DNA from: Alcanivoracaceae bacterium
GTDB taxonomy: Bacteria; Pseudomonadota; Gammaproteobacteria; Pseudomonadales; Alcanivoracaceae
Length of the DNA: 64,000 nucleotides
Direction: 5' to 3'
NCBI GenBank assembly: GCA_002706085.1
Contig: PAJO01000006.1
Location: forward strand, 19,160 to 83,159
Shown here: positions 1-64,000 of the stretch, piece after piece
How positions within the stretch are numbered: position 1 is the first letter of the stretch
How the letters are laid out: every line of letters starts with the position of its first letter
Position numbers and translations under genes: made by a program
The notes under the pieces: model-generated
The model's input: only the letters and a program-made list of their open reading frames with translations
Database searches by the model: none
Told to the model about the DNA's origin: nothing

Positions 1-191
1 TGCTCACGCTGCAGTTTTTTCAGGTGACGCTTGACGGCTGCGGCACGCTTACGCTTACGCTCTTGAGTGGGCTTCTCGTACTGCTCGCGACGACGCACTT
101 CAGACAGGATGCCCGCTTTTTCACAGCCACGCTTGAAACGGCGCAGGGCCACGTCAAACGGTTCGCCTTCTTTCACCTTCACCTGAGGCAT
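1..191 (-). CDS. rpsU: 30S ribosomal protein S21 (3' end outside window)
   Basis: This is the small basic S21 protein of the 30S subunit, which helps mRNA engagement during initiation. The first 63 residues are visible on the complementary strand, starting [19 protein letters not shown] and passing through the family hallmark [11 protein letters not shown] into a Lys/Arg-rich helix. The usual length is about 71 residues, so only the last handful lies beyond the window edge. The AGGAAGG ribosome-binding site is well placed before the ATG. It is divergent from tsaD, the arrangement found in many gammaproteobacteria. Confidence 0.95.
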
Positions 192-346
192 GAAGAATCA
201 CCTTCCTAGAAATTAGAGTTTATGGATTTGCTGCGGGCTCAGGTGGTCCCATATGCAGCGAGGGCGCGATTTTACCTGAGTGGGCGGGAAATGCAAATCT
301 GGCGTGGTGGCGCTATCATGGCGGCGGATTTCAACGGACAGGCATC

Positions 347-1372
347 ATGCGCGTATTGGGTATCGAATCAAGCTGTGACGAGACCGGGGTGGCGGTTTAC
401 GACACCCGTGAGGGGTTGCTGGGCCAGGCTCTGTTCAGCCAGGTGGACATGCATGCGCGCTACGGCGGCGTGGTGCCCGAGCTGGCCAGTCGTGACCACG
501 TGCAGCGGGTGCTGCCGCTGGTCAAGCAGGTGCTGGCCGAGGCCGATACCCGTGCCGACCAGCTTGATGGCGTGGCCTATACCGCCGGCCCCGGCTTGGC
601 CGGGGCGCTGTTGGTTGGCGCCGGTGTGGCACGTTCCCTGGCGTTTGGCTGGGGGATTCCGGCGGTGGAAGTGCACCATATGGAAGGCCATCTCCTGGCG
701 CCCCTGCTGGAAGCGCGGGCGCCACAGTTCCCGTTTGTCGCCTTGCTGGTCAGTGGTGGTCACACCCTGTTGCTGGATGCCAAAGGACTGGGCGATTACG
801 CGATTCTTGGGGAATCGGTGGATGATGCCGCCGGGGAGGCGTTCGACAAGGCCGCGAAAATGATGGGGCTGGGCTATCCCGGTGGGCCGCGTATTGCGGC
901 GTTGGCGGAAAAGGGCACTCCGGGGCGCTTCCGCTTTCCCCGCCCGATGACGGATCGCCCGGGGCTGGACATGAGTTTCTCCGGGCTGAAGACCTTTACC
1001 CTTAATACCATTCACGACCTGGGCGGGAAGGATGCCCTTAGCGAGCAGGATCGTGCGGACGTTGCGCTGGCGTTTGAAGAGGCCTCTGTCGATACTCTGA
1101 TCATCAAGTGCCGCCGGGCCATGGAGCAGACTGGCTACAAACAATTGGTGATGGCGGGAGGCGTGAGTGCCAACCGTTCCCTGCGGGCAAAGCTGGGTGA
1201 GCAGATGAAAAAGCGGGGGGTGGAGCTGTTCTACCCGGCCCCGCAATACTGCACGGATAACGGCGCCATGATCGCCTTTGCCGGGGCGCTTCGATTGCAG
1301 GCAGGAGAGTCTGCGGAGCTTCCCATCAAGGTGCGTGCCCGGTGGCCGCTGACGGAGCTCGCGGCGCTCTGA
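347..1372 (+). CDS. tsaD: tRNA N6-adenosine threonylcarbamoyltransferase TsaD
   Basis: TsaD transfers the threonylcarbamoyl group of TC-AMP to A37 of ANN-decoding tRNAs, working with TsaB and TsaE. The protein has 341 residues, the normal size. It opens with the ASKHA nucleotide-binding strand [13 protein letters not shown]. The metal-binding HHMEGH motif lies at residues 110-115, with the two iron-ligand histidines at 111 and 115, and the LLVSGGHT phosphate loop is near 134-142. The start is fixed by the conserved N-terminus. It is transcribed away from rpsU and followed by an intergenic REP pair. Confidence 0.97.
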
Positions 1373-1393
1373 CCGACTACCCTTAGCCCTGCC

Positions 1394-1564
1394 GTAGGAG
1401 CGTCGCTGGCGGCGCGATTAAAGACCAGGATCAAAAGCGCTTCTGACCACAGAGCACGCCGGGCACACAGAGAAAACCTGTTTTTCCCTCAGTGATCTCT
1501 GTGTCATTTCTGGTAAATCCGTTTTTCAGATGTTGGGTTATCGCGCCGCCAGCGACGCTCCTAC
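1394..1564. repeat. Inverted REP pair between tsaD and plsY
   Basis: A 25-base GTAGGAGCGTCGCTGGCGGC-type unit at 1394-1418 recurs as its exact inverse at 1540-1564. The GTAGGAGC head followed by an imperfect palindrome is the pattern of Pseudomonas-type REP sequences, which RAYT transposases are thought to spread. The 120 bases between the two units hold a second imperfect hairpin of the CACAGAG...CTCTGTG kind (about 1446-1503), related to one at 58616-58688. The pair lies between convergent genes and could act as a transcription stop. Confidence 0.75.
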
Positions 1565-1574
1565 TATTGAGGGT

Positions 1575-2189
1575 TTAATCCTTCTTCTTGAACCCCAACT
1601 CTTCCCCGCGCAGGATTTTTTCCAGGTTACTGCGGTGGCGAACGATCATCACAACGGACATCAGCAGAATCGGCCAGAATGCCGGGTATAGCCAGGCGAA
1701 GATGCAGGCAGGGGCGACCACGAAAGCGCTGAGCGAGGCGATGGAAGAAATCCGGTTCAGGGCGAAGACCGCCAGCCAAGTGGCGCCGGCCACCAGGCCG
1801 CTGGGCCAGTGCAGGGCAAACAGCAGGCCGAAGGCTGTTGCTACCCCCTTGCCGCCCTCGAAGCGGAAGAAGATCGGGTAGAGATGGCCGATAAAGGCGC
1901 TGGTGCCGGCCAGTGCGGCGACCAGAGGGCCAAGTTCCAGCCAGCGGGCGATCAGCACGGGAATCACCCCCTTGAGTACATCACCCAGCAGGGTCAGGGC
2001 CGCGGCGGGTTTGCCACCGATACGCAGAACATTGGTGGCGCCGGGGTTGTTGGAGCCCTCGGTGCGCGGGTCCGGATAGCCGAACAGGCGGCAGACCAGA
2101 ATGGCGCTGGAAATGGAGCCCATCAGGTAGCCAGCCACACATAATGCCAGCAGCCAAAACCACACGTCCTGTAATGTCCCTGCTTCCAC
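1575..2189 (-). CDS. plsY: Acyl-phosphate:glycerol-3-phosphate acyltransferase PlsY
   Basis: This inner-membrane enzyme acylates glycerol-3-phosphate with acyl-phosphate in the first step of phospholipid synthesis. The 204-residue protein is very hydrophobic, with about five membrane helices. The three family signatures are present: GSISSAIL near residue 24, NPGATNVLR near 48 and GGKGVAT near 111. The listed start is a GTG; another in-frame GTG eight codons later would give a shorter N-terminus more like E. coli PlsY. It is convergent with tsaD and divergent from folB. Confidence 0.95.
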   Translation of the reverse strand: MEAGTLQDVWFWLLALCVAGYLMGSISSAILVCRLFGYPDPRTEGSNNPGATNVLRIGGKPAAALTLLGDVLKGVIPVLIARWLELGPLVAALAGTSAFIGHLYPIFFRFEGGKGVATAFGLLFALHWPSGLVAGATWLAVFALNRISSIASLSAFVVAPACIFAWLYPAFWPILLMSVVMIVRHRSNLEKILRGEELGFKKKD

Positions 2190-2339
2190 CGGCTATAATC
2201 TCCATTCGTATCGCGGCATGCGGCCATATTCTACACATGGCAACCCGGTCGCCTGCGTTGCAAGCGTAACATCTGATTACCAGCAATGGGATGATGTCAA
2301 ATCGGACGTCATGCTGTTGTCAGCGCCGAGAGGGCGAGT

Positions 2340-2702
2340 ATGGACATCGTTTATATCAATGATTTGAAAGTGGACACGGTCATCGGCATTTTCGACTGGG
2401 AGCGCCGTATCCGTCAGACCGTGAGCCTGGATCTGGAAATGGCTGCGGACATACGCAAAGGCGCTGCCAGTGATCACATTGATGATGCTCTGGACTACAA
2501 GGCAATCGGCAAGCGTGTGATTGCCTTTATCGAAGGCAGTGAATTCCAGTTGGTAGAAACACTGGCGGAAAAGGTAGCACAACTGGTGCTGAGTGAATTC
2601 CAGGTGCCTTGGCTGAAATTGCGCCTGAGCAAGCCTGGCGCCCTGCGTGGAGCGCGGGATGTCGGGGTTATTATCGAGCGGGGTGAGCGTCCCCATGGGT
2701 AA
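2340..2702 (+). CDS. folB: Dihydroneopterin aldolase FolB
   Basis: FolB cleaves 7,8-dihydroneopterin to 6-hydroxymethyl-dihydropterin and glycolaldehyde in folate synthesis. At 120 residues it has the usual length and the typical opening MDIVYINDLKVDTVIGIFDWER, with the pterin-anchoring Glu in the segment LVETLAEKVA near residue 75. It overlaps folK by 8 bases, so the pair is almost certainly co-translated, and the two products catalyse consecutive pathway steps. It is divergent from plsY. Confidence 0.95.
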   Translation: MDIVYINDLKVDTVIGIFDWERRIRQTVSLDLEMAADIRKGAASDHIDDALDYKAIGKRVIAFIEGSEFQLVETLAEKVAQLVLSEFQVPWLKLRLSKPGALRGARDVGVIIERGERPHG

Positions 2703-3198
2703 CCCGGCTGATTCCCTGGTGTTCCTGAGCCTTGGCTCCAATATTGATCGTGAGCGTCATATCCGCTCGGGCCTGCAGGCGCTGGAGGCTGCGTTTGGCG
2801 AGCTGACCATTAGCCCTGTCTATGAAAGTGAGGCGGTCGGGTTTGATGGGGATGCGTTCTACAACCTGGTGGTGGGGATGACGACGGCGTTGCCGGTGGG
2901 AGAGCTGGAAACACGCTTGAAAGGCATCGAGAAAGACCATGGCCGGGTGCGCGGCGAGAAAAAGTTTTCCAGTCGTACCCTGGACATCGACATCCTCACC
3001 TATGGTGACGTGACCGGTACCGTGGACGGAGTACAGTTGCCCCGCGATGAAATCCTCAAACATGCCTTCGTATTGAAGCCGTTGGTCGATCTGGTGCCTG
3101 ACGGACGCCACCCGGAAACCGGGCAGGCATACCGGGATATTCTGGAGGCGGCTCATTTCGCTGAGCAGAAACTGTGGGTGGTGGCGTTTGAGCGGTAA
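2695..3198 (+). CDS. folK: 2-amino-4-hydroxy-6-hydroxymethyldihydropteridine pyrophosphokinase FolK
   Basis: FolK pyrophosphorylates 6-hydroxymethyl-dihydropterin before it is joined to p-aminobenzoate. The chosen start lies inside the last codons of folB and gives 167 residues, close to the E. coli enzyme. An upstream in-frame ATG at 2647 would add 16 residues without homology. The opening LGSNIDRERHIRSGL and the HPPK signature SRTLDIDILTYGD near residues 89-101 are intact, including the Mg-binding DID pair. The gene is followed directly by a tandem heptamer array. Confidence 0.93.
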   Translation: MGNPADSLVFLSLGSNIDRERHIRSGLQALEAAFGELTISPVYESEAVGFDGDAFYNLVVGMTTALPVGELETRLKGIEKDHGRVRGEKKFSSRTLDIDILTYGDVTGTVDGVQLPRDEILKHAFVLKPLVDLVPDGRHPETGQAYRDILEAAHFAEQKLWVVAFER

Positions 3199-3200
3199 TT

Positions 3201-3270
3201 AGCTATCAGCTATCAGCTATCAGCTGTGAGCTACAAGCTACAAGCTACAAGCTACAAGCTACAAGCTGCG
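3201..3270. repeat. Tandem heptamer array (10 units), AGCTATC/AGCTACA type
   Basis: Ten 7-base units run without interruption: three AGCTATC, one AGCTGTG, five AGCTACA and a closing AGCTGCG. It starts three bases after the folK stop codon. This is the longest of the heptamer arrays in the window, and it has no clear inverted mate nearby. Confidence 0.9.
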
Positions 3271-3372
3271 CTTGATTGGAAGGGCAAACCTAGATAGTTC
3301 CGGTGTGTTTTAGAAGAACGGAAACGCCTTCCAGATCGTTGAGTTCGGCGCCAATAAATAACCTGAGCACGT

Positions 3373-3452
3373 TGTAGGAACGTAGCGCAGCGGAGTAACG
3401 CACGTAGTGCGGCCCCGAAGGGGTGAGCGAAGCGAATAACCATGCTCGCATG
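3373..3452 (+). repeat. Dispersed 80-bp intergenic repeat, copy 1
   Basis: An 80-base segment running from TGTAGGAACGTAGCGCAGCG through GCGGCCCCGAAGGGGTGAGC to CATGCTCGCATG. A close copy lies inverted at 25581-25660 and a more diverged, shorter copy inverted at 44592-44645. It contains a short CCCCGAAGGGG hairpin and has no open frame of note. The rest of the 3199-3514 gap holds only this repeat and the heptamer array. Confidence 0.75.
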
Positions 3453-3514
3453 GCGAACCGAGCCCAGGCGAGGTATAGATTCCAGAGCCTTTACAAAATG
3501 CATGCCGCGTTCCA

Positions 3515-4459
3515 TCAAAACACCTCGGGCTTCATGCCTTGCTGGGCCCAGCGATAAAAATCATATTCCAGCCGTGACAAGCCCCCCGGGTACAGGTGGG
3601 CAATGCGCTCCAGGTCGGGGCGCTGGTCACTTTTTTCCAGATCCTGAAGCAGGCGACGCAGGGTGCTGCGGCCTACCGGCTTTGACATCAGGAAGGCGGT
3701 AGTCCCCCACGCGACAGTGTAGGGAATGGCATTGAGCTGGTGGGCAAGACGTCGCCATTGCTGGTCATCCATGGACAGGTACTGGCGCATGGTGATCAGG
3801 TTGCCGTCGTCCAGCCACTGTTGAATCCGTGCCTGAGCAGAGGGCAGAGCGGTGACCACTGCCCGGCTGTTGTCTTGCACTTTAAGCATTTGGAAATACT
3901 GGGCCAGGCCTTCATGCATCCACACTGGCGATGCCGGGGACAACTGATACAGCAGCACGTGGCTGGATTCATGGAGAATGGTCTGGGCGACCTTGTCGTC
4001 ATCCGCGTCCCAACGCCACACGGCGACTTCGTTGGTGCGGGGCAGAAACACGCCGGCATAGTGCGGGTTGCTGTTGCCGATGCGGGCTTCCATCCATTGC
4101 CGGAAGTCTGCCTGTTTCGTGAACAGGTGCAGGTTCACCTCGGCGGTACCGTTCAGGTCGAGGCCGAAGTCCTTGCGGTAGCGCTGATAAATGGTTTCGA
4201 TGGCTCGCAGGGTCTGCTCGTGCAACCCGTTGGGGAGTGTGAAGTCCTGGTGGCGGACATGAATTTCCAGTGGTGCGCTGGCCTGGCTGACCCGCGGCGT
4301 GACAACATCGACGGGTTGTTCCCCGGGCGGGCGATCTCCGAAGTGCAGTTTGCCATTGGCATCACGCCACTGATAAATCTCCGCCTGGGCAGGCAGGAAC
4401 GGCAGCATTACTGCCAGGGTTAATAGCGTGGCAATTACTCGCAATGCTCTTTGATCCAT
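3515..4459 (-). CDS. Exported zinc metallopeptidase with N-terminal DUF4124 domain (peptidase MA-like)
   Basis: A 314-residue protein with a Sec signal peptide (residues 1-26, cleavage after AQA). A DUF4124 domain follows (EIYQWRDANGKLHFGDRPPG, 27-46), then a gluzincin-like catalytic region. The zinc site reads HESSH at 163-167, with the likely third ligand Glu in MHEGLAQYF at 181-189. This is the layout of peptidase MA-like proteins. The substrate is unknown; a periplasmic location is inferred from the signal peptide. It overlaps the upstream DUF4124 gene by 25 bases, so the two are probably made together. Confidence 0.8.
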   Translation of the reverse strand: MDQRALRVIATLLTLAVMLPFLPAQAEIYQWRDANGKLHFGDRPPGEQPVDVVTPRVSQASAPLEIHVRHQDFTLPNGLHEQTLRAIETIYQRYRKDFGLDLNGTAEVNLHLFTKQADFRQWMEARIGNSNPHYAGVFLPRTNEVAVWRWDADDDKVAQTILHESSHVLLYQLSPASPVWMHEGLAQYFQMLKVQDNSRAVVTALPSAQARIQQWLDDGNLITMRQYLSMDDQQWRRLAHQLNAIPYTVAWGTTAFLMSKPVGRSTLRRLLQDLEKSDQRPDLERIAHLYPGGLSRLEYDFYRWAQQGMKPEVF

Positions 4460-4872
4460 TTTTCCGTCCGGGCGATGTCGTCCTGGACTTCTTCAGCAGA
4501 GGCGCTTCTTTCGGTGCCGTCGTCGTCTACATAGACAAACCTGCGATGGAGCTGCTTGAAGCGATCCCGTGCTTTCCTGCAGGCGCCGGCCATGGCTGCA
4601 CGGTCTTTTTGTTCCTCGACCTCGCGGGCTTTGCGTTCGGCCTGTTCCACATCGCGCAGGCGCAGTGTGCGTTGGTGGATTTCATTGACACTGTCGCCCT
4701 GGCCCAGTTTGGCGGGTGGTTTGACGTTCACCTCCTCGTGGCTTGAGCCGGAGCCTGGCACGCGGTCACCAAATTGCCAGTTGCCGTTTTCATCTTTCCA
4801 GCGGTAAATCTCAGCGTTGGTCAGTGATGGCCAAAGCAGGGCTATCCCCAGTAGCAGGGCTATGCGTGTCAT
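4435..4872 (-). CDS. Exported DUF4124 domain protein
   Basis: A 145-residue protein with a signal peptide (about residues 1-20, ending SLTNA) and a DUF4124 domain starting EIYRWKDENGNWQFGDR. A highly charged helical stretch rich in Arg, Glu and Gln (about 65-110) follows, probably coiled coil. Its DUF4124 segment closely matches the one in the metallopeptidase it overlaps, so the two are paralogous at the N-terminus. DUF4124 proteins are periplasmic or outer-membrane associated and poorly characterised. The overlap suggests a partner or regulator of the peptidase, which is inference only. Confidence 0.8.
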   Translation of the reverse strand: MTRIALLLGIALLWPSLTNAEIYRWKDENGNWQFGDRVPGSGSSHEEVNVKPPAKLGQGDSVNEIHQRTLRLRDVEQAERKAREVEEQKDRAAMAGACRKARDRFKQLHRRFVYVDDDGTERSASAEEVQDDIARTEKWIKEHCE

Positions 4873-4900
4873 GGTTCCCCCAAAAATCTAACGTCCTTGT

Positions 4901-5635
4901 TTATCCGCCCTGAAACGCCAGGGAGCGGCCGCCATCCACGGCCAGTATTTGGCCGGTGACAAAGCTTGCATCCCCTGCAAGCCAGGCCACAGCTCCAGCG
5001 ATGTCAGCCGGTTCGCCGCAGCGTTTAAGGGCGGTGGAGGCGGTGATTGCCGCCTGATTCATTTGTCCGGCCTCCGGCCACAGAATCGGTCCCGGTGAAA
5101 CCCCGTTTACCCGGATATGCGGCCCCAGTTCCCGTGCCAGACTGCGTGTCATCATCGCAAGTCCTGCCTTGGCCATGCAATACAGAGTATGGCCTTCAAG
5201 CGGTTTTTCTGCATAAACGTCCACAATATTGATGATGCAGCCCTGTTGCTGGCGCAGGGTGGCAGCCAGTGCCTGACTCAATAAATACGGGGCGCGCAGA
5301 TTGCTGTGCATCAGGGCATCCCAGTCTGCATCGGTGGCATCATCGATGGGGGTGGGGTAGAAGCTGGAGGCGTTGTTGACCAGCAGGTCCACCTGCCCAA
5401 ACGCTGCCACAGCATCTCGGCCCAGTCGGCGAACCTCGTCAGGATTGTTCAGGTCTGCCTGCAGCAGTCTGGTACTGTCAGGGCGAACACCGTTGAGCTG
5501 GTCGGCCAAGGCCGCTGCCTCCGCATCACTATTGCGGTAGTGAATGATTACCCGCATCCCTCGCTGGTGGAGGGTACGGGTAATTTCGGCGCCGATACGT
5601 CGGGCGCTGCCGGTAATCAGGGCAACGGGGTCCAT
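4901..5635 (-). CDS. folM: Short-chain dehydrogenase, probable pteridine/dihydromonapterin reductase
   Basis: A 244-residue Rossmann-fold [11 protein letters not shown] (8-15) is the TGxxxRxG cofactor loop, NNAS (87-90) is conserved, and the catalytic pair is Tyr152/Lys156 in YCMAK. The usual catalytic Ser is replaced by Asp139 in [10 protein letters not shown], a change characteristic of pteridine reductases such as PTR1 and FolM, and the RR of the loop points to NADPH. The likely role is reduction of dihydromonapterin or other pterins. It overlaps the start of cca by 19 bases. A generic SDR remains possible. Confidence 0.75.
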
Positions 5636-6852
5636 GATTGCTTGTACTCCAAGATGGCATGAATGCGCGCCTGGGTGATGGCTTCCCCCAGAGCCGGGCC
5701 TTCCAGTCCCTGCTGGCGCAGTGAGTCAATGTGGATATCGCGGGCGGCGTTTGCTGCGCCACGCAGATAATCCGCTTGGGGGTAATCTCTGTCTTCAAAC
5801 CCCGTTCGGCCCCGGGCGTCTGCCTCACAAGCCCCCAGAAAGTCGTCCAGGCGTTCTGGACGTCGCAAGACATCCAGTGCCTTGAACAGTTTCCATACCG
5901 TGGTGGGTTTGAGTTCCAGAGCCCGGTGACAATGGGTGTGGAATTCTGCAACCAGCGCGGCCAATTGAGCGGTTTCCCGCGGCACTTTCAAGCGCTTGGA
6001 GACCTTGTTACTCAACCGGGCACTGCGAATTTCATGGGCAATGTGCCGTGGCCATTCTTCCTCGGGGGTTTTCCCCTTGCCGAGATCATGACACAGCAGT
6101 GCGTAGCGGGCGTGAAGGCTGAGCCCCAGCCGGGCGCCCTGTTGAAGGCACAAATACTGGTGTACCAGTGTGTCGATTTCAGGGTGGTGTTGTTCCGGTT
6201 GCGGTACGCCATCCAGTGCTGCCAGTTCCGGGAACAGTACGGCAAGCGCGCCGCAGGCATGGAGTACCTGAAAGAACACCTGCGGATCGCGTTCCATCAG
6301 CGCGCGGCTGGTTTCTTTCCAGACTCGTTCTGCCACCAGATAATCCAGCTCGCCGGAGGCGGCCAGCTGTTTCATCAGCGTCAGGGTGTCCTCCGCCACA
6401 CGGAAACCCAGCCAGTGGTAACGGGCCGCGAAGCGGGCAACGCGCAGTACCCGTAACGGGTCTTCTGCGAAGGCCGGGGAGACATGGCGAAGCAGGCGGG
6501 CTTTCAGGTCTGCCTTGCCATTGAACGGGTCGATGACCCCACCTCCCGAGGCGCGTGCCATGGCATTGATGGTGAGATCCCGTCGTACCAGATCCTCTTC
6601 CAGGGTTACATCGCTGGCGGCATAAAAGGTAAAGCCGCCATAGCCATGGCCGGACTTCCGCTCGGTGCGGGCGAGGGCGTATTCCTCTTTGGTTTTCGGA
6701 TGCAGAAAGACAGGGAAATCCTGACCCACGGGCTGATAGCCCTGTGCCTGCATCTCGTCGGGGGTAGCGCCGACCACCACCCAGTCCTTTTCGGTGACGG
6801 GCAGGCCGAGCAATTGATCCCGGACCGCACCGCCAACCAGATACATTTTCAT
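5617..6852 (-). CDS. cca: Multifunctional CCA tRNA nucleotidyltransferase/2'3'-cyclic phosphodiesterase
   Basis: Adds or repairs the 3' CCA end of tRNAs without a template. The 411-residue protein has the class II polymerase head (LVGGAVRD at 5-12, [10 protein letters not shown] near 110) and, as in E. coli Cca, a C-terminal HD domain ([12 protein letters not shown] near 253) for phosphodiesterase and phosphatase activity. The catalytic D-x-D of E. coli is E21-x-D23 here (TEKDW); some relatives such as Acinetobacter also have Glu, so this is probably functional. The ATG is followed by the standard MKMYLVGG opening. Confidence 0.95.
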
Positions 6853-6911
6853 CTTGTGCGCCTTTGCATTCTTGAGCAGAATGTTCGCATGCTTTCTATC
6901 GTACTGAAACT

Positions 6912-7179
6912 AAGGGGCTGAAGACGGTGCATCCTCGTCTCTGCTGGAGTTCATTTTTTTGTCTGACTGCGCTGGATGAGGCGCGGCATAGTTCGCTATG
7001 TGAGTCTCATCCAGCGCAGTCAGACGGAAAAAGGGGCCCAGCCCTTCGGGTTGTGCCTGAAAGAGCGGCACTCGTTGTTGCTAGTCGCTCATTTGGGCAA
7101 GCCAAACATCGCTCCTCGCGCCTAGATTGCCGCTCTTTCAGGCACAACAGAGGCGAGGATGCACCGACTTCAGCCCCTT
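6912..7179. mobile_element. MITE-like nested palindrome, 268 bp
   Basis: The ends are inverted repeats of about 31 bases beginning AAGGGGCTGAAG, with two mismatches. Inside lie two further perfect or near-perfect inverted pairs: GTCTGACTGCGCTGGATGAG at 6961-6980 with its inverse at 7005-7024, and TTGTGCCTGAAAGAGCGGCA at 7052-7071 with its inverse at 7126-7145. Flanking ACT (6909-6911 and 7180-7182) could be a 3-base target duplication; TA is an alternative reading. There is no transposase frame. An innermost segment, CTTCGGG...CTGAAAG...ACTCGTTGTTGC, resembles one in the element at 49703-49987, suggesting one family. Confidence 0.7.
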
Positions 7180-7269
7180 ACTCTCTTATGCCGGTCATCG
7201 ATCGCTGTGCACGCAAATGGCGTGCGCAGGGACGGCGGCTGTCTGACTGATTCGTTTCAGTTTAGCAAG

Positions 7270-7304
7270 AAGGCCGCAGCGTCCCCGACCTGCGGCCTTT
7301 TTTC
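7270..7304 (+). terminator. Rho-independent terminator
   Basis: The GC-rich stem AAGGCCGCAG/CTGCGGCCTT with a short loop is followed by a T-run. No gene on the plus strand ends close upstream. The 6853-7534 gap thus holds the MITE, this terminator and a pair of heptamer arrays, with no supportable gene. Confidence 0.7.
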
Positions 7305-7330
7305 GTTTTGGGGGTTTGCAGGTCGGTTTT

Positions 7331-7510
7331 AGTTGCAAGTTGAAAGTTCAAAGTTGAAAAGCGCGTGAGGGCGCGTTGCTACCCATTAACCGATATCGCC
7401 GCGCAGCAGGGTGGATAGAGCATAAGACGCGTTGCTTGCGGCGCGGTGAATGAGGTGGCCGGTTGGCGCCTGTCTTGATCGCGCCTTTCAACTTTGAACT
7501 TTCAACTTGC
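7331..7510. repeat. Inverted pair of heptamer arrays, AGTTGAA type
   Basis: Four heptamers at 7331-7358 (AGTTGCA, AGTTGAA, AGTTCAA, AGTTGAA) face their inverse complement at 7487-7510. Three units match perfectly, so the arms could pair over more than 20 bases. The enclosed 128 bases show no gene. The right arm ends about 25 bases before the EamA start codon, so the structure is in or near that gene's leader. Confidence 0.85.
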
Positions 7511-7534
7511 TCCTCTCAAACCAAGGAGAACGAC

Positions 7535-8461
7535 ATGCCAACCCTGGCAGCGTATTTGATCGTGGTAGCGGTGTGGGCAACCACGCCGCTGGGGATTAAA
7601 TGGAGTGGTGACGCCATGGCGCCACTGGCGGCGGCCGGTGTGCGTATGGGGATTGCTGCGCTGCTGGGGCTGGTGTGGTTGTGGTGGAAGCGTCAGCCGT
7701 TGCCTCTGACTCCCCGTGCCAGGGCAAGCTATCTCGCTGCGTTACCGGGAATCTTCGGGGCCATGGGCTGCAGTTATATGGGTGCAACCTATCTGCCCTC
7801 GGGGCTGGTCTCGGTGATATTTGGTCTGGCGCCATTGTTGTCAGGGCTGATGATGCAGTGCCTGCCGGGCAGCGTGCGGTTGAATGCCTGGCACTGGGGG
7901 GCCTGCGTGCTCGGGCTGCTGGGGTTGATGCTGGTGTTTGATGAAAGCCTGGCACAGCTGTTGGCAGGGGGAGACATGGGAGACCGCGGCATTGGGCTGT
8001 TGTGGATGCTGACCGCGGTGACCCTGTTTGCCGGTAGCGGTATCGCCGTGCAGCGGGTTGGGGCCGGACTGCAGCCCATGCAGCAAACGGTGGGCGGGTT
8101 ACTGATATCGTTGCCATGCTATGCCCTTGCCATGGCGGTTACCGGTCAGGCGCCCGTGTGGAGTGGCGATGTCCGCGGACTCTCTGCCATTCTTTACCTT
8201 GCAGTGTTTGGGTCATTGCTGGGTTTTTACTGTTACTTCCAGATCCTGTCGCGGCTACCGGCGGCGACGGTGGCGTTGGTGACCCTGATTACCCCGGTGT
8301 TGGCGCTGTTGCTGGGCAACCTGTTCAACGGTGAAAGTCTGGGCGTGATGGTGCTGGCGGGCGCACTGCTGATTGTGCTGGCCCTGTCGCTGTTTCTGCT
8401 GGGCGACCACAAGGTTCGTCGGGCAGTGAAACGCCTTGAAGCCAGCAGAGTGGCGGCATAG
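7535..8461 (+). CDS. EamA-family (DMT) transporter, RhaT/YedA-like exporter
   Basis: A 308-residue inner-membrane protein with about ten hydrophobic helices in two EamA repeats, the classic 5+5 drug/metabolite transporter layout. The start is the ATG after a strong AAGGAG site five bases upstream; a start at 7463 would add 24 non-membrane residues encoded by the heptamer array and was rejected. The opening VWATTPLGIKWS is typical of EamA proteins. The substrate cannot be told from sequence. It is convergent with spoVR and separated from it by a short hairpin. Confidence 0.85.
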   Translation: MPTLAAYLIVVAVWATTPLGIKWSGDAMAPLAAAGVRMGIAALLGLVWLWWKRQPLPLTPRARASYLAALPGIFGAMGCSYMGATYLPSGLVSVIFGLAPLLSGLMMQCLPGSVRLNAWHWGACVLGLLGLMLVFDESLAQLLAGGDMGDRGIGLLWMLTAVTLFAGSGIAVQRVGAGLQPMQQTVGGLLISLPCYALAMAVTGQAPVWSGDVRGLSAILYLAVFGSLLGFYCYFQILSRLPAATVALVTLITPVLALLLGNLFNGESLGVMVLAGALLIVLALSLFLLGDHKVRRAVKRLEASRVAA

Positions 8462-8465
8462 CAGT

Positions 8466-8494
8466 GGCGGGGCCCCTTGTTGGGGGCCTCCGCC
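8466..8494. terminator. GC hairpin between convergent genes
   Basis: GGCGGGGCCCC pairs with GGGGGCCTCCGCC with one bulge, filling the 33-base gap between the EamA gene and spoVR. There is no T-run, so it is a weak bidirectional terminator candidate. Confidence 0.45.
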
Positions 8495-10012
8495 TCACAT
8501 CACGGTAATGGGTTTGGTCACGGAGGGCATGGAGTAGCTTTCCATCACGGTGCCGTTTTCCACACTTTCCAGGTGCACATCGAATTTCCACAGGCGATGC
8601 AGGTGGCGTAACACTTCCGTGGCACTGTGTTCATCCAGGGGGCGGCCATCACTGCGCTGATGACGGAGGGTCAGTGCCCGGTCACCATGAAGGTTGGCGC
8701 TGACAATCTGGATGTTGGGTTCCTGAATGCTCAGATTGTATTGCTCTGCCAGTGCATCGCGGACTTTCTTGTAGCCGGTTTCGTTATGAATGGCAGAGAC
8801 TTCCACGTAGTCATTGCGGTCATCGTCCATGATCTGGAAGAACTTGAAGTGGCGAATCAGGCGCGGTGACAGGAACTGCTGGATAAAGCTTTCATCCTTG
8901 AAGCTTTCCATGGCAAATTTGACGGTTTGCAGCCAGTCGCTGCCGGCCATCTCCGGGAACCATTCCCGATCCTCATCGTCCGGATTTTCGCAGATGCGGC
9001 GAATATCCTGGAACATGTTGAAGCCCAACGCATAAGGGTTCATGCCGCTGTAAAAGGGGGCAGAGAAAGGCGGCTGGTAGACCACCTGGCTATGGTTCTG
9101 GAGGAATTCCAGCATGAAGCCGTCGGTCACCCTACCCGCGTCGTACAGGTCATTGAGGAGTGTGTAGTGCCACAGGCAGGCCCAGCCCTCGTTCATTACC
9201 TTGGTCTGACGTTGCGGGTAAAAGTACTGCGCCATCTTGCGCACAATACGAATGATTTCCCTCTGCCAGGGTTGTAGAAGCGGGGCGTTCTTTTCCAGAA
9301 AATACAGCAGGTTTTCCTGGGGCTCAGCCGGGAACTGGGCCGCGGCCTCACGGGTGCGGGCTGCCGGTTGCAGCTGGGGGAAGGTGCGCCACAGTTCTGA
9401 TACCTGTTTTTGCAGAATATCCTCACGCTCGCGTTGGCGCTTGCGTTCTTCAACGGCGGAAATCGGCGAGGGACGCTTGTAGCGGTCGACGCCATAGTTC
9501 ATCAGGGCATGGCAGGAGTCGAGGGTTTCTTCCACCGCAGTGACCCCGTGACGTTGCTCGCAATCGGCGATGTAGTTACGCGCGAACACCAGGTAGTCGA
9601 TGATGGATGACGCATCCGTCCAGGTTTTGAACAGATAGTTGCCCTTGAAGAACGAATTATGTCCGTAGCAGGCGTGGGCAATGACCAGAGCCTGCATGGT
9701 GATACTGTTTTCTTCCATCAGGTAGGCGATACAGGGATCGGAGTTGATGACGATCTCGTATGCCAGGCCCATCTGACCGCGACGATAGCGGCCCTCGACT
9801 TCAACGAACTGTTTCCCGTAAGACCAGTGGTTGTAGCCGACCGGCATGCCCACCGACGAGTAGGCATCCATCATTTGTTCTGAAGAAATGACTTCGATCT
9901 GATTCGGGTAGGTATCCAGCCCGTACTTGTTGTGGGCAATGTCGGCGATGGCTTTGTCGTAGTCTGCCAGCAGTTCGAAATTCCAGTCAGACCCTTCAGA
10001 CAGATACGTCAT
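8495..10012 (-). CDS. ycgB: SpoVR family protein (YcgB)
   Basis: A 505-residue member of the SpoVR/YcgB family, named for a Bacillus cortex gene but widespread in non-sporulating proteobacteria, where it travels with yeaG (prkA) and yeaH. The family opening [13 protein letters not shown] and the internal segment [20 protein letters not shown] are clear. There is no signal peptide or membrane segment. Its start codon overlaps the stop of the YeaH gene by 4 bases (ATGA). The biochemical role is unknown; in enterobacteria the set belongs to the stationary-phase and stress response. Confidence 0.92.
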
Positions 10013-11292
10013 GCTTCTTCCATCCTTTTCTTGAAGAGTTGCCGAAACACCGGGTAAATCTCACCGGGCTCATCTATCTGTGCGATGGAAAAGGCGCCGG
10101 GATGCCGCGCCATAATGGTTTCGTAATGATCCCATAGCGCCTGATGGGCCCGCGGCATGACTTCCACATAGGAGAAATACTGCATTTTGGGGAGCAGTTC
10201 TTCTTCAATCATTTTGGCGCAGGCGGGAGAGTCGTCATTCCAGTTGTCACCGTCGGAGGCCTGGGCGGCATAGATGTTCCACTGATCGACCGGGTAGCGC
10301 TCGTTGATGATATCCCGCGTCAGTTTCAGGGCGCTGGAGACGATGGTGCCGCCGGTTTCCCGGGAATAGAAAAACTCCTCTTCGGTAACTTCCTTGGCAC
10401 TGGTGTGATGGCGGATGAACACCACCTCGATCTGGTCGTAGTTGCGTTCGAGAAACAGGTACAGCAGCAGAAAGAAACGCTTGGCCAGGTCCTTCATGTC
10501 CTGATTCATGGAGCCGGATACATCCATGATGCAGAACATCACCGCACGGCTGACCGGTACAGGCTCCTTGATGTGGTGGTTGAAACGCAGGTCGACGGTG
10601 TCCAGGTAGGGGATGCGTTCCACGCGTCGCTCCAGCCGGGCAATCAGTTCGTCCAGCTCCTGAAGTCGTGCCTGGCGCTGCGGAGACTGATCTTGCTGTA
10701 GCAGTGCTTCGCGCTCTTCCTTCATGTCACGGATGCGGCGTCGAGTGGCGGCGGTCAATGCCCGGCGGCGCATGGAGGCCTGGCGCATGGAACGGACGAT
10801 GTTGATCTTGGCGGGCATGCCCTGGCTGACAATGCCGCCGTGGCGGGTCTTGAAGACCTGGGCGCCTTCAAGGTGGCGTTTCACCAGGTTGGGCAGCTCC
10901 AGATCTTCAAACAGGAAATTGAGGAATTCCTGCTTGTCGATTTCAAAGGCAAATTCATCTTGACCTTCACCCTGATCACTGGCGTCACCTTCACCGCTTC
11001 CCCGGCCGCCTCCGCCCTCTGGGCGTTTGAAGCGATCGCCCTGATTGAACTCCTTGTTGCCCGGGTGAACGATGCTTCGCTGTCCGCCGGGGCCATGGTG
11101 AAAGATAGGCTCGGAAAGGTCTTTTTGTGGAATGCTGATGCGCTCACCTTGCTCCATGTCCTGGATGGAACGGCGGTTGACCGCATCGTTGACGGCCTCA
11201 CGAATATGCGAGCGATAGCGGCGCAGAAACCGTTGCCGGTTCACTGTGCTTTTTCGCTTGTCATTGAGGCGGCGGTCAATGATGTAGCTCAT
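10009..11292 (-). CDS. yeaH: DUF444 family protein YeaH (von Willebrand A-like)
   Basis: A 427-residue protein of the YeaH/YhbH family. It begins with the conserved [20 protein letters not shown] and contains a Gly/Gly-Glu-rich linker (about residues 85-108). A vWA-like segment follows with the MIDAS motif DVSGSM near residue 253, which binds a divalent metal. The order prkA-yeaH-spoVR is a conserved operon. E. coli YeaG/YeaH take part in the response to sustained nitrogen starvation. It is presumed to work with the PrkA ATPase much as other vWA proteins pair with AAA proteins. Confidence 0.92.
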
Positions 11293-11348
11293 CCGTTTCT
11301 CCCGACTTCGCCGTCGGTTCGCGCCTCAAGCGGCGCGCTGCAGTGGCG

Positions 11349-13271
11349 TTACTGCGCCTTTCTCACACGCAGATACCATTCGGATAGCAGGCGAACCTGC
11401 TTCTCGGTATAACCGCGGGAGACCATTCGTTGCACAAAGTTGTTGTGCTTGCGCTGGTCGTCATCGCTGCCCTTGGCGTTGAATGAGATGACGGGCAACA
11501 GGTCTTCCGTGTTGGAGAACATCTTTTTCTCGATCACGTCTCTCAGTTTCTGGTAGCTCAACCAGCTTGGGTTCTTGCCGTGGTTGTTGGCGCGGGCTCG
11601 CAGTACAAAATTCACCACTTCGTTGCGGAAGTCCTTGGGGTTGGAAATGCCGGCGGGTTTTTCGATTTTTTCCAGGTCTTCGTTGAGCGCCTGACGATCG
11701 AAAATTTCGCCAGTATCCGGGTCACGGAATTCCTGATCCTGAATCCAGAAATCCGCATAGGTGACGTAACGGTCGAAGATGTTTTGCCCGTACTCGGAGT
11801 AAGACTCCAGGTAGGCGGTCTGAATTTCCTTGCCGATGAATTCCACATAGCGCGGCACCAGGTATTCCTTGATAAAGCGCCGATACTGCTCGGATTGTTC
11901 CTGAGGGTATTGCTCCTGTTCGATGCGTTGCTCCAGTACATGGATCAGATGTACCGGGTTGGCCGCCACCTCGGCGTGATCGTAGTTGAACACCTTGGAA
12001 AGAATCTTGAAGGCAAAGCGGGTTGAAAGTCCGTTCATGCCCTCGTCTACGCCGGCCATGTCGCGATATTCCTGCATGGATTTGGCATGCGGGTCCACAT
12101 CTTTCAGGTTCTCGCCGTCGTACACCCGCATCTTCGAATAGATACTGGAATTTTCCGGTTCTTTCAGGCGGGTGAGGATGGAGAACTGCGCCAGCATGTG
12201 CAGGGTGTCAGGGGCGCACTGGGCATCGCGCAGGCTGGAGTTTCTTAGCAGCTTGTCGTAGATCTGCACTTCTTCGGTGACGCGCAGGCAGTAGGGCACC
12301 TTGACGATATAGACGCGATCGATGAAAGCTTCATTGTTCTTGTTGTTACGGAAGGTGTGCCATTCCGCCTCGTTGGAGTGCGCAAGAACAATGCCGTCAT
12401 AGGGGATGGCGCCGAGGTGCTCGGTACCATTGTAGTTGCCTTCCTGGGTGGCTGTGAGCAAGGGGTGCAATACCTTGATTGGCGCCTTGAACATTTCCAC
12501 AAATTCCAGGATGCCCTGGTTGGCCCGGCACAGGCCACCGGAGTAGGCATAGGCATCCGGGTCGTCCTGAGCGAAGTCTTCCAGTTTGCGGATGTCCACT
12601 TTGCCGACCAGTGCCGAGATGTCCTGGTTGTTCTCATCGCCAGGTTCGGTCTTGGCTACGGCCACCTGATCCAGAATGGAGGGGTAGCGTTTTACTACCC
12701 GAAACTGGCTGAGGTCGCCGCCAAATTCATTCAGGCGTTTTACTGCCCAGGGTGACATGATGGTGCGAATGTAACGGCGCGGGATGCCGTATTCTTCTTC
12801 CAGAATCGGCCCGTCCTCTTCCGGGTCGAACAGCGACAAGGGGGAATCGTTTACCGGCGACCCCTTGATGGCGTAGAAGGGCACGCGCTGCATCAATGCC
12901 TTGAGCTTTTCGGCCAGTGAAGACTTGCCCCCGCCGACCGGGCCGAGCAGGTAAAGAATCTGTTTCTTTTCTTCCAGTCCCTGGGCGGCGTGGCGGAAAT
13001 AGCTGACGATGTTTTCAATGACTTCTTCGAGGCCGTAGAACTCATCGAAGGCAGGGTAGCGGCGGATCACCTTGTTGGAAAAGATGCGTGACAGTCGGGG
13101 GTCCTGGGAGGTGTCGACCATTTCCGGTTCGCCAATGGCCATCAGCATACGCTCCGGGGCGGTGGCGTAGGCGCTGGGTTCGCGTTTGCACAGGTCCAGG
13201 TACTCCTCCAGCGACATTTCTTCTTGCTGGGTCGCTTCGAAACGGTCCTGGTAGTGGCGGATAATGCTCAT
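11349..13271 (-). CDS. prkA: PrkA family serine protein kinase / AAA protein (YeaG)
   Basis: A 640-residue PrkA protein: N-terminal AAA+ core with Walker A GPVGGGKSSLAEKL (about 110-123) and the C-terminal PrkA kinase-like domain. The family is reported to have serine kinase activity (Bacillus PrkA, E. coli YeaG), and some work suggests an AAA protease-like activity, so the mechanism is not settled. It is first in the prkA-yeaH-spoVR operon. The 275 bases upstream (13272-13546) are AT-rich in part and likely hold the promoter, but no clear sigma-54 or sigma-70 box was recognised. Confidence 0.93.
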   Translation of the reverse strand: MSIIRHYQDRFEATQQEEMSLEEYLDLCKREPSAYATAPERMLMAIGEPEMVDTSQDPRLSRIFSNKVIRRYPAFDEFYGLEEVIENIVSYFRHAAQGLEEKKQILYLLGPVGGGKSSLAEKLKALMQRVPFYAIKGSPVNDSPLSLFDPEEDGPILEEEYGIPRRYIRTIMSPWAVKRLNEFGGDLSQFRVVKRYPSILDQVAVAKTEPGDENNQDISALVGKVDIRKLEDFAQDDPDAYAYSGGLCRANQGILEFVEMFKAPIKVLHPLLTATQEGNYNGTEHLGAIPYDGIVLAHSNEAEWHTFRNNKNNEAFIDRVYIVKVPYCLRVTEEVQIYDKLLRNSSLRDAQCAPDTLHMLAQFSILTRLKEPENSSIYSKMRVYDGENLKDVDPHAKSMQEYRDMAGVDEGMNGLSTRFAFKILSKVFNYDHAEVAANPVHLIHVLEQRIEQEQYPQEQSEQYRRFIKEYLVPRYVEFIGKEIQTAYLESYSEYGQNIFDRYVTYADFWIQDQEFRDPDTGEIFDRQALNEDLEKIEKPAGISNPKDFRNEVVNFVLRARANNHGKNPSWLSYQKLRDVIEKKMFSNTEDLLPVISFNAKGSDDDQRKHNNFVQRMVSRGYTEKQVRLLSEWYLRVRKAQ

Positions 13272-13546
13272 GCCGGCTTCCTCCTGCGGAACCTAAATTG
13301 TCACAACGAAACTACATTCAGGGTGATTCCTTGTTAGTGAAAATTACGTGTAAATAAATGGGAAAACGATGTCGCTGAGTATCGCTGCCAGCGTCATCAG
13401 ACAGCTTTAGGATGTAACCAAACTGCGCAGCAAGTCAAAGGGAAGCGAAAAGATTTTTGCCAAAAAAAGGATGAAGTGTAGGGATGTCGGGCTGGGCGTC
13501 ACGTGGCCTGCAGGCTGCGCGGCTTATTGAAAAGATTTTTTGAAAA

Positions 13547-14353
13547 TCAGCAGTGGCACTGAATTCGTGTGAGATCGTCCAGCCGCAATGCGGTCAGGCT
13601 GCCGCCCCAGACACAGCCGGTATCCAGCGCGTCTACCTTGGCGACCCCGGTATGACCCTCGAGAGCGGCCCAGTGGCCAAACAGCAGGCGGGTGCCGGTA
13701 GCTTTGCGCTGTGGGTGCAGGAACCAGGGCAAAAAGCCACTGGGAGGGGCGTCCGCTTCGCCCTTGGTGGTCAGATCCAGTTCTCCGGCGGTGTTCACGA
13801 AACGCATTCGGGTAAAGTGGTTGGTGATCACCCGCCAGCGGTCGGGGCCGGCAAGGCTGTCGTCCCAGCCTGCGGGCTGGTTTCCGTACATATGGGCGAA
13901 GAACTCACCGCAGCGATCGTCTTTCAGTACCGCCTCCACTTCTGCGGCGCGGCTGCGGGCTTCAGCCAGGGTCCACAGCGGTGGAATGCCGGCATGGGTG
14001 AGGGTGGCGTTGTGCTCGGGGAGATCGATCAGCAGCGGGTGCTGTTGCAGCCAGCCCAGTAATTCGACGCGATCCGGGGCATTGAGGATCTCGGCAAGGG
14101 TGTCCTTGCGCTTGCTCTCGGTTGCGCCGTGGGCTACCGCCAGCAGATGCAGGTCGTGGTTGCCCAGCACGCTGTGCACATTGTCACGCAGCTGATATAC
14201 CCGCCGCAGGGTGCCTAGCGAATCCGGGCCGCGGTTGATCAGATCCCCGGCCAGAAACAGCCGGTCACGGTCCGGGTTGAAAGCGATTTTTTTCAGAAGA
14301 CAATCAAAGGCTTCCAAACACCCCTGCAGATCCCCAATAGCGTAATCGCTCAC
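13547..14353 (-). CDS. apaH: Symmetrical bis(5'-nucleosyl)-tetraphosphatase ApaH
   Basis: ApaH hydrolyses diadenosine tetraphosphate (Ap4A) to two ADP and removes Np4 caps from RNA. The 268-residue metallophosphatase has the expected GDLQGC (7-12), GDLINRGPDS (36-45) and GNHDLHLL (64-71) metal-binding motifs and the downstream His in LTHAGIPP. The start codon is GTG, fixed by the conserved MSDYAIGDLQG opening. It ends the lptD-surA-pdxA-rsmA-apaG-apaH run, separated from apaG by a short heptamer array. Confidence 0.95.
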   Translation of the reverse strand: MSDYAIGDLQGCLEAFDCLLKKIAFNPDRDRLFLAGDLINRGPDSLGTLRRVYQLRDNVHSVLGNHDLHLLAVAHGATESKRKDTLAEILNAPDRVELLGWLQQHPLLIDLPEHNATLTHAGIPPLWTLAEARSRAAEVEAVLKDDRCGEFFAHMYGNQPAGWDDSLAGPDRWRVITNHFTRMRFVNTAGELDLTTKGEADAPPSGFLPWFLHPQRKATGTRLLFGHWAALEGHTGVAKVDALDTGCVWGGSLTALRLDDLTRIQCHC

Positions 14354-14376
14354 CCGACCTCCCCGACTGCAGGCCT

Positions 14377-14404
14377 GTTGCGTGTTGCGTGTAGCGTGCT
14401 GGCG
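14377..14404. repeat. Heptamer array, GTTGCGT type
   Basis: Four 7-base units (GTTGCGT, GTTGCGT, GTAGCGT, GCTGGCG) fill the gap between apaG and apaH and end three bases from the apaG stop. A similar GTTGCGT/GTAGCCT run is at 27741-27761. Confidence 0.75.
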
Positions 14405-14407
14405 TTA

Positions 14408-14809
14408 TCAATGCAGTGCATGCGGTACAGCAAGGGTGAAGGCCGGGATGTCGGCATCAAAATGAATGCCATCTTCGCCAATCATCTGGTAACTGCCACG
14501 CATACTGCCGACTTCGGTTTCCAGTACTGCGCCGCTGGTGTAGCGGAAGCTCTGGCCGGGTGCCAGGTGCGGTTGTTCGCCGATCACCCCTTCGCCGTGG
14601 ACTTCCTGAACACGCTCTTCTCCATCGGTAATCACCCAATGACGGGTCAGCAGTCGGGCACTGACGGTGCCTTCATTGAGGATGGTGATGTGGTAGGCAA
14701 ACACCCAGCGCTGGCTGGCCGCGTCGCTCTGGTCGGCAAGGTATTCGGTTTCCACGGTAACCCTGATCTGGTGGCGTGGGTCACTGGGGGGCCGGTGGCT
14801 GGCGGTCAT
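14408..14809 (-). CDS. apaG: ApaG domain protein (Co2+/Mg2+ efflux-associated)
   Basis: A 133-residue ApaG protein with a fibronectin-III-like beta fold; the family name is historical and the role is unclear, with links to divalent cation resistance and nucleotide binding. Conserved segments include YHITILNEG near 47, RHWVITDG near 63 and the glycine signature GVIGEQPHLAPG near 81. The start was set at the ATG giving MTASHRPPS because the family begins just before the IRVTVETEYL strand. It lies between rsmA and apaH, as in most gammaproteobacteria. Confidence 0.93.
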   Translation of the reverse strand: MTASHRPPSDPRHQIRVTVETEYLADQSDAASQRWVFAYHITILNEGTVSARLLTRHWVITDGEERVQEVHGEGVIGEQPHLAPGQSFRYTSGAVLETEVGSMRGSYQMIGEDGIHFDADIPAFTLAVPHALH

Positions 14810-14852
14810 GGGTGCTCTGTCTCCCGATGCTGGCGGTGATGGTGCGAAGAAA

Positions 14853-15638
14853 TCAGCTCTGTGGCTGGCTGAGATTGGCCAGTGCCACATAGTCGGCCAC
14901 GGACAGATGATCCGGGCGCAGGCCAGCATCAATGCCTGCGGCCTCGAACTGCTCCAGGCTAACCAGGGATTTTAAACTATTGCGGATCGCCTTGCGTCGT
15001 TGTGTGAAGGCCTGAGCCACCAGGCGGCGCAAATGGTCTTCATCGTCGGCAGGGTGCGGCAGTGTCGGGTAGGGCAGCAGCCGTACCACGGCGGAATCCA
15101 CCTTGGGGGGTGGGCTGAAGGCGCCCGGTGGGACAAAGAACAGGTAATCGGCCTGGCAGTAGTACTGCACCATGATCGACAGGCGCCCCCAGTCCCGGGT
15201 GCCCGGGCTGGCTGTGAGCCGGTCCACCACCTCCTTCTGCAGCATGAAGGTCATGTCGCTGATGGCATCGGACTGGCTGAGCAGGTGGAAGATCAAGGGG
15301 GTGGAGATGTTGTAGGGCAGATTGCCCACGACTCGCAGGGGCTTGTCCGCCGGCTTGAGGGTACGGAAATCGAACTTCAGGGCATCGCTCTCATGAATGC
15401 TCAGGCGGTCAGGGGTGTTTTCCTGGCGCAGCAGAGTAATCAGGTCGCGGTCCAGTTCCACCACGTGCAGGTGTGGCAAATCTTCCAGCAAGGGGTAAGT
15501 GAGGGCGCCACGCCCGGGGCCGATTTCCACCACGGTATCGTCCTGCTTCAGGTCCAGGGTGCGGACCATGCGGTCGACCAGATTGCGGTCGTGCAGGAAG
15601 TGCTGGCCGAAACGCTTGCGGGTGCGGTGTTCTGTCAT
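14853..15638 (-). CDS. rsmA: 16S rRNA (adenine1518-N6/adenine1519-N6)-dimethyltransferase
   Basis: RsmA (KsgA) dimethylates two adjacent adenines in the 3' hairpin of 16S rRNA late in 30S assembly; its loss gives kasugamycin resistance. The 261-residue protein opens with RKRFGQHFLHD. It has the SAM-binding motif VVEIGPGRGALT near 37-48 and the catalytic NLPYNIST near 104-111. One base separates it from pdxA, so the two are cotranscribed. Confidence 0.96.
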   Translation of the reverse strand: MTEHRTRKRFGQHFLHDRNLVDRMVRTLDLKQDDTVVEIGPGRGALTYPLLEDLPHLHVVELDRDLITLLRQENTPDRLSIHESDALKFDFRTLKPADKPLRVVGNLPYNISTPLIFHLLSQSDAISDMTFMLQKEVVDRLTASPGTRDWGRLSIMVQYYCQADYLFFVPPGAFSPPPKVDSAVVRLLPYPTLPHPADDEDHLRRLVAQAFTQRRKAIRNSLKSLVSLEQFEAAGIDAGLRPDHLSVADYVALANLSQPQS

Positions 15639-15639
15639 G

Positions 15640-16668
15640 TCATGGGTCCTGTGGGGTCGCCAGATTCAGCGCCAGGCGGGTAGCAGCGACCAGGCTGCCA
15701 ACCTTGGCCTGGCCGGTACCTGCCAGCTCGAAGGCGGTGCCGTGGTCCACGGAGGTGCGGATAAACGGCAGCCCCAGGGTGATGTTGATAGCTTCGCCAA
15801 AACCGGCGTACTTGAGTACGGGCAGGCCCTGATCATGGTACATGGCGAGTACGGCATCGTGCTGGTTCAGCAATGCAGGCTGAAAGGCGGTATCAGCGGG
15901 CACCGGGCCAGTGAGGGTAAAGCCCTGCTGGCGCAAGTGCTCAAGTGTAGGGATGATCACGTCCAGTTCTTCGCGCCCCAGATGGCCGCCTTCCCCGGCA
16001 TGGGGGTTGAGGCCCAGCACCAGAATGCGTGGCTGCGCAATGCGGTACTTGTTGACCAGATCATCGCGCAAAATGGTGAGAGTGCGGGTCAGGCTATCGG
16101 GGGTGATAGCGGCGGGGACTTCACTGAGCGGAAGATGGGTGCTGGCCAGCGCCACACGCAGGTCGCGGGCTGTCAGCATCATCACCACCCTGTCTACGGC
16201 GGCTTGCGCAGCCAGAAACTCGGTATGCCCGGTAAAGGCAGGGTCGGCACCCTCGCAGATCACGTTCTTGGCGACCGGAGCTGTCACCATGGCCGAAAAG
16301 GTGCCGTCCAGGCAGCCACGGGCGGCGCGGGTGAGCATATCCAGGGTGCCCTGGCCGGTGGCCGGGTTGGGTTGGCCTGCGGTCACCGGGGCGCCGGCGG
16401 GAGTGTGCCACACGCAGACAAAATCCGGGGTCAGCGGGTCACGAATGGCGGGGTCGCCGGGCTGCCAGTCACCCAGGGAGGGTGTCTTGCCAAGCAGGGC
16501 GGCCCGTTGGCTCAATACGGCTTTGTCACCAATCAGCACCAAGGGCTGCTCTGGAAACAGGGCGGGCAAGGCCAGAGCCAGATCCGGACCGATACCGGCC
16601 GGGTCGCCGCAGGTAATGGCAATGGGACGTTCTGGTGTCAGACGTCCGGCGTCCGACGGCTGGCTCAC
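15640..16668 (-). CDS. pdxA: 4-hydroxythreonine-4-phosphate dehydrogenase PdxA
   Basis: PdxA oxidises 4-phosphohydroxy-L-threonine in the DXP-dependent pyridoxal phosphate pathway. The 342-residue enzyme has the ITCGDPAGIGPDL opening and the metal-binding GHTEFLA (near 150) and LNPHAGEGG (near 216) motifs. The only available start is a GTG that overlaps the surA stop as GTGA. This leaves about 13 extra residues before the usual PIAIT, and these are encoded by a 7-base repeat (16637-16657: GTCAGAC, GTCCGGC, GTCCGAC on the plus strand). Confidence 0.95.
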   Translation of the reverse strand: MSQPSDAGRLTPERPIAITCGDPAGIGPDLALALPALFPEQPLVLIGDKAVLSQRAALLGKTPSLGDWQPGDPAIRDPLTPDFVCVWHTPAGAPVTAGQPNPATGQGTLDMLTRAARGCLDGTFSAMVTAPVAKNVICEGADPAFTGHTEFLAAQAAVDRVVMMLTARDLRVALASTHLPLSEVPAAITPDSLTRTLTILRDDLVNKYRIAQPRILVLGLNPHAGEGGHLGREELDVIIPTLEHLRQQGFTLTGPVPADTAFQPALLNQHDAVLAMYHDQGLPVLKYAGFGEAINITLGLPFIRTSVDHGTAFELAGTGQAKVGSLVAATRLALNLATPQDP

Positions 16669-17990
16669 AGGCGAATATCCACGTAGGACTCGCCGCGTTT
16701 TTCCTGAATCCAGGTTTCCAGTTCTTCTTCGAAACGGCGCTTCTGAAGCGCCTGGGTTGCCTGCATACGGCGGAATTCGTCGCTCATGTCCGTATCGCGA
16801 ATGTCGTCGACGCGCAGGAAATGCCAGCCGTACTGGGTCTCAAAAACGGGCGACAGCTCACCCGTCGGGGTATTGAGCATCATGTCTTCGAATTCCGGCA
16901 CCATTTCACCCCTGTTGACCCAACCCAGTTCGCCGCCATTACGGGCGCTGCCCGGGTCATCGGAATGCTCGGCTGCCACCGGGGCAAATTCACTTTGCCC
17001 GCTGGCGATCTGGTCGTGCAGGCGCTGGGCTTGCGCGTGGGCCTGTTCACTGTTGGTCAGGGCGTCGGTCTTGATCAGCACATGGCGCACCTGATACTGG
17101 GTCACTACCTTCTCGGCGCCGCCACGGCGGTCGATCATCTTGAGAATGTGGAAGCCGGCGCCAGAGCGAATGGGAGCAGAGATCTCGCCCTTTTGCAGTG
17201 AAATGGCTGCCTCGGAGAACAAGCTGGGCCACTGGGCCGCCGGCCGCCAGCCCAGATCTCCGCCTTCCAGGGCCTTGGGGCCATCGGAGACGGACACCGC
17301 CACTTGCTGGAAATCTTCACCGCCGGCAAGGCGGTTTTCAACGTCCTGGGCCTTGGCCTGGGCGGCCTGGACGTCTTCCGGTGATGCGGCACCGGGCACC
17401 CGGATCAGGATATGGCCGAGGTGAAAGTCTTCCTCGAACATCTGCTTGCCCATTTCTGAGCCCAGAAAGCGGTCTACTTCGCGGTCCGTGACCCGAATAC
17501 GGGAGGCCACGCTGCGCTGCTGCAGACGAGAGATAATCATGTCCTCACGGATCTGTTCGCGGAACTGGTTCCAGTCGTAGCCGTCTTGACGCATGGCAGC
17601 GGCGAAGTCTTCCAGGGTCATGCCATTTTGGCGGGCGATGCCGGACATGGCCTGGTTGAGGCTGGCATCGTCTACCTTGATGCCGGCCCGTTCGGCAAGC
17701 TGCAGCTGCACCCGTTCGATGATCATGCGGTCCAGCACCTGTTCGCGCATGATGGCCGGGGGCGGTAGCTCCTGACCTTTGTCCTGGAACTGCAGGGCGA
17801 TCACGTTGATGCGTTCATCCAGCTCGCTGGCCATGATGGCGCCGTCGTTTACCACTGCCACAATGCGGTCCAGCATCTGGACTTTAGCCTGGGCCAGCAT
17901 TGGCAGGGACAGTGCCACCACCAGCATCAGCCAGTGCAGGGCGCGGGTAGGGTGCGTGCTGCGTGCTGCGTGCAGCGATTCGTTATTCAT
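16665..17990 (-). CDS. surA: Periplasmic chaperone / peptidyl-prolyl isomerase SurA
   Basis: SurA escorts unfolded outer-membrane proteins, including LptD, to the BAM complex. The 441-residue protein has a signal peptide (hydrophobic core WLMLVVALSLPMLAQA, about 20-35), a SurA N-terminal domain starting DRIVAVVNDGAIM, and two parvulin PPIC domains (about 185-285 and 300-395). The first 18 residues are encoded by a heptamer array (17951-17978), giving an unusually long n-region. A start at Met22 would still leave a hydrophobic signal. It overlaps lptD by 8 bases and pdxA by 4. Confidence 0.95.
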   Translation of the reverse strand: MNNESLHAARSTHPTRALHWLMLVVALSLPMLAQAKVQMLDRIVAVVNDGAIMASELDERINVIALQFQDKGQELPPPAIMREQVLDRMIIERVQLQLAERAGIKVDDASLNQAMSGIARQNGMTLEDFAAAMRQDGYDWNQFREQIREDMIISRLQQRSVASRIRVTDREVDRFLGSEMGKQMFEEDFHLGHILIRVPGAASPEDVQAAQAKAQDVENRLAGGEDFQQVAVSVSDGPKALEGGDLGWRPAAQWPSLFSEAAISLQKGEISAPIRSGAGFHILKMIDRRGGAEKVVTQYQVRHVLIKTDALTNSEQAHAQAQRLHDQIASGQSEFAPVAAEHSDDPGSARNGGELGWVNRGEMVPEFEDMMLNTPTGELSPVFETQYGWHFLRVDDIRDTDMSDEFRRMQATQALQKRRFEEELETWIQEKRGESYVDIRL

Positions 17991-20262
17991 ACTCTCTCCT
18001 GTATCCCGGAATACTGCGTTCCAGCAAGGAATCTACCTGGCCGCCAAACCCGCCCAGACCGATCATTTGAATCTGGAACCAGACGGTGCTGTCGGCTTCC
18101 AGGTCGCCGTCACCGTCGTCATCGGTGAGCTCTCGCTGGCTGAGCAGGCGCAGTTTCCAGCAGCAATTGCGATATTCTGCCCCGGCCATGGTTTCCAGGG
18201 TGCGTTCATTGTCCAGGTCGTACATCCAGCGGCCGACAAGGCGCCAGTTGCGGTGCACCGGCAAAATGGCGCTGATCTCGGATTCCTGAATGTCGTCGGC
18301 GGGGCGGTCGTGGAAGCCCACGTTGAAAATACGCCGTTCGCGGTCGTTGTAGCCGATCTGGAAGTTGGAGCGTTCCCGCTGATTTTCTTCCAGATCCCAT
18401 TGTGCCTCTGTGTAGAGGTACCAATCATGGGCAAAGTTCCACCGCAGGTCCCCAACCAGTGGGGTCTGGTCGTCGGTGGGGTCTTCCAGGGAGTCGTCGG
18501 TGAAGACCTTGCGATCATCAAAATAGAAGCCCTGAGCGACCCGCAGGCGCAACTGCTCCCGGCCACTGGCGTCGTGCAGGAAGCGGCTGGTCAGGCCCAC
18601 GGCCAGTTTTTCTTCGTCGCCGATGCGGTCATAACCAATAAAGCGGTTTTCCCGGAACAGGGCATTGTAAGAGAAGGTCACCTCGCGGGTGTCGAAGTTG
18701 GGCAAACTGTCCTGTTCTTCATAGGCCACCTTGTTGATGAAAAGGCGGGGCTCCAGGGTTTGCGTAAAGGCGCTGCCGAACCAGTTTGTCGGCCGTTCGA
18801 ACACCAGCCCGGAGTCCAGACTGGCGCCCCAGGTCGTCATGTCCGGGTTGTCTTCGGCGGTCGCGTCCACGCTGTCGAGCTTGTACTGGGTGTGATACAA
18901 GCGTGCCCGGGGCTCGACGAACCACCAGCTTTCCTGCATGCGCATGCTCAGGGCCGGTGCGACATGGCCGCGCAGGCCAGTGGCCTTGCCGCTGTCATCA
19001 GAGCTGCTGCGTTCGAAGGCGGTCATGTCGGATAGCCACAGCCCTTTCAGTGGGCCAATCAGGGTTGGGTCGCCGGTGATCTGCAGTTGTGGCAGCCGTC
19101 GATAGGGCAGGTCGTCATCGGCGAGGGTCGGGTCGATGGTCTGCCAGGATTGCATCCGGCCCAGCACCTGCCAGGTACGGCCGTAGTAGCGGGCTTCCGC
19201 CAGGCGGGGCAGATGGGTCTGAGAGCTGATCTCAAGGCCGGTATCCAGATCCTTGAAGTAGAAATCATCAGAGACGTAGTTGAAGTCAGTCTTCAGATTC
19301 CAGCGCCCGACGTTGCCGTTGTGGTTCCAGCGGGCCACCTGGCGGTCTTCGTCGTCAAATTTGCGGTCGTTGAACAAGATGCCGTAACTGACTTCGCCTT
19401 CCCCATAGGGGCTCAGGTAGCGGAATTCGGAATCGGCACCACTGCCCCGGCCATCGATATACCGCGGGGCGATGGTGGCATCTATCTGAGGGTGGATATT
19501 GAGATAGATCGGCTGGGAAATATCCAGGCCGTTATCGTCCCCGATGGCAATCGTGGGAAACAGCAAGCCGGTCTTGCGGCGGTCATCAATAGGGAAGGTG
19601 ATCCAGGGCAGCCAGAAAACCGGTGTGCTTTTCACTTTCAGCACCACATCGTTGGCTTCCCCCCAGCCTTTTTCCCGGTCCAGGAAGATCCGTTTGCCAT
19701 GCAACGACCAGCCATTGGAGCCCGGCTGACAGGTGGTGTAGCTGCCGTTGGTAATGGTGGTGGTGGTATCTGTGAGGTAGATGTAATCCGCGCTGCCCCG
19801 CGAGGACAGATCAAACAGGGAATAGCGGACTCCCTGCAGGCTGCCTTCCCTGCGACTGGTCTGGCCACTCATGCTGTCGGCAATAAAGGTGGCCCGGTCG
19901 CTTTCCAGGCGCATGCCGCTTTCCAGCTCGTATTTACCGGTAGACTGGTCGAGCTGGGCAAGATCTGTGGTGATGCGGCGTCCGGGTTGTTCGATCAGAA
20001 CATCGCCGTCCAGCGAAATCAGGCCGTCCTGGGTCAGCGTAGAGTGATCCGCAGTGACCACAGTGTCACTGCCTTCCACCGGGATGCCCACGGCAGGGTT
20101 ATAGTAGATGCCGCCACACCAGTCCGGTATGGCGCGCTGCTGCACCGCAGGGAACGTGGCCATCTCTTCGCGGTCCACCCAGTTCAGGTCGTTATCCGCG
20201 TTGCTGGCCCCGGCGATGAATAGCAGGGCGGGTATCAGAATTCGTTGTGTGGGCAGTGGCAT
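17983..20262 (-). CDS. lptD: LPS-assembly protein LptD
   Basis: LptD is the outer-membrane beta barrel that, with LptE, inserts lipopolysaccharide into the outer leaflet. The 759-residue form starts at the ATG giving MPLPTQRILIPALL with a signal peptide ending near SNA (about residue 21). The upstream extension to 20397 is rejected because it runs over amgK. The N-terminal OstA jellyroll with the repeated LDGDVLIEQPGRRI-type strands (about 75-150) precedes the long barrel. It leads the lptD-surA-pdxA cluster and is divergent from amgK. Confidence 0.95.
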   Translation of the reverse strand: MPLPTQRILIPALLFIAGASNADNDLNWVDREEMATFPAVQQRAIPDWCGGIYYNPAVGIPVEGSDTVVTADHSTLTQDGLISLDGDVLIEQPGRRITTDLAQLDQSTGKYELESGMRLESDRATFIADSMSGQTSRREGSLQGVRYSLFDLSSRGSADYIYLTDTTTTITNGSYTTCQPGSNGWSLHGKRIFLDREKGWGEANDVVLKVKSTPVFWLPWITFPIDDRRKTGLLFPTIAIGDDNGLDISQPIYLNIHPQIDATIAPRYIDGRGSGADSEFRYLSPYGEGEVSYGILFNDRKFDDEDRQVARWNHNGNVGRWNLKTDFNYVSDDFYFKDLDTGLEISSQTHLPRLAEARYYGRTWQVLGRMQSWQTIDPTLADDDLPYRRLPQLQITGDPTLIGPLKGLWLSDMTAFERSSSDDSGKATGLRGHVAPALSMRMQESWWFVEPRARLYHTQYKLDSVDATAEDNPDMTTWGASLDSGLVFERPTNWFGSAFTQTLEPRLFINKVAYEEQDSLPNFDTREVTFSYNALFRENRFIGYDRIGDEEKLAVGLTSRFLHDASGREQLRLRVAQGFYFDDRKVFTDDSLEDPTDDQTPLVGDLRWNFAHDWYLYTEAQWDLEENQRERSNFQIGYNDRERRIFNVGFHDRPADDIQESEISAILPVHRNWRLVGRWMYDLDNERTLETMAGAEYRNCCWKLRLLSQRELTDDDGDGDLEADSTVWFQIQMIGLGGFGGQVDSLLERSIPGYRREYE

Positions 20263-20350
20263 CGGCTGCTCAGAACAGGTAAAAAGGCCGTTTTGCACAG
20301 ACGCGGCTGTGCGTCTGTAAAAGCGGCAGTGTAATGGAACAAGGAAGGCA

Positions 20351-21355
20351 ATGCAGCCTGATAAAAGTAAATCTGACGTAACCCCTGACCCGCGCAAGGC
20401 GGATCTGGACCAGTGGGTAAGCGCTTACCTTGGTGCGCAGGTGGTGGGCGAGACCGCCTCTGCCGATGCCAGTTTTCGCCGCTATTTCCGTTATCAGCAC
20501 GATGGCCGAAGCCTGGTGGCCATGGATGCGCCGCCCAGTCACGAGGACTGTCGGCCCTTTATTGATGTGGCCGGGCGGCTGGACGCCGCCGGGGTGCATG
20601 TGCCAAAAATCGTCCATCAGGATCTGGCCCAGGGCTTTTTGCTGCTCACCGACATGGGCACCGAGACCTGGCTGCATGCCCTCAACGAGGCCAATGCGGA
20701 TACCTGGTACAGCGCAGCCATCGATACGCTGATTACCCAGCAGCAACATGCCGAAGTGGCCGGGCTGCCGGTCTACGACGAGGCTCTGTTGCAGCGCGAG
20801 CTTGAGCTGTTCCCCCAGTGGTACCTGTTCCGCCACCGCGAGATGGTGGTCACCGGCGAGCTGCGTCAACGACTGGATCGGGTATTTGACCGGCTCATCG
20901 ATTCCGCCCTGGCTCAGCCCCGGGTGTTTGTGCACCGCGACTACATGCCCCGTAACCTGATGGTCTCCGAGCCCAATCCGGGTGTGATCGATTTCCAGGA
21001 TGCTGTGGCCGGGCCGATTACCTACGACGTGATCAGCCTGTTCAAGGATGCTTTCCTGAGCTGGCCAGAAGCGCGGGTGTTGAACTGGCTGCGCGAGTAT
21101 TTCGACAAGGCCACGGCGGCTGGCCTGCCGGTGCCGAAGGATTTCGACACCTTCCTGCGCGATTGCGATCTGATGGGCGCCCAGCGCCATATCAAGGTGA
21201 TCGGCATCTTCGCGCGGATCTGCCACCGTGACGGCAAGCCCAAATATCTGGGCGATGTGCCGCGCTTCTTTGCCTATCTGCGCACGGTCATCGCCCGTCG
21301 CCCGGAATTGGCCGACCTGCAGTGGGTGCTGGACCAGCTTGAGGACAACCCGTGA
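20351..21355 (+). CDS. amgK: N-acetylmuramate/N-acetylglucosamine anomeric kinase AmgK
   Basis: A 334-residue aminoglycoside-phosphotransferase-fold kinase. The catalytic loop VHRDYMPRNLM (near 196-206) supplies the H-x-D-x4-N residues, and IDFQDAVAGPITYD (near 213-226) is the metal-binding segment. Its place divergent from lptD and overlapping a nucleotidyltransferase is exactly that of Pseudomonas amgK-murU. There the pair phosphorylates MurNAc at C1 and then makes UDP-MurNAc, bypassing de novo synthesis and lowering fosfomycin sensitivity. The function is transferred by synteny and motifs. Confidence 0.88.
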   Translation: MQPDKSKSDVTPDPRKADLDQWVSAYLGAQVVGETASADASFRRYFRYQHDGRSLVAMDAPPSHEDCRPFIDVAGRLDAAGVHVPKIVHQDLAQGFLLLTDMGTETWLHALNEANADTWYSAAIDTLITQQQHAEVAGLPVYDEALLQRELELFPQWYLFRHREMVVTGELRQRLDRVFDRLIDSALAQPRVFVHRDYMPRNLMVSEPNPGVIDFQDAVAGPITYDVISLFKDAFLSWPEARVLNWLREYFDKATAAGLPVPKDFDTFLRDCDLMGAQRHIKVIGIFARICHRDGKPKYLGDVPRFFAYLRTVIARRPELADLQWVLDQLEDNP

Positions 21356-22017
21356 AGGCCATGATACTGGCAGCGGGCTATGGCAAGCGCATGCGCCCAC
21401 TCACCGATCACACCCCCAAGCCTTTGCTTCAGGCGGGGGGCAAGGCCCTGATCGAATACCACATCGAGGCCCTGCGGGATGCCGGCTTCGCGTCGTTGGT
21501 GATCAACAGTGGCTGGCTGGGCGACACCCTGGCCGAGGCGCTGGGGGACGGTAGCCGCTATGGCATTCCCATCGTCTGGTCTCACGAAGGCACCCCGCTG
21601 GAAACCGCCGGAGGCATCAAGCGTGCCTTGCCGCTGCTGGGCGACGCCCCGTTTGCCCTGATCAATGGCGATATCTGGACCGATTACGACGTGTCCCGGT
21701 TGCTCATCGAGTGCGATGATCCTGTGCATCTGGTGCTGGTGGACAACCCCCCGCACCACCCGCAAGGGGATTTTCATCTGACAGACACCGCCCGGTTGCG
21801 CGATAATACCGACCCGAGACTGACCTATGCCGGGATCGGCCGGTTTGACCCGGCCCTGTTCGCAGCGCTGCCGGAGGGCGAAGCCAAACTGGCCCCCGTG
21901 CTACGCCAGGCCATGGCCCGTGACGCGGCCAGCGGCGAGCATCATCGCGGCCAATGGTGGGACATCGGCACCCCGGAACGTCTCGACGAACTGGATCGAT
22001 TGCTGACCCAACGCTGA
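21352..22017 (+). CDS. murU: N-acetylmuramate alpha-1-phosphate uridylyltransferase MurU
   Basis: A 221-residue sugar-1-phosphate nucleotidyltransferase. The signature MILAAGYGKRMRPLTDHTPKP spans residues 4-24, with the Mg-binding Asp in NGDIWTDYD near 105. MurU joins UMP to MurNAc-1-phosphate made by AmgK in the peptidoglycan recycling shortcut. It starts with a GTG overlapping the amgK stop (GTGA); the ATG three codons on would also work. A REP palindrome separates it from rpe. Confidence 0.88.
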   Translation: MKAMILAAGYGKRMRPLTDHTPKPLLQAGGKALIEYHIEALRDAGFASLVINSGWLGDTLAEALGDGSRYGIPIVWSHEGTPLETAGGIKRALPLLGDAPFALINGDIWTDYDVSRLLIECDDPVHLVLVDNPPHHPQGDFHLTDTARLRDNTDPRLTYAGIGRFDPALFAALPEGEAKLAPVLRQAMARDAASGEHHRGQWWDIGTPERLDELDRLLTQR

Positions 22018-22027
22018 GAACAACTTT

Positions 22028-22084
22028 TGTGGGGGCGGTCGTTCGACCGCGATTTCGTGCGCGGTGGAACCACCGCTCCCACAG
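22028..22084. repeat. REP-type palindrome, TGTGGGGGCGGTCG
   Basis: A double hairpin bounded by TGTGGG and CCCACA, with inner stems CGGTCGTTCGACCG and GCGGTGGAACCACCGC. Its halves recur at 27654-27725 in a different arrangement. It lies in the 105-base gap between murU and rpe. Confidence 0.75.
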
Positions 22085-22122
22085 TGACGATACTGCGCCA
22101 ACTGCACTATTGAGGATTTATC

Positions 22123-22797
22123 ATGCCCAAGCAGGATTACCTGATTGCCCCTTCCATTCTGGCTGCCAACTTCGCTCGCCTGGGCGAAGAATGCGATAAC
22201 GTACTGGCCGCCGGGGCAGACGTGATCCACTTCGACGTGATGGACAACCACTACGTGCCCAACCTCACCATTGGCCCCATGGTGTGCAAGGCCCTGCGCG
22301 ATCATGGCATTACCGCCCCCATCGACGTGCACCTGATGGTCAGCCCGGTGGATGACCTGATCGGCATGTTCGCCGAAGCCGGCGCCAGCTACATCACCTT
22401 CCACCCGGAAGCCAGTCAGCACGTGGACCGCTCCCTGCAGCTGATCAAGAGCCACGGCTGCAAAGCCGGTCTGGTACTCAACCCGGCCACCCGTCCGGAC
22501 TGCCTGGAATACGTGATGGACAAGCTGGACATGATCCTGCTGATGAGCGTCAACCCCGGCTTCGGCGGCCAGAAATTCATCCCCAACACCCTGGATAAAG
22601 TCCGCAAGGTGCGCGAACTCATTGATGCCAGCGGCCATGGCATTCGCCTGGAAGTGGACGGCGGCGTCTCCGAAAAGAACATCCGCGAAGTGGCTGCCGC
22701 CGGCGCCGACACCTTCGTGGCCGGCTCCGCCATCTTCGGCAAAGACGACTACGCCACCGTCATCCAGCAAATGCGCGAAGAACTCGCCCAAGCTTAA
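22123..22797 (+). CDS. rpe: Ribulose-phosphate 3-epimerase
   Basis: Rpe interconverts ribulose-5-phosphate and xylulose-5-phosphate in the pentose phosphate pathway. The 224-residue TIM barrel shows [14 protein letters not shown] (6-19), [12 protein letters not shown] (residues near 36-47, with the metal-binding His and Asp), the HLMV strand and the phosphate-binding GGVSEKNI near 182. A GGATTTATC leader precedes the ATG. In Pseudomonas rpe sits before gph-trpEG; here it is separated from trpE by 17 kb, so that link has been broken. Confidence 0.96.
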
Positions 22798-22805
22798 AAG
22801 CCGCA

Positions 22806-22942
22806 AGCTACAAGCTACAAAAAAACCGCACCCCTTTCGGGTGCGGTTTTGGTTGTTATGGGGAGTTTCAGCGCGGAGCATGATGACCGAATTGGGCGAT
22901 GTCATTACCTCGTGTTGCCGCTTGTAGCTTGAGGCTTGCCGC
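22806..22942. repeat. Inverted pair of short AGCTACA heptamer arrays
   Basis: Two AGCTACA units at 22806-22819 face an inverted run CTTGTAGCTTGAGGCTTG at about 22921-22938 (read inversely, CAAGCCT and CAAGCTA). They bracket the rpe terminator. The unit is the same as in the array after folK. Confidence 0.7.
22822..22850 (+). terminator. Rho-independent terminator of rpe
   Basis: The stem AACCGCACCC/GGGTGCGGTT with a 5-base loop is followed by TTTT, 25 bases after the rpe stop. The stem is preceded by an A-run, so it may also work in the other direction. Confidence 0.85.
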
Positions 22943-23006
22943 TATTCACGGAACCTTCCCGACCTTGTGCTGCCTCACCCCCTAAGTCAGCCATCACTCT
23001 CGCGCC

Positions 23007-23525
23007 ATGCACCGCCATTTCAGCCTTTCCTTTTCGTTTCCCGCCGTCCTGCTGTTAACCAGCCTGGCGTCCTGTTCCCTTGTCCCCCCGGAACGCCAAG
23101 CCCCGCTCCCTGAGATCGTTGACACCCCTCAGGACCTCCCGTCCCGGCAGACCCTCATCCTCGACAGCCTGCTTGCCCAAAAAGAAGACTGGCAAGGCGT
23201 TCCTTACCGCTACGGTGGCCTCAGCCCCAAAGGCGTGGACTGCTCTGGCTTCGTCTACCTCACCTTCCTCTCGCAACTGAACATGAAAGTCCCCCGCACC
23301 ACCTCGGCTTTGATGCAGGAAGGCGAGCCTGTGGCCCGCAACGAACTGGAAGTCGGCGACCTGGTGTTCTTCCGCACCGGCCCGGGCAACCGCCATGTGG
23401 GCATCTATATGGGAGGCGATGAGTTTATGCATGCCTCGGTAAGCAGCGGCGTGATGCAGTCCTCGCTGAAAAACCCGTATTGGCGCGAGCGGTATTGGAT
23501 GGCGAGGCGGTTGGTGGAGCGGTAG
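23007..23525 (+). CDS. NlpC/P60 family cell-wall hydrolase lipoprotein
   Basis: A 172-residue lipoprotein: signal peptide with lipobox LASC (Cys23), then an NlpC/P60 cysteine peptidase domain. The catalytic residues are visible as Cys79 in GVDCSGF, His130 in NRHVGIYMG and the polar third residue His142 in FMHAS. The domain resembles E. coli Spr/MepS, which cuts D-Ala-mDAP cross-links. Ser24 after the lipobox Cys favours outer-membrane sorting. It appears monocistronic; the 117 bases after it show no feature. Confidence 0.88.
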   Translation: MHRHFSLSFSFPAVLLLTSLASCSLVPPERQAPLPEIVDTPQDLPSRQTLILDSLLAQKEDWQGVPYRYGGLSPKGVDCSGFVYLTFLSQLNMKVPRTTSALMQEGEPVARNELEVGDLVFFRTGPGNRHVGIYMGGDEFMHASVSSGVMQSSLKNPYWRERYWMARRLVER

Positions 23526-23642
23526 CCCGCGCTCCGGTTTTCTTACGCTGGCAGTTTGTTTTGTAGAGGATGGCTTACATAAACAGGTAAGGGGTTGAGC
23601 TAAGGTTATCTCCCGAAATGGGGATTAGGCTGAAGTTCACTG

Positions 23643-23921
23643 ATGGGCACAGGTACCGCGCTCATGATGTCGTGTCGGGTGCTGGAGGGTTACTTCTTTA
23701 ATGGCGGTGCTTGTCCGGCGCCCAAGAGTATCGAGGGGGCGCTCAAACGCAGACTTGAAATCCTTCATATCGCCAACGGCGAGCAGGATTCAAGGGTGCC
23801 TCCAGGAAACAGATCTGAGCACCTGAATGGAAAGTTGAAGCATTGGTGCTCGATTCGAGTCAACAAGCAATACCGCTTGGTGTTCACGTGGGATAAAGGT
23901 AAAGCGTTCGATGTATCTTGA
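23643..23921 (+). CDS. higB: HigB/RelE-family toxin with C-terminal frameshift
   Basis: The frame carries the HigB killer-protein core: LKRRLEILHIANGEQDSRVP, then PPGNRSEHLNG and WCSIRVNKQYRLVFTWDKG. Family members end with a YLDPHxY tail. Here those residues (YLDPHQYR) lie in another frame from 23914, ending at a TGA at 23938-23940, while the listed frame stops at 23921. A 2-base loss near 23913 explains this. The N-terminus is also vague, with candidate starts at 23643 and 23664. HigB toxins are ribosome-dependent mRNases with catalytic residues near the C-terminus, so this one may be inactive. Confidence 0.6.
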   Translation: MGTGTALMMSCRVLEGYFFNGGACPAPKSIEGALKRRLEILHIANGEQDSRVPPGNRSEHLNGKLKHWCSIRVNKQYRLVFTWDKGKAFDVS

Positions 23922-23951
23922 TCCCCATCAGTACAGGTGAAAGGTGACATC

Positions 23952-24269
23952 ATGGTTGAAGCATTGAGGCTGCCAGCGCATCAGCCCACCAGCGTGGGAG
24001 CCATGCTCAAGGAAGAATTCCTTGAGCCCCTGAAGATTACTCAGGGGGAGCTGGCCAAGGCGATGGGCGTTAGTCGCAAGACTGTCAATGAGCTGTGCGG
24101 AAACCACCGCGGCGTCACGGCGGAAACCGCGTTTCTGTTGGCCAAGGTACTGGGCACAACCCCGGAGTTCTGGCTCAATCTTCAATACATGAATGACATG
24201 TGGTTGGCCATGCACAAGGAGTCCCTGGCCAAGAAGGTGGCTGCGGCCAAGTCGTTGGTTGCAGCTTGA
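23952..24269 (+). CDS. higA: HigA-family antitoxin (XRE HTH)
   Basis: A 105-residue HigA/VapI antitoxin. The helix-turn-helix spans about 33-56 (TQGELAKAMGVSRKTVNEL) and is followed by the typical TAETAFLLAKVLGTTPEFWLNLQ. It would neutralise HigB and repress the operon. The ATG has an AAGGTG site six bases upstream. A GTG at 23937 overlaps the ancestral toxin stop (GTGA) and would add five residues, which supports the original two-gene coupling. The antitoxin looks intact although the toxin is damaged. Confidence 0.85.
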   Translation: MVEALRLPAHQPTSVGAMLKEEFLEPLKITQGELAKAMGVSRKTVNELCGNHRGVTAETAFLLAKVLGTTPEFWLNLQYMNDMWLAMHKESLAKKVAAAKSLVAA

Positions 24270-24356
24270 TTGGTGGCTGATCTTTCATCTAGCTGCAACA
24301 TGAAAGACCTGACCTCTGTGTTCGAAGGATAGGTTCCGTTTTAGAGTTAACGCTTT

Positions 24357-24623
24357 ATGCATCAGCTAGTGTTGTATTTTCTGGGTATCGTTTTCGCTTG
24401 GGGTCTTATGGAACTGCTGCTAAGACGTGGTTTCATGAAATCAACGAATGCGGCCTTGATGCTGTCTTTGTCGGCCATGATGGGTATTGTCCGTATTGTG
24501 GATTGGGAGATGAATTCTCCTGACGTCAATGCAAGAACGGGCAAGCAGATCACCGCTGAAGACTTTTTTTTCATTAATGGGGGGGGTGGTTTTATTTTGC
24601 TTTATTGCTTCGGTATTGCTTGA
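24357..24623 (+). CDS. Small membrane protein with poly-G tract (possible frame switch)
   Basis: An 88-residue unrecognised ORF with membrane segments at about 5-22 and 33-47. Base composition is visibly more AT-rich than its neighbours. After GKQITAEDFFFING the frame crosses a run of eight G (24579-24586) and stops at 24623 with FILLYCFGIA. One G fewer would read VVLFCFIASVLLEIRKRSKS and stop at 24648, giving a third membrane helix followed by a basic tail, a more natural ending. So either the tract varies, the gene is frameshifted, or the base count is a sequencing error. Confidence 0.45.
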   Translation: MHQLVLYFLGIVFAWGLMELLLRRGFMKSTNAALMLSLSAMMGIVRIVDWEMNSPDVNARTGKQITAEDFFFINGGGGFILLYCFGIA

Positions 24624-24752
24624 GATCAGGAAAAGGTCAAAGTCATAGGTGCGGGTTGGGGAGAAAGTCTTGCATCGTGTGTGGAAATGCAAAATCAACA
24701 CGGGATGCCGGTTTTCTGAAATCGCGCCGTAAGCGTGTATTCAGGGACAGCG

Positions 24753-25379
24753 TTAGCGCCGCAGCTTCACAAGCGTACGGCTGAGGTTGTTTCTTGCCGG
24801 CAACTCCAGTTTCTCCCTCAGCGCCAGGGTGTGATAAATCACCTGCGAATCCAGAAAACCCTGCAACACCGCACGACGCCCTTCCCCAAACGCCTCCTCC
24901 GAAACAAAGGCATACTCTTGCCGAATCCAGACTTCATAGCAGTCATACAGTTCTGCATCTGCCCCCAGAATGCTCAGGTCAATATCCTGCAACAGCTCCA
25001 TGTCCGCATCCGTAGGTGGGTGCGGGTGAATGGTAGCGAGGATGAGGGTGTGGACGCGATTTTTCTGATCCTTTGTGAGGGTGCTGCTCGCGAAATGCTC
25101 AGCGAACCAGTCGGCGCTGCGGGCTTCGTTGTCGCTGGCGCGGGGATCGTAGACTACGTCGTGAGCCCAGAGGGCCAATTCCATGGTCAGCGGATCGTCG
25201 GCCAGGTGGCGGTAGTGGTCCAGCCACTTCAGGCAGGCGGCTACGTGATCCAGGGTGTGGTAGTGGCGATGGGGTTCGCTGTAGAGGGTGGCCAGTTGTT
25301 GCCAGGTGGCATCGGGTTCGGGCAGCAGTGGGGCGACAGTGGTGTGCCATCGCTGTTGCAGTGCGGATACGGTGGTCAT
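24753..25379 (-). CDS. HD-domain metal-dependent phosphohydrolase (COG4339)
   Basis: A 208-residue predicted hydrolase of the HD superfamily. The metal ligands appear as HYHTLDHV near residue 39, the HD doublet in LWAHDVVYDP near 72-81 and a later Asp in LQDIDLSILG. The ATG giving MTTVSALQQRW was chosen over an upstream TTG. Relatives are annotated as N-methyl-D-aspartate receptor NMDAR2C-like or plain HD proteins, and the substrate is unknown. It stands alone between a small accessory islet and repeat-rich DNA. Confidence 0.75.
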   Translation of the reverse strand: MTTVSALQQRWHTTVAPLLPEPDATWQQLATLYSEPHRHYHTLDHVAACLKWLDHYRHLADDPLTMELALWAHDVVYDPRASDNEARSADWFAEHFASSTLTKDQKNRVHTLILATIHPHPPTDADMELLQDIDLSILGADAELYDCYEVWIRQEYAFVSEEAFGEGRRAVLQGFLDSQVIYHTLALREKLELPARNNLSRTLVKLRR

Positions 25380-25580
25380 CCAGTTTCTCAAATCGTCTGG
25401 CGAGGAGATCTACTGTATCAGGAGAGTGAGGTTGGCGGGTTATTTAGCCAGCCCAGATGGGTATCGCGCAGCACCCCTTTGGGCCCGTCCGGCGAGGACA
25501 GGCACGGTTATCGCTGCGATGACGGGGCAGGTAAGTTGTGGGGCATCCAGGTGAGTGCCACCTTCACCTCCGAATTCATC

Positions 25581-25660
25581 ATGCAAGCATGATTTATTCG
25601 CTTCGCTCACCCCTTCGGGGCCGCACTGCGTGCGTTACTCCGCATCGCTCCGTTCCCACA
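25581..25660 (-). repeat. Dispersed 80-bp intergenic repeat, copy 2
   Basis: The inverse complement matches copy 1 at 3373-3452 over nearly its full length, including the GCGGCCCCGAAGGGGTGAGC core and the flanking CATGC palindrome. It is in the 25380-25728 gap, which otherwise holds only a REP unit and no gene. Confidence 0.75.
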
Positions 25661-25688
25661 AAACCGTTAACTACTGTGTTCGGTGGTG

Positions 25689-25713
25689 ATCGCGCCGCGA
25701 GCGGCGCTCCTAC
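25689..25713 (-). repeat. REP unit
   Basis: The inverse of a GTAGGAGCGCCGCTCGCGGC-type REP, with the same head as the units at 1394 and 36163. It is single, just past the HxlR stop codon. Confidence 0.65.
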
Positions 25714-25728
25714 GGGGGCGTTGGGGAG

Positions 25729-26190
25729 TTAGCCCGCCTCCTCAAACGGCTTGCCGTTTTCATCCACAAACCGCACATCCCGAACCGTCAGCGGCTGCCC
25801 CTGCTGATTCTGGACGGTGACCGGGGCCAGTGGCTCGCCAGTCTGACGATCTACCAGCTTCATGCTGTCCTGTTCACCATTCCAGCGTTCGCTCCACTGG
25901 CGCAGGGCGGTGACCACGGTGAACAGGTCGCGGCCCTTGTCGGTGAGGCGGTATTCATAGCGCTTGCCGTGTTCGCCTACATCCACACGCACCATCACGC
26001 CATTCTCGACCAGGCGGGAGAGGCGGTTGCAGAGGATGTTCTTGGCGATCCCCAGACTGTTCTGGAAGTCCACATAGCGGCGGGTGCCCAGCATGGCCTG
26101 TTTCACGATCAGCAGGGACCACCAGTCGCCGACCTCGTTAAGGGCAGAGGCAACACAGCATCCCATTTCGTCAAAGCGTTTACGTGTCAT
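25729..26190 (-). CDS. HxlR-family transcriptional regulator
   Basis: A 153-residue MarR-like winged helix of the HxlR/DUF24 type. It shows the conserved Cys-containing N-terminus GCCVASALNEVGDWWSLLIVKQA and NRLSRLVENGVMVRV. Cysteines at about residues 11-12 may sense electrophiles or redox, as in YodB and HypR. It is divergent from an Old Yellow Enzyme gene, the classic target of such regulators, so control of that gene is likely. The ATG was preferred to a GTG six codons upstream. Confidence 0.85.
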   Translation of the reverse strand: MTRKRFDEMGCCVASALNEVGDWWSLLIVKQAMLGTRRYVDFQNSLGIAKNILCNRLSRLVENGVMVRVDVGEHGKRYEYRLTDKGRDLFTVVTALRQWSERWNGEQDSMKLVDRQTGEPLAPVTVQNQQGQPLTVRDVRFVDENGKPFEEAG

Positions 26191-26296
26191 GGCGCTAGTG
26201 TACGCCACAATGGTTGCAAAACGAAACCAAATAAGGTTTTATAACGCAACTAAATTTGGTCGGCTTTGTCTGGAAGGATGAAGTGCCTGGTGATGG

Positions 26297-26385
26297 GTCG
26301 GACGACGGACGTCTGAAGTCGGGCGCCATAACCCCGGCCCTTGGTTACTGTTTTTGCGTCCGACTTCAGACGTCAGACGTCCGAC
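26297..26385. repeat. Inverted pair of GTCGGAC heptamer arrays
   Basis: The units GTCGGAC, GACGGAC, GTCTGAA, GTCGGGC (26297-26324) face GTCCGAC, TTCAGAC, GTCAGAC, GTCCGAC (26358-26385). The two arms are nearly complementary with a 33-base loop. The structure occupies the divergent promoter region between the HxlR regulator and the OYE gene and ends about 30 bases before the OYE start, so it should fold in that mRNA leader. Confidence 0.85.
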
Positions 26386-26415
26386 CTCTTTGTTGCATTT
26401 ATCGGGAGAGTACCT

Positions 26416-27525
26416 ATGAGCGGTTCACTGGATAGCCTGTTGCGTCCTTTTGAGCACAAATCACTGAAGCTGCGAAACCGGGTGGCCATGGCCCCTATGA
26501 CACGCACCTTCTCCCCGGGCTATGTGCCCAATGAGGAAGTGGTGGGTTACTACCGCCGCCGCGCCGAAGGTGAGGTGGGGTTGATCATTACCGAGGGTAC
26601 CTTTGTGGGCCACAAGGCCGCCAATGGCTACGAGCGGGTGCCGGCGATTTATGGCGATGAGGCCATGGCGGGCTGGAAGAAGGTGGTGGATGCGGTCCAT
26701 GAGGCCGGTGGCCAGATCATTCCGCAGCTGTGGCATGTGGGTGCGGTGCGCAAGGCCGGTATCGGCCCCGACAAGGATGTGCCCGGTTATTCCCCGTCCG
26801 GGCTGTTCAAGCCAGGCAAGGAAAATGGTCATGCCATGACCCAAGAGGATATCCAGGACGTGATCCGGGCTTTTGCGGATTCCGCCAAGGCCGCCAAAGC
26901 CGTGGGTTTTGATGGCGTGGAGATCCATGGGGCCCACGGTTACCTGCTGGACCAGTTTTTCTGGGAAGGTACCAACCAACGTGACGACGAGTACGGCGGT
27001 TCCATCGAGAACCGGGCGCGCATCGGCGTGGAGATCGTCAAGGCGGTCCGTGAAGCGGTGGGCGAGGATTTTGCCATCGTGCTGCGCTTCTCGCAGTGGA
27101 AGCAGCAGGATTACGAGGCCAAGCTGGCCCAGACCCCGGAAGAGCTGGAGCGCTTCCTGATGCCGTTCGTGGAGGCGGGTGTGGATATCTTCCATGCGTC
27201 TACCCGACGTTTCTGGCTGCCGGAGTTTGAGGGCTCTGACCTGAATCTGGCAGGCTGGACCAAGAACATTACCGGCAAGCCGGTGATTTCGGTTGGTAGC
27301 GTGGGCCTGGACGGCGACTTCCTCAACAGCCCGGAAGGTATGGGTGGCACCGCCAACCCGGCGGCGCTGGATGAGCTGACCCGACGCATGGACAACGACG
27401 AGTTTGACCTGATTGCGGTGGGCCGTGCCCTGCTGCAAGACCCCAACTGGCTGGTGAAGATGCGTGATGGTAAGGAAGACGAGATTGAGCCGTTTACCAA
27501 GAAGGCGTTGGGGAGTTTGAGCTGA
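26416..27525 (+). CDS. NADH:flavin oxidoreductase, Old Yellow Enzyme family
   Basis: A 369-residue FMN-dependent OYE of the 12-oxophytodienoate/xenobiotic reductase type, expected to reduce activated C=C bonds of enones and other electrophiles. FMN and substrate motifs include RNRVAMAPMTR (about 22-32), the substrate-anchoring HGAHGYLLDQFFW (about 174-186, HxxH version) and ISVGSVGLDG near the phosphate site. Upstream in-frame codons are encoded by the heptamer array and were excluded. The divergent HxlR-type gene is its probable electrophile-responsive regulator. Confidence 0.88.
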   Translation: MSGSLDSLLRPFEHKSLKLRNRVAMAPMTRTFSPGYVPNEEVVGYYRRRAEGEVGLIITEGTFVGHKAANGYERVPAIYGDEAMAGWKKVVDAVHEAGGQIIPQLWHVGAVRKAGIGPDKDVPGYSPSGLFKPGKENGHAMTQEDIQDVIRAFADSAKAAKAVGFDGVEIHGAHGYLLDQFFWEGTNQRDDEYGGSIENRARIGVEIVKAVREAVGEDFAIVLRFSQWKQQDYEAKLAQTPEELERFLMPFVEAGVDIFHASTRRFWLPEFEGSDLNLAGWTKNITGKPVISVGSVGLDGDFLNSPEGMGGTANPAALDELTRRMDNDEFDLIAVGRALLQDPNWLVKMRDGKEDEIEPFTKKALGSLS

Positions 27526-27526
27526 C

Positions 27527-27561
27527 AGCTGCTAGCTACGAGCTATGGGCTATGAGCTATG
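27527..27561. repeat. Heptamer array, AGCTATG type
   Basis: Five units (AGCTGCT, AGCTACG, AGCTATG, GGCTATG, AGCTATG) start two bases after the OYE stop codon. The 27526-27878 gap is made of this array, two terminators, a REP palindrome and two more heptamer runs, with no gene. Confidence 0.85.
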
Positions 27562-27603
27562 AGTAAAAGCACGCGGGGCCGGTTTTCTGGCTCTGCAATG
27601 ACA

Positions 27604-27638
27604 GAGGCCGCGTCCATGGTTGGGTGCGGCCTTTTTCG
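27604..27638 (+). terminator. Rho-independent terminator of the OYE gene
   Basis: The stem GAGGCCGCGTCC/GGGTGCGGCC ends in TTTTT. It belongs to the recurrent AGAGGCCGCGCCC terminator family seen at 27789, 44504, 44675, 47118 and 47385. Confidence 0.8.
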
Positions 27639-27653
27639 TTGGTGTAGATGGTT

Positions 27654-27725
27654 TTGTGGGGGCGGCGGTTCCACTGTGAAAAACGCCGTGCCACGGTTAT
27701 CGCGGTCGAACGACCGCTCCCACAG
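27654..27725. repeat. REP-type palindrome bounded by TGTGGG/CCCACA
   Basis: Begins TTGTGGGGGCGGCGGTTCCA and ends GGTCGAACGACCGCTCCCACA. The parts are those of the element at 22028-22084 but reordered, with a longer middle. Confidence 0.7.
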
Positions 27726-27740
27726 TGTGGCTTTCCCGGG

Positions 27741-27761
27741 TTCGCGTGTTGCGTGTAGCCT
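27741..27761. repeat. Short heptamer run, GTTGCGT type
   Basis: Three units, TTCGCGT, GTTGCGT and GTAGCCT, the same word family as between apaG and apaH. Confidence 0.55.
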
Positions 27762-27788
27762 GATGCGGTCGCGAAGCGACCCCAAATG

Positions 27789-27824
27789 AAGAGGCCGCGC
27801 CTGGAATCCGGGCGCGGCCTCTTT
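27789..27824. terminator. Bidirectional terminator before the MFS gene end
   Basis: AAGAGGCCGCGCC pairs perfectly with GGCGCGGCCTCTT, with A-rich and T-rich flanks, between convergent transcription units (OYE on plus, MFS on minus). Confidence 0.85.
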
Positions 27825-27855
27825 GGTTTTCGTTGAACGACGGCGTCAGTCCGCG

Positions 27856-27883
27856 TTTCAACTTTGAACTTTAAACTTTCAAC
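27856..27883. repeat. Heptamer array overlapping the MFS stop codon
   Basis: Four units (TTTCAAC, TTTGAAC, TTTAAAC, TTTCAAC), the inverse of the AGTTGAA type. The last unit contains the MFS gene's TGA, so the array forms the 3' end of the coding frame. Confidence 0.8.
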
Positions 27884-29186
27884 TCTCTTCGCCCTGATCT
27901 TCCAGCGACTGGTTGATGGCCAGGGCCAGCAGGGTGCAGATGACGCCGGAGAGCAGGTAGACCGTCACCGACAGCAGGCCGAATTTGGCGGACAGGCCCA
28001 GGGCCACCAGGGGGGCGAAGGCAGCGCCGAACAGCCAGGCGAAGTCAGACGTCAGGGCGGCGCCGGTGTAGCGGAAGCGCGGGGCGAAGTTCGCGGTCAC
28101 CGTGCCGGAGGCTTGCCCGTAGGACACCCCGAGCAGGGCAAAGCCCAGCAGGATGAAGGTGTCCTGCATGGCGGGACTGCCGCCCATCAGCAGTGGGGTG
28201 AGCAGGCTGAACACGCCGATCACGGCAGCCAGGGCGCCCACGGTGGTGCGCTTGCCGATACGGGCGGCGATCCAGCCGGAGCCAATGGTGGCCAGAATCC
28301 CCACGAAGCCGCCTAAAATCTGTACAGTGAGGACTTCGGCGGTAGTCTGACTGCCCTGAAAGGCAATCCAGGACAGCGGGAAGATGGTGACCAGATGGAA
28401 CAGGGCATAGCTGGCCAGGGCGGCAAAGGAGCCGATAAAGATGTTGTAACCCTGGGTGCGTACCATTTCTGTGGTGCGGATGGGTTCCAGTTCGCTTTCT
28501 TCCATGGCTTCGGTGTATTCCTCGCCCAGCACCAGCCGCAGGCGGGCAAACAGGGCGACCACATTGATGGCGAAGGCCACGAAGAACGGATAGCGCCAGC
28601 CCCAGCCGACGAAATCCGGGGCGCTCAGGCTGTTATACAGGAACAGGAACAGGGCGCTGGCAATCACGAAGCCGATGGGCGCGCCCAGTTGCCCCAGCAT
28701 GGCGTACCAGCTGCGTTTCTCTTTCGGCGCGTTCAGCGCCAGCAGCGAGGGCAGACCGTCCCAGGAGCCACCGAAGGCTATGCCCTGCATGATGCGGAAC
28801 AGGGCGAGCAGGGCAATGGCATGGGCACCCAGCTTTTCATAGCCGGGCAGGAACGCCATGCCGCAGGTGGCGGTGCCGAGCAGGAACAGGGCCGCAGTGA
28901 GTTTGACGCCGCGACCCCAATGGCGCTGAATCCACATGAACAGGGCGGTGCCGAAGGGGCGCGCCACAAAGGCCAGCGAGAACAGGACGAAGGAATACAG
29001 CAGGCCCTGAAGCTGACCGGTAAACGGGAAGAAGACCTGAGGGAAGATCAGGACAGAGGCGATCCCGTAGACAAAGAAGTCGAAATATTCGGAGGTGCGG
29101 CCGATGACCACGCCCACCGCGATTTCATTGGGAGCCACCGGAGCGTGGCTCTGGCCCTGTATCGGGGCCTGGAGGGTGTTTGACAT
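27879..29186 (-). CDS. MFS transporter, metabolite:H+ symporter (MHS) type
   Basis: A 12-helix major facilitator of about 435 residues. The segment GRTSEYFDFFVYGIASVLIFP (helix 1) and the loop FVARPFGTALFMW (helix 2 to 2-3 loop) are hallmarks of the MHS group, which includes proline/betaine ProP, citrate and shikimate carriers. The substrate is not predictable. A further ATG at 29222 would add 12 polar residues; the shorter start is favoured because the upstream ATG lies inside a TTGAC-N4-GTCAA dyad. The stop codon lies within a heptamer repeat. Confidence 0.82.
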   Translation of the reverse strand: MSNTLQAPIQGQSHAPVAPNEIAVGVVIGRTSEYFDFFVYGIASVLIFPQVFFPFTGQLQGLLYSFVLFSLAFVARPFGTALFMWIQRHWGRGVKLTAALFLLGTATCGMAFLPGYEKLGAHAIALLALFRIMQGIAFGGSWDGLPSLLALNAPKEKRSWYAMLGQLGAPIGFVIASALFLFLYNSLSAPDFVGWGWRYPFFVAFAINVVALFARLRLVLGEEYTEAMEESELEPIRTTEMVRTQGYNIFIGSFAALASYALFHLVTIFPLSWIAFQGSQTTAEVLTVQILGGFVGILATIGSGWIAARIGKRTTVGALAAVIGVFSLLTPLLMGGSPAMQDTFILLGFALLGVSYGQASGTVTANFAPRFRYTGAALTSDFAWLFGAAFAPLVALGLSAKFGLLSVTVYLLSGVICTLLALAINQSLEDQGEES

Positions 29187-29221
29187 GTTGTGCGCTCTGG
29201 CTGTGTTGTTATCGTCGTGCA

Positions 29222-29235
29222 TTGACGTCCGTCAA
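29222..29235. promoter_or_regulatory. FNR/ANR-like operator candidate upstream of cyoA
   Basis: TTGAC-GTCC-GTCAA is a perfect dyad matching the FNR/ANR spacing (TTGAT-N4-ATCAA consensus, with C/G variants). It sits 100 bases before the cyoA start in the gap shared with the MFS gene. A second dyad, GGACAAAATGTCC, follows at 29256-29268. Anaerobic repression of cyo by ANR/FNR is known in other bacteria, but binding here is inference. Confidence 0.45.
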
Positions 29236-29334
29236 CTTAGGACTTTAAGCCTATGGGACAAAATGTCCAATACCGACTACTCACCCAGGTGGCTAGAGTG
29301 CCCCCATCCCATAAGCCAACCAGAAAATTCGCCA

Positions 29335-30348
29335 ATGCAATTAGTGAAATATTTGCGTGGAGCGTCGTTGACGTTGCTAGCGACCCTTCTGCTTTCCGGT
29401 TGTGACACCGTTGTGATGTCGCCTTCCGGTGATGTGGCCCTGCAACAGCGTGACCTGCTCGTCTGGGCCACGGTGCTGATGTTGTTGGTCATTGTGCCTG
29501 TGATTGTGCTGACTCTGTGGTTTGCCTGGCGCTACCGCGAGTCTAATACCGAGGCGACTTACAAGCCGGAATGGACCCATTCCACGGTGCTGGAACTGGT
29601 GATCTGGTCTGTGCCGCTGATGATCATCATCGCGCTGGGGGCCATGACCTGGGTAAGCACCCACAAACTGGATCCCTACCGCCCGCTGGACCGCATTGAT
29701 GCACAGACTCCGGTGCCAGTCGGCCTGGAGCCGCTCACCGTGGAAGTGGTGGCGCTGGACTGGAAGTGGCTGTTTATCTACCCGGAGCAGGGGATCGCCA
29801 CCGTCAATGAGCTGGCGGCGCCGGTGGATCACCCGATCCGCTTCAAGATCACCGCCTCCACCATGATGAATTCGTTCTTCATTCCGGCCTTGGCCGGTCA
29901 GATCTATGCCATGGCGGGCATGGAGACCAAGCTGCACGGGGTGATCAACGAGCCGGGCGTCTATAAGGGCTTTTCTGCCAACTACAGCGGCGCGGGCTAT
30001 TCGCAGATGAAGTTCGATTTCCACGGGCTCAGCGAGGCAGATTTCGATGCCTGGGTGGCCAAGGCCAAGGCCAGTGGCAACGCGCTGGACCGGGAAACCT
30101 ACCTGGAACTGGAAGCCCCGAGTATCGACGACCCGGTGACGCTCTACAGCCAGGTGGACCCGACCCTGTATCACGCGATTTTCAACCGCTGTGTGGCGCC
30201 GGGCCAGACCTGCATGGAAGACATGATGTACCACAGTGGCATGGGCCAGCACGGCGGCCACCACGGTGAGGCAGACACCGGCCATGAGGGCCACGGGAAG
30301 CATGAAGGTCACGCTGGGCACGACCAGCATGGAGGCCAACATGACTAA
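29335..30348 (+). CDS. cyoA: Ubiquinol oxidase (bo3-type) subunit II, CyoA
   Basis: A 337-residue lipoprotein (lipobox LLSGC near residue 20) with two membrane helices (about 40-60 and 82-102) and a periplasmic cupredoxin domain. The CuA ligand motif of cytochrome c oxidases is absent and the segment GAGYSQMKFDF matches CyoA, so electrons come from quinol. The last 40 residues hold 11 histidines (HEGHGKHEGHAGH), a tail not found in E. coli CyoA and possibly able to bind metal in the periplasm. The start is the ATG before MQLVKYLRG. Confidence 0.93.
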   Translation: MQLVKYLRGASLTLLATLLLSGCDTVVMSPSGDVALQQRDLLVWATVLMLLVIVPVIVLTLWFAWRYRESNTEATYKPEWTHSTVLELVIWSVPLMIIIALGAMTWVSTHKLDPYRPLDRIDAQTPVPVGLEPLTVEVVALDWKWLFIYPEQGIATVNELAAPVDHPIRFKITASTMMNSFFIPALAGQIYAMAGMETKLHGVINEPGVYKGFSANYSGAGYSQMKFDFHGLSEADFDAWVAKAKASGNALDRETYLELEAPSIDDPVTLYSQVDPTLYHAIFNRCVAPGQTCMEDMMYHSGMGQHGGHHGEADTGHEGHGKHEGHAGHDQHGGQHD

Positions 30349-30386
30349 TACAGCATTCCTGATCGCTAACGCAGTAGGTGCCGCCC

Positions 30387-32387
30387 ATGTTTGAGAACCT
30401 GGACCTGACCAAGCTGATCTTTGGTCGCCTTACCTGGGACGCGATTCCCTTTCATGATCCGATCATCCTCGGCACCTTCGCCGTGGTGGCGGTGGGCGGT
30501 ATTGCGCTGCTTGCCGCGCTGACCCGCTACAAGCTGTGGGGCTACCTGTGGAACGAGTGGTTCACCACCATCGACCACAAGAAAATCGGCATCATGTACA
30601 TCATTCTTGGCCTGGTGATGCTGCTGCGCGGCTTTGCCGATGCCATCATGATGCGTCTGCATCAGGCCATGGCCTTTGGGGATTCCACCGGCTACCTGCC
30701 GCCGCATCACTACGACCAGATCTTCACTGCCCACGGCGTGATCATGATCTTCTTCGTGGCCATGCCGCTGGTAACCGGGATCATGAACTACCTGATTCCG
30801 CTGCAAATTGGCACCCGCGATGTGGCCTTCCCGTTCCTGAACAACTTCAGCTTCTGGATGACCACCGGCGGTGCGGTACTGATGATGGTGTCGTTGTTTA
30901 TCGGTGAGTTCGCCAAGACTGGCTGGCTGGCCTACCCGCCATTATCGGGGATATTGCAGAGTCCCGGAGTCGGGGTGGATTACTACATCTGGGCGTTGCA
31001 GATCGCCGGGGTGGGTACGCTGCTGTCCGGGGTGAACCTGCTGGTGACCATCGTCAAGATGCGGGCGCCGGGCATGAGCCTGATGAAGATGCCGGTGTTC
31101 ACCTGGACCTCCCTGTGCACCAACGTGCTGATCGTAGCCGCCTTCCCGGTGTTGACGGCGGTACTGGCCATGCTGTCCATGGACCGTTACCTGGATACTG
31201 CCTTCTTTACCAACGATCTGGGCGGCAACGCCATGATGTACGTGAACCTGATCTGGATCTGGGGGCACCCGGAGGTGTACATCCTGATCCTGCCGGTGTT
31301 CGGTATTTTCTCCGAGATCGTGGCCCCCTACAGCCGCAAGCCGCTGTTCGGTTACACCTCCATGGTGTACGCCACCGTGGTGATCACCGTGCTGTCCTAC
31401 CTGGTGTGGCTGCACCACTTCTTCACCATGGGCTCGGGGGCCAGCGTGAACTCGTTCTTCGGGATCACCACGATGATTATCTCGATCCCCACGGGCGCGA
31501 AGATCTTCAACTGGCTGTTCACCATGTTCCGTGGCCGCATCAAGTTCGATGTACCCATGCTGTGGACCGTGGGCTTCATGGTCACCTTTGTAATTGGGGG
31601 TATGACCGGGGTGTTGCTGGCGGTGCCGCCGGTGGACTTCGTGCTGCACAACAGCCTGTTCCTGATCGCGCACTTCCATAACGTGATCATCGGTGGCGTG
31701 CTGTTTGGTCTGTTCGCCGGTATTACCTACTGGTTCCCGAAGGCCACCGGTTACAAGCTGGACGAGTTCTGGGGCAAGATGTCCTTCTGGTTCTGGCTGA
31801 TCGGTTTCTACTTCGCCTTCATGCCGCTGTACGTACTTGGCCTGATGGGCGTGACCCGTCGTGTCAGCCACTTCGAGGACCAGTCTTTGCAGATCTGGTT
31901 CCAGATCGCTGCCCTGGGGGCGTTCCTGATCGCCATTGGTATTGCCGCCTTTATCATCCAGTTGGTGGTGAGCTTCCTGCGTCGCGAGAGCCTGCAGGAT
32001 GAAACCGGTGATCCGTGGGATGGCCGTACCCTGGAGTGGTCTACCTCGTCGCCGCCACCGCCGTACAACTTTGCGTTCACCCCGCAGGTGCACGATCTGG
32101 ATGCCTGGTGGCAGATGAAGCAGCACGGCTTCCAGCGCCCTGAATCCGGCTTTATCCCGATTCACATGCCCAAGGGCACCTGGGCGGGTATCGTGCTCTC
32201 CGGTATCAGTGTGGTGGTTGGTTTTGCCCTGATCTGGCACATGTGGCTGCTGGCAGGGGTGTCCTTCGTGGCCCTGATCGGTACCGCGATCTACCACACC
32301 TTCGATTACGACCGTGACTACTACATTCCGGCGGAAGAAGTAGAGCGGATTGAAGCAGAACGTACACGGAAACTAGCCAATGTCTGA
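30387..32387 (+). CDS. cyoB: Ubiquinol oxidase subunit I, CyoB
   Basis: The 666-residue catalytic subunit of the heme-copper quinol oxidase, with about 15 membrane helices, the low-spin heme ligand His in [11 protein letters not shown] (near 110), the Cu-B/Tyr motif [12 protein letters not shown] (near 290-301), and LHHFFTMG (near 340) with further Cu-B histidines. It pumps protons while reducing O2. The ATG giving MFENLDL was chosen over a GTG three codons upstream. It overlaps cyoC by 8 bases. Confidence 0.96.
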
Positions 32388-33021
32388 TACCACTATGACG
32401 GCTGCTGCAACCGACAGCAGCCAGAACGGCCAGCTGGAGTTTCTGGTGAAGGGGGATCATCACCCCCAGAACGGCACCCTGCTGGGTTTCTGGATCTACC
32501 TGATGAGCGACTGTCTGATCTTCGCTTGTCTGTTCGCCACCTACGGTGTGCTCGGCCGCAGTTATGCGGGTGGGCCTACCGGAATGGAACTGTTCGATCT
32601 GAGCCTGATCGCCATCAACACCTCGTTGCTGTTGATCTCGTCCATCACCTATGGCTTTGCCATGCTGCAGATGCAGGCCAACAAGGTGAAAGGCACCATG
32701 TTCTGGCTGGCCGTGACCGGTCTGTTGGGCGCCGGCTTTCTGGGGCTGGAACTGTATGAGTTCCATCACCTGATTCACGTGGGCGCTGGCCCGCAGACCA
32801 GTGGTTTCTGGACCGCGTTCTTTGCGCTGGTGGGGACTCACGGCCTGCACGTATTCTTCGGCATTGTGTGGCTGGTGACCTTGTTGTTCCAGCTGAAGAA
32901 GCGTGGCCTGATTCCGGAAAACAAGCGCCGGGTATTCTGCCTGTCCATGTTCTGGCACTTCCTGGATGTGGTCTGGATCGGCGTCTTCACTTACGTTTAT
33001 CTGATGGGAGTGCTGCCATGA
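32380..33021 (+). CDS. cyoC: Ubiquinol oxidase subunit III, CyoC
   Basis: A 213-residue membrane protein with five helices of the COX3/CyoC family. Conserved segments are [21 protein letters not shown] (helix 1), [15 protein letters not shown] and the closing [20 protein letters not shown]. Subunit III stabilises the oxidase and may lead oxygen to the active site. It overlaps both neighbours (8 bases with cyoB, ATGA with cyoD). Confidence 0.95.
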
Positions 33022-33374
33022 GCGAGCATACACACGATCATGATCATCACGATGCAGACATTCCCCACGTTTCCCTGAAGGAATACCTGACGGGCTTCGT
33101 GCTGGCGGTGATTCTCACCGTGATCCCGTTCTGGTTGGTGATGGGCGGCGTGTTCGAGAGCTCTGCCACCACCGTCATGGTGATTCTGGGCTTTGCCCTG
33201 GTGCAGATTGTTGTGCACATGGTGTTCTTCCTGCACATGAACTTCCATTCGGAAGGCGGCTGGAACATGTTGGCTCTGATTTTCACGCTCATCCTGGTCT
33301 TCATTACCCTCGCCGGTTCCCTGTGGGTGATGCATAACCTGAACGTGAACATGATGCCGGGGATGATGGATTAA
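33018..33374 (+). CDS. cyoD: Ubiquinol oxidase subunit IV, CyoD
   Basis: A 118-residue subunit with three membrane helices (about 28-50, 52-74 and 83-105) matching the COX4-pro family; the HMVFFLHMNF segment is conserved. Its N-terminus [17 protein letters not shown] is histidine-rich, echoing the tail of CyoA. No cyoE (heme O synthase) follows, unlike the E. coli cyoABCDE operon, so heme O must be made by an enzyme encoded elsewhere. Confidence 0.93.
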   Translation: MSEHTHDHDHHDADIPHVSLKEYLTGFVLAVILTVIPFWLVMGGVFESSATTVMVILGFALVQIVVHMVFFLHMNFHSEGGWNMLALIFTLILVFITLAGSLWVMHNLNVNMMPGMMD

Positions 33375-33402
33375 ACCCGCAGCACGCTTGCACGCATACA
33401 CG

Positions 33403-33439
33403 CGTAGGGCGGAAATCGGCGTAGCCGATCTCCGCCACC
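33403..33439. repeat. GTAGGGCGGAAATCGGC palindromic repeat
   Basis: CGTAGGGCGGAAATCGGC followed by its near inverse GTAGCCGATCTCCGCC. A longer, rearranged relative is at 39459-39539. It fills the gap between cyoD and the SURF1 gene and may mark the end of the cyo unit. Confidence 0.65.
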
Positions 33440-33471
33440 TTCCTCCATCCCACGTTTGAAGAGGCATGACC

Positions 33472-34185
33472 ATGGCTCGTCGACGTCTTCTTGTTTTCCT
33501 GTTTCTGTTGCTGACAGCGTTGGCCTTTGTCGGCTTTATGGCGTTGGGTGTCTGGCAGGTAAAACGGCTGGCCTGGAAGGAAGACCTGATCGCCCGCGTC
33601 GATGCCCGGGTGCATGCCGAGGCCGTTGAGGCCCCGGCCAGGAAGGCCTGGGCAGAGGTATCCGAAGAGCAGCATGAATACCTGCATGTGCAGTTGAGCG
33701 GGCAGTATCGCGCCCAGGCGGTTGCACTGGTGGCCGCTGCCACGCAGGAAGGGCAGGGCTATTGGGTGATGGCGCCACTGCAGCGCAATGACGGCAGCTG
33801 GGTGTATGTGAACCAGGGGTTTGTGCCCCAGGCAGAGCGCGAGGCCGCCAGCAAGGGCGCCTATACCCCGGCGGGGCCGGTCACGGTGAAGGGGCTGTTG
33901 CGCCTGAGCCATCCGGGTGGTGGCGTGCTACGCGACAATGTCCCGGCGGAAAACCGCTGGTATTCCCGTGATGTGGACGCCATGGCGGCGCAACAGGGGC
34001 TGTCCCCGGTGGCGCCGTATTTTGTGGATGCCGAGGCCGCTGGCTCGGGCCTGCCCGTGGGCGGGCTCACAGTGATTCAGTTCCGCAATAATCACCGGGT
34101 CTATGCCCTGACCTGGTTTGCGCTGGCGCTGGGGATGGTGCTGGCGGCCTGGTTGGTGCTGCGGGATTCACGCCGAAAGCGCTAA
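33472..34185 (+). CDS. SURF1 family cytochrome oxidase biogenesis protein
   Basis: A 237-residue SURF1/Shy1 protein with N- and C-terminal membrane helices (about 7-25 and 208-226) around a periplasmic domain. The signatures LGVWQVKRLAWKEDLI near 24 and YWVMAPLQRNDGSWVYVNQGFVP near 98 are typical. SURF1 helps insert heme into subunit I, best known for aa3 cytochrome c oxidases; here it follows a quinol oxidase operon. Two ATGs two codons apart compete; the second has the better-spaced GAGG site. Confidence 0.88.
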   Translation: MARRRLLVFLFLLLTALAFVGFMALGVWQVKRLAWKEDLIARVDARVHAEAVEAPARKAWAEVSEEQHEYLHVQLSGQYRAQAVALVAAATQEGQGYWVMAPLQRNDGSWVYVNQGFVPQAEREAASKGAYTPAGPVTVKGLLRLSHPGGGVLRDNVPAENRWYSRDVDAMAAQQGLSPVAPYFVDAEAAGSGLPVGGLTVIQFRNNHRVYALTWFALALGMVLAAWLVLRDSRRKR

Positions 34186-34194
34186 ACTGGGGTC

Positions 34195-35538
34195 ATGGAA
34201 ACCATGTCATCTGCTCATTCAACCTCGTCGGCGTCTGCGCCGGGTCCGCTGTTTTCGGCCATTCGCCGCAACAGCGATGACATCACCGGACGCAAGAACC
34301 TGCAATTGCTGATCCAGCTCCGCTGGATCGCCATGTTTGGCCAGTTTGCCACCATTCTGGTGGTGAACTATGGCTTCGGGATTGCGCTGCCAGTGGCACA
34401 CATGCTGGTGGTGTTGTTCGGGTTGCTGCTGCTCAATGCCGTGAGCATGCTGCGCATGAAGCTGCCTCGCGCCATTGGTAATACCGAGCTGTTTCTCTCG
34501 CTGCTGATTGATGTTGCGACCCTGACGCTGCTGCTGGCGCTCAGTGGCGGCGCGACCAACCCCTTTGTGTTCCTGTATTTGCTGCAAGTGATCCTGGGGG
34601 CGGTGTTGCTGGAGGTGTGGTCCACCTGGGTGATCCTGGTCACCACCACGTTGTGCTTTGGCTGGCTCGCCTGGTACGGACATCCGTTGCCCATGCCGCT
34701 GGACCACTCCGAAGGGCTGTTCAGCCTGTACATCGAAGGCATGATGATCTGCTTCGTGCTCAACGGCGTGCTGCTGGTGATCTTCATCAACCGTATTACC
34801 CGTAACCGCCGCCAGCGTGACGAACACCTGGCCGAGCTGCGCCAGCGAGCCGCAGAAGAAGAGCATATTGTGCGTATGGGCTTGCTGGCCTCCGGTGCGG
34901 CCCATGAACTGGGCACGCCATTGGCGACCCTGTCGGTGATTCTGGGGGACTGGAAGCATATGGAGCCCTTCAAATCCGATGGCGATATGGCCCAGGAAAT
35001 TGCTGAAATGCAGACCCAGGTACTGCGCTGCAAATCGATCGTCAGCGGCATTCTACTGTCCGCGGGCGAGGCCCGGGGAGAGTCGTCGGAAGAAACCACC
35101 GTTCGGGAATTTCTGGATGAGCTGGTGGAGGAATGGCGCGATACCCGCCCGGTGAAGGATTTTATTTACCTCAATGATTTCGGCACGGATCTGAGTATTG
35201 TCTCTGATTCGGCACTGAAACAGAGTATTCACAACGTGCTGGACAATGCTCTGGAAGCGTCGCCGAACTGGGTCCGGCTGGATGTTCATCGCGAAGAGGA
35301 AACCTTGCTGGTATCGGTGACCGATCGGGGGCCGGGTTTTCCAGCGGAGATGCTGGATAACCTGGGCCGTCCCTATCAGTCCAGCAAGGGGCGGCCGGGC
35401 AGTGGGCTGGGGTTGTTCCTGGTAATGAATGTCTTGCGCACTCTCGGGGGCAACCTGCGGGCACGCAATCTGGTCCAGGGTGGGGCGCTGGTGACCTTGT
35501 CACTGCCGCTATCGGTCGTGACACTGGAAGAGGAGTGA
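34195..35538 (+). CDS. regB: Redox sensor histidine kinase RegB/PrrB/ActS type
   Basis: A 447-residue sensor kinase with six membrane helices (about 45-200), a HisKA domain and a HATPase domain. The RegB-specific quinone-site heptad GGATNPF is at 118-124. The phosphoacceptor is His237 in AAHELGTPLATL, and the redox-active Cys is conserved as Cys279 in QVLRCKSI. The ATPase N-box HNVLDNALEASP and DRGPGF motifs are intact. RegB reads respiratory chain redox state; its position after cyoABCD-SURF1 suggests it tunes this oxidase. Confidence 0.9.
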   Translation: METMSSAHSTSSASAPGPLFSAIRRNSDDITGRKNLQLLIQLRWIAMFGQFATILVVNYGFGIALPVAHMLVVLFGLLLLNAVSMLRMKLPRAIGNTELFLSLLIDVATLTLLLALSGGATNPFVFLYLLQVILGAVLLEVWSTWVILVTTTLCFGWLAWYGHPLPMPLDHSEGLFSLYIEGMMICFVLNGVLLVIFINRITRNRRQRDEHLAELRQRAAEEEHIVRMGLLASGAAHELGTPLATLSVILGDWKHMEPFKSDGDMAQEIAEMQTQVLRCKSIVSGILLSAGEARGESSEETTVREFLDELVEEWRDTRPVKDFIYLNDFGTDLSIVSDSALKQSIHNVLDNALEASPNWVRLDVHREEETLLVSVTDRGPGFPAEMLDNLGRPYQSSKGRPGSGLGLFLVMNVLRTLGGNLRARNLVQGGALVTLSLPLSVVTLEEE

Positions 35539-35541
35539 GGC

Positions 35542-36087
35542 GTGTCTGACGCTGTGGAAGAACGTTTGCTGTTGATTGTCGAAGACGACGAGGCGTTTGC
35601 CCGAACCCTGAGCCGGTCGTTTGAGCGGCGCGGTTACCGGGTGCTCCATGCGGACAGCCTGGAAAGCGCACAGGATCTGCTGGCCGATCACGACCCCGGC
35701 TATGCCGTGGTGGACCTGAAATTGAAGGGCGACTCTTCCGGGCTCGCCTGCGTGCAGGCCCTGCATCAGCACGATGACCAGATGTTGATCGTGGTGCTCA
35801 CCGGTTATGCCAGCATTGCCACGGCGGTGGAAGCCGTGAAGTTGGGGGCCTGTCACTACCTTGCCAAGCCATCCAATACCGACGATATCGAAGATGCCTT
35901 CAATCGGGCCGAAGGCAATACCGAAGTGTCCCTGACCGCACGTGCGACTGACCTGAAAACCCTGGAATGGGAACGCATCCACGAAACCCTGGCGGAAACC
36001 GGGTTTAATATTTCAGAAACGGCTCGCCGCCTGGGGATGCACCGCCGCACGTTGGCTCGCAAGCTGGAAAAGCAGCGGGTCAAATAG
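35542..36087 (+). CDS. regA: Response regulator RegA/PrrA/ActR type
   Basis: A 181-residue regulator: receiver domain (phosphoacceptor Asp58 in AVVDLKLKGDSSG, Lys in HYLAKP) plus a C-terminal Fis-type helix-turn-helix (NISETARRLGMHRRTLARKL, about 155-174). It is partner to the RegB kinase, four bases downstream. The start is GTG. In Pseudomonas the homologous RoxSR pair adjusts terminal oxidase genes, so cyo is a plausible target. A heptamer array follows the stop. Confidence 0.92.
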   Translation: MSDAVEERLLLIVEDDEAFARTLSRSFERRGYRVLHADSLESAQDLLADHDPGYAVVDLKLKGDSSGLACVQALHQHDDQMLIVVLTGYASIATAVEAVKLGACHYLAKPSNTDDIEDAFNRAEGNTEVSLTARATDLKTLEWERIHETLAETGFNISETARRLGMHRRTLARKLEKQRVK

Positions 36088-36091
36088 GGCA

Positions 36092-36119
36092 ATGAATAGT
36101 TAACAGTTAACAGTGAATA
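36092..36119. repeat. Heptamer array, GTTAACA type
   Basis: Four units (ATGAATA, GTTAACA, GTTAACA, GTGAATA), five bases after the regA stop. The same word order occurs at 47057-47084 and 61052-61079. Confidence 0.8.
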
Positions 36120-36162
36120 GCGAAATTCAAAGTCAAAATCTTTTGCGTCACGTAAGTCCCCC

Positions 36163-36226
36163 GTAGGCGCGTCGCTGGCGGCGTGATCCCATAAGGTTGT
36201 TATCGCGCCGCCAGCGACGCTCCTAC
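36163..36226. repeat. Inverted REP pair
   Basis: CGTAGGCGCGTCGCTGGCGG (36163) faces its inverse ending GCGACGCTCCTAC (36226), with a 13-base spacer. It is the same REP family as at 1394-1564. It lies between regA and the VOC gene and may end the oxidase/regulator transcript. Confidence 0.75.
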
Positions 36227-36302
36227 AAAAAGAGGGGGTGTCGAAAAGCGATCACGCCATTCGATTGGCTATGGAAAGCCCATTGTCTCAAGGAGAGATA
36301 CC

Positions 36303-36725
36303 ATGACTGATGTTCGCGTTAACCCCTATCTGAATTTTCCCGGTAATTGTCGTGAGGCGTTTGCGCTGTATGCGCAGGTGCTGGAGGCCGAGATCAGTTT
36401 TCTGATCACGATGGGGGAATCGCCCATGGCCGATCAGGTGCCGCCGGAAAGCCACGACCATATCTGTCACATCTGCCTGCAAGGCGAGGGTGTTGTTCTG
36501 ATGGGATCGGATTGCCCGCCGGACCAGTATGAAAAGCCCCAGGGCACCATTATCAATGTGGCCGCAGACAGTGCCGAAAAAGCAGAGCGGGTATTTGCGC
36601 AATTGAGTGCGGGTGGGCAGGTAACCATGGCGCTGGAAGAGACCTTTTGGGCGGAACGTTTTGGCATGTGCATCGACCGCTTCGGGGTGCCATGGATGGT
36701 CAACTGCGACAAACCCATGCCCTGA
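36303..36725 (+). CDS. VOC family protein (PhnB/YjdN-like)
   Basis: A 140-residue vicinal-oxygen-chelate fold protein starting VNPYLNFPGNCREAFALY, the hallmark of PhnB/3-demethylubiquinone-methyltransferase-like entries (not a methyltransferase despite older names). The closing FGMCIDRFGVPWMVNC is typical. Function and substrate are unknown. A strong AAGGAGA site precedes the ATG. It is followed 55 bases later by an AraC-family regulator on the same strand. Confidence 0.82.
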   Translation: MTDVRVNPYLNFPGNCREAFALYAQVLEAEISFLITMGESPMADQVPPESHDHICHICLQGEGVVLMGSDCPPDQYEKPQGTIINVAADSAEKAERVFAQLSAGGQVTMALEETFWAERFGMCIDRFGVPWMVNCDKPMP

Positions 36726-36780
36726 CAGGTGCTGGACAAGACAGGTGTCTGTGCCGGCATGAGTTCGTATACTGCTGACC

Positions 36781-37791
36781 ATGAGCCAGACACCTGCTTC
36801 CGATAACGGCATTTTTTTATGGATGACCTACCAGGCCATGACCCGCGCCGGGCTGGATTGCGCGGCCATTTTTGCCAGTATCGGCATGCCGGATGAGCCG
36901 CCGGACCAGTCCGAGCGACGGATCAATTCTCCTCAACAGCGTTTCTGGGCCGCGGCGCAGCGGGTGAGTGGCGACCCGGATATCGGGCTGCATATTGGTG
37001 AGCTGATGCCACCGTTTCGTGGCCAGGTGCTGGAGTACCTGTTTCTGTCCAGCCCCACCTTTGGTGATGGATTGCAGCGGGCATTGCGCTATAACCGGCT
37101 GATGACAGATGCCTTGCAATTGCAACTGCGGGTGGAGTCCGGGGTAGCCATTCTTGCCGGGCTGGAACACCCCGAGCGCCATTATCTCGAGTGCGCCACC
37201 ACCTTGGTGCTGCGTTTTTTGCAGCAGGTCAGCGATGGGGAGTTTCGTCCTGATCGGGTGACGTTCGCCCATAACCGGGGTGCCAGCGCCGAGGCGTATC
37301 AGCGTGTCTACGGTTGCCCGGTGGTGTTGGGGGCGGAAGAAGGGGCAATACATTTCGATGCTGCCCTGTTGGCGCGGTCGTCCCTGGCGGCGGAGCCGGA
37401 GCTGTTACGCGTGCATGAAACCCTGGCCGCCCGAAAGCTGGAGGATCTTGCGCGCAAGGACTTTCTGCATACGGTGGAGCAGGCGCTGGGTGGCTTGCTG
37501 GAGCAGGGGGATGCGTCACTGGATGCGCTGGCGGAACGGCTGGGGCGGACACCGCGCAGCCTGCGCAGTGAGTTATCGGCGTTGGGAACCAGCTTCAAGG
37601 AGGTGCTGGCCGGTTACCGTGAGCGTTTGGCCCGGCGCCTGTTGGCTCGCACCCAGGAGCCGATTGACCAGATTATCTACCTGACCGGTTTTTCCGAACC
37701 GGCGGCCTTTACCCGGGCGTTCAAGCGCTGGACCGGCGAAACCCCCACAGCGTTTCGAAAACGCATGCACGCTGAACACCGCGATTTTTGA
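36781..37791 (+). CDS. AraC-family transcriptional regulator (OruR/ArgR-like)
   Basis: A 336-residue regulator with an N-terminal AraC-type ligand domain of the kind in OruR-like proteins (about 20-200) and a C-terminal double HTH. The second HTH is clear as DQIIYLTGFSEPAAFTRAFKRWTG (about 298-321), the AraC signature. The first helix pair, LAERLGRTPRSLRSEL, is near 245. The ligand is unknown. The neighbouring fatty-acid-hydroxylase-like gene downstream is a possible target. Confidence 0.85.
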   Translation: MSQTPASDNGIFLWMTYQAMTRAGLDCAAIFASIGMPDEPPDQSERRINSPQQRFWAAAQRVSGDPDIGLHIGELMPPFRGQVLEYLFLSSPTFGDGLQRALRYNRLMTDALQLQLRVESGVAILAGLEHPERHYLECATTLVLRFLQQVSDGEFRPDRVTFAHNRGASAEAYQRVYGCPVVLGAEEGAIHFDAALLARSSLAAEPELLRVHETLAARKLEDLARKDFLHTVEQALGGLLEQGDASLDALAERLGRTPRSLRSELSALGTSFKEVLAGYRERLARRLLARTQEPIDQIIYLTGFSEPAAFTRAFKRWTGETPTAFRKRMHAEHRDF

Positions 37792-37883
37792 TCCTGCTGA
37801 CAGGGTGTTCTTCGCTGGCGATCAAAAGAGACCGGCCTGTGTACGGCATGATGGAGCCTCTGTCATTGTTATGAGGGTTTCCC

Positions 37884-38513
37884 ATGCTTGGTTTTCCTGT
37901 CGCGTTGCTCACGGCCAATGCCTTTGAGTGGTATGCCCACAAGGTGTGGCTGCACGAGTATCCCCGCAAGCATCGCAACAGCCCTTTCTTCAGTCATATT
38001 CGCCATCACAAACGTGTGCGGCTGAACGGGTTGGAGGACGAGCATTACACGATGCCCATGTTCCAGGATCAGGAAATCTTCAACGAAAAAGTGGCCTTGA
38101 TCGGGCTGTGTGCGGTGTTTACCCCGACGGTGGCGGTGGCGCCGTTTTTTACCGCGGGGATCTATTATTCCGCCTGGCAGTACTGGCACAAACACAGCAA
38201 GGCGCACCTGCAGCCAGAGTGGGCCCGTACCCAACTGCCGTGGCACTACGACCACCACATGAACACCCACCAGGATGCCAACTGGTGCGTTACCCGGCCC
38301 TGGTTTGATTACCTCATGGGCACGCGAGTGATTGGCGACGACAGTGTGGCGGAAACCAATCCGTTGGGTATGGCATTGCCCGACTGGCTGGAACGGCCGG
38401 TGAATCGGGTGGCGCGTCGTTTGCTGCCGAAGGCGTTCCAGCGACTGGACTCCAATCGCCATAGTGAACAGGGGCGTCGTCAGCGTGGCGAGGTGGAGGA
38501 GATCGCCGCCTAG
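37884..38513 (+). CDS. Fatty-acid-hydroxylase-superfamily-like protein with His boxes
   Basis: A 209-residue protein with the clustered histidines of the membrane di-iron hydroxylase/desaturase superfamily: HKVWLH (19-24), HIRHHKR near 38-44, the hydrophobic span ALIGLCAVFTPTVAVAPFF (about 71-89), HKHSKAH near 102-108 and HYDHHMNTH near 122-130. These would bind two irons. The protein is shorter than most members, with a weak first membrane segment. The substrate is unknown, and the soluble stretch between boxes is large, so a different metalloenzyme role is possible. Confidence 0.65.
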   Translation: MLGFPVALLTANAFEWYAHKVWLHEYPRKHRNSPFFSHIRHHKRVRLNGLEDEHYTMPMFQDQEIFNEKVALIGLCAVFTPTVAVAPFFTAGIYYSAWQYWHKHSKAHLQPEWARTQLPWHYDHHMNTHQDANWCVTRPWFDYLMGTRVIGDDSVAETNPLGMALPDWLERPVNRVARRLLPKAFQRLDSNRHSEQGRRQRGEVEEIAA

Positions 38514-38529
38514 ACGAGGGGGCGCAACA

Positions 38530-38871
38530 TCAGTGCAGCTGTTCTGGCGGCGGTGTGTAGCGGTGGGGCGGTAATTCGACTCGCTGCACGACGCCGCCCA
38601 TGACGATGGTGTGGCCAGAATAGCGCTCGCCGCCTGTGACGGTGAACTCAAACCGGTAAATGCGGGTGATACGCAGTTTGTCATTGCCATCGCGTTGTAG
38701 CGTGAGCTTTTCCATCCCTACCGTGTCATCCAGGAATTCCACCTGTTCCCGCTCGCAGTATTTTCGGGTGTAGACCAGGGCGCGTTCACGAATACCGTGG
38801 GCGCGCCAGAACAGCGCCGCAATGATCACCACGGTGGTCACCAGCAGGATGTCCGCCATATCCAGATTCAT
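38530..38871 (-). CDS. DUF3301 domain protein
   Basis: A 113-residue protein with one N-terminal membrane helix (ADILLVTTVVIIAALFW, about 6-22) followed by a domain of DUF3301 type: REQVEFLDDTV and YRFEFTVTGGERYSGHTIVMGG. It is probably anchored in the inner membrane with the domain in the cytoplasm. It overlaps the DUF1415 gene as ATGA, a pairing common in gammaproteobacteria. Function unknown. Confidence 0.82.
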   Translation of the reverse strand: MNLDMADILLVTTVVIIAALFWRAHGIRERALVYTRKYCEREQVEFLDDTVGMEKLTLQRDGNDKLRITRIYRFEFTVTGGERYSGHTIVMGGVVQRVELPPHRYTPPPEQLH

Positions 38872-39434
38872 CGGCGCGCTCCCGGCAGGCCGCCGAACAG
38901 GCTATGCCACTGGGCTTCACTCAGGTTGTCCAGCGTGTCCATGTTGCGTTCGGGAATGGCCTCTGGGTCCGGGTAGCTGGCCAGTCCGGCCTCCAGGCTC
39001 TCTTCGCGTAGCAGGTGCAGTATCGGGTAGGGGGCCCGGTTGGTGTAGTTGCCCGGATCAGCGGCCTCGGTGTCGGCAAACTGGTAGGCCGGATGAAAGG
39101 TCGCGATCTGGAAGGTGCCCACCCAGTCTTCCTGTTCCAGCAGCGCATCGGCCAGGTCCAGCATGTCGTTGTAGTCGTAGAAGTCGTCCAGCTGGTCGGG
39201 AATGATCAGCAGGGTGGTGTCGACGGTAGATGCTGGCGTTGTGGCGAGCGTTCGCAGCTCGTCAAAGAGATCCTGCATCAGTGTTTCCACATTACGGCTG
39301 TCGCTGACCGCGAAGCGCACTTGCCCTTTCTGGAAAGGCTTGCGGGCGAAGGGGCACAGGTTGAGGCCGATCACGACCTGTTCCAGCCACTGGCGGGTCT
39401 GGTTGATGTAGCGGGTTTTTTCTACGTCGTTCAT
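38868..39434 (-). CDS. DUF1415 family protein
   Basis: A 188-residue DUF1415 protein. Family features are LNLCPFARKPF near 25-35 with a conserved Cys, the acidic DDFYDYNDML and ATFHPAYQFAD near 110-120, and the ending region PYPILHLLREESLE. No function is established. The ATG giving MNDVEKTR was chosen over a GTG four codons earlier. It is the first gene of a two-gene unit with the DUF3301 protein. Confidence 0.85.
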   Translation of the reverse strand: MNDVEKTRYINQTRQWLEQVVIGLNLCPFARKPFQKGQVRFAVSDSRNVETLMQDLFDELRTLATTPASTVDTTLLIIPDQLDDFYDYNDMLDLADALLEQEDWVGTFQIATFHPAYQFADTEAADPGNYTNRAPYPILHLLREESLEAGLASYPDPEAIPERNMDTLDNLSEAQWHSLFGGLPGARR

Positions 39435-39458
39435 GCAGTGAAGCACTCTAAAGATGTC

Positions 39459-39629
39459 GTAGGGTGGACATTCCCGAAGGGACTTTCCGCCTCTGGGTGT
39501 TCATGGCGGAGATTGGCTGACGCCAATTTCCGCCCTACGGTCAGGTTGTATGCCCGCTCGTTGTGGGAGCGATGGTTCCATCGCGACATTGACGCATCGG
39601 CTATCGCGGTGGAATCACCGCGCCTGGAG
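39459..39629. repeat. Palindromic repeats between DUF1415 and MOSC genes
   Basis: Two elements lie side by side. 39459-39539 is bounded by CGTAGGGTGGA and TTTCCGCCCTACGG, a longer relative of 33403-33439. 39561-39629 begins TTGTGGGAGCGATGGTTCCA, continues through CATCGCG and ends near GGTGGAATCACCGCGCC, a REP of the TGTGGG family with a decayed right end. Confidence 0.65.
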
Positions 39630-39635
39630 GCAACC

Positions 39636-40091
39636 TCAATCCGGTATTTCAATGGTGTCGCCCACTCTCACTACCCCGGTGGAGAGGATTTCACAGCGCA
39701 GTCCGCCTCGTCCCATCAACGCCTTGATGATCTGGGTGGGAGTGAGCTCGCCGGCCAGCAGGTTGCCCACCACAGAGCAGGGCTCGCACAGTTCGATGCC
39801 GCGCACCCGTACCGGGCCGACCATGAACTCGCGTCCCTCCAGGGCATTCAGGTCCACGCCCGTGGTGACAATGTTGCGGCGCAGCTGGTGGGGGTGTACC
39901 TCCTGACCGAACTTCTGATTAAAGGCGTCCACGGCTTCGTGTCCGATCAGGGTGAGCTGTTCCTCGGGCTTGGTGTTCCGCTTGCAGTGGCGGTCGCCGA
40001 CGATGTCACAGCCGGCACGCAGTTGTACCGCCTCGTGGCCTGTCATGGGCCCGCGGGATTCATCGGCAGTGTAGAGGGCGACAATGTTCAT
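39636..40091 (-). CDS. MOSC domain protein
   Basis: A 151-residue stand-alone MOSC domain (molybdenum cofactor sulfurase C-terminal type). The conserved cysteine lies in GIELCEPCSVVGN near 98-110, and the opening IVALYTADES and GCDIVGDRHCK are family-like. MOSC proteins handle activated sulfur or bind Mo cofactor, as in YiiM and YcbX. The long upstream in-frame extension was rejected as it crosses REP and heptamer repeats. It is monocistronic. Confidence 0.82.
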   Translation of the reverse strand: MNIVALYTADESRGPMTGHEAVQLRAGCDIVGDRHCKRNTKPEEQLTLIGHEAVDAFNQKFGQEVHPHQLRRNIVTTGVDLNALEGREFMVGPVRVRGIELCEPCSVVGNLLAGELTPTQIIKALMGRGGLRCEILSTGVVRVGDTIEIPD

Positions 40092-40101
40092 GGTTGATAA
40101 C

Positions 40102-40275
40102 GCTGGACGCCAGATACCTGGCGCCAAACGCAAACAGCATCCGGTTGAAGTTATGCGGTCTAGTCTACATGAGCGTAGCTTGTGTGGGAGCCAGCCTGCT
40201 GGCGAAATATCGCTTGCAGGCCGGCTCCCACAGCCGCAAGGCCGGTGGGCTAATGTCTGGCGTCTGACGTTAACA
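40102..40275. repeat. Heptamer arrays bracketing a REP palindrome
   Basis: Array one (GCTGGAC, GCCAGAT, ACCTGGC, GCCAAAC; 40102-40129) and array two (GTCTGGC, GTCTGAC, GTTAACA; 40255-40275) enclose a REP element at 40182-40233 bounded by TGTGGGAGCC and GGCTCCCACA. The 40092-40499 gap otherwise has the trpE leader, in which no leader peptide with clustered Trp codons or attenuator was recognised. Confidence 0.7.
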
Positions 40276-40499
40276 TTGACTACAATTTCAGCCATCGACC
40301 CCGTTTGAGAAAGGACGTCCCCCTTGGAACGTGCCCTGATCAACAGCTTTGCTTTCCTGTCCGCACCCGCCAGCTGGCGATGGTGACGCTCCCCCTGTGT
40401 CTGCCGTAATGCGCTGACACGCCCTTTTTGCTTCATTTTTCTCTACAATCGGCTTTCTCGACATCGGCCTGCCTGAAAAGGGTCGGATAAGGAAAAACC

Positions 40500-41993
40500 A
40501 TGTCACCACAAGAACTGGATCGTTACGCCCAACAGGGCTTTACCCGCGTGCCCGTTGTGCGCGAGGTGCTGGCGGACCTGGATACCCCGTTGACCGCCTA
40601 CCGCAAACTGGCTCAGGGGCCATACAGCTACCTGTTTGAATCCGTCCAGGGTGGCGAGCGCTGGGGGCAGTATTCCATCCTCGGGCTGCCTGCCACCGAG
40701 GTCATCCGCATTACCGGCAAGACCGTGTCGGTGAGCAATGACGACGGCACACGCGAACAGCAAGTGGAAGATCCGATTGCCTGGATCGAACAGTATCGTC
40801 AGCACTATCAGGCTCCGGAAATTCCCGGTTTGCCACGCTTTAATGGCGGGCTGGTGGGGTATTTTGGTTACGACAGCGTCCGCTACTTTGAACCGAAGTT
40901 AGGCCCGGCGCCGGGCAAGGATGTGCTGGGTGTGCCCGATATCCTGCTGATGCGCTCTGAAGAAGTGGTGGTGTTCGACAACCTGCGCGGGGCCCTGTAC
41001 CTGATTGTCCATGTGGATCCGACGGCAGCAGGTGCCGCTGAACAGGCAGAGGCCCGCCTTGAGGCACTGGAGCAGCAGCTGCGGGCGCCACTGCCGGAGC
41101 CGGAGCATGTGGTTTACGGTGACCCGGTGGACGAGAGCGATTTCCAGAGCGAATTCCCCGAAGCCGAGTTCAAGGCCGGGGTCGAGAAAGTTCGCGACTA
41201 TATTCTGGCCGGGGACGTGATGCAGGTGGTACCGGCCCAACGGATGAGCTGTCCGTTCAAGGCCCCCGCGCTGGACCTGTACCGGGCCCTGCGTTACCTG
41301 AATCCGTCGCCGTACATGTTCTATCTGGACCTGGACGATTTTCATATCGCCGGTTCGTCACCGGAGATCCTGGCGCGGGCCGAGCAGGGCGCAGTGACCG
41401 TGCGCCCCATTGCCGGGACGCGCAAGCGCGGTGCCACGGTGGAAGAAGACAAGGCGCTGGAAGCGGACCTGCTGGCGGATCCCAAGGAAATCGCCGAGCA
41501 CCTGATGCTGATTGATCTGGGCCGCAACGATGTGGGCCGTGTGGCCAAACCCGGCAAGGTGAGCCTGACAGACAAGATGGTGGTGGAACGCTACTCCCAT
41601 GTGATGCATATCGTCTCCAATGTGGAAGGGGAATTGAAAGACGGCCAGGGGCCGCTGGACGTGCTCAGTGCTACGTTCCCGGCGGGCACCCTGAGTGGTG
41701 CCCCCAAGATCCGCGCCATGGAAATCATCGACGAGCTGGAACCCACCAAGCGGGGGGTCTACGGCGGGGCGGTCGGTTACATCGGGTTTAATGGTGATAT
41801 GGACACGGCTATCGCCATCCGCACGGCGGTGGTGAAGGACGAGCGTCTCTACGTGCAGGCCGGTGCCGGCATCGTAGCGGACTCGGTGCCCCAGTCCGAA
41901 TGGGACGAGACCATGAACAAGGCCCGGGCGGTATTCCGGGCGGTGAATCTGGCATTGGGTGGTCTCAACCTGGCAGACGGAGGGCAGCGGTAA
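40500..41993 (+). CDS. trpE: Anthranilate synthase component I
   Basis: TrpE converts chorismate to anthranilate with ammonia from TrpG. The 497-residue protein has the N-terminal regulatory region with [14 protein letters not shown] (the Trp feedback site, LLES-like, about 39-52) and the chorismate-binding core: [32 protein letters not shown] and [19 protein letters not shown] precedes the ATG. It heads trpEGDC, with genes overlapping or close, so it is one operon. Confidence 0.97.
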
Positions 41994-42595
41994 TGCGTGT
42001 CTTGATGATCGATAACTACGACAGTTTTACCTACAACCTGGTGCAGTACCTGCAGGAGCTGGGGGCCGAGGTGCTGGTACACCGCAATGACCAGATCACC
42101 ATCGAGGACATCGAGGCGCTCAACCCGGACCGCCTGATGGTGTCTCCCGGGCCTTGTACGCCCAACGAAGCCGGCGTCTCCATCGCCGCCATCAAGCACT
42201 TTGCCGGCAAGCTGCCAATTCTGGGGGTGTGTCTGGGGCACCAGAGTATTGGCCAGGCCTTTGGTGGCAAGGTGGTGCGGGCCCGCCAGGTGATGCACGG
42301 CAAGACCTCGCCGATCTACCACAACGGTGTGGGTATCTTCCGGGATCTGCCGTCACCCTATATCGCCACCCGGTACCATTCCCTGGTGGTGGAAAAAGAC
42401 AGCCTGCCGGATTGTCTGGAGATTACCGCCTGGACCCAGAACGATGACGGCAGCATGGACGAGATCATGGGGATGCGGCACAAGACCCTGCCCATTGAAG
42501 GGGTGCAGTATCACCCCGAGTCCATTCTGAGTGAGCACGGCCATGCCCTGCTCGAGAACTTTCTGAAAAACGCACAACAAGGGGACGCCGCATGA
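41993..42595 (+). CDS. trpG: Anthranilate synthase component II (glutamine amidotransferase)
   Basis: TrpG supplies ammonia from glutamine to TrpE. The 200-residue class I amidotransferase has the oxyanion motif [13 protein letters not shown], the nucleophile Cys80 in [12 protein letters not shown] and the HPES catalytic His/Glu near 168-171. The start shares one base with the trpE stop (TAATG), and its end overlaps trpD by 4 bases. Such TrpG proteins can also serve folate synthesis as PabA. Confidence 0.96.
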
Positions 42596-43635
42596 ATATC
42601 CAGCAGGCGCTGGCCAAGGTGGTCGAGCAGATCGATCTCAGCGTGGACGAGATGCAAGAGGTCATGCGCCAGATCATGACCGGCGGCGCCACCGATGCAC
42701 AGATTGGTGCTTTCATGGTGGCACTACGCATGAAGAGTGAATCGCTGGATGAAATCACCGGCGGTGTGCAGGTCATGCGTGAGCTGGTCACTGCGGTTCC
42801 GGTGCAAAACCGCCAGTATCTGGTGGATATCGTGGGCACCGGGGGTGACGGTGCCAACCTCTTTAATGTGTCGTCTGCCAGCGCCTTTGTGGCGGCCGCT
42901 GCCGGGGCCCGGGTGGCCAAGCACGGTGGCCGGTCGGTGAGCTCCAAAAGCGGTTCTGCCGATCTGCTGGAAACCGCCGGCATTGCGCTGGACCTGAGCC
43001 CGGAACAGATCGGTAGCTGCGTGGATAACGTGGGGGTGGGCTTCATGTTTGCCCCGAATCATCACAAGGCCATGAAATACGCGGTGGGGCCGCGCAAGGA
43101 ACTGGGTATGCGCACCCTGTTCAACATCCTCGGGCCCATGACCAACCCTGCCGGTGTTCAGCGCCTGGTGCTGGGGGTGTTCAGTGAGAAGTTGTGTCGG
43201 CCGATGGCAGAAGTCATGGGGCGTCTGGGGGCAGAGCATGTGATGGTGGTGCACAGCAAGGATGGTCTGGACGAGATCAGCCTGGCGACCCGCACCCATG
43301 TGGCCGAGTTCAAGAACGGTGAAGTCAGTGAATACACGATTACCCCGGAAGAGCTGGGGCTGGAGTCGGATTCGCTGGTGGGGCTCGATGTGACCGATTC
43401 CGCGGCGTCGCTGGCTCTGATTCGCGATGCCTTCGGCAAGCGCAGTAACGAAGCAGCCCGCAAGGCGGCAGACATGATCGCCCTCAATGCCGGGGCGGCC
43501 ATTTATGTCAGCGGTGTTACCCGCTCTCACAAAGAGGGGGTACGCATGGCGGAAGACCTGATACACAATGGAGAGGCAGCGGAGCGCATGCGCGAGCTGG
43601 CCCAGTTCAGCACAGCCCTCACTGCAGCGGACTGA
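42592..43635 (+). CDS. trpD: Anthranilate phosphoribosyltransferase
   Basis: TrpD joins anthranilate to PRPP. The 347-residue enzyme shows the PRPP-binding [19 protein letters not shown] near 82-100, [18 protein letters not shown] near 110 and the anthranilate-side segment [13 protein letters not shown]. It is coupled to trpG by an ATGA overlap and separated from trpC by 14 bases with an AAGGAG site. Confidence 0.97.
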
Positions 43636-43649
43636 CAAGGAGAACGGTT

Positions 43650-44447
43650 ATGAGCACAGGCACCATTCTCGACAAGATTATTGCCCGCAAGCAGGAAGAA
43701 ATCGCGGTGGGCAAGAACAACTACTCGCTTGGCGACCTGCAATCCATGGCGGAGAACCAGGGCAAGGCCCGTGGTTTTGCCAAGGCCCTGTTCCAGCGTA
43801 TTCGCGACAAGCAGCCTGCGGTAATTGCTGAAATCAAGAAAGCGTCCCCCAGCAAAGGGGTGATCCGCGATGATTTCGATCCGGTGTCGATTGCCCGCAG
43901 TTACGAAGCCAATGGGGCAGCGTGCCTGTCGGTGCTCACCGACCAGGATTTTTTTCAGGGCCATGAAGACTACCTGCGTGCTGCCCGCAATGCGGTAAGC
44001 CTGCCGGTGATTCGCAAGGATTTCATGATCGACCCATGGCAGATTTTCGAATCCCGCGCCATGGGGGCCGATGCGGTGTTGCTGATCGTGGCAGCGCTGT
44101 CCGATGACCAGCTGAACGAGCTTTACCATGCTGCCCAGCGCGCCGGCTGCGACGTGTTGGTGGAAGTGCATACCCAGCAAGAGCTGGAGCGGGCCGTGGC
44201 CCTGAATGCCGAGCTAATCGGCATCAATAACCGCAACCTGCATACCTTCGAGACCAGCCTCAGCACCACTCTGGCCCTGGCCGAGCAAGCCCCGGCAGAC
44301 CGGTTGATCATCACCGAAAGTGGTATCCACACCGCCGATGATGTGAAGCTGATGCGCAGCAACAGCATCCACTCTTTCCTGGTAGGCGAAGCCTTTATGC
44401 GCGAAGAGGATCCGGGGAAGGCGTTGAAGGCGCTGTTCTTCAGTTGA
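43650..44447 (+). CDS. trpC: Indole-3-glycerol-phosphate synthase
   Basis: TrpC closes the indole ring from CdRP. The 265-residue TIM barrel has [16 protein letters not shown] (catalytic Lys, about 56-71), [12 protein letters not shown] (about 117-128), [12 protein letters not shown] and [12 protein letters not shown]. It is not fused to TrpF. The stop codon lies inside a heptamer array (AGTTGAC, AGTTGAA and so on), so the last codons and the stop are shared with repeat DNA. Confidence 0.96.
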
Positions 44448-44503
44448 CAGTTGAAAGTGGACAGTTGTCAGTTGCGCGGCTGAACGTCGTCAGGTGTTCA
44501 AAA

Positions 44504-44545
44504 TAAAGAGGCCGCGCCCGGGCGTCTGGGTGCGGCCTTCCTGTT
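44504..44545 (+). terminator. Terminator of trpEGDC
   Basis: The AAAGAGGCCGCGCCC stem with GGGTGCGGCCTT and a T-containing tail lies about 55 bases after the trpC stop. Confidence 0.75.
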
Positions 44546-44591
44546 TGTGAAAAGCACCTCTGCTTCGCTGTTGTGGGAGCTTGCGGGCAAG

Positions 44592-44645
44592 TTCTCATCC
44601 TTCGGGCCGCACTCCGTACGTACTCCACTACGTTACGTTCCTGCG
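44592..44645 (-). repeat. Dispersed intergenic repeat, copy 3 (diverged)
   Basis: The inverse reads AGGAACGTAACGTAGTGGAG then GTGCGGCCCGAAGGATGAG, a shorter and diverged version of copies at 3373 and 25581. Confidence 0.55.
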
Positions 44646-44674
44646 GCGGCTTTGTATAAACGTATGTCATAAAC

Positions 44675-44712
44675 AAAGAGGCCGCGCCCAGGTTTGGGCG
44701 CGGCCTCTTTGC
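44675..44712 (-). terminator. Terminator of crp
   Basis: AACAAAGAGGCCGCGCCCA pairs with TGGGCGCGGCCTCTTTG. It is strong in both directions and closest to the crp stop on the minus strand. Confidence 0.8.
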
Positions 44713-44776
44713 TTTCAGTAAGCAGCCAACCTCGTCCGCGACGCTGTCAACTGTCCACTTTCAACTGTCAACTATC

Positions 44777-45406
44777 CTATCTGGTGCCGTAAACCACCAT
44801 AGTCTTACCCTTAACCGACACCAGCCCCTGCTCTTCCAGGTTCTTGAGAACCCGGCCGACCATTTCGCGGGAACAGCCGACGATGCGGCCGATTTCCTGG
44901 CGGGTGACTTTGATCTGCATGCCATCCGGGTGGGTCATGGCGTCAGGTTGCTTGCACAGGTCCAGCAGGGTGCCAGCCACGCGGCCGGTGACGTCCAGGA
45001 ACGCCAGATCGCCCACTTTGCGGGTGGTGGCACGGAGGCGACCGGCAATCTGGGCGGAGACGGCGAACAGGATGTCAGCGTCTTCACGGGCCAGTTGCTT
45101 GAACTTGGAGTAGCTGACTTCAGCCACTTCACACTCGGTCTTGGCCTTTACCCACGCAGAGCGGGAAGGGTCGTTTTCAAACAGACCCATTTCGCCGAAG
45201 AAGTCCCCTTCATTCAGGTAGGCCATGATCATCTCGCGACCGTCATCATCTTCGATCATCACGGTCACGGAGCCCTTCAGGATGTAATAAAGGGCATCCG
45301 ATTCATCCCCCGCATAAATGATGGTGCTTTTCGCTGGGTACTTGCGTCGATGGCAGTTGGCCAGGAAATGGTCCAGATTTGGAATAATTTTATTGCCGTC
45401 AGTCAT
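44777..45406 (-). CDS. crp: cAMP-activated global regulator (CRP/Vfr)
   Basis: A 209-residue CRP-family regulator, close to Pseudomonas Vfr. The cyclic nucleotide domain shows [22 protein letters not shown] (about 67-88), with the Glu and Arg that hold the cAMP ribose and phosphate. The HTH is [29 protein letters not shown] (about 168-196), with the Arg-Glu-x-x-Gly recognition residues of CRP. It is divergent from osmC, the arrangement found around vfr in Pseudomonas. Confidence 0.93.
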
Positions 45407-45689
45407 GGGCGCTCAGTCTTAAGCCAGAAAAATGTCTTAGCTAATAAGACTATGGATATTGCCTGTTTTTATCAGGCCTGCCAAGGGAACTGGCTCTCAC
45501 TACCGATTATCCCGGCTTGGGCGGTCCCCTGAGGCCGACAGACTGGATCTGTAGAGGGACGGTGCCGCAGATTGTCGGCAGGGGCCCGAAAAGGGGTGGC
45601 GCAGGCCCCGGGCTATGGTACTCTGCGCCCCCTTTCCGGGTGGCGAAAAGAGGCTGTCATCCGAAGGCAAAATGCACCAGGAGAACGCC

Positions 45690-46106
45690 ATGAAAGCAGT
45701 GGTCCAATGGCAGGGCGAGGCCTGCTACGAAGGTCAGACCGAAAGCGGCCATCAGGTACTGATGGACGGCCCGCCAGATCATGGTGGCCAGAATCGTGGC
45801 CCACGCCCCATGGAGACGTTGCTGTTGGGTGTCGGGGGGTGTTCTTCCTTTGATGTGGTGCATATTCTCAAGAAGTCTCGTCAGGATGTGACCGACTGCC
45901 GTTGCGAACTGACCGCCGAGCGCGTCGATGATGTTCCTGCGGTGTTCAGCAAGATTCATCTGCATTTCATCGTTAGCGGTAATAACCTGAAAGAAGCCCA
46001 TGTAAAACGGGCGGTGGAGTTGTCTGCCGAGAAGTATTGCTCGGCCAGCATCATGCTGACCCGGGGTGGTGTCGAGATCACCCATAGTTATAGCATTGAG
46101 GCCTGA
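45690..46106 (+). CDS. OsmC family protein (peroxiredoxin-like)
   Basis: A 138-residue OsmC/Ohr-fold protein. The redox cysteines are GVGGCSSFDVVHILKK (Cys near 52) and the second one in SAEKYCSAS (near 115). The family reduces organic peroxides, though the YhfA-type subgroup this resembles has no defined substrate. AGGAG lies six bases before the chosen ATG; the longer upstream frame was excluded. It is divergent from crp and followed by speD, as in Pseudomonas. Confidence 0.88.
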   Translation: MKAVVQWQGEACYEGQTESGHQVLMDGPPDHGGQNRGPRPMETLLLGVGGCSSFDVVHILKKSRQDVTDCRCELTAERVDDVPAVFSKIHLHFIVSGNNLKEAHVKRAVELSAEKYCSASIMLTRGGVEITHSYSIEA

Positions 46107-46243
46107 TTCCGGTCAGGCTGGGAATTCCGGCGCCATGCCGGGGTGAAAGGTGGGGCGTTGAGTCGCCTCGCAGACAGGTAGCCGCATCAATGCGGTGGTG
46201 TGTTTTGTTCTAGTGTGGCGGTAAGCGCCCATGGGGTACGGCT

Positions 46244-47050
46244 GTGGTGAAAGATCCCAATCCCAAGATTACGGTTCACGGTTTCAACAACCTGACCAAA
46301 TCCTTGAGCTTCAATATCTTCGATATTGCGTATGCAAAGACTGAGCAGCATCGTCAGGAGTACATCGAATATATTGATGAGCTGTATAACGCCGAGCGTC
46401 TCACCGAGATTCTCACCAATGTGACCAAGATTATTGGCGCCAATATTCTTAACGTGGCCCGTCAGGATTACGATCCGCAGGGGGCCAGCGTGACCATGCT
46501 GATTGCCGAGCATGAAACCCCGCCAGATGGCACTGACTGGGACGAGGAAGCCCCGGGTCCGTTGCCGGACACGGTGGTGGCGCACCTGGACAAGAGCCAC
46601 GTGACGGTCCACACCTACCCGGAATCCCATCCGGATAACGGTATTTCCACGTTCCGTGTGGATGTGGATGTATCGACCTGTGGGGTGATTTCACCACTGC
46701 GTGCCCTGAACTACCTGATCCACAGTTTCGATTCCGATATCGTGACGGTGGACTACCGCGTGCGCGGTATGACCCGCGATCTGGATGGCACCAAGCACTA
46801 CATTGATCATGACATCAATTCCATCCAGAACTTCCTCACGGAAGATACCCAGAACGCCTATCAGATGATCGACGTGAATGTGTATCAGGAGAACATCTTC
46901 CATACCAAGATGCTGCTGAAAGACTTCGATATCGACAACTATCTGTTTGGTGCTGGTAGCGACGAGTTTGACCAGGAAGAACTCGATTCGATTGAAGAAC
47001 GCCTCAAGACCGAGATGCTGGAGATTTTTTACAGCCGGAATCTTGGTTGA
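46244..47050 (+). CDS. speD: S-adenosylmethionine decarboxylase proenzyme
   Basis: SpeD makes decarboxylated SAM for spermidine synthesis. The 268-residue proenzyme is of the E. coli type ([17 protein letters not shown] opening). The self-cleavage site that yields the pyruvoyl group is Lys117-Ser118 in [18 protein letters not shown], followed by the catalytic [10 protein letters not shown]. The start is GTG, with a second GTG as the next codon. A large nested palindrome follows. Confidence 0.95.
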
Positions 47051-47117
47051 AGAGCAGTGAATAGTTAACAGTTAACAGTGAATAGCTGCGCGATCAGCGC
47101 AGCGGCCAGCTGGAAGT

Positions 47118-47155
47118 AAAGAGGCCGCGCCCATAACCTGGGTGCGGCCTCTTTG
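47118..47155 (+). terminator. Terminator of speD
   Basis: AAAGAGGCCGCGCCCA pairs with TGGGTGCGGCCTCTTT, followed by GTTTGT. Confidence 0.8.
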
Positions 47156-47384
47156 TTTGTGACAACATATATTTCGAAGCCGCTGTAGGAGCTTGCCTGC
47201 AAGCGATCCGAGCCTTGGCGAGGAAATGAGTTTCGAGTTACGAGAAGCGAGTTTCGAAAGGCAAAACCTCAAACCTCGTGCTTGGTTGTTGTCTATTGAT
47301 TTTCGAAACTCGCTTCTGGAATTCTTACCTCGTCAAGGCTCGGATCGCTTGCAGGCAAGCTCCTACGGCAACTTCGCAGCAAAC

Positions 47385-47421
47385 AAAGAGGCCGCCCCCA
47401 ATCTATTGACGCGGCCTCTTT
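47385..47421 (-). terminator. Terminator of coq7
   Basis: CAAAGAGGCCGC pairs with GCGGCCTCTTTG around a longer loop. The A-run on the left becomes the T-run for minus-strand transcription coming from coq7. Confidence 0.75.
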
Positions 47422-47485
47422 GTTCTCAGTACCTGATGACGTTTGGCGCGACGCTGTTAACTGTTCACTATTCACTGTTAACTAA

Positions 47486-48148
47486 TCAGATCCGATAAGT
47501 CGCAAACGTCATCACCTTGCTCATCAATGTCATGGCGTGGCGGATGGGCGGCGGCAGGTCGGCGCCGCCGGCGTCTTTGGCGGTGACGGCATGCTTGAGC
47601 TCGTCGGTGCGCATTTGCTCAAGGATGGCTCGGGTGCGCAGGTCGCTTTCCGGCACCTGATAAAGGTGGGATTCCAGGTGCTTCACCACCTGGTTTTCGG
47701 TTTCCGAGACAAACCCCAGACTCCAGCGATCACCGATCAGGCCGGCGGTGGCACCCATGGCATAGCTCATGGCATAGAACAGCGGGTTCAGTTTGCTTGG
47801 TGCTCCGCCCAGTTCGCGAATGCGCTCTTCACACCAGGCCAGATGGTCTTCTTCTTCTTTGGCGGCTTCTTCCATGGCGTGACGGATATGCGGCAGGCTG
47901 GCTGTGCTGGCCTGGCCCTGGTACAGCGCCTGGGCACACACTTCACCGGTATGGTTGATGCGCATCAAACCCATCACGTGGCGACGCTGATCGCTCGGCA
48001 GGCTGCCGGGCTGGGCGGTGCCGCCCGGGCTATCCGGTGCGGCAGTCGGAGCACGTTCAGCTTGTATGGTACCTGGCGTCAGCGTGCGCAGGGCGTTGTC
48101 TGCTCTGGCCAGCAATCGGTCCAGAGGAGAAAGGCGGCGTTCTGTCAT
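47486..48148 (-). CDS. coq7: 3-demethoxyubiquinol 3-hydroxylase Coq7
   Basis: A 220-residue di-iron carboxylate enzyme (UbiF-replacing Coq7/CLK-1 type) that hydroxylates demethoxyubiquinol in ubiquinone synthesis. Ligand motifs are [16 protein letters not shown] (about 64-79), [18 protein letters not shown] (ExxH, about 91-108) and the later [17 protein letters not shown]-like segment ([11 protein letters not shown]). The N-terminal 50 residues are a low-complexity Pro/Ala stretch absent from short homologues. It is convergent with speD and divergent from the AAA ATPase gene. Confidence 0.92.
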
Positions 48149-48224
48149 GGGCTGTCCACAGCAGTGTTTTGAAAGATGATCATGTTAGCATACCGGCATC
48201 CTCGCCCTGTGAAGAATGATAACA

Positions 48225-49697
48225 ATGAGTGATCTGAACGACCTGCGCATGCTGCTGGATTCCCGCTACCCGATTGTGGTGATCGAAACCTGGGAGGAAT
48301 TACGGGCGTTGGATTTGATCCGGCGTCTGGGAATGAAAGAAGGGCGCCCGGTGTTTGCCTGGAATGCGGTGGATGGCCTGCGCAGGCTGGAGTTTGATGA
48401 TGTGCCCAGCCAGAAGCACACCATTGAGCCGGATGCCATGCTTGGCCAGATTCGTGGTACCAGCCAGCCCGGGATTTATGCCCTGTGTGATATCCATCCG
48501 TTCCTGGACGGCGAGCCGAAGAATGTCCGGCTGATCAAGGAAATCGCGCTCCACCACGAGCGGTTACAGCATACGCTGGTGCTGATCAGTCACCAGTTCA
48601 CGATTCCCGCTGAAGTGCGCCGATACTGCACCCGCTTCAGCCTGTCCATGCCGGATGAGAAACAGCTGGAGCATATTGTCCAGGACGAAGCCCGTCGATT
48701 TAAAAAGGAAAAGGGCGAGCGGGTTCGCGCCAACCGGGAATCACTGGACCGGTTGGTTCGTAACCTGCGCGGCATGAGCGCAGACGATGCCCGCAAGCTG
48801 GCCCGGGGCGCCATCATCCAGGATGGCGCCATCACCGAAGACGATCTGCCGGAGGTCAACAAGGCCAAGTTTGCCCTGATGGAGATGGATGGCGTGCTCA
48901 GCTACGAGTACGACACCGAAAGTTTTGCCCATGTTGGCGGTCTGGACGGCCTGAAGCAGTGGCTTGGCAAGCGAGAGAAAGCCTTCCACGGGGATGCGGG
49001 CATCGACAGCCCTCGTGGCGTGATGCTGGTGGGGGTACAGGGCGGCGGCAAGAGCCTTGCAGCCAAGTCGGTGGCCGGCCTGTGGGGGCTGCCGTTGTTG
49101 CGGCTCGATATGGGGGCGATATACAACAAGTTTTTCGGAGAATCCGAGCGCAATGTCCGTGAAGCCCTGACCATGGCAGAAACCATGTCGCCCTGTGTGT
49201 TATGGATCGATGAAATTGAAAAAGGCATTGCTGTAGGGGACAACGATGGCGGGACGTCGCGCCGGGTGCTGGGCACCTTGCTGACCTGGATGGCCGAGAA
49301 CACCAGCAAGGTGTTTATGGTGGCCACGGCCAACGACATCGAGCGTTTGCCGCCGGAGCTGATTCGCAAAGGGCGTCTGGATGAGATTTTCTTTGTAGAT
49401 CTTCCGTCGCCGCCTGTCCGCGAGATTATCTTTCGGATTCATTTGCAAAAGCGGCATCAGGATGCAGAGCGTTTTGACTTGCCGACGCTGGCCGAACACA
49501 GTGACGGCTTTACCGGTGCTGAAATCGAACAGGCGGTGGTGGCGGGATTGTACAGCGCCAGTGCAGCGGGAACGGTACTGGATCAGGCCATGCTGGAAGC
49601 CGAGCTGGCCGCCACGGTTCCCTTGTCAGTCACCATGGCAGAGCCATTGGCGAGGCTGCGGCACTGGTGCCAGAACCGGGCGGTGAGTGCGGGCTGA
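48225..49697 (+). CDS. AAA+ ATPase, Ycf46-like
   Basis: A 490-residue AAA protein. The N-terminal half (1-230) resembles the Ycf46 family: RYPIVVIETWEELRALDLI and the ISHQFTIPAEVRRY strand. The ATPase core has Walker A GVQGGGKS (270-277), Walker B CVLWIDEIEKG (324-334), an SRH Asn/Arg segment (TANDIERLPPELIRKGRLDE) and a C-terminal lid. Ycf46 in cyanobacteria is linked to inorganic carbon use; the proteobacterial role is unknown. The second of two nearby ATGs was chosen. It ended one base from the convergent sensor gene before a MITE inserted. Confidence 0.85.
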   Translation: MSDLNDLRMLLDSRYPIVVIETWEELRALDLIRRLGMKEGRPVFAWNAVDGLRRLEFDDVPSQKHTIEPDAMLGQIRGTSQPGIYALCDIHPFLDGEPKNVRLIKEIALHHERLQHTLVLISHQFTIPAEVRRYCTRFSLSMPDEKQLEHIVQDEARRFKKEKGERVRANRESLDRLVRNLRGMSADDARKLARGAIIQDGAITEDDLPEVNKAKFALMEMDGVLSYEYDTESFAHVGGLDGLKQWLGKREKAFHGDAGIDSPRGVMLVGVQGGGKSLAAKSVAGLWGLPLLRLDMGAIYNKFFGESERNVREALTMAETMSPCVLWIDEIEKGIAVGDNDGGTSRRVLGTLLTWMAENTSKVFMVATANDIERLPPELIRKGRLDEIFFVDLPSPPVREIIFRIHLQKRHQDAERFDLPTLAEHSDGFTGAEIEQAVVAGLYSASAAGTVLDQAMLEAELAATVPLSVTMAEPLARLRHWCQNRAVSAG

Positions 49698-49702
49698 TTT
49701 AG

Positions 49703-49987
49703 GGAGCCTCTGAATAACTCCTTGCATGCTCAGCGTGTCCAGAAGCGTGCAGCTGTTGTGTCTTGTCTCGACGGTAAGGGTGGCTCCCTTTCCTAGAGGC
49801 AAGGCGCAACAGATGGGCGCTTCAGGCCGCGCCCTTCGGGTCTTTCAGGCTGGCCCGCACTCGTTGTTGCGCTTTTTTGATGGATGGACATACACCTTCA
49901 AAACCGCGCCCCTCTTTACCTTTTGGCCCATAGAGGGGGCGAGCCAGCCTGAAAGACTGAGCACGCAAGGAGTTATTCAGAGGCTCC
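49703..49987. mobile_element. IS5-type MITE, 285 bp, with TTAG target duplication
   Basis: The terminal inverted repeats GGAGCCTCTGAATAACTCC match perfectly over 19 bases and then continue imperfectly (CTTGCATGCTCAG versus CTTGCGTGCTCAG). TTAG flanks both ends (49699-49702, 49988-49991), which fits the YTAR duplications of the IS5 group. Internal hairpins include TCTTTCAGGCTGGC (about 49839) with GCCAGCCTGAAAGA. There is no transposase. It sits between the AAA ATPase stop and the sensor stop; the right TTAG supplies the sensor's TAA stop codon (as TTA on plus). Confidence 0.85.
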
Positions 49988-52759
49988 TTAGCTTCCCGGT
50001 AAGTCTTGTCCGGATTGGGTATAGCGCACCACGGTTTCTCGCAGCGTGTTCAATTCCACCGGTTTGGGTAGGTGAGCATTCATGCCCGCCGCAAAACTGC
50101 GGTCGCGGTGTTCTTTCAGGATATGAGCCGTCAGCGCAACGATGGGCGTGGCGGGGAGACCGTGGCTCTGTTCCCACTCGCGAATCTTGCGGGTGGCCTC
50201 AAATCCGTCCATTTCCGGCATTTCACAGTCCATGAGGACCAGGTCATAGCGAGTCTCGCGGGCCTTTTGCAGGGCTTCGCGACCGTTGGATGCCATGTCT
50301 GCCTTGAGACCAAGTTTTCCCAGCATACCCCGGATGACCTTCTGGCTGAGGTAGTGATCTTCTGCTACCAGAATATTCAATCCCGGGTCTGGCTGGTGCT
50401 CTGTCTGTTCCTGTGGTGCAGGGCGGTCGTTGCCCAGTTCTTCGGCCAGTGCCTGACGCAGGCGCGGGGCGGAGACCGGCTTTGACAGGACCCGATGAAT
50501 CCCCACATTGCGGGCCTGGGTAGAGGAGGGCGCCTGATTGACCCCGGTCAGCATGACCAGCACGGTGGGGTGAATGATCAGGGGGTCTTCATGGATGCGG
50601 GCCGCCAGCTGCATACCATCCATGCCCGGCATCTGGTGATCCAGTACCACGACATCGTAGGGCTCGTTGATATTGGCCTGGGTACGCAGAGACGCCAGCG
50701 CCTCTCGGGGGTCGTGACAGGCGGTCACCTTCATCCCCCAGGACAGGGCGTGGTGACGTAATACCCGGGTAACGGTGCTGGAATCATCAACTACCAGGAT
50801 GCTTCGCCCTTCCAGTCTGGCGGGGTCGACCTTCACCGTCGGGTGGTTGCCGGTACTGTCGGCGGGTAGTGGCAGGACAAACCAGAAGTGTGCGCCACGA
50901 TGGTCCTGCAGTGTGCCCATACGGCCTTCCAGTGCATCGACCAGTTGTTCGGCAATGACCAGGCTCAGGTGGCTGCTTTCACTCTGCCGTTGGCTGTCTT
51001 TCAGGCGTTGCACGGTGTCGTCGCTGATCGCGCTGCCAGAAAAACCAAAACGGATCCGGTCGGCCTGGCCGGTGGGCTCCATGGACACATCCACCACCAG
51101 CTCCCCCGGGGTGCCATGGCGAATCAGGGCGCCGATCAGGTTGGTGAGGATCTGCCGTAACCGCCCGGCATCCCCCAGTACTCGTGCTGGCACATTAGTG
51201 TGGACATGGGTGATCAGCTCGATGTGTTTTTCTTCGGCTCGCTCCTTGAACAGGTCGATGGCCTCCATGACCTGATCGTGGATATCCAGTGAGGCACGAT
51301 TGATATCAGCGCCCTCGGCCGTCAACTGGGAGTGTTCCAGGACATCGTTGATGATGCGCAGCAAGCTGTCGCCAGCGTGTTGAATGGCGCTGACACATTC
51401 CCGTTGATTGGGCGTCAGCGGGGTGTCGTCCAGAATTTCTGCCATGCCCAGAATGCCGCTGAGGGGGGTTCTGACGTCATGGCCAATACGCGAGAGTGTT
51501 TCCCTGCGGGTGCTGTCGACGGTGTCGGCGATGGCTTCGGAGCGTTCGCTTTGTGTCTTCAGGCGGCTTTGGTGGTTGCGGCGAATGCGCAGGCCTACGC
51601 CGAGGGTGACCGCTTCCACGACAGCCGTTCCCATCAGCCATTGGGGCAGTTCGGCGCTGGTTTGCAAAATCCCGAGATACGCCAGACAGACGAGTAAGGC
51701 TGGCAGGCTAACCAGCATGGCGGTCATGAAGAACATACCGCCGCCATGGGCCTCGCCATGCCAGGAGGTGTAGCCGAGCACGATCATGGTGATGCCCGCA
51801 AAGCCAACCAGCATGAAGCTGAGGTAGGCAGCAAGGCTCAATGGAAGCAGGAGGTTGGCAACCAATGCAATCAGTGAGACCACCTGCAGGCCATTGACCA
51901 GTGTGTCCAGGCGAGGGTGGTGCTGCTTGAGGCACATGAATTCCTTGGTCACCCCGGCGGCGGCCCACAGGGCCAGCAACATGATCACGAACAGCAGTCT
52001 GGGTTGCAGGCGTGCACTATCGGCAATCACCAATGGCAGGAAGTCAGCCAGCAACAGGCTGATGGCAATAATGCTGAGCAGGAAGACCGCATGGTAGTAG
52101 TAGGTGATGCCGCCACGCATGATCCCGGCAATCAGGTTATAGATCACCAGAATCAGCATGGCCCCGGCGAGCACCATGTACAGAGCGTTGCTGACCTGTT
52201 GATCAGCCAGGAAATGGTTGGGTGTTGTCAGGGATAAACCGTAGGTCAGGTAACCCTGGGCCTGCAGGCGCAAGTAGAGCAGCTGGGTTTGCCCGGTCGG
52301 CAGGGCAATGCGAAAGCCGGCTCCACGGCCGGGTATACGCAGCTCGGAGCTGGCCTGGGCGTAGCCTGCCGGGGAGGGGAGATAGAGGCTGGCATGAGGG
52401 TTGCCGAGTACATGAAGGGTGTATTCTTGCGGGCGGTCCAGCTCGTTTTTCAGTGCCACCCGAACCCACCAGTTACCGTCCTGGACACCGAGACGCTCGA
52501 TAAACCGGGTGGCAGGTTGAAACTCACTGCTGGCAAGGGCGCTGATGTCATCAACCGTCAGGTTGCCAGGCGCGTCGTGGAGGAATTCGGAATAAATGGT
52601 GATCCGGCTGTTATCCGGCTCGGTATGAATAACGAAGGGCGGCGGAGGTGCAGGCTGTGCCGCTGCGGTTTGCACCATGCAGGGGGTGCAAAGCAGCAGT
52701 AGCAGCAGGCAGAAAAAGTTAAGGAGCCTGTTCGGCCACGTTGTCAGCGTTGTCAGCAT
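49988..52759 (-). CDS. 7TM (DISM) hybrid sensor protein with degenerate kinase domain and two receivers
   Basis: A 923-residue protein: signal peptide (1-35), periplasmic 7TMR-DISMED2 domain (about 45-175), seven membrane helices (about 190-390), a HisKA domain with His427 in RIGHDVRTPLSGILGM, then a HATPase region (about 530-632) and receivers at about 652-775 (Asp707) and 793-915 (Asp844). The HATPase motifs are eroded: the N-box reads NLIGALIRHG (Asn lost), G1 reads FGFSGSAIS, G2 reads SSHLSLVIAEQL. ATP binding is therefore doubtful while the receivers look intact. It starts inside the upstream cNMP/rhodanese gene and probably acts with it. Confidence 0.85.
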   Translation of the reverse strand: MLTTLTTWPNRLLNFFCLLLLLLCTPCMVQTAAAQPAPPPPFVIHTEPDNSRITIYSEFLHDAPGNLTVDDISALASSEFQPATRFIERLGVQDGNWWVRVALKNELDRPQEYTLHVLGNPHASLYLPSPAGYAQASSELRIPGRGAGFRIALPTGQTQLLYLRLQAQGYLTYGLSLTTPNHFLADQQVSNALYMVLAGAMLILVIYNLIAGIMRGGITYYYHAVFLLSIIAISLLLADFLPLVIADSARLQPRLLFVIMLLALWAAAGVTKEFMCLKQHHPRLDTLVNGLQVVSLIALVANLLLPLSLAAYLSFMLVGFAGITMIVLGYTSWHGEAHGGGMFFMTAMLVSLPALLVCLAYLGILQTSAELPQWLMGTAVVEAVTLGVGLRIRRNHQSRLKTQSERSEAIADTVDSTRRETLSRIGHDVRTPLSGILGMAEILDDTPLTPNQRECVSAIQHAGDSLLRIINDVLEHSQLTAEGADINRASLDIHDQVMEAIDLFKERAEEKHIELITHVHTNVPARVLGDAGRLRQILTNLIGALIRHGTPGELVVDVSMEPTGQADRIRFGFSGSAISDDTVQRLKDSQRQSESSHLSLVIAEQLVDALEGRMGTLQDHRGAHFWFVLPLPADSTGNHPTVKVDPARLEGRSILVVDDSSTVTRVLRHHALSWGMKVTACHDPREALASLRTQANINEPYDVVVLDHQMPGMDGMQLAARIHEDPLIIHPTVLVMLTGVNQAPSSTQARNVGIHRVLSKPVSAPRLRQALAEELGNDRPAPQEQTEHQPDPGLNILVAEDHYLSQKVIRGMLGKLGLKADMASNGREALQKARETRYDLVLMDCEMPEMDGFEATRKIREWEQSHGLPATPIVALTAHILKEHRDRSFAAGMNAHLPKPVELNTLRETVVRYTQSGQDLPGS

Positions 52760-53786
52760 CCGTTGATTTTCCCCGATCGAGCACATAGGCATTCAAGCCC
52801 GCTTCGGAGAGGATATAGGCTCCTAGCTCACTTCGTCGACTGTCGCCACACACCACGTAGAAGAAATCCTTCTCCAGATTCTGTACCTCGCGGCGTAATT
52901 CACTTAATGGAATGTTGCGTGCACCGGGTGTGCGGTCGTGGCGGAACTCCATGGGTAACCGCACATCCACCAGCACACAGGCGGTATCTGCTTCCAGCAC
53001 CATGGTATCCAGCTCGTCTTCGCTGAGATGACGAATCACGGAATCCTGCAGGATCGCCTGGAAGTCTTGTTTGCCAAGACACATGACCACGCCGTCGCTG
53101 GTCATGGTGATGGTGGCATTGCGCGGGCTGTCACTGATCAGGGCATCCTCACCAAAGAAACGCCCGGCAGACAGGGCCGCCAGGGTTTCCTGTTTGGCGC
53201 CTTTGCTGCGCGTGACCATGGCTTTGCCTTGCTTGATTACAAAAAAGGTGTCGCCATCTTCCCCTTCGGTGAGGATGGTCTCGCCCAGCTGGACTTCGCG
53301 TTCTTCAAACTTCATGAACAGGCTGTGCAACATGGCCGGGGGCACGGCAGCGAACAGTTCGGAGGACAGCAGGGCGTCCATCCAGTCCCGTTCACTTTCG
53401 TCATCGCCTTCATCCAGCAGAGATTCCGCGGCCTGGGTCCAGGTCATCAGCAAATCGAGTTTGTTGCGATCAATGGCGTAGAGGGTGGTGGCTTCCGCGC
53501 TGATGGCGTTGATGGTGTGCTCGGGATAGTTATCCAGGGCCAGATAGTTCTCGTCATCATCGGCGGTGAAGTGACGTACCTGAAAGCTTGCGTCGGTAAG
53601 GTCCAGTGCGCCTTCTACCAGAAAGAAGGCCTTGTCTGTCTTTTGGCCCCGTTTGAACAACAGTCGGCCCGGGCCAAGTGTGATGACGTCGATCTGGCCC
53701 TGAATTTCCTGAAGATGGGATTCGCCCAGACAGTCGAAAGGAATGAAATTCTCAAGGCGAGACATGTCGGCCAGGACACTGCTCAT
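52719..53786 (-). CDS. Tandem cyclic-nucleotide-binding and rhodanese domain protein
   Basis: A 355-residue cytoplasmic protein. The first cNMP domain (about 14-115) has lost the phosphate-binding cassette (LALDNYPEHTINAIS, no Arg). The second (about 141-255) keeps it as FGEDALISDSPRNAT with Arg222. A rhodanese domain follows (about 262-340) with active-site Cys313 in VVCGDSRRS. This would link cyclic nucleotide sensing to sulfur transfer or phosphatase-like chemistry. It overlaps the 7TM sensor gene by 41 bases. Upstream in-frame codons to 53909 were dropped in favour of the ATG giving MSSVLADMSR. Confidence 0.85.
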   Translation of the reverse strand: MSSVLADMSRLENFIPFDCLGESHLQEIQGQIDVITLGPGRLLFKRGQKTDKAFFLVEGALDLTDASFQVRHFTADDDENYLALDNYPEHTINAISAEATTLYAIDRNKLDLLMTWTQAAESLLDEGDDESERDWMDALLSSELFAAVPPAMLHSLFMKFEEREVQLGETILTEGEDGDTFFVIKQGKAMVTRSKGAKQETLAALSAGRFFGEDALISDSPRNATITMTSDGVVMCLGKQDFQAILQDSVIRHLSEDELDTMVLEADTACVLVDVRLPMEFRHDRTPGARNIPLSELRREVQNLEKDFFYVVCGDSRRSELGAYILSEAGLNAYVLDRGKSTDADNADNVAEQAP

Positions 53787-53965
53787 GGTACCCCCAATAC
53801 AATCGCTTATTGTTCGGGGTACTGGATGCGCAAAGCGGAAACGGGCGCTAACCCGTCTCCGCCAGAACAGAAATGCCAATAATGGTGCCGGAAAGCCCAA
53901 CACAGCCACAGGGAGCGGGCTGCCCGCCTGTGACCTACCCCGTTATTCGTACTTATGGGGCTAGC

Positions 53966-55252
53966 TTATGCCTTTTCGCGGGCCACTGCACGGTAACCAA
54001 TGTCTGTGCGGTATTGGGCATTGCGCCATGTGATCTGCTTCACACCTGCATAGGCGTTGGCCTGTGCGTCGCTGACGGTGTCACCGACGCCGGTGACACA
54101 CAGAACCCGGCCGCCACTGGTGACGACCTGGCCGTCTTTCTCGGCGGTGCCGGCGTGGAAGACTTTTACGGTGTCCGAATCCGCCTGGTCCAGGCCTTCG
54201 ATGGCATCGCCCTTTTCGTAGCTGTCCGGGTAGCCGCCAGCGGCCATGACTACACCCAGAGTGGGGCGCGGGTCCCACTGGATGTCGGTCTGGTCCAGCT
54301 TGCCGTCCAGGGCGGCCAGGCACAGGGCGGCCAGGTCGGATTGCAGACGCATCATGATCGGCTGGGTTTCCGGGTCGCCAAAGCGGCAGTTGTATTCGAT
54401 GACCTTGGGGGCCCCTTCCGGGCTGATCATCAGGCCGGCATACAGGAAACCGGTGTAAGGCATGCCCTCGGCGGCCATACCTTCTACGGTCGGGGTGATG
54501 ACTTCATCCATGATGCGCTGGTAGACCGCATCGGTGACCACCGGTGCCGGGGAGTAGGCGCCCATGCCGCCAGTGTTGGGGCCGGTGTCGCCGTTGCCGA
54601 CGCGCTTGTGGTCCTGGCTGGTGGCCATGGGCAGCACATTCTTGCCGTCTACCATGACGATGAAGCTGGCTTCTTCGCCTTCCAGGAATTCTTCCACTAC
54701 CACGCGGTGGCCGGCGTCGCCAAACTTGTTGCCGTCCAGCATGTCGCGCACCGCGTCTTCGGCTTCCTGCAGGGTCATGGCGACGATCACGCCTTTGCCT
54801 GCTGCCAGACCATCGGCCTTGATGACGATGGGCGCACCTTGCTCACGGACGTAGGTGAGGGCTGCCTCCATGTCGGTGAAGTTGCCATAGGCGGCGGTGG
54901 GGATGTTCTGGCGGGCCAGGAAGTCCTTGGTGAAGGCCTTGGAGCCTTCCAGCTGGGCGGCGGCCTTGCTGGGGCCGAAGCACTTCAGGCCGTTGTCCTT
55001 GAACGTATCGACCAGGCCTTCTACCAGTGGCGCTTCCGGGCCAACGATGGTCAGGTCAACCCCGTTGTCCTTGGCAAATGCCAGCAGGGCCGGCTGATCC
55101 AGCACATCGATGGCCACGTTTTCAAGCTTGGCTTCGCGGGCGGTGCCGGCGTTGCCTGGGGCCACGAACACCGTCTCTACCTGCTCGGCCTGAGCCACTT
55201 TCCATGCCAGCGCATGCTCGCGGCCACCGCCGCCAATTACTAGAACTTTCAT
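53966..55252 (-). CDS. purD: Phosphoribosylamine-glycine ligase (GARS)
   Basis: PurD makes GAR from phosphoribosylamine, glycine and ATP. The 428-residue ATP-grasp enzyme has [17 protein letters not shown] at its N-terminus, [13 protein letters not shown]-like [14 protein letters not shown] (about 136-149) and the metal-binding [18 protein letters not shown] (about 279-296). It is downstream of purH on the same strand, separated by heptamer arrays. Confidence 0.97.
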
Positions 55253-55301
55253 TGAGGTGCTCGCCTCTTCTGATTCCGTCTTTGTTGGAGGCGGGCCAGA
55301 C

Positions 55302-55367
55302 GTCGGACGTCGGACGTCGGACGCTAACCCGATTCTGTCGTCAGACGTCCGACCTCAGACGTCCGAC
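55302..55367. repeat. Inverted pair of GTCGGAC heptamer arrays
   Basis: GTCGGAC three times (55302-55322) faces GTCAGAC, GTCCGAC, CTCAGAC, GTCCGAC (55340-55367). The arms can pair around a 17-base loop. It lies in the purH-purD gap, three bases after the purH stop, so it would fold in the shared transcript. The same word family is used at 26297-26385. Confidence 0.85.
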
Positions 55368-55370
55368 GTC

Positions 55371-56951
55371 TTAATGCCTGAAATGACGCATGCCGGTGAA
55401 GACCATGGCCATGCCGGCTTCGTCGGCGGCGGCGATGACTTCTTCGTCGCGGATCGAGCCGCCCGGCTGGATCACGCAGCTGATGCCGACCTTGGCGGCA
55501 TTATCGATGCCGTCGCGGAACGGGAAGAATGCATCGGATGCCATCACCGAACCTTCCACCTGCAGACCCGCATGTTCGGCCTTGATGGCGGCGATACGGG
55601 CAGAGTTTACGCGGCTCATCTGGCCGGCGCCCACGCCCACAGTCTGGCGGTTTTTGGCGTAGACGATGGCGTTGGATTTGACGAACTTGGCCACTTTCCA
55701 GGCGAAGATCAGGTCGTGCATTTCGGCCTCGGTGGGGGCACGCTTGGTGACCACTTTCAGATCACCTTCAGTGATCATGCCGATGTCGCGATCCTGTACC
55801 AGCAAGCCGCCGTTAACGCGCTTGTAATCCAGGCCACCTTCGGTCGGCCCGGTGATTTCGCCGCAGACCAGTACGCGCACGTTTTTCTTGGCGGCGGTAA
55901 TGGCGAGAGCCTCATCGGTGGCGCTGGGGGCGATGATCACTTCCACGAACTGGCGATCGACGATGGCCTGGGCGGTAGCCGCGTCCAACTCGCGGTTGAA
56001 GGCGATGATGCCACCAAAGGCAGATTCCGTGTCGGTTTCGAAGGCCAGATCGTAGGCTTTGCCGATGCCGTCCAGGCTTACCGCTACCCCACAGGGGTTG
56101 GCGTGCTTGACGATCACACAGGCGGGCTTGGTAAAGGCTTTTACGCACTCCAGCGCCGCGTCGGTATCGGCGATGTTGTTGTAGCTGAGTTCCTTGCCCT
56201 GCAGCTGCTTGGCGGTGGCGATGGATGCCGGGGCAGGGCTGCGTTCGGTGTAGAAGGCCGCTTTCTGGTGCGGGTTCTCGCCGTAACGCATGTTCTGGGT
56301 TTTTTCGAAGTTCAGGTTGATGGTGCGCGGGAAGTCTTCATTACTCATACCATCTTCGCCGCCCACCATCTTGCCGAAGTAGTTGGCAATGGCGCTGTCG
56401 TAGGCGGCAGTGTGCTCGAACGCCTTGATGGCCAGATCGAAACGCAGGGTGTTGGACAGGGCGCCGCCGTTGGCGTCCATGTCGTCCAGCACGCGCTGGT
56501 AGTCAGACGCATTGGTAACGATGCCCACGTGGGCATTGTTCTTGGCGGCAGAGCGCACCATGGTCGGGCCGCCGATATCGATGTTTTCGATGGCGTCTTC
56601 CAGGGAGCAATCCGGGTTGGCCACGGTGGCTTCGAACGGGTACAGGTTCACGACCACCAGGTCGATGCGGCTGATGTCGTTATCGGCCATCACCTGATCG
56701 TCCTGGCCGCGACGGCCGAGAATGCCGCCGTGCACTTTCGGGTGCAGGGTTTTCACCCGGCCATCCATCATTTCCGGGAAACCGGTGTAGTCGGAGACTT
56801 CGCGCACCGCGATGCCGGCTTCCTGCAGTTTCTTGTAGGTACCGCCTGTGGACAGTAGCTCCACGCCCTTGCCGGCCAGGGCCTGGGCAAATTCAACGAT
56901 ACCAGTCTTGTCGGAAACACTGATCAGTGCACGTTCAACGGCTTTGCTCAT
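55371..56951 (-). CDS. purH: Bifunctional AICAR formyltransferase/IMP cyclohydrolase
   Basis: PurH carries out the last two steps of IMP synthesis. The 526-residue protein has the IMP cyclohydrolase half ([36 protein letters not shown]) and the AICAR transformylase half with [15 protein letters not shown] (about 232-246), [10 protein letters not shown] and [15 protein letters not shown]-type segments. It lies between fis and purD as in many gammaproteobacteria. Confidence 0.97.
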
Positions 56952-56997
56952 GGGATTTCACCAAGTTGCGTAGTCTTAATTAATACGAGGGCCAGAA

Positions 56998-57029
56998 ACA
57001 AAAAAAGGGCAGTGTGGTCACTGCCCTTG
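56998..57029 (-). terminator. Terminator of dusB-fis
   Basis: AAGGGCAGTG pairs with CACTGCCCTT; on the minus strand the stem is followed by a T-run. It lies directly after the fis stop codon. Confidence 0.85.
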
Positions 57030-57045
57030 ATATAGCAGGTCTGTT

Positions 57046-57378
57046 TTACAACAGACCGTACTGCTTGAGTTTCTTGCGCAGGGTGCCGCGGTTCAGGCCC
57101 AGCAGCTCGGCTGCCTTGGTCTGGTTTCCACGGGTGTATTCCAGCACCTTCTCAAGCAGCGGGATTTCCATCTCCGCCAGTACCATCTGGTACAGCTCGC
57201 TCACAGGCTCGCCATCCAGCTGGTTGAAATAATCGTTTAACGAACGACGCACACAATTGCGGAGCGTATCGTGGGTTTCACTGCGCGCAATGGTCAGATG
57301 CGGCTGCTTGCGTGCTTCAGCGGTGTTCATTTCAGTAAGTGTCCGTGCAGCGGCTGTGTTAACTGAAGAAAGGGTCAT
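57046..57378 (-). CDS. fis: DNA-binding protein Fis
   Basis: Fis is a nucleoid protein that bends DNA and activates rRNA and tRNA promoters. The 110-residue product ends with the invariant [30 protein letters not shown]. The listed start overlaps the dusB stop (ATGA), the usual dusB-fis coupling; an ATG 16 codons later would give a length nearer 94. The first 28 residues are not conserved. Confidence 0.95.
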
Positions 57379-58415
57379 GCGGCCAAGGCTCCGTTTTTCT
57401 TCCGGGCAGACACTTCGCCATACCGACCAAAGCGAACCCGGTCGGTAGTGACGTTGATCTGTTGGAAAAACTGCTCGATTGCCACCTGTTGGTCGGTGGC
57501 ATTTTCCAGTGTGTTAAATCCACGCCGGAAGTCTTCCCCTCCGGGCAGGTTCTGTGTGTACCAACCCAGGTGCTTGCGTGCGATGCGAACCCCCATGAAC
57601 TCACCATAGAATTGGTGAAGTTCGGCCAGGTGCTGTTGCACGCAATCATGGACTTCCGCTACTAACGGCGCTGCGGGCAGCGAGCCGTGCTCGAGGTAAT
57701 GCAGGGTGTCCCGGAAGATCCATGGGTTACCCTGAGCAGCGCGGCCGATCATGATACCACCGGCTCCCGTGGATTCCAGTACCCGTTTAGCTTTTTCCGG
57801 GCTATCCACGTCACCGTTAGCCATGATTGGAATATTTACCGCCTTTACCACGTCGGCAATGGTGGCGTATTCCGCCTCTCCATTGAATTTGTCGGCCCGG
57901 GTGCGGCCGTGGATGGCCAGCGCCTGGATGCCGGCAGCTTCGGCGATGCGGGCGATCTCGATGGCGTTGCGGTGAGCGCGGTCTGGCCCGGTGCGGATCT
58001 TCAGCGTCACGGGGACATCCACCGCCGCAACGACTGCATCCAGAATGCGGGCTACCAGATCTGGATCGGCCAGCAGGGCAGAGCCTGCGGCGCGTTTGCA
58101 CACCTTCTTGGCGGGGCATCCCATGTTGATGTCGATAATCTGGGCGCCATGATCCACATTGGCGCGGGCCGCATCCGCCAGCATCGCGGGTTCACCACCG
58201 GCAATCTGTACCGAGATCGGGCCGGGCTCGCCGCTATGGTTGAGCCGTTGGCGGGATTTTCGAGAGTTCCACAGACGGGTGTCCGAGGTGACCATTTCCG
58301 ATACCAGCAGGCCCGCTCCCAGATCCCGACACAGCCGCCGGAACGGGCGGTCGGTGACACCGGCCATGGGGGCCAGAATCAGAGAGTTGGGTAGGGTGTA
58401 GGGGCCAATCTGCAT
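57375..58415 (-). CDS. dusB: tRNA dihydrouridine synthase B
   Basis: DusB reduces uridine 17 in the tRNA D-loop using FMN and NADPH. The 346-residue protein has [13 protein letters not shown] (about 14-26), the catalytic Cys in [19 protein letters not shown] (about 96-114) and [13 protein letters not shown] (about 222-234). It forms an operon with fis, as in E. coli and Pseudomonas. The ATG giving MQIGPYTL matches the family start. Confidence 0.96.
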
Positions 58416-58615
58416 GGAATTGGAAGGTCGGTTGGTTAAAAAGGGAGCTAATGATAGAGACCCGCGCCCGGCGATGAAAGGCCATTGATCAAAAAAGGCT
58501 CACCTTGAATCAGGGGGCGGTTGAGCTGACAGGATGCGGTGCACGCTGGGCGCTAGTGAGGGGCAGGGGCGTCTATGTTGCCCGCATCACTTGCCGTTAA
58601 CAGGCGGTTAAGCGA

Positions 58616-58688
58616 ACAGGGCGCAGAGGATACCGAGGGAGCGGAGAAACTGCCCCTGCCTTGCCTCGATTATCTCTGTGCGCCCTGT
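58616..58688. repeat. Imperfect hairpin, CAGGGCGCAGAGG...CTCTGTGCGCCCTG
   Basis: The 73-base element's two ends are near inverses. A relative (CACAGAG...CTCTGTG) is inside the REP pair at 1394-1564. It lies in the 305-base gap between dusB and the zinc-ribbon gene; the rest of that gap shows nothing recognisable. Confidence 0.55.
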
Positions 58689-58720
58689 GGTGAAAAACTT
58701 CCCGTTTTATCGGGGGCGGT

Positions 58721-59983
58721 TCAGGCGTCAGGGGAGCCCGCCGACTCCGGGCTGGCCAGCAGCCGCAGGTTGTAGTTCACCGCCTTGTCGCCAGGGTCAA
58801 CGATTTCCAGTGATACATGTAGAGGGGTGTGGATGGGCATGGTTTCCATGCCGGCCAGATCGCCGTGCAGGTATTCCGCTGGCTTGAAGCGACGCCCTGC
58901 AATGGCCTTGCCGTCCAGTGCACTGAAGGTCAGTTCCAGATCCGGGAAGGGCTGCGGATAACGGGCTTCATTGAAGAGAATCGCGTCTACCACCAGCGAG
59001 TTGTCAAACTGAGGGTGGCTGCGAACCACCAGGTTGGCGCCTCGCAGTTTGCTGATGTCGCTGCGATTGGGCAGGCGGCATCCCAGCACCTCACACACTT
59101 GCTGGTAGGCTGGCCGCCACTGAGGGCTACGGGCCAGTTGATCGAAATTGAAGTAACCGTACTGGGCGATCAGTACCACCAATGCCAGCACGGACAGCCC
59201 CCCCCATTTAGCCAGTCCGGACCAATCGCGATGTCGCTGGAAGTGCGCTTCTCTCTCACGCAGTGGCGCGGAAGCACTAATGGTCACTGGCTCTTCGGTC
59301 AGGTCATCACCGAACAAGTCGAGGCCGCCGAACAGGGAGTCGTCGTCATCCTGGGCAGGCTTTTGCGCTTTGGGTTTGGGGGCCGGCTTGTCCTTTTTGG
59401 GAGTGGGTGCCGCCGGGCGTTTCGCGCCGGGCTCATCCAGAGGCGCGAAGACCGCTTTGGCGGGTTTGTCGTCCTCAGGGCGCGCGGGTTCCGGTTCATC
59501 TTCCAGTTCCTGCAGCAGGGCCTCGGCCCAGGCTTCATCGGCGCCTTCGTTGTGGCTTGCCCGGCCGGCCCCCTGCATGTCGGCAAAATCCTCGCCGAGG
59601 CCGTTCTCGCCGTCTTCGCCAAGATTCATGAAAGAGTCGCTCAGCTCCATGCCTTCGATATTCAGGCCGCTGTCGTCGTGCTGCTCATCATCATCCTGAG
59701 CGTCTAAATCCGGATCCAGATCCAGTTCGCCGTCGGAAAAGGGGGAGTCTTTCCTGCTGGTCTGCTTGTCGGGGGAAGTGGAGCTGTTGCTGTCCAGGGC
59801 GCCGGCCCAGCGGTTTTCGGTGCTGGCGGCTTGCTCGGGTGGGTCTACCAGATAGTCCGTGGCCTGAAATACCTGAAGGCAGGAACCACAACGCACGGCT
59901 CCGCGAGCCTGTTTGAGGTGCTCGTCGGTGATCTTGAACTGGGCTGCACAGTGAGGGCAGCGGGTCTTGTACTGGGTGGCCAT
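58721..59983 (-). CDS. MJ0042 zinc-ribbon / DUF3426 membrane protein
   Basis: A 420-residue protein with an N-terminal zinc ribbon (TRCPHCAAQFKI, then VRCGSCLQVFQA, four Cys at about 9-38). An acidic, Pro/Lys-rich disordered region follows (about 55-235), then one membrane helix (LSVLALVVLIAQYGYF, about 266-281) and a C-terminal DUF3426 domain (LVVRSHPQFDNSLVVDAILFN). The same gene lies between prmA and dusB in Pseudomonas. Function unknown. The ATG giving MATQ was preferred because an AGG lies seven bases upstream. Confidence 0.85.
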   Translation of the reverse strand: MATQYKTRCPHCAAQFKITDEHLKQARGAVRCGSCLQVFQATDYLVDPPEQAASTENRWAGALDSNSSTSPDKQTSRKDSPFSDGELDLDPDLDAQDDDEQHDDSGLNIEGMELSDSFMNLGEDGENGLGEDFADMQGAGRASHNEGADEAWAEALLQELEDEPEPARPEDDKPAKAVFAPLDEPGAKRPAAPTPKKDKPAPKPKAQKPAQDDDDSLFGGLDLFGDDLTEEPVTISASAPLREREAHFQRHRDWSGLAKWGGLSVLALVVLIAQYGYFNFDQLARSPQWRPAYQQVCEVLGCRLPNRSDISKLRGANLVVRSHPQFDNSLVVDAILFNEARYPQPFPDLELTFSALDGKAIAGRRFKPAEYLHGDLAGMETMPIHTPLHVSLEIVDPGDKAVNYNLRLLASPESAGSPDA

Positions 59984-60154
59984 GGACATGCCTGATTGTT
60001 ATTGGTTGGCGGCGCAGCAAACCGCACACAGTCGCTGTGTTGTGTGCGTAGACTCTTTTTACAGAAAAAACCCAATGGCCCGCAAGGACCTGCGCCTCAG
60101 TTTGGGTGGCTGTTGGGGTGAGTGCAGCGATCCCCAAATCGGTCTTCGCCCCGG

Positions 60155-61036
60155 TTACGGCTGCTTGCGTACACCGTCAATGCGTACCCAGTCGCCTTTC
60201 TGTGTGGTTGGCGTCAGGTCGAACCAGCGGGAGTAGGCGTCGCGTACATCGTCTGCCTGCTCAGCGAGAATCCCGGAAAGCGCCAGTCCGGCACCGGGTT
60301 TGCAGTATCCCGCCAGTAGTTCGGCCAGCTCTACCAGTGGGCCGGCAAGAATGTTGGCCACCAGTACGTCGCAGCGGTATTCGGCGGGCATCTGTTCCGG
60401 AAGAAACAGGTCGAGCCGGTCGGCTACACCATTGTTTCGAGCGTTTTCTTCACTGGCGATCAGGGCCTGGGGGTCAATGTCGGTACCGGTGGTCTTGCCG
60501 GCACCCAGTAGCAGGGCCGCGATGGCCAGCACGCCTGAGCCGCAGCCGAAGTCCAATACCGTCTTGCCGTTCAGTGCGTGCCCGTCCAGCCATTCAAGGC
60601 AGAGCGCGGTGGTCTCGTGGGTGCCGGTGCCGAAGGCCAGGCCAGGGTCCAGTTTCAGGTTGACTCCGTTTGGGTCGGGGGCGTCTGTCCAGCTGGGCAC
60701 AATCCATAGCCGTTCGCCAAATCGCATGGGGGAGAAGTCATCCATCCACGCCCGTTCCCACACCTGGTCTTCCAGGGTTTCGTGATGATGCGCATCGGCC
60801 TGCAGCCCTTGCTGCTGCAGGGCGGTGAGGATCAGATCCAGTTCTGCATCAGCCTCGAACAAGGCGCTGACAACGGTGTTCTGCCATAGCGGTCGGGTGC
60901 CCGGCGGTGGTTCGAACACGGGTTGGTCTGCTCCGTCGGTGAGGGTCACGGCGCAGGCGCCCAGATTTTCCAGCGCGGCCTGAAAGGCATCGGCGTGTTT
61001 TTCCGTCGTGGCAAGGTGGAGCTGGAGCCAGGCCAT
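60155..61036 (-). CDS. prmA: Ribosomal protein L11 methyltransferase
   Basis: PrmA trimethylates L11. The 293-residue protein has the N-terminal L11-recognition domain and a SAM-binding domain: DPGLAFGTGTHETTALCLEWL (about 129-149), VLDFGCGSGVLAIAALLLGA (about 160-179) and the catalytic VANILAGPLVELA (about 229-241). It usually follows accC directly; here an esterase and fur intervene. Confidence 0.95.
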   Translation of the reverse strand: MAWLQLHLATTEKHADAFQAALENLGACAVTLTDGADQPVFEPPPGTRPLWQNTVVSALFEADAELDLILTALQQQGLQADAHHHETLEDQVWERAWMDDFSPMRFGERLWIVPSWTDAPDPNGVNLKLDPGLAFGTGTHETTALCLEWLDGHALNGKTVLDFGCGSGVLAIAALLLGAGKTTGTDIDPQALIASEENARNNGVADRLDLFLPEQMPAEYRCDVLVANILAGPLVELAELLAGYCKPGAGLALSGILAEQADDVRDAYSRWFDLTPTTQKGDWVRIDGVRKQP

Positions 61037-61051
61037 TTTCGCTTCGCTCTA

Positions 61052-61079
61052 GTGAATAGTTAACAGTAAAAAGTGAACA
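61052..61079. repeat. Heptamer array, GTTAACA type
   Basis: Four units (GTGAATA, GTTAACA, GTAAAAA, GTGAACA) just upstream of prmA, so within its leader. Confidence 0.75.
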
Positions 61080-61156
61080 GCTGCGTGGGGCGTTCGCCCC
61101 AACGTGGGGGATGATAGCAGTTAAGGTCGCGGCGAATCACTCCGGATTAGGTCTTG

Positions 61157-61189
61157 TTGTGGGAGCTTGCTTGCAAGCGAATCTCCCAC
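61157..61189. repeat. REP palindrome TGTGGGAGCTTGC
   Basis: TGTGGGAGCTTGCTTGCAAGC ends with TCTCCCACG, a compact REP of the same family as 40182-40233. It sits between the esterase stop and prmA. Confidence 0.7.
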
Positions 61190-61250
61190 GTTTAAGCGGA
61201 ACAGACAGAGCCGTTGGTTGTCCGCGGCGCATACCCCGGTCTTAACAGGC

Positions 61251-62198
61251 CTAAGATTGTGTGGGGTGTGGGTTCCAGCCAGGGGGTGTTTTGCCGCTGG
61301 CGATGGCCAGGGCGTCGGGGAGGGAGGCCGGGAGCATGGCGCCGTGGCCCAGGCCGGGGAAGGGTTTCCAGTGGACTTGCAATGGCGTGTGTTGTGCCAG
61401 GGTTTGCACTGTGATCATGAAGGCGTCGCTGCCTTGCTGTTTCAGGCGTGCGATAGCGGCATCGTCCATATCCGGAGTCACACGGACTTCATCAGTGCCT
61501 CGTGCCAGCCATACCTGTGCCGGGGACGGTGTGTCTTTCAGGTAGTGATCAATCGCGTGGTTGTGCCAGTAGGTTGCCGGGCTGACCGGGATATAGCGAG
61601 TAAAGGTGCTGGAAGGCGACGCCAGCGCATAGAGCGCAAACAGGCCGCCGAACGAATGCCCCCACAGGGATTGTTGCGCCAGGTTGAGGCGGGCGCGTTT
61701 TTGCACTTCGGGCTTGATGTGGCTTTCCAGCAGGGTCAGGAAGGCGTCGGCGCCGCCGCCAAGGCGTTCCGGTCGGCGGGGGTCAGGGATCAGCCCTTCA
61801 CCGGGGAGTGCCGGCGTGTAGTCCTGTTGGCGAGCCACCACATCAAACAGCAGATCGGTGTCGTAGCCCACCATGATCAGTACCGGCAGAGCGTTTTCCG
61901 ACAACGGTGCAAGCCAGTCTTCCTGAAGATGGTGCAGCACGGCATTGCCGTCGAGCAGGGTCACCGACGAATAGCCTTGCTCCGGCGGTGCGGAGTGCGG
62001 GATGGCCAGCCATACCCGGTAGTGGCGCTCGCCATCTTCGGAGGTGACGCGAAAATTCTCAAAGCGGTAGAGCGGTGATCCTCTATCCGCCAGGGTGGTT
62101 CCCATGGTCCGGGTCAGATCCGGTCTAGAGAATGCCGTTGTAGGCAGCAGGGAAGCAAAAAACAGACTAGTGAGAAATTGACGGCGCTGAAGTGGCAT
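61251..62198 (-). CDS. Tat-exported alpha/beta hydrolase (esterase D/IroE-like)
   Basis: A 315-residue alpha/beta hydrolase with a twin-arginine signal (RRQFLTSLFFASLL, about 5-18). The nucleophile elbow GHSFGG is near 180-185 (Ser182), and the putative catalytic His lies in PFPGLGHGAM near 290. The family (COG2819) includes enterobactin and salmochelin esterases (Fes/IroE/BesA) and plain carboxylesterases. A siderophore role is suggested by the divergent fur gene but not shown. A longer start (62216) adds six residues. Confidence 0.8.
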   Translation of the reverse strand: MPLQRRQFLTSLFFASLLPTTAFSRPDLTRTMGTTLADRGSPLYRFENFRVTSEDGERHYRVWLAIPHSAPPEQGYSSVTLLDGNAVLHHLQEDWLAPLSENALPVLIMVGYDTDLLFDVVARQQDYTPALPGEGLIPDPRRPERLGGGADAFLTLLESHIKPEVQKRARLNLAQQSLWGHSFGGLFALYALASPSSTFTRYIPVSPATYWHNHAIDHYLKDTPSPAQVWLARGTDEVRVTPDMDDAAIARLKQQGSDAFMITVQTLAQHTPLQVHWKPFPGLGHGAMLPASLPDALAIASGKTPPGWNPHPTQS

Positions 62199-62264
62199 AG
62201 GGTTCTGCCTGAACATGACATGATCTGAACTTTACCGGGAATTTGTGCCAACACCATCCCGGAC

Positions 62265-62295
62265 CGACAGAAAAAATGCACATTTTTTTCTGTCG
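62265..62295. promoter_or_regulatory. 31-base palindrome between esterase and fur
   Basis: CGACAGAAAAAATG and CATTTTTTTCTGTCG form an almost perfect inverted repeat in the divergent promoter region, about 80 bases before the fur ATG. It could be an operator or a hairpin in one of the leaders. It does not match the Fur box well. Confidence 0.45.
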
Positions 62296-62373
62296 TTCGT
62301 CATTATTATAGGGGCAGGGAGAAAGCGGCACTGCCCACGTCGGGCTGACCGAGATATTGCATGGAGCACAATA

Positions 62374-62787
62374 ATGAAAGCAGAGAATCAGGCCCTGCAA
62401 AGCGCGGGTCTGCGGGCGACGTTGCCTCGCGTACGTATCCTACAAATGCTCGAGTCCATCGATGAAGAGCGCCATCATCTCACTGCGGAAGATCTCTACC
62501 GGCATCTGCATCAGGCCGGGGAGGACATTGGTCTGTCCACGGTTTACCGGGTGCTGACCCAGTTTGAGAAAGCCGGGCTTGTTGCCCGCCATAACTTCGA
62601 TAACGGTCATTCCGTGTTTGAGCTTTCTTCTGGCGAAGAGCATGACCATATGGTGTGTGTGGACACTAATGATATTGTTGAATTTCGCGACCCGGTGATT
62701 GAACGTCGCCAGCATGAAATAGCCGCGGCGCACGGTTATGACATCGTGGGGCGGGCGCTGGTATTGCGGGTGCGAAAGCGGCCCTGA
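62374..62787 (+). CDS. fur: Ferric uptake regulator Fur
   Basis: A 137-residue Fur-family repressor. It carries the winged helix (LRATLPRVRILQML near 13-26; STVYRVLTQFEKAGLV near 55-70) and the metal-sensing HDHMVCVDTNDIVEF segment (about 90-104). Only the first Cys of the E. coli CxxC is present, as in Pseudomonas Fur. The start matches the conserved MKAENQALQSAGLRATLPR opening. Whether it is the main Fur or a paralogue cannot be told here. It is convergent with accC. Confidence 0.9.
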   Translation: MKAENQALQSAGLRATLPRVRILQMLESIDEERHHLTAEDLYRHLHQAGEDIGLSTVYRVLTQFEKAGLVARHNFDNGHSVFELSSGEEHDHMVCVDTNDIVEFRDPVIERRQHEIAAAHGYDIVGRALVLRVRKRP

Positions 62788-62839
62788 TGTGTACTGAAGT
62801 GCGCGGTTGATGGCTGCGTTAAGCGCGTTCCAGTGAATG

Positions 62840-62875
62840 AAAAGGCCGCGATCAGATACTGATCGCGGCCTTTTT
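62840..62875. terminator. Bidirectional terminator between fur and accC
   Basis: The perfect stem AAAGGCCGCGATCAG/CTGATCGCGGCCTTT has A-rich and T-rich flanks and serves both convergent genes. Confidence 0.9.
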
Positions 62876-62916
62876 GCGGCGGCTTTGATTCCGCCGGGGC
62901 TTAACGTTTGTGGCCG

Positions 62917-64000
62917 CTATTCGCTGCCCAGTTTCTTCTCAAGGTGGTGAATATCCACGCCGCCTTCAATGAACGCCTTGTCCTTGAAGATTTTTTCGCG
63001 GTGCAGACCCACGTTGGTCTTGATGCCTTCCACGACGATCTCGTCCAGGGCGTTGCGCATGCGCGCGAAGGCGATGTTGCGGTCTTCGCCCCAGGTGATC
63101 AGCTTGCCGATCAGGGAGTCGTAGTAGGGCGGTACGGTGTAACCGCTATAGATGTGCGAGTCGACACGCACGCCGTTGCCGCCAGGGGCGTGGAAGTAGC
63201 TGATTTTGCCCGGTGACGGGGTGAAGCGAACGGGATCTTCCGCATTGACCCGGACTTCGATGGCATGGCCCTGGAATTTGATGTCGGTCTGCTGCAGTTG
63301 CAGCCCGTCACCACCGGCGATGCGCAGCTGTTCCTTGACGATGTCCACGCCGGTCACCATTTCGGTTACCGGGTGTTCCACCTGTACTCGGGTGTTCATT
63401 TCGATGAAGTAAAAACGCTCATCTTCATACAAGAACTCGAAGGTGCCTGCGCCGCGATAGTTGATGGTCTTGCAGGCATCGACACAGCGTTGTGCGACTT
63501 CGTCTTTCAGGTGTTGTGGAATGTGCGGCGCGGGCGCCTCTTCCACCACCTTCTGGTGACGGCGTTGCAAGGAGCAGTCACGGTCGCCCAGATGGATAGC
63601 ATGGCCGGCACCGTCTGCAAGGACCTGCACTTCCACGTGACGCGGTTTCTGCAGGAACTTTTCCATGTACACGGTGGCATCGCCGAAGGCGTTCTTGGCT
63701 TCGGAGCGGGTCAGGGTGATCGCGTTGAGCAGCAGGCGCTCTTCTTCCATCACGCGCATGCCCCGTCCGCCACCGCCGGCTGCGGCCTTGATGATGACCG
63801 GGTAGCCGATGTCGCGGGCCATCTGCAGCGCGCCTTCATCGTCGTCACCCACCGGGCCGTTGGAGCCTGGAACCGTGGGGACGCCGGCCTTTTTCATGGC
63901 GTCGATGGCGGCAACCTTGTTGCCCATAAGGCGGATGGTATCGGCCTTGGGGCCGATGAAGGTGAAGCCGGAGCGCTCCACGCTTTCCGCGAAGTCGGCA
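62917..64000 (-). CDS. accC: Acetyl-CoA carboxylase biotin carboxylase subunit (5' end outside window)
   Basis: AccC carboxylates biotin on AccB using ATP and bicarbonate. The visible part, about 360 residues, runs from [17 protein letters not shown] to the C-terminus, roughly residue 80 onward of a 447-residue enzyme. The ATP-grasp motifs are intact: [23 protein letters not shown]-type [13 protein letters not shown], and the catalytic [18 protein letters not shown]. accB is expected just beyond the window. Confidence 0.96.

What the first reader, a model, noticed from the sequence alone, without database searches (positions are those of the whole stretch)
47057..47482. Russian-doll palindrome: four nested inverted element pairs between speD and coq7
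Heptamers, terminator hairpins, REP units and a second heptamer type are each mirrored in order around a 37-base centre. Random accumulation would not keep mirror order. Either each palindromic element inserted into the loop of the previous one, or one half was copied by an inverted duplication. The outer terminators serve the two convergent genes.
Basis: seen in the sequence. Interest (0 to 1): 0.68.

Follow-up and report, generated by a model that had tools for sequence, protein, structure and literature searches.

The report
Flipping palindrome cassettes at gene ends
The nested palindrome between speD and coq7 is one dispersed palindrome sitting inside another, and the outer one belongs to a family of about 50 small DNA cassettes, mostly at gene ends, in Alcanivorax bacteria that have repeatedly flipped or been swapped in place between sister species.

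Summary
The nested palindrome is real (fold z -18.7). It is two palindromic elements, not four layers stacked one by one. The outer shell is a copy of a dispersed ~157-bp Alcanivorax element: about four or five TKRAYAR heptamers, CKKCGCG, a terminator-like hairpin, then the mirror image. I list 52 places in this genome and 49 in its sister. Arms sit at gene 3' ends (81 of 93) and carry inward stop codons in all three frames (38 of 48). The inner shell is a REP-heptamer2-REP composite also found at other loci. The second terminator is an inverted copy of the first.

The unexpected part is behaviour. In ~191 kb of sister-species alignment, enriched for these loci, five 148-171-nt inversions were found, all bounded by heptamer arms. 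At about seven of 40 comparable loci the whole element is replaced by another subfamily. speD-coq7 alleles show inversions at several shells. Best mechanism: a stop-plus-terminator gene-end element whose inverted arms promote template-switch or recombinational flipping and exchange. Function and mechanism are inferred; anatomy, dispersal and flipping are shown.

The parts
46244..47050 (+). speD (S-adenosylmethionine decarboxylase), upstream convergent gene; stop TGA 47048-47050
   Evidence: ORF; Pfam AdoMet_dc 56.3 bits, cut-off 25; orthologs at the same place
47055..47085 (+). left outer heptamer arm (TKRAYAR units), stops in all three frames reading inward
47086..47092 (+). CTGCGCG inner boundary motif of the gene-end element
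   Evidence: family motif
47118..47154 (.). terminator-like hairpin T1
   Evidence: family structure
47184..47223 (+). left GTAG-type REP
47223..47264 (+). left second-type heptamers (GAGTTTC/GAGTTAC/GAGAAGC)
47265..47300 (.). asymmetric centre, reversed relative to species G004 and G008
47301..47317 (-). right second-type heptamers
47328..47367 (-). right REP
47385..47421 (.). terminator-like hairpin T2, inverted copy of T1
47447..47453 (-). CGCGACG boundary motif (CGTCGCG read inward)
47454..47484 (-). right outer heptamer arm, stops in all three frames reading inward
47486..48148 (-). coq7, downstream convergent gene
   Evidence: ORF; Pfam COQ7 143.3 bits, cut-off 23.5; orthologs
44442..44776 (.). 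second nested gap of the same order: TTGACAG heptamers - terminator - REP - terminator - heptamers
27527..27888 (.). third gap with heptamer - terminator - REP - terminator - heptamer order, with different words on the two sides
7333..7512 (.). related heptamer-armed palindrome with a different word (AGTTGAA)

Best explanation
The gap holds one dispersed palindromic element inside another. SHOWN: the outer shell is a copy of a ~157-bp family, [TKRAYAR x4-5]-CKKCGCG-~28 nt-GC-rich hairpin-~28 nt-mirror, with tens of copies per Alcanivorax genome, mostly between convergent genes, whose stop codons often lie inside the heptamers. SHOWN: the inner shell (REP-heptamer2-centre-heptamer2-REP, ~190 bp) is itself a recurrent unit. 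SHOWN: between species these elements are found flipped, at more than one shell, and replaced in place by other copies. INFERRED: the element works as a gene-end cassette. The arms give each incoming gene stop codons in all three frames (7 nt per unit shifts the frame by one each repeat), and the central hairpin ends transcription from both sides. INFERRED: the inverted arms promote flipping and exchange, most simply by replication template switching between arms or by recombination between them. INFERRED: at speD-coq7 a REP composite entered near the hairpin, the hairpin was duplicated in inverted form, and G015 and G009 later collapsed back to one hairpin by recombination between the two copies.
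For: Motif TKRAYARCKKCGCG: 37, 37, 52 and 30 hits in 4 genomes against 0, 1, 2 and 2 for the backward control. Covariance model R1: hits in 23 of 57 genomes, i.e. 17/17 of the genus, all 5 searched of genus g3, 1 of g5, none in the other 34. Closely similar unpaired spacers at four different G008 loci. Position: 81 of 93 arms have a gene 3' end on the outer side; stop codon inside the arm in 42 of 81, within 7 nt before it in 17. Stops in 3 frames inward in 38/48 arms, outward in 3/48, shuffled 24%. Flips: 5 inversions, 93-97% identical inverted, all heptamer-bounded. Replacements. Nested-shell flips: W v G004 centre fwd 84 / inv 178; G008 v G004 spacers 11/90 and REPs 59/206; G002 v A. hongdengensis interior 8.8/70.5. 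T2 inverted copy of T1. The G015 gap is shorter by exactly 267 nt, the spacing of the two hairpins.
Against: The simple terminator scan found one site where 0.5 is expected, so termination rests on hairpin shape and a U-rich tail only. Of 48 arms, 10 stop only two frames; 12 of 93 arms adjoin gene starts and 22 of 81 stops lie more than 7 nt before the arm. Other heptamer families (AGCTACA, CACGCAA) show no stop codon when read by eye, yet have the same period and one AGCTACA-type element flipped, so stop supply does not explain period 7. Arms agree at positions 3 and 7 equally in and out of register and not at position 2; recent arm-to-arm copying would have matched position 2 too. One covariation measure (further pair types) was no higher than in shuffles (477 of 500 as high). 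No transposase or recombinase for the outer family was identified or sought beyond Y1_Tnp. The C170 locus swapped spacers but not the hairpin loop, so it is not a single simple flip. Some flips could be replacement by a copy in the other orientation.
Confidence: 0.7

Rival explanations
1. A dedicated site-specific recombinase acts on the heptamer arms or the CKKCGCG ends, flipping the interior and exchanging cassettes between loci, as an invertase or recombinase-mediated cassette exchange would.
For: In-place replacement with divergence starting about at the arm edge; flips at five loci between sisters; two kinds of end, often CTGCGCG on one side and CGTCGCG on the other.
Against: Arms of different words (TTAACAG, TTGATAA, AGCTACA) flip or swap, which a sequence-specific enzyme would hardly tolerate; inner shells bounded by REPs also flip; no enzyme was sought or found.
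Confidence: 0.15
2. The elements are neutral: heptamer slippage plus quasipalindrome template switching makes and homogenises arms, and they survive at gene ends only because insertions elsewhere are removed.
For: Heptanucleotide repeats are a common class attributed to polymerase slippage (Mrazek 2007 as described in PMC4679880); template switching between inverted repeats homogenises arms and inverts spacers (PMC8604942, abstract in search listing); expansion to 15 CAGTGAA units against 5 in the sister.
Against: Nearly fixed ~157-bp size with a conserved hairpin at many loci; inward stop bias, 38/48 against 3/48 outward; uniform word changes in the units of both arms at speD-coq7.
Confidence: 0.25
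3. The arms are selected to pair, as a long RNA stem or DNA cruciform carrying the hairpin (for mRNA 3'-end protection or supercoil relief).
For: 16 of 43 predicted pairs have compensatory changes; 72 double-change cells against 37.5 +/- 5.4 shuffled and 4-9 when slid; position 5 agrees 0.82 in register against 0.69 out of register; single-hairpin gap folds at z -10.9.
Against: Positions 3 and 7 agree equally out of register; position 2 does not covary; further pair types no higher than shuffled; in convergent genes a transcript ending at the hairpin never contains the second arm.
Confidence: 0.2
4. One reading: four palindromes inserted one after another into each previous loop.
For: Two-layer alleles exist.
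Against: Layers 1+2 and 3+4 each recur elsewhere as units; T2 is an inverted copy of T1.
Confidence: 0.05

Closest known systems
TAACTGA heptamer direct repeats of Beggiatoaceae, cyanobacteria and Bacteroidetes (MacGregor 2015, PMC4679880: abstract and passages seen)
   Same: Seven-base tandem units of nearly the same letters (TAACTGT read outward here); stop codons in all three frames; intergenic, sometimes overlapping ORF ends.
   Different: There mostly upstream of start codons in the main genome studied, with one inverted repeat among 170 sets; here inverted pairs at nearly fixed spacing around a hairpin, mostly at stop codons, with several words, flipping and swapping.
REPIN / GTAG-tagged REP dimers (Bertels and Rainey 2011, PMC3116915; Di Nocera 2013, PMC3733652: passages seen)
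   Same: The inner shell has two inverted GTAG-type REPs; Y1_Tnp (RAYT-like) genes are present in the genome; REPs near 3' ends can supply a TAG stop.
   Different: The inner unit is ~190 bp with heptamer arms inside the REPs; the outer element has no REP.
MITEs with internal repeats, e.g. BrickBuilt of Porphyromonas gingivalis (PMC4596501, abstract and outline seen)
   Same: Dispersed, short, palindromic ends, intergenic, tandem repeats.
   Different: Here the terminal repeats themselves are heptamer arrays and the core is terminator-like; no transposase or target duplication shown.
Spacer inversion and arm homogenisation by template switching at inverted repeats (PMC8604942); plastid hairpin inversions (search listings only)
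   Same: Inverted repeats with a flipping spacer.
   Different: Here a multicopy bacterial family flips, and whole elements are also exchanged.

Membership tests
[quoted passage not shown]
REPIN (inner shell) | REP class is many-copy in the genome | tested here: met
   68 strand-wise matches of the REP-bearing query, about 48 distinct places; some are heptamer rather than REP matches
REPIN (inner shell) | cognate RAYT transposase | tested here: inconclusive
   7 Y1_Tnp matches, one at C54:37908 near REPs at C54:36.5-38.4k; cognate pairing not shown
MITE (outer element) | dispersed multicopy element with terminal inverted repeats | tested here: met
MITE (outer element) | target-site duplication / clean empty site | tested here: inconclusive
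   one gap has the element in G015 and a REP pair in G000; no clean empty site or duplication seen in the few places looked at
MITE (outer element) | ends shared with an autonomous transposon | not tested
   no search made
TAACTGA-type heptamer repeats | tandem 7-nt units with stops in three frames | tested here: met
TAACTGA-type heptamer repeats | location just upstream of start codons | tested here: not met
   81 of 93 arms have a gene 3' end outside them
Intrinsic terminator | GC hairpin followed by U tract that terminates transcription | tested here: inconclusive
   conserved hairpin; simple scan 1 found, 0.5 expected; no transcript data
Rfam families | score above gathering threshold (46000-48500 scanned) | tested here: not met
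   only a sub-threshold MIR841 hit, 53.4 against 200 bits

The most novel reading that the evidence does not exclude
Alcanivorax genomes carry a system of about 50 or more invertible and exchangeable gene-end cassettes: heptamer arms of any word act as recognition or switching sites by which the stop-plus-terminator core is flipped and traded between loci, possibly by dedicated machinery, so that gene ends are modular and faster evolving than the genes they end.
Probability: 0.2. Interest if true: 0.85.

Novelty: new variant of a known kind. Interest (0 to 1): 0.68.

Why it matters
It gives a multicopy natural assay for how short inverted repeats flip and exchange in a bacterial chromosome: five flips and about seven replacements are already visible between two sister species whose shared genes are 94% identical. 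It also suggests that gene ends (stop codon plus terminator) can spread and be traded as a unit. If the arms and hairpin work as inferred, this is a natural counterpart of a synthetic all-frame-stop plus bidirectional-terminator insulator. It further warns that intergenic regions in this genus cannot be aligned as if they were simply inherited vertically.

Tried and rejected
Considered and rejected: (1) post-stop arrays owned separately by each gene. Arms also occur in tandem and divergent gaps as inverted pairs and the element has a nearly fixed size. (2) Pure base-pairing covariation as the cause of matching arms: in-register agreement clearly exceeds out-of-register only at position 5. (3) A simple phylogenetic gain of the nested form: on the 52-gene tree nested and single alleles are scattered, although the Coq7 protein of W is 95-97% identical to those of G004, G008, G009 and G012 against a mean protein identity of 86-88% over the window's genes, so gene exchange at the locus is likely and the order of events is not settled. 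(4) Rfam identity.

Led nowhere: literature searches for Alcanivorax heptamers or intergenic palindromes and for stop-codon-bearing palindromes or MITEs with terminators; one sister flank had no match in G000 and another gave a diverged region without the element.

Dropped rows and limits: one search mishandled minus-strand loci and was superseded. In one search, 23 of 53 sources gave no element pair; of the 30 that did, L264 (115 nt), L270 (111 nt, not a real element by its sequence), the N-bearing L248 and L261, and L278 and L287 were left out of alignment A1 (24 used, 8 of them alleles of the speD-coq7 locus). The arms counted include orthologs from several species and are not independent. 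L060-L064 duplicate other loci. In one search at most 52 candidates per genome were scored, at most 150, so copy numbers are lower bounds; 52 and 49 are my listing of distinct places. In one search, 9 of 49 sister elements were not compared (8 without an ortholog in the sequence held, 1 without held flank). Of its 5 'inverted', C1:52735 is weak (0.74 against 0.65, different arm words) and is not among the five, which are the other four plus one AGCTACA-type element. Its 15 'different/unclear' include about 7 replacements read by eye, the speD-coq7 and 44448 nested gaps, and others with indels or N. In one search seven further pairs were flagged as inverted but score within the noise. G014 contains N runs that inflate its repeat counts. 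Gene calls come from my own script and some starts are uncertain.

Full report
OBSERVATION. The mirrored layers are present as described. The 435-nt gap between speD and coq7 (Pfam AdoMet_dc and COQ7) folds far better than its shuffles (z -18.7).

WHERE. Relatives identified through named contigs of identical length place the window in the genus Alcanivorax; neighbouring genus g3 holds Alloalcanivorax contigs. The sister of the window's genome is G015 (94% nt identity over 52 shared genes).

THE OUTER SHELL IS A DISPERSED ELEMENT. Period-7 arrays are frequent in this genome: 32 in 464 kb at 17 of 21 lag-7 matches, none in the shuffle; periods 6 and 8-15 give six in all, four of them at period 14, while periods 4 and 5 do not exceed shuffles. 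Among 235 intergenic regions of 60 nt or more, 13 hold an inverted pair with heptameric arms: 5 convergent, 6 tandem, 2 divergent. The type found at speD-coq7 has words TKRAYAR and inner motif CKKCGCG. That 14-mer pattern occurs 37, 37, 52 and 30 times in G000, G015, G008 and G014, against 0, 1, 2 and 2 for the backward control. Of 53 sources searched for a complete pair, 30 gave one and 28 of these have inner ends 99-104 nt apart (the choice of pair mildly favoured 101 nt), giving an element of about 157 bp with a GAGGCCGCG...CGCGGCCTC hairpin in the middle in nearly all aligned copies. A covariance model from 24 of the 30 finds it in 23 of 57 genomes: 17 of 17 of this genus, all 5 searched of genus g3, 1 of genus g5, and none in the other 34. 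The model was built from Alcanivorax copies, so more distant forms could be missed. At E <= 1e-5 there are 103 strand-hits in G000 and 97 in G015, by my listing 52 and 49 distinct places. Four different G008 loci carry closely similar, unpaired spacers, so at least these are dispersed copies and not independent inventions. Sampled loci outside the family show almost no period-7 arrays: 0 in 20 Marinobacter/Oleiphilaceae loci (216 kb), 0 in 12 Pseudomonas loci (122 kb), 1 in 18 Halomonadaceae loci (184 kb), against 13 in 4 Alcanivorax loci (43 kb, around speD and so somewhat enriched).

WHERE IT SITS AND WHAT IT SUPPLIES. Of 40 loci fetched by the motif, classed 30 as convergent, 5 tandem, 2 divergent and 3 in-gene or edge. 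Of 93 distinct arms (orthologs from several species included), 81 have a gene 3' end on their outer side and 12 a 5' end; the stop codon ends inside the arm in 42 of the 81, within 7 nt before it in 17, and further out in 22 (gene calls by my own script). Read inward, 38 of 48 arms have stops in all three frames and 10 in two; read outward only 3 of 48 have three; shuffled arms reach three in 24%. In the window both arms stop all three frames inward and two frames outward.

THE INNER SHELL. REPs, second heptamers and centre form a ~190-bp unit with matches of 90 nt or more at other loci in G002, G004, G008, G009 and G012, plus two loci of G000. The REP-bearing query has 68 strand-wise matches in the genome, about 48 distinct places, and the genome has 7 Y1_Tnp (RAYT-like) matches, one beside a REP cluster. 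The two terminators are inverted copies (0.79-0.88 inverted, 0.69-0.71 direct; four alleles), while the flanking spacers are not mirrored. G015 has the same flanks with one hairpin; the difference, 267 nt, equals the spacing of the two hairpins. G009's single hairpin carries the loop seen in G012's T2. Collapse by recombination between T1 and T2 is therefore likely, though the reverse order is not excluded.

SHELLS FLIP. Among the four nested alleles the between-terminator spacers and the centre have different relative orientations: G004 and W share spacer orientation but have opposite centres (84 forward, 178 inverted); G008 has the spacers and REPs reversed relative to G004 (11/90 and 59/206) with the same centre (110/60). 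In the single-hairpin form the whole interior is reversed between G002 and A. hongdengensis (8.8/70.5; pairs that are not clear homologues reach about 44, and seven others flagged by the script lie in that noise). A wider scan of 32 orthologous regions and 746 species pairs gave 21 segments at five loci; several of these are arm-only matches or may be independent insertions.

SISTER-SPECIES TEST. I compared G015 elements with their orthologous places in G000. Of 49, 40 could be compared: 20 same orientation, 5 inverted by threshold, 15 other. A separate BLAST scan of about 191 kb of collinear matches held (some overlapping, enriched for these loci) found five inverted stretches of 60 nt or more at 85% identity or better: 148-171 nt, 93-97% identical inverted against 0.69-0.78 direct, all bounded by heptamer arms, four of the TKRAYAR type and one AGCTACA type. 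At about seven loci (by eye) both species have an element but of different subfamilies (for example TTAACAG against TTGACAG or TTAATAA). Of the 14 flanks there, 10 are 95-100% identical, one 93% and three 84-87%, and divergence starts at or near the arm edge. One further place has the element in G015 and a REP pair in G000.

MECHANISM. The arms covary strongly by most measures (72 double-change cells against 37.5 shuffled; slid structures 4-9), though further pair types do not exceed shuffles. Most of this is uniform word choice within an element: agreement at positions 3 and 7 is the same in and out of register, only position 5 shows clear extra in-register matching (0.82 against 0.69), and position 2 matches its expectation (0.60 against 0.58). 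Whole-element replacement explains why both arms change together. Flipping between short inverted repeats by template switching is a described route to spacer inversion (PMC8604942, abstract seen only). A recombinase is possible but none was identified. Terminator function is inferred: the hairpin is conserved but the simple scan is uninformative.

KNOWN RELATIVES. MacGregor 2015 (abstract and passages) describes TAACTGA heptamers with all-frame stops, in the main genome mostly before start codons and almost never inverted. Di Nocera 2013 (passages) reports REPs close to 3' ends that supply TAG stops. Bertels and Rainey 2011 (passages) define REPINs. Klein 2015 (abstract and outline) describes a MITE with a minisatellite. 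In the held open-access library I found no description of this element in the listings of searches; subscription journals are mostly outside it.

VERDICT. The nested palindrome is one instance of a recurrent architecture, and the stronger finding is a family of gene-end palindromes that flip and are replaced in place.

Noticed in passing
44448-44776 and orthologs in G008, G009, G012, G002, G006: In these species the gap holds an extra short ORF that looks by eye like a chorismate-mutase-type gene, lying between heptamer/terminator elements; it is absent in the window and in G015, and the G006 copy has an in-frame stop. Genes may come and go between elements.
   Followed up: no
L383 2332-2479 against L389: An AGCTACA-type heptamer palindrome is inverted between sister species (95% over 148 nt), so other word families flip too.
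   Followed up: partly
L304 (G015) against L264 (G000): A CAGTGAA array has 15 perfect units in one sister and 5 in the other.
   Followed up: no
window 49703-49987 and the L037 gap: Inverted repeat GGAGCCTCTGAATAACTCCTTGC at both ends of a convergent gap; five other species show a 956-nt gap there, possibly an insertion sequence of which the window keeps a remnant.
   Followed up: no
L036 left REP, L032 right REP: A module around TTCGCTCCGC...CGTTCC interrupts one REP, on opposite sides in the two species, in step with the outer flip.
   Followed up: partly
window 26209-26415: A GACGTCG-type heptamer palindrome in a divergent gap is shared with G002 but absent from the sister G015, suggesting exchange of whole intergenic alleles between species.
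   Followed up: no
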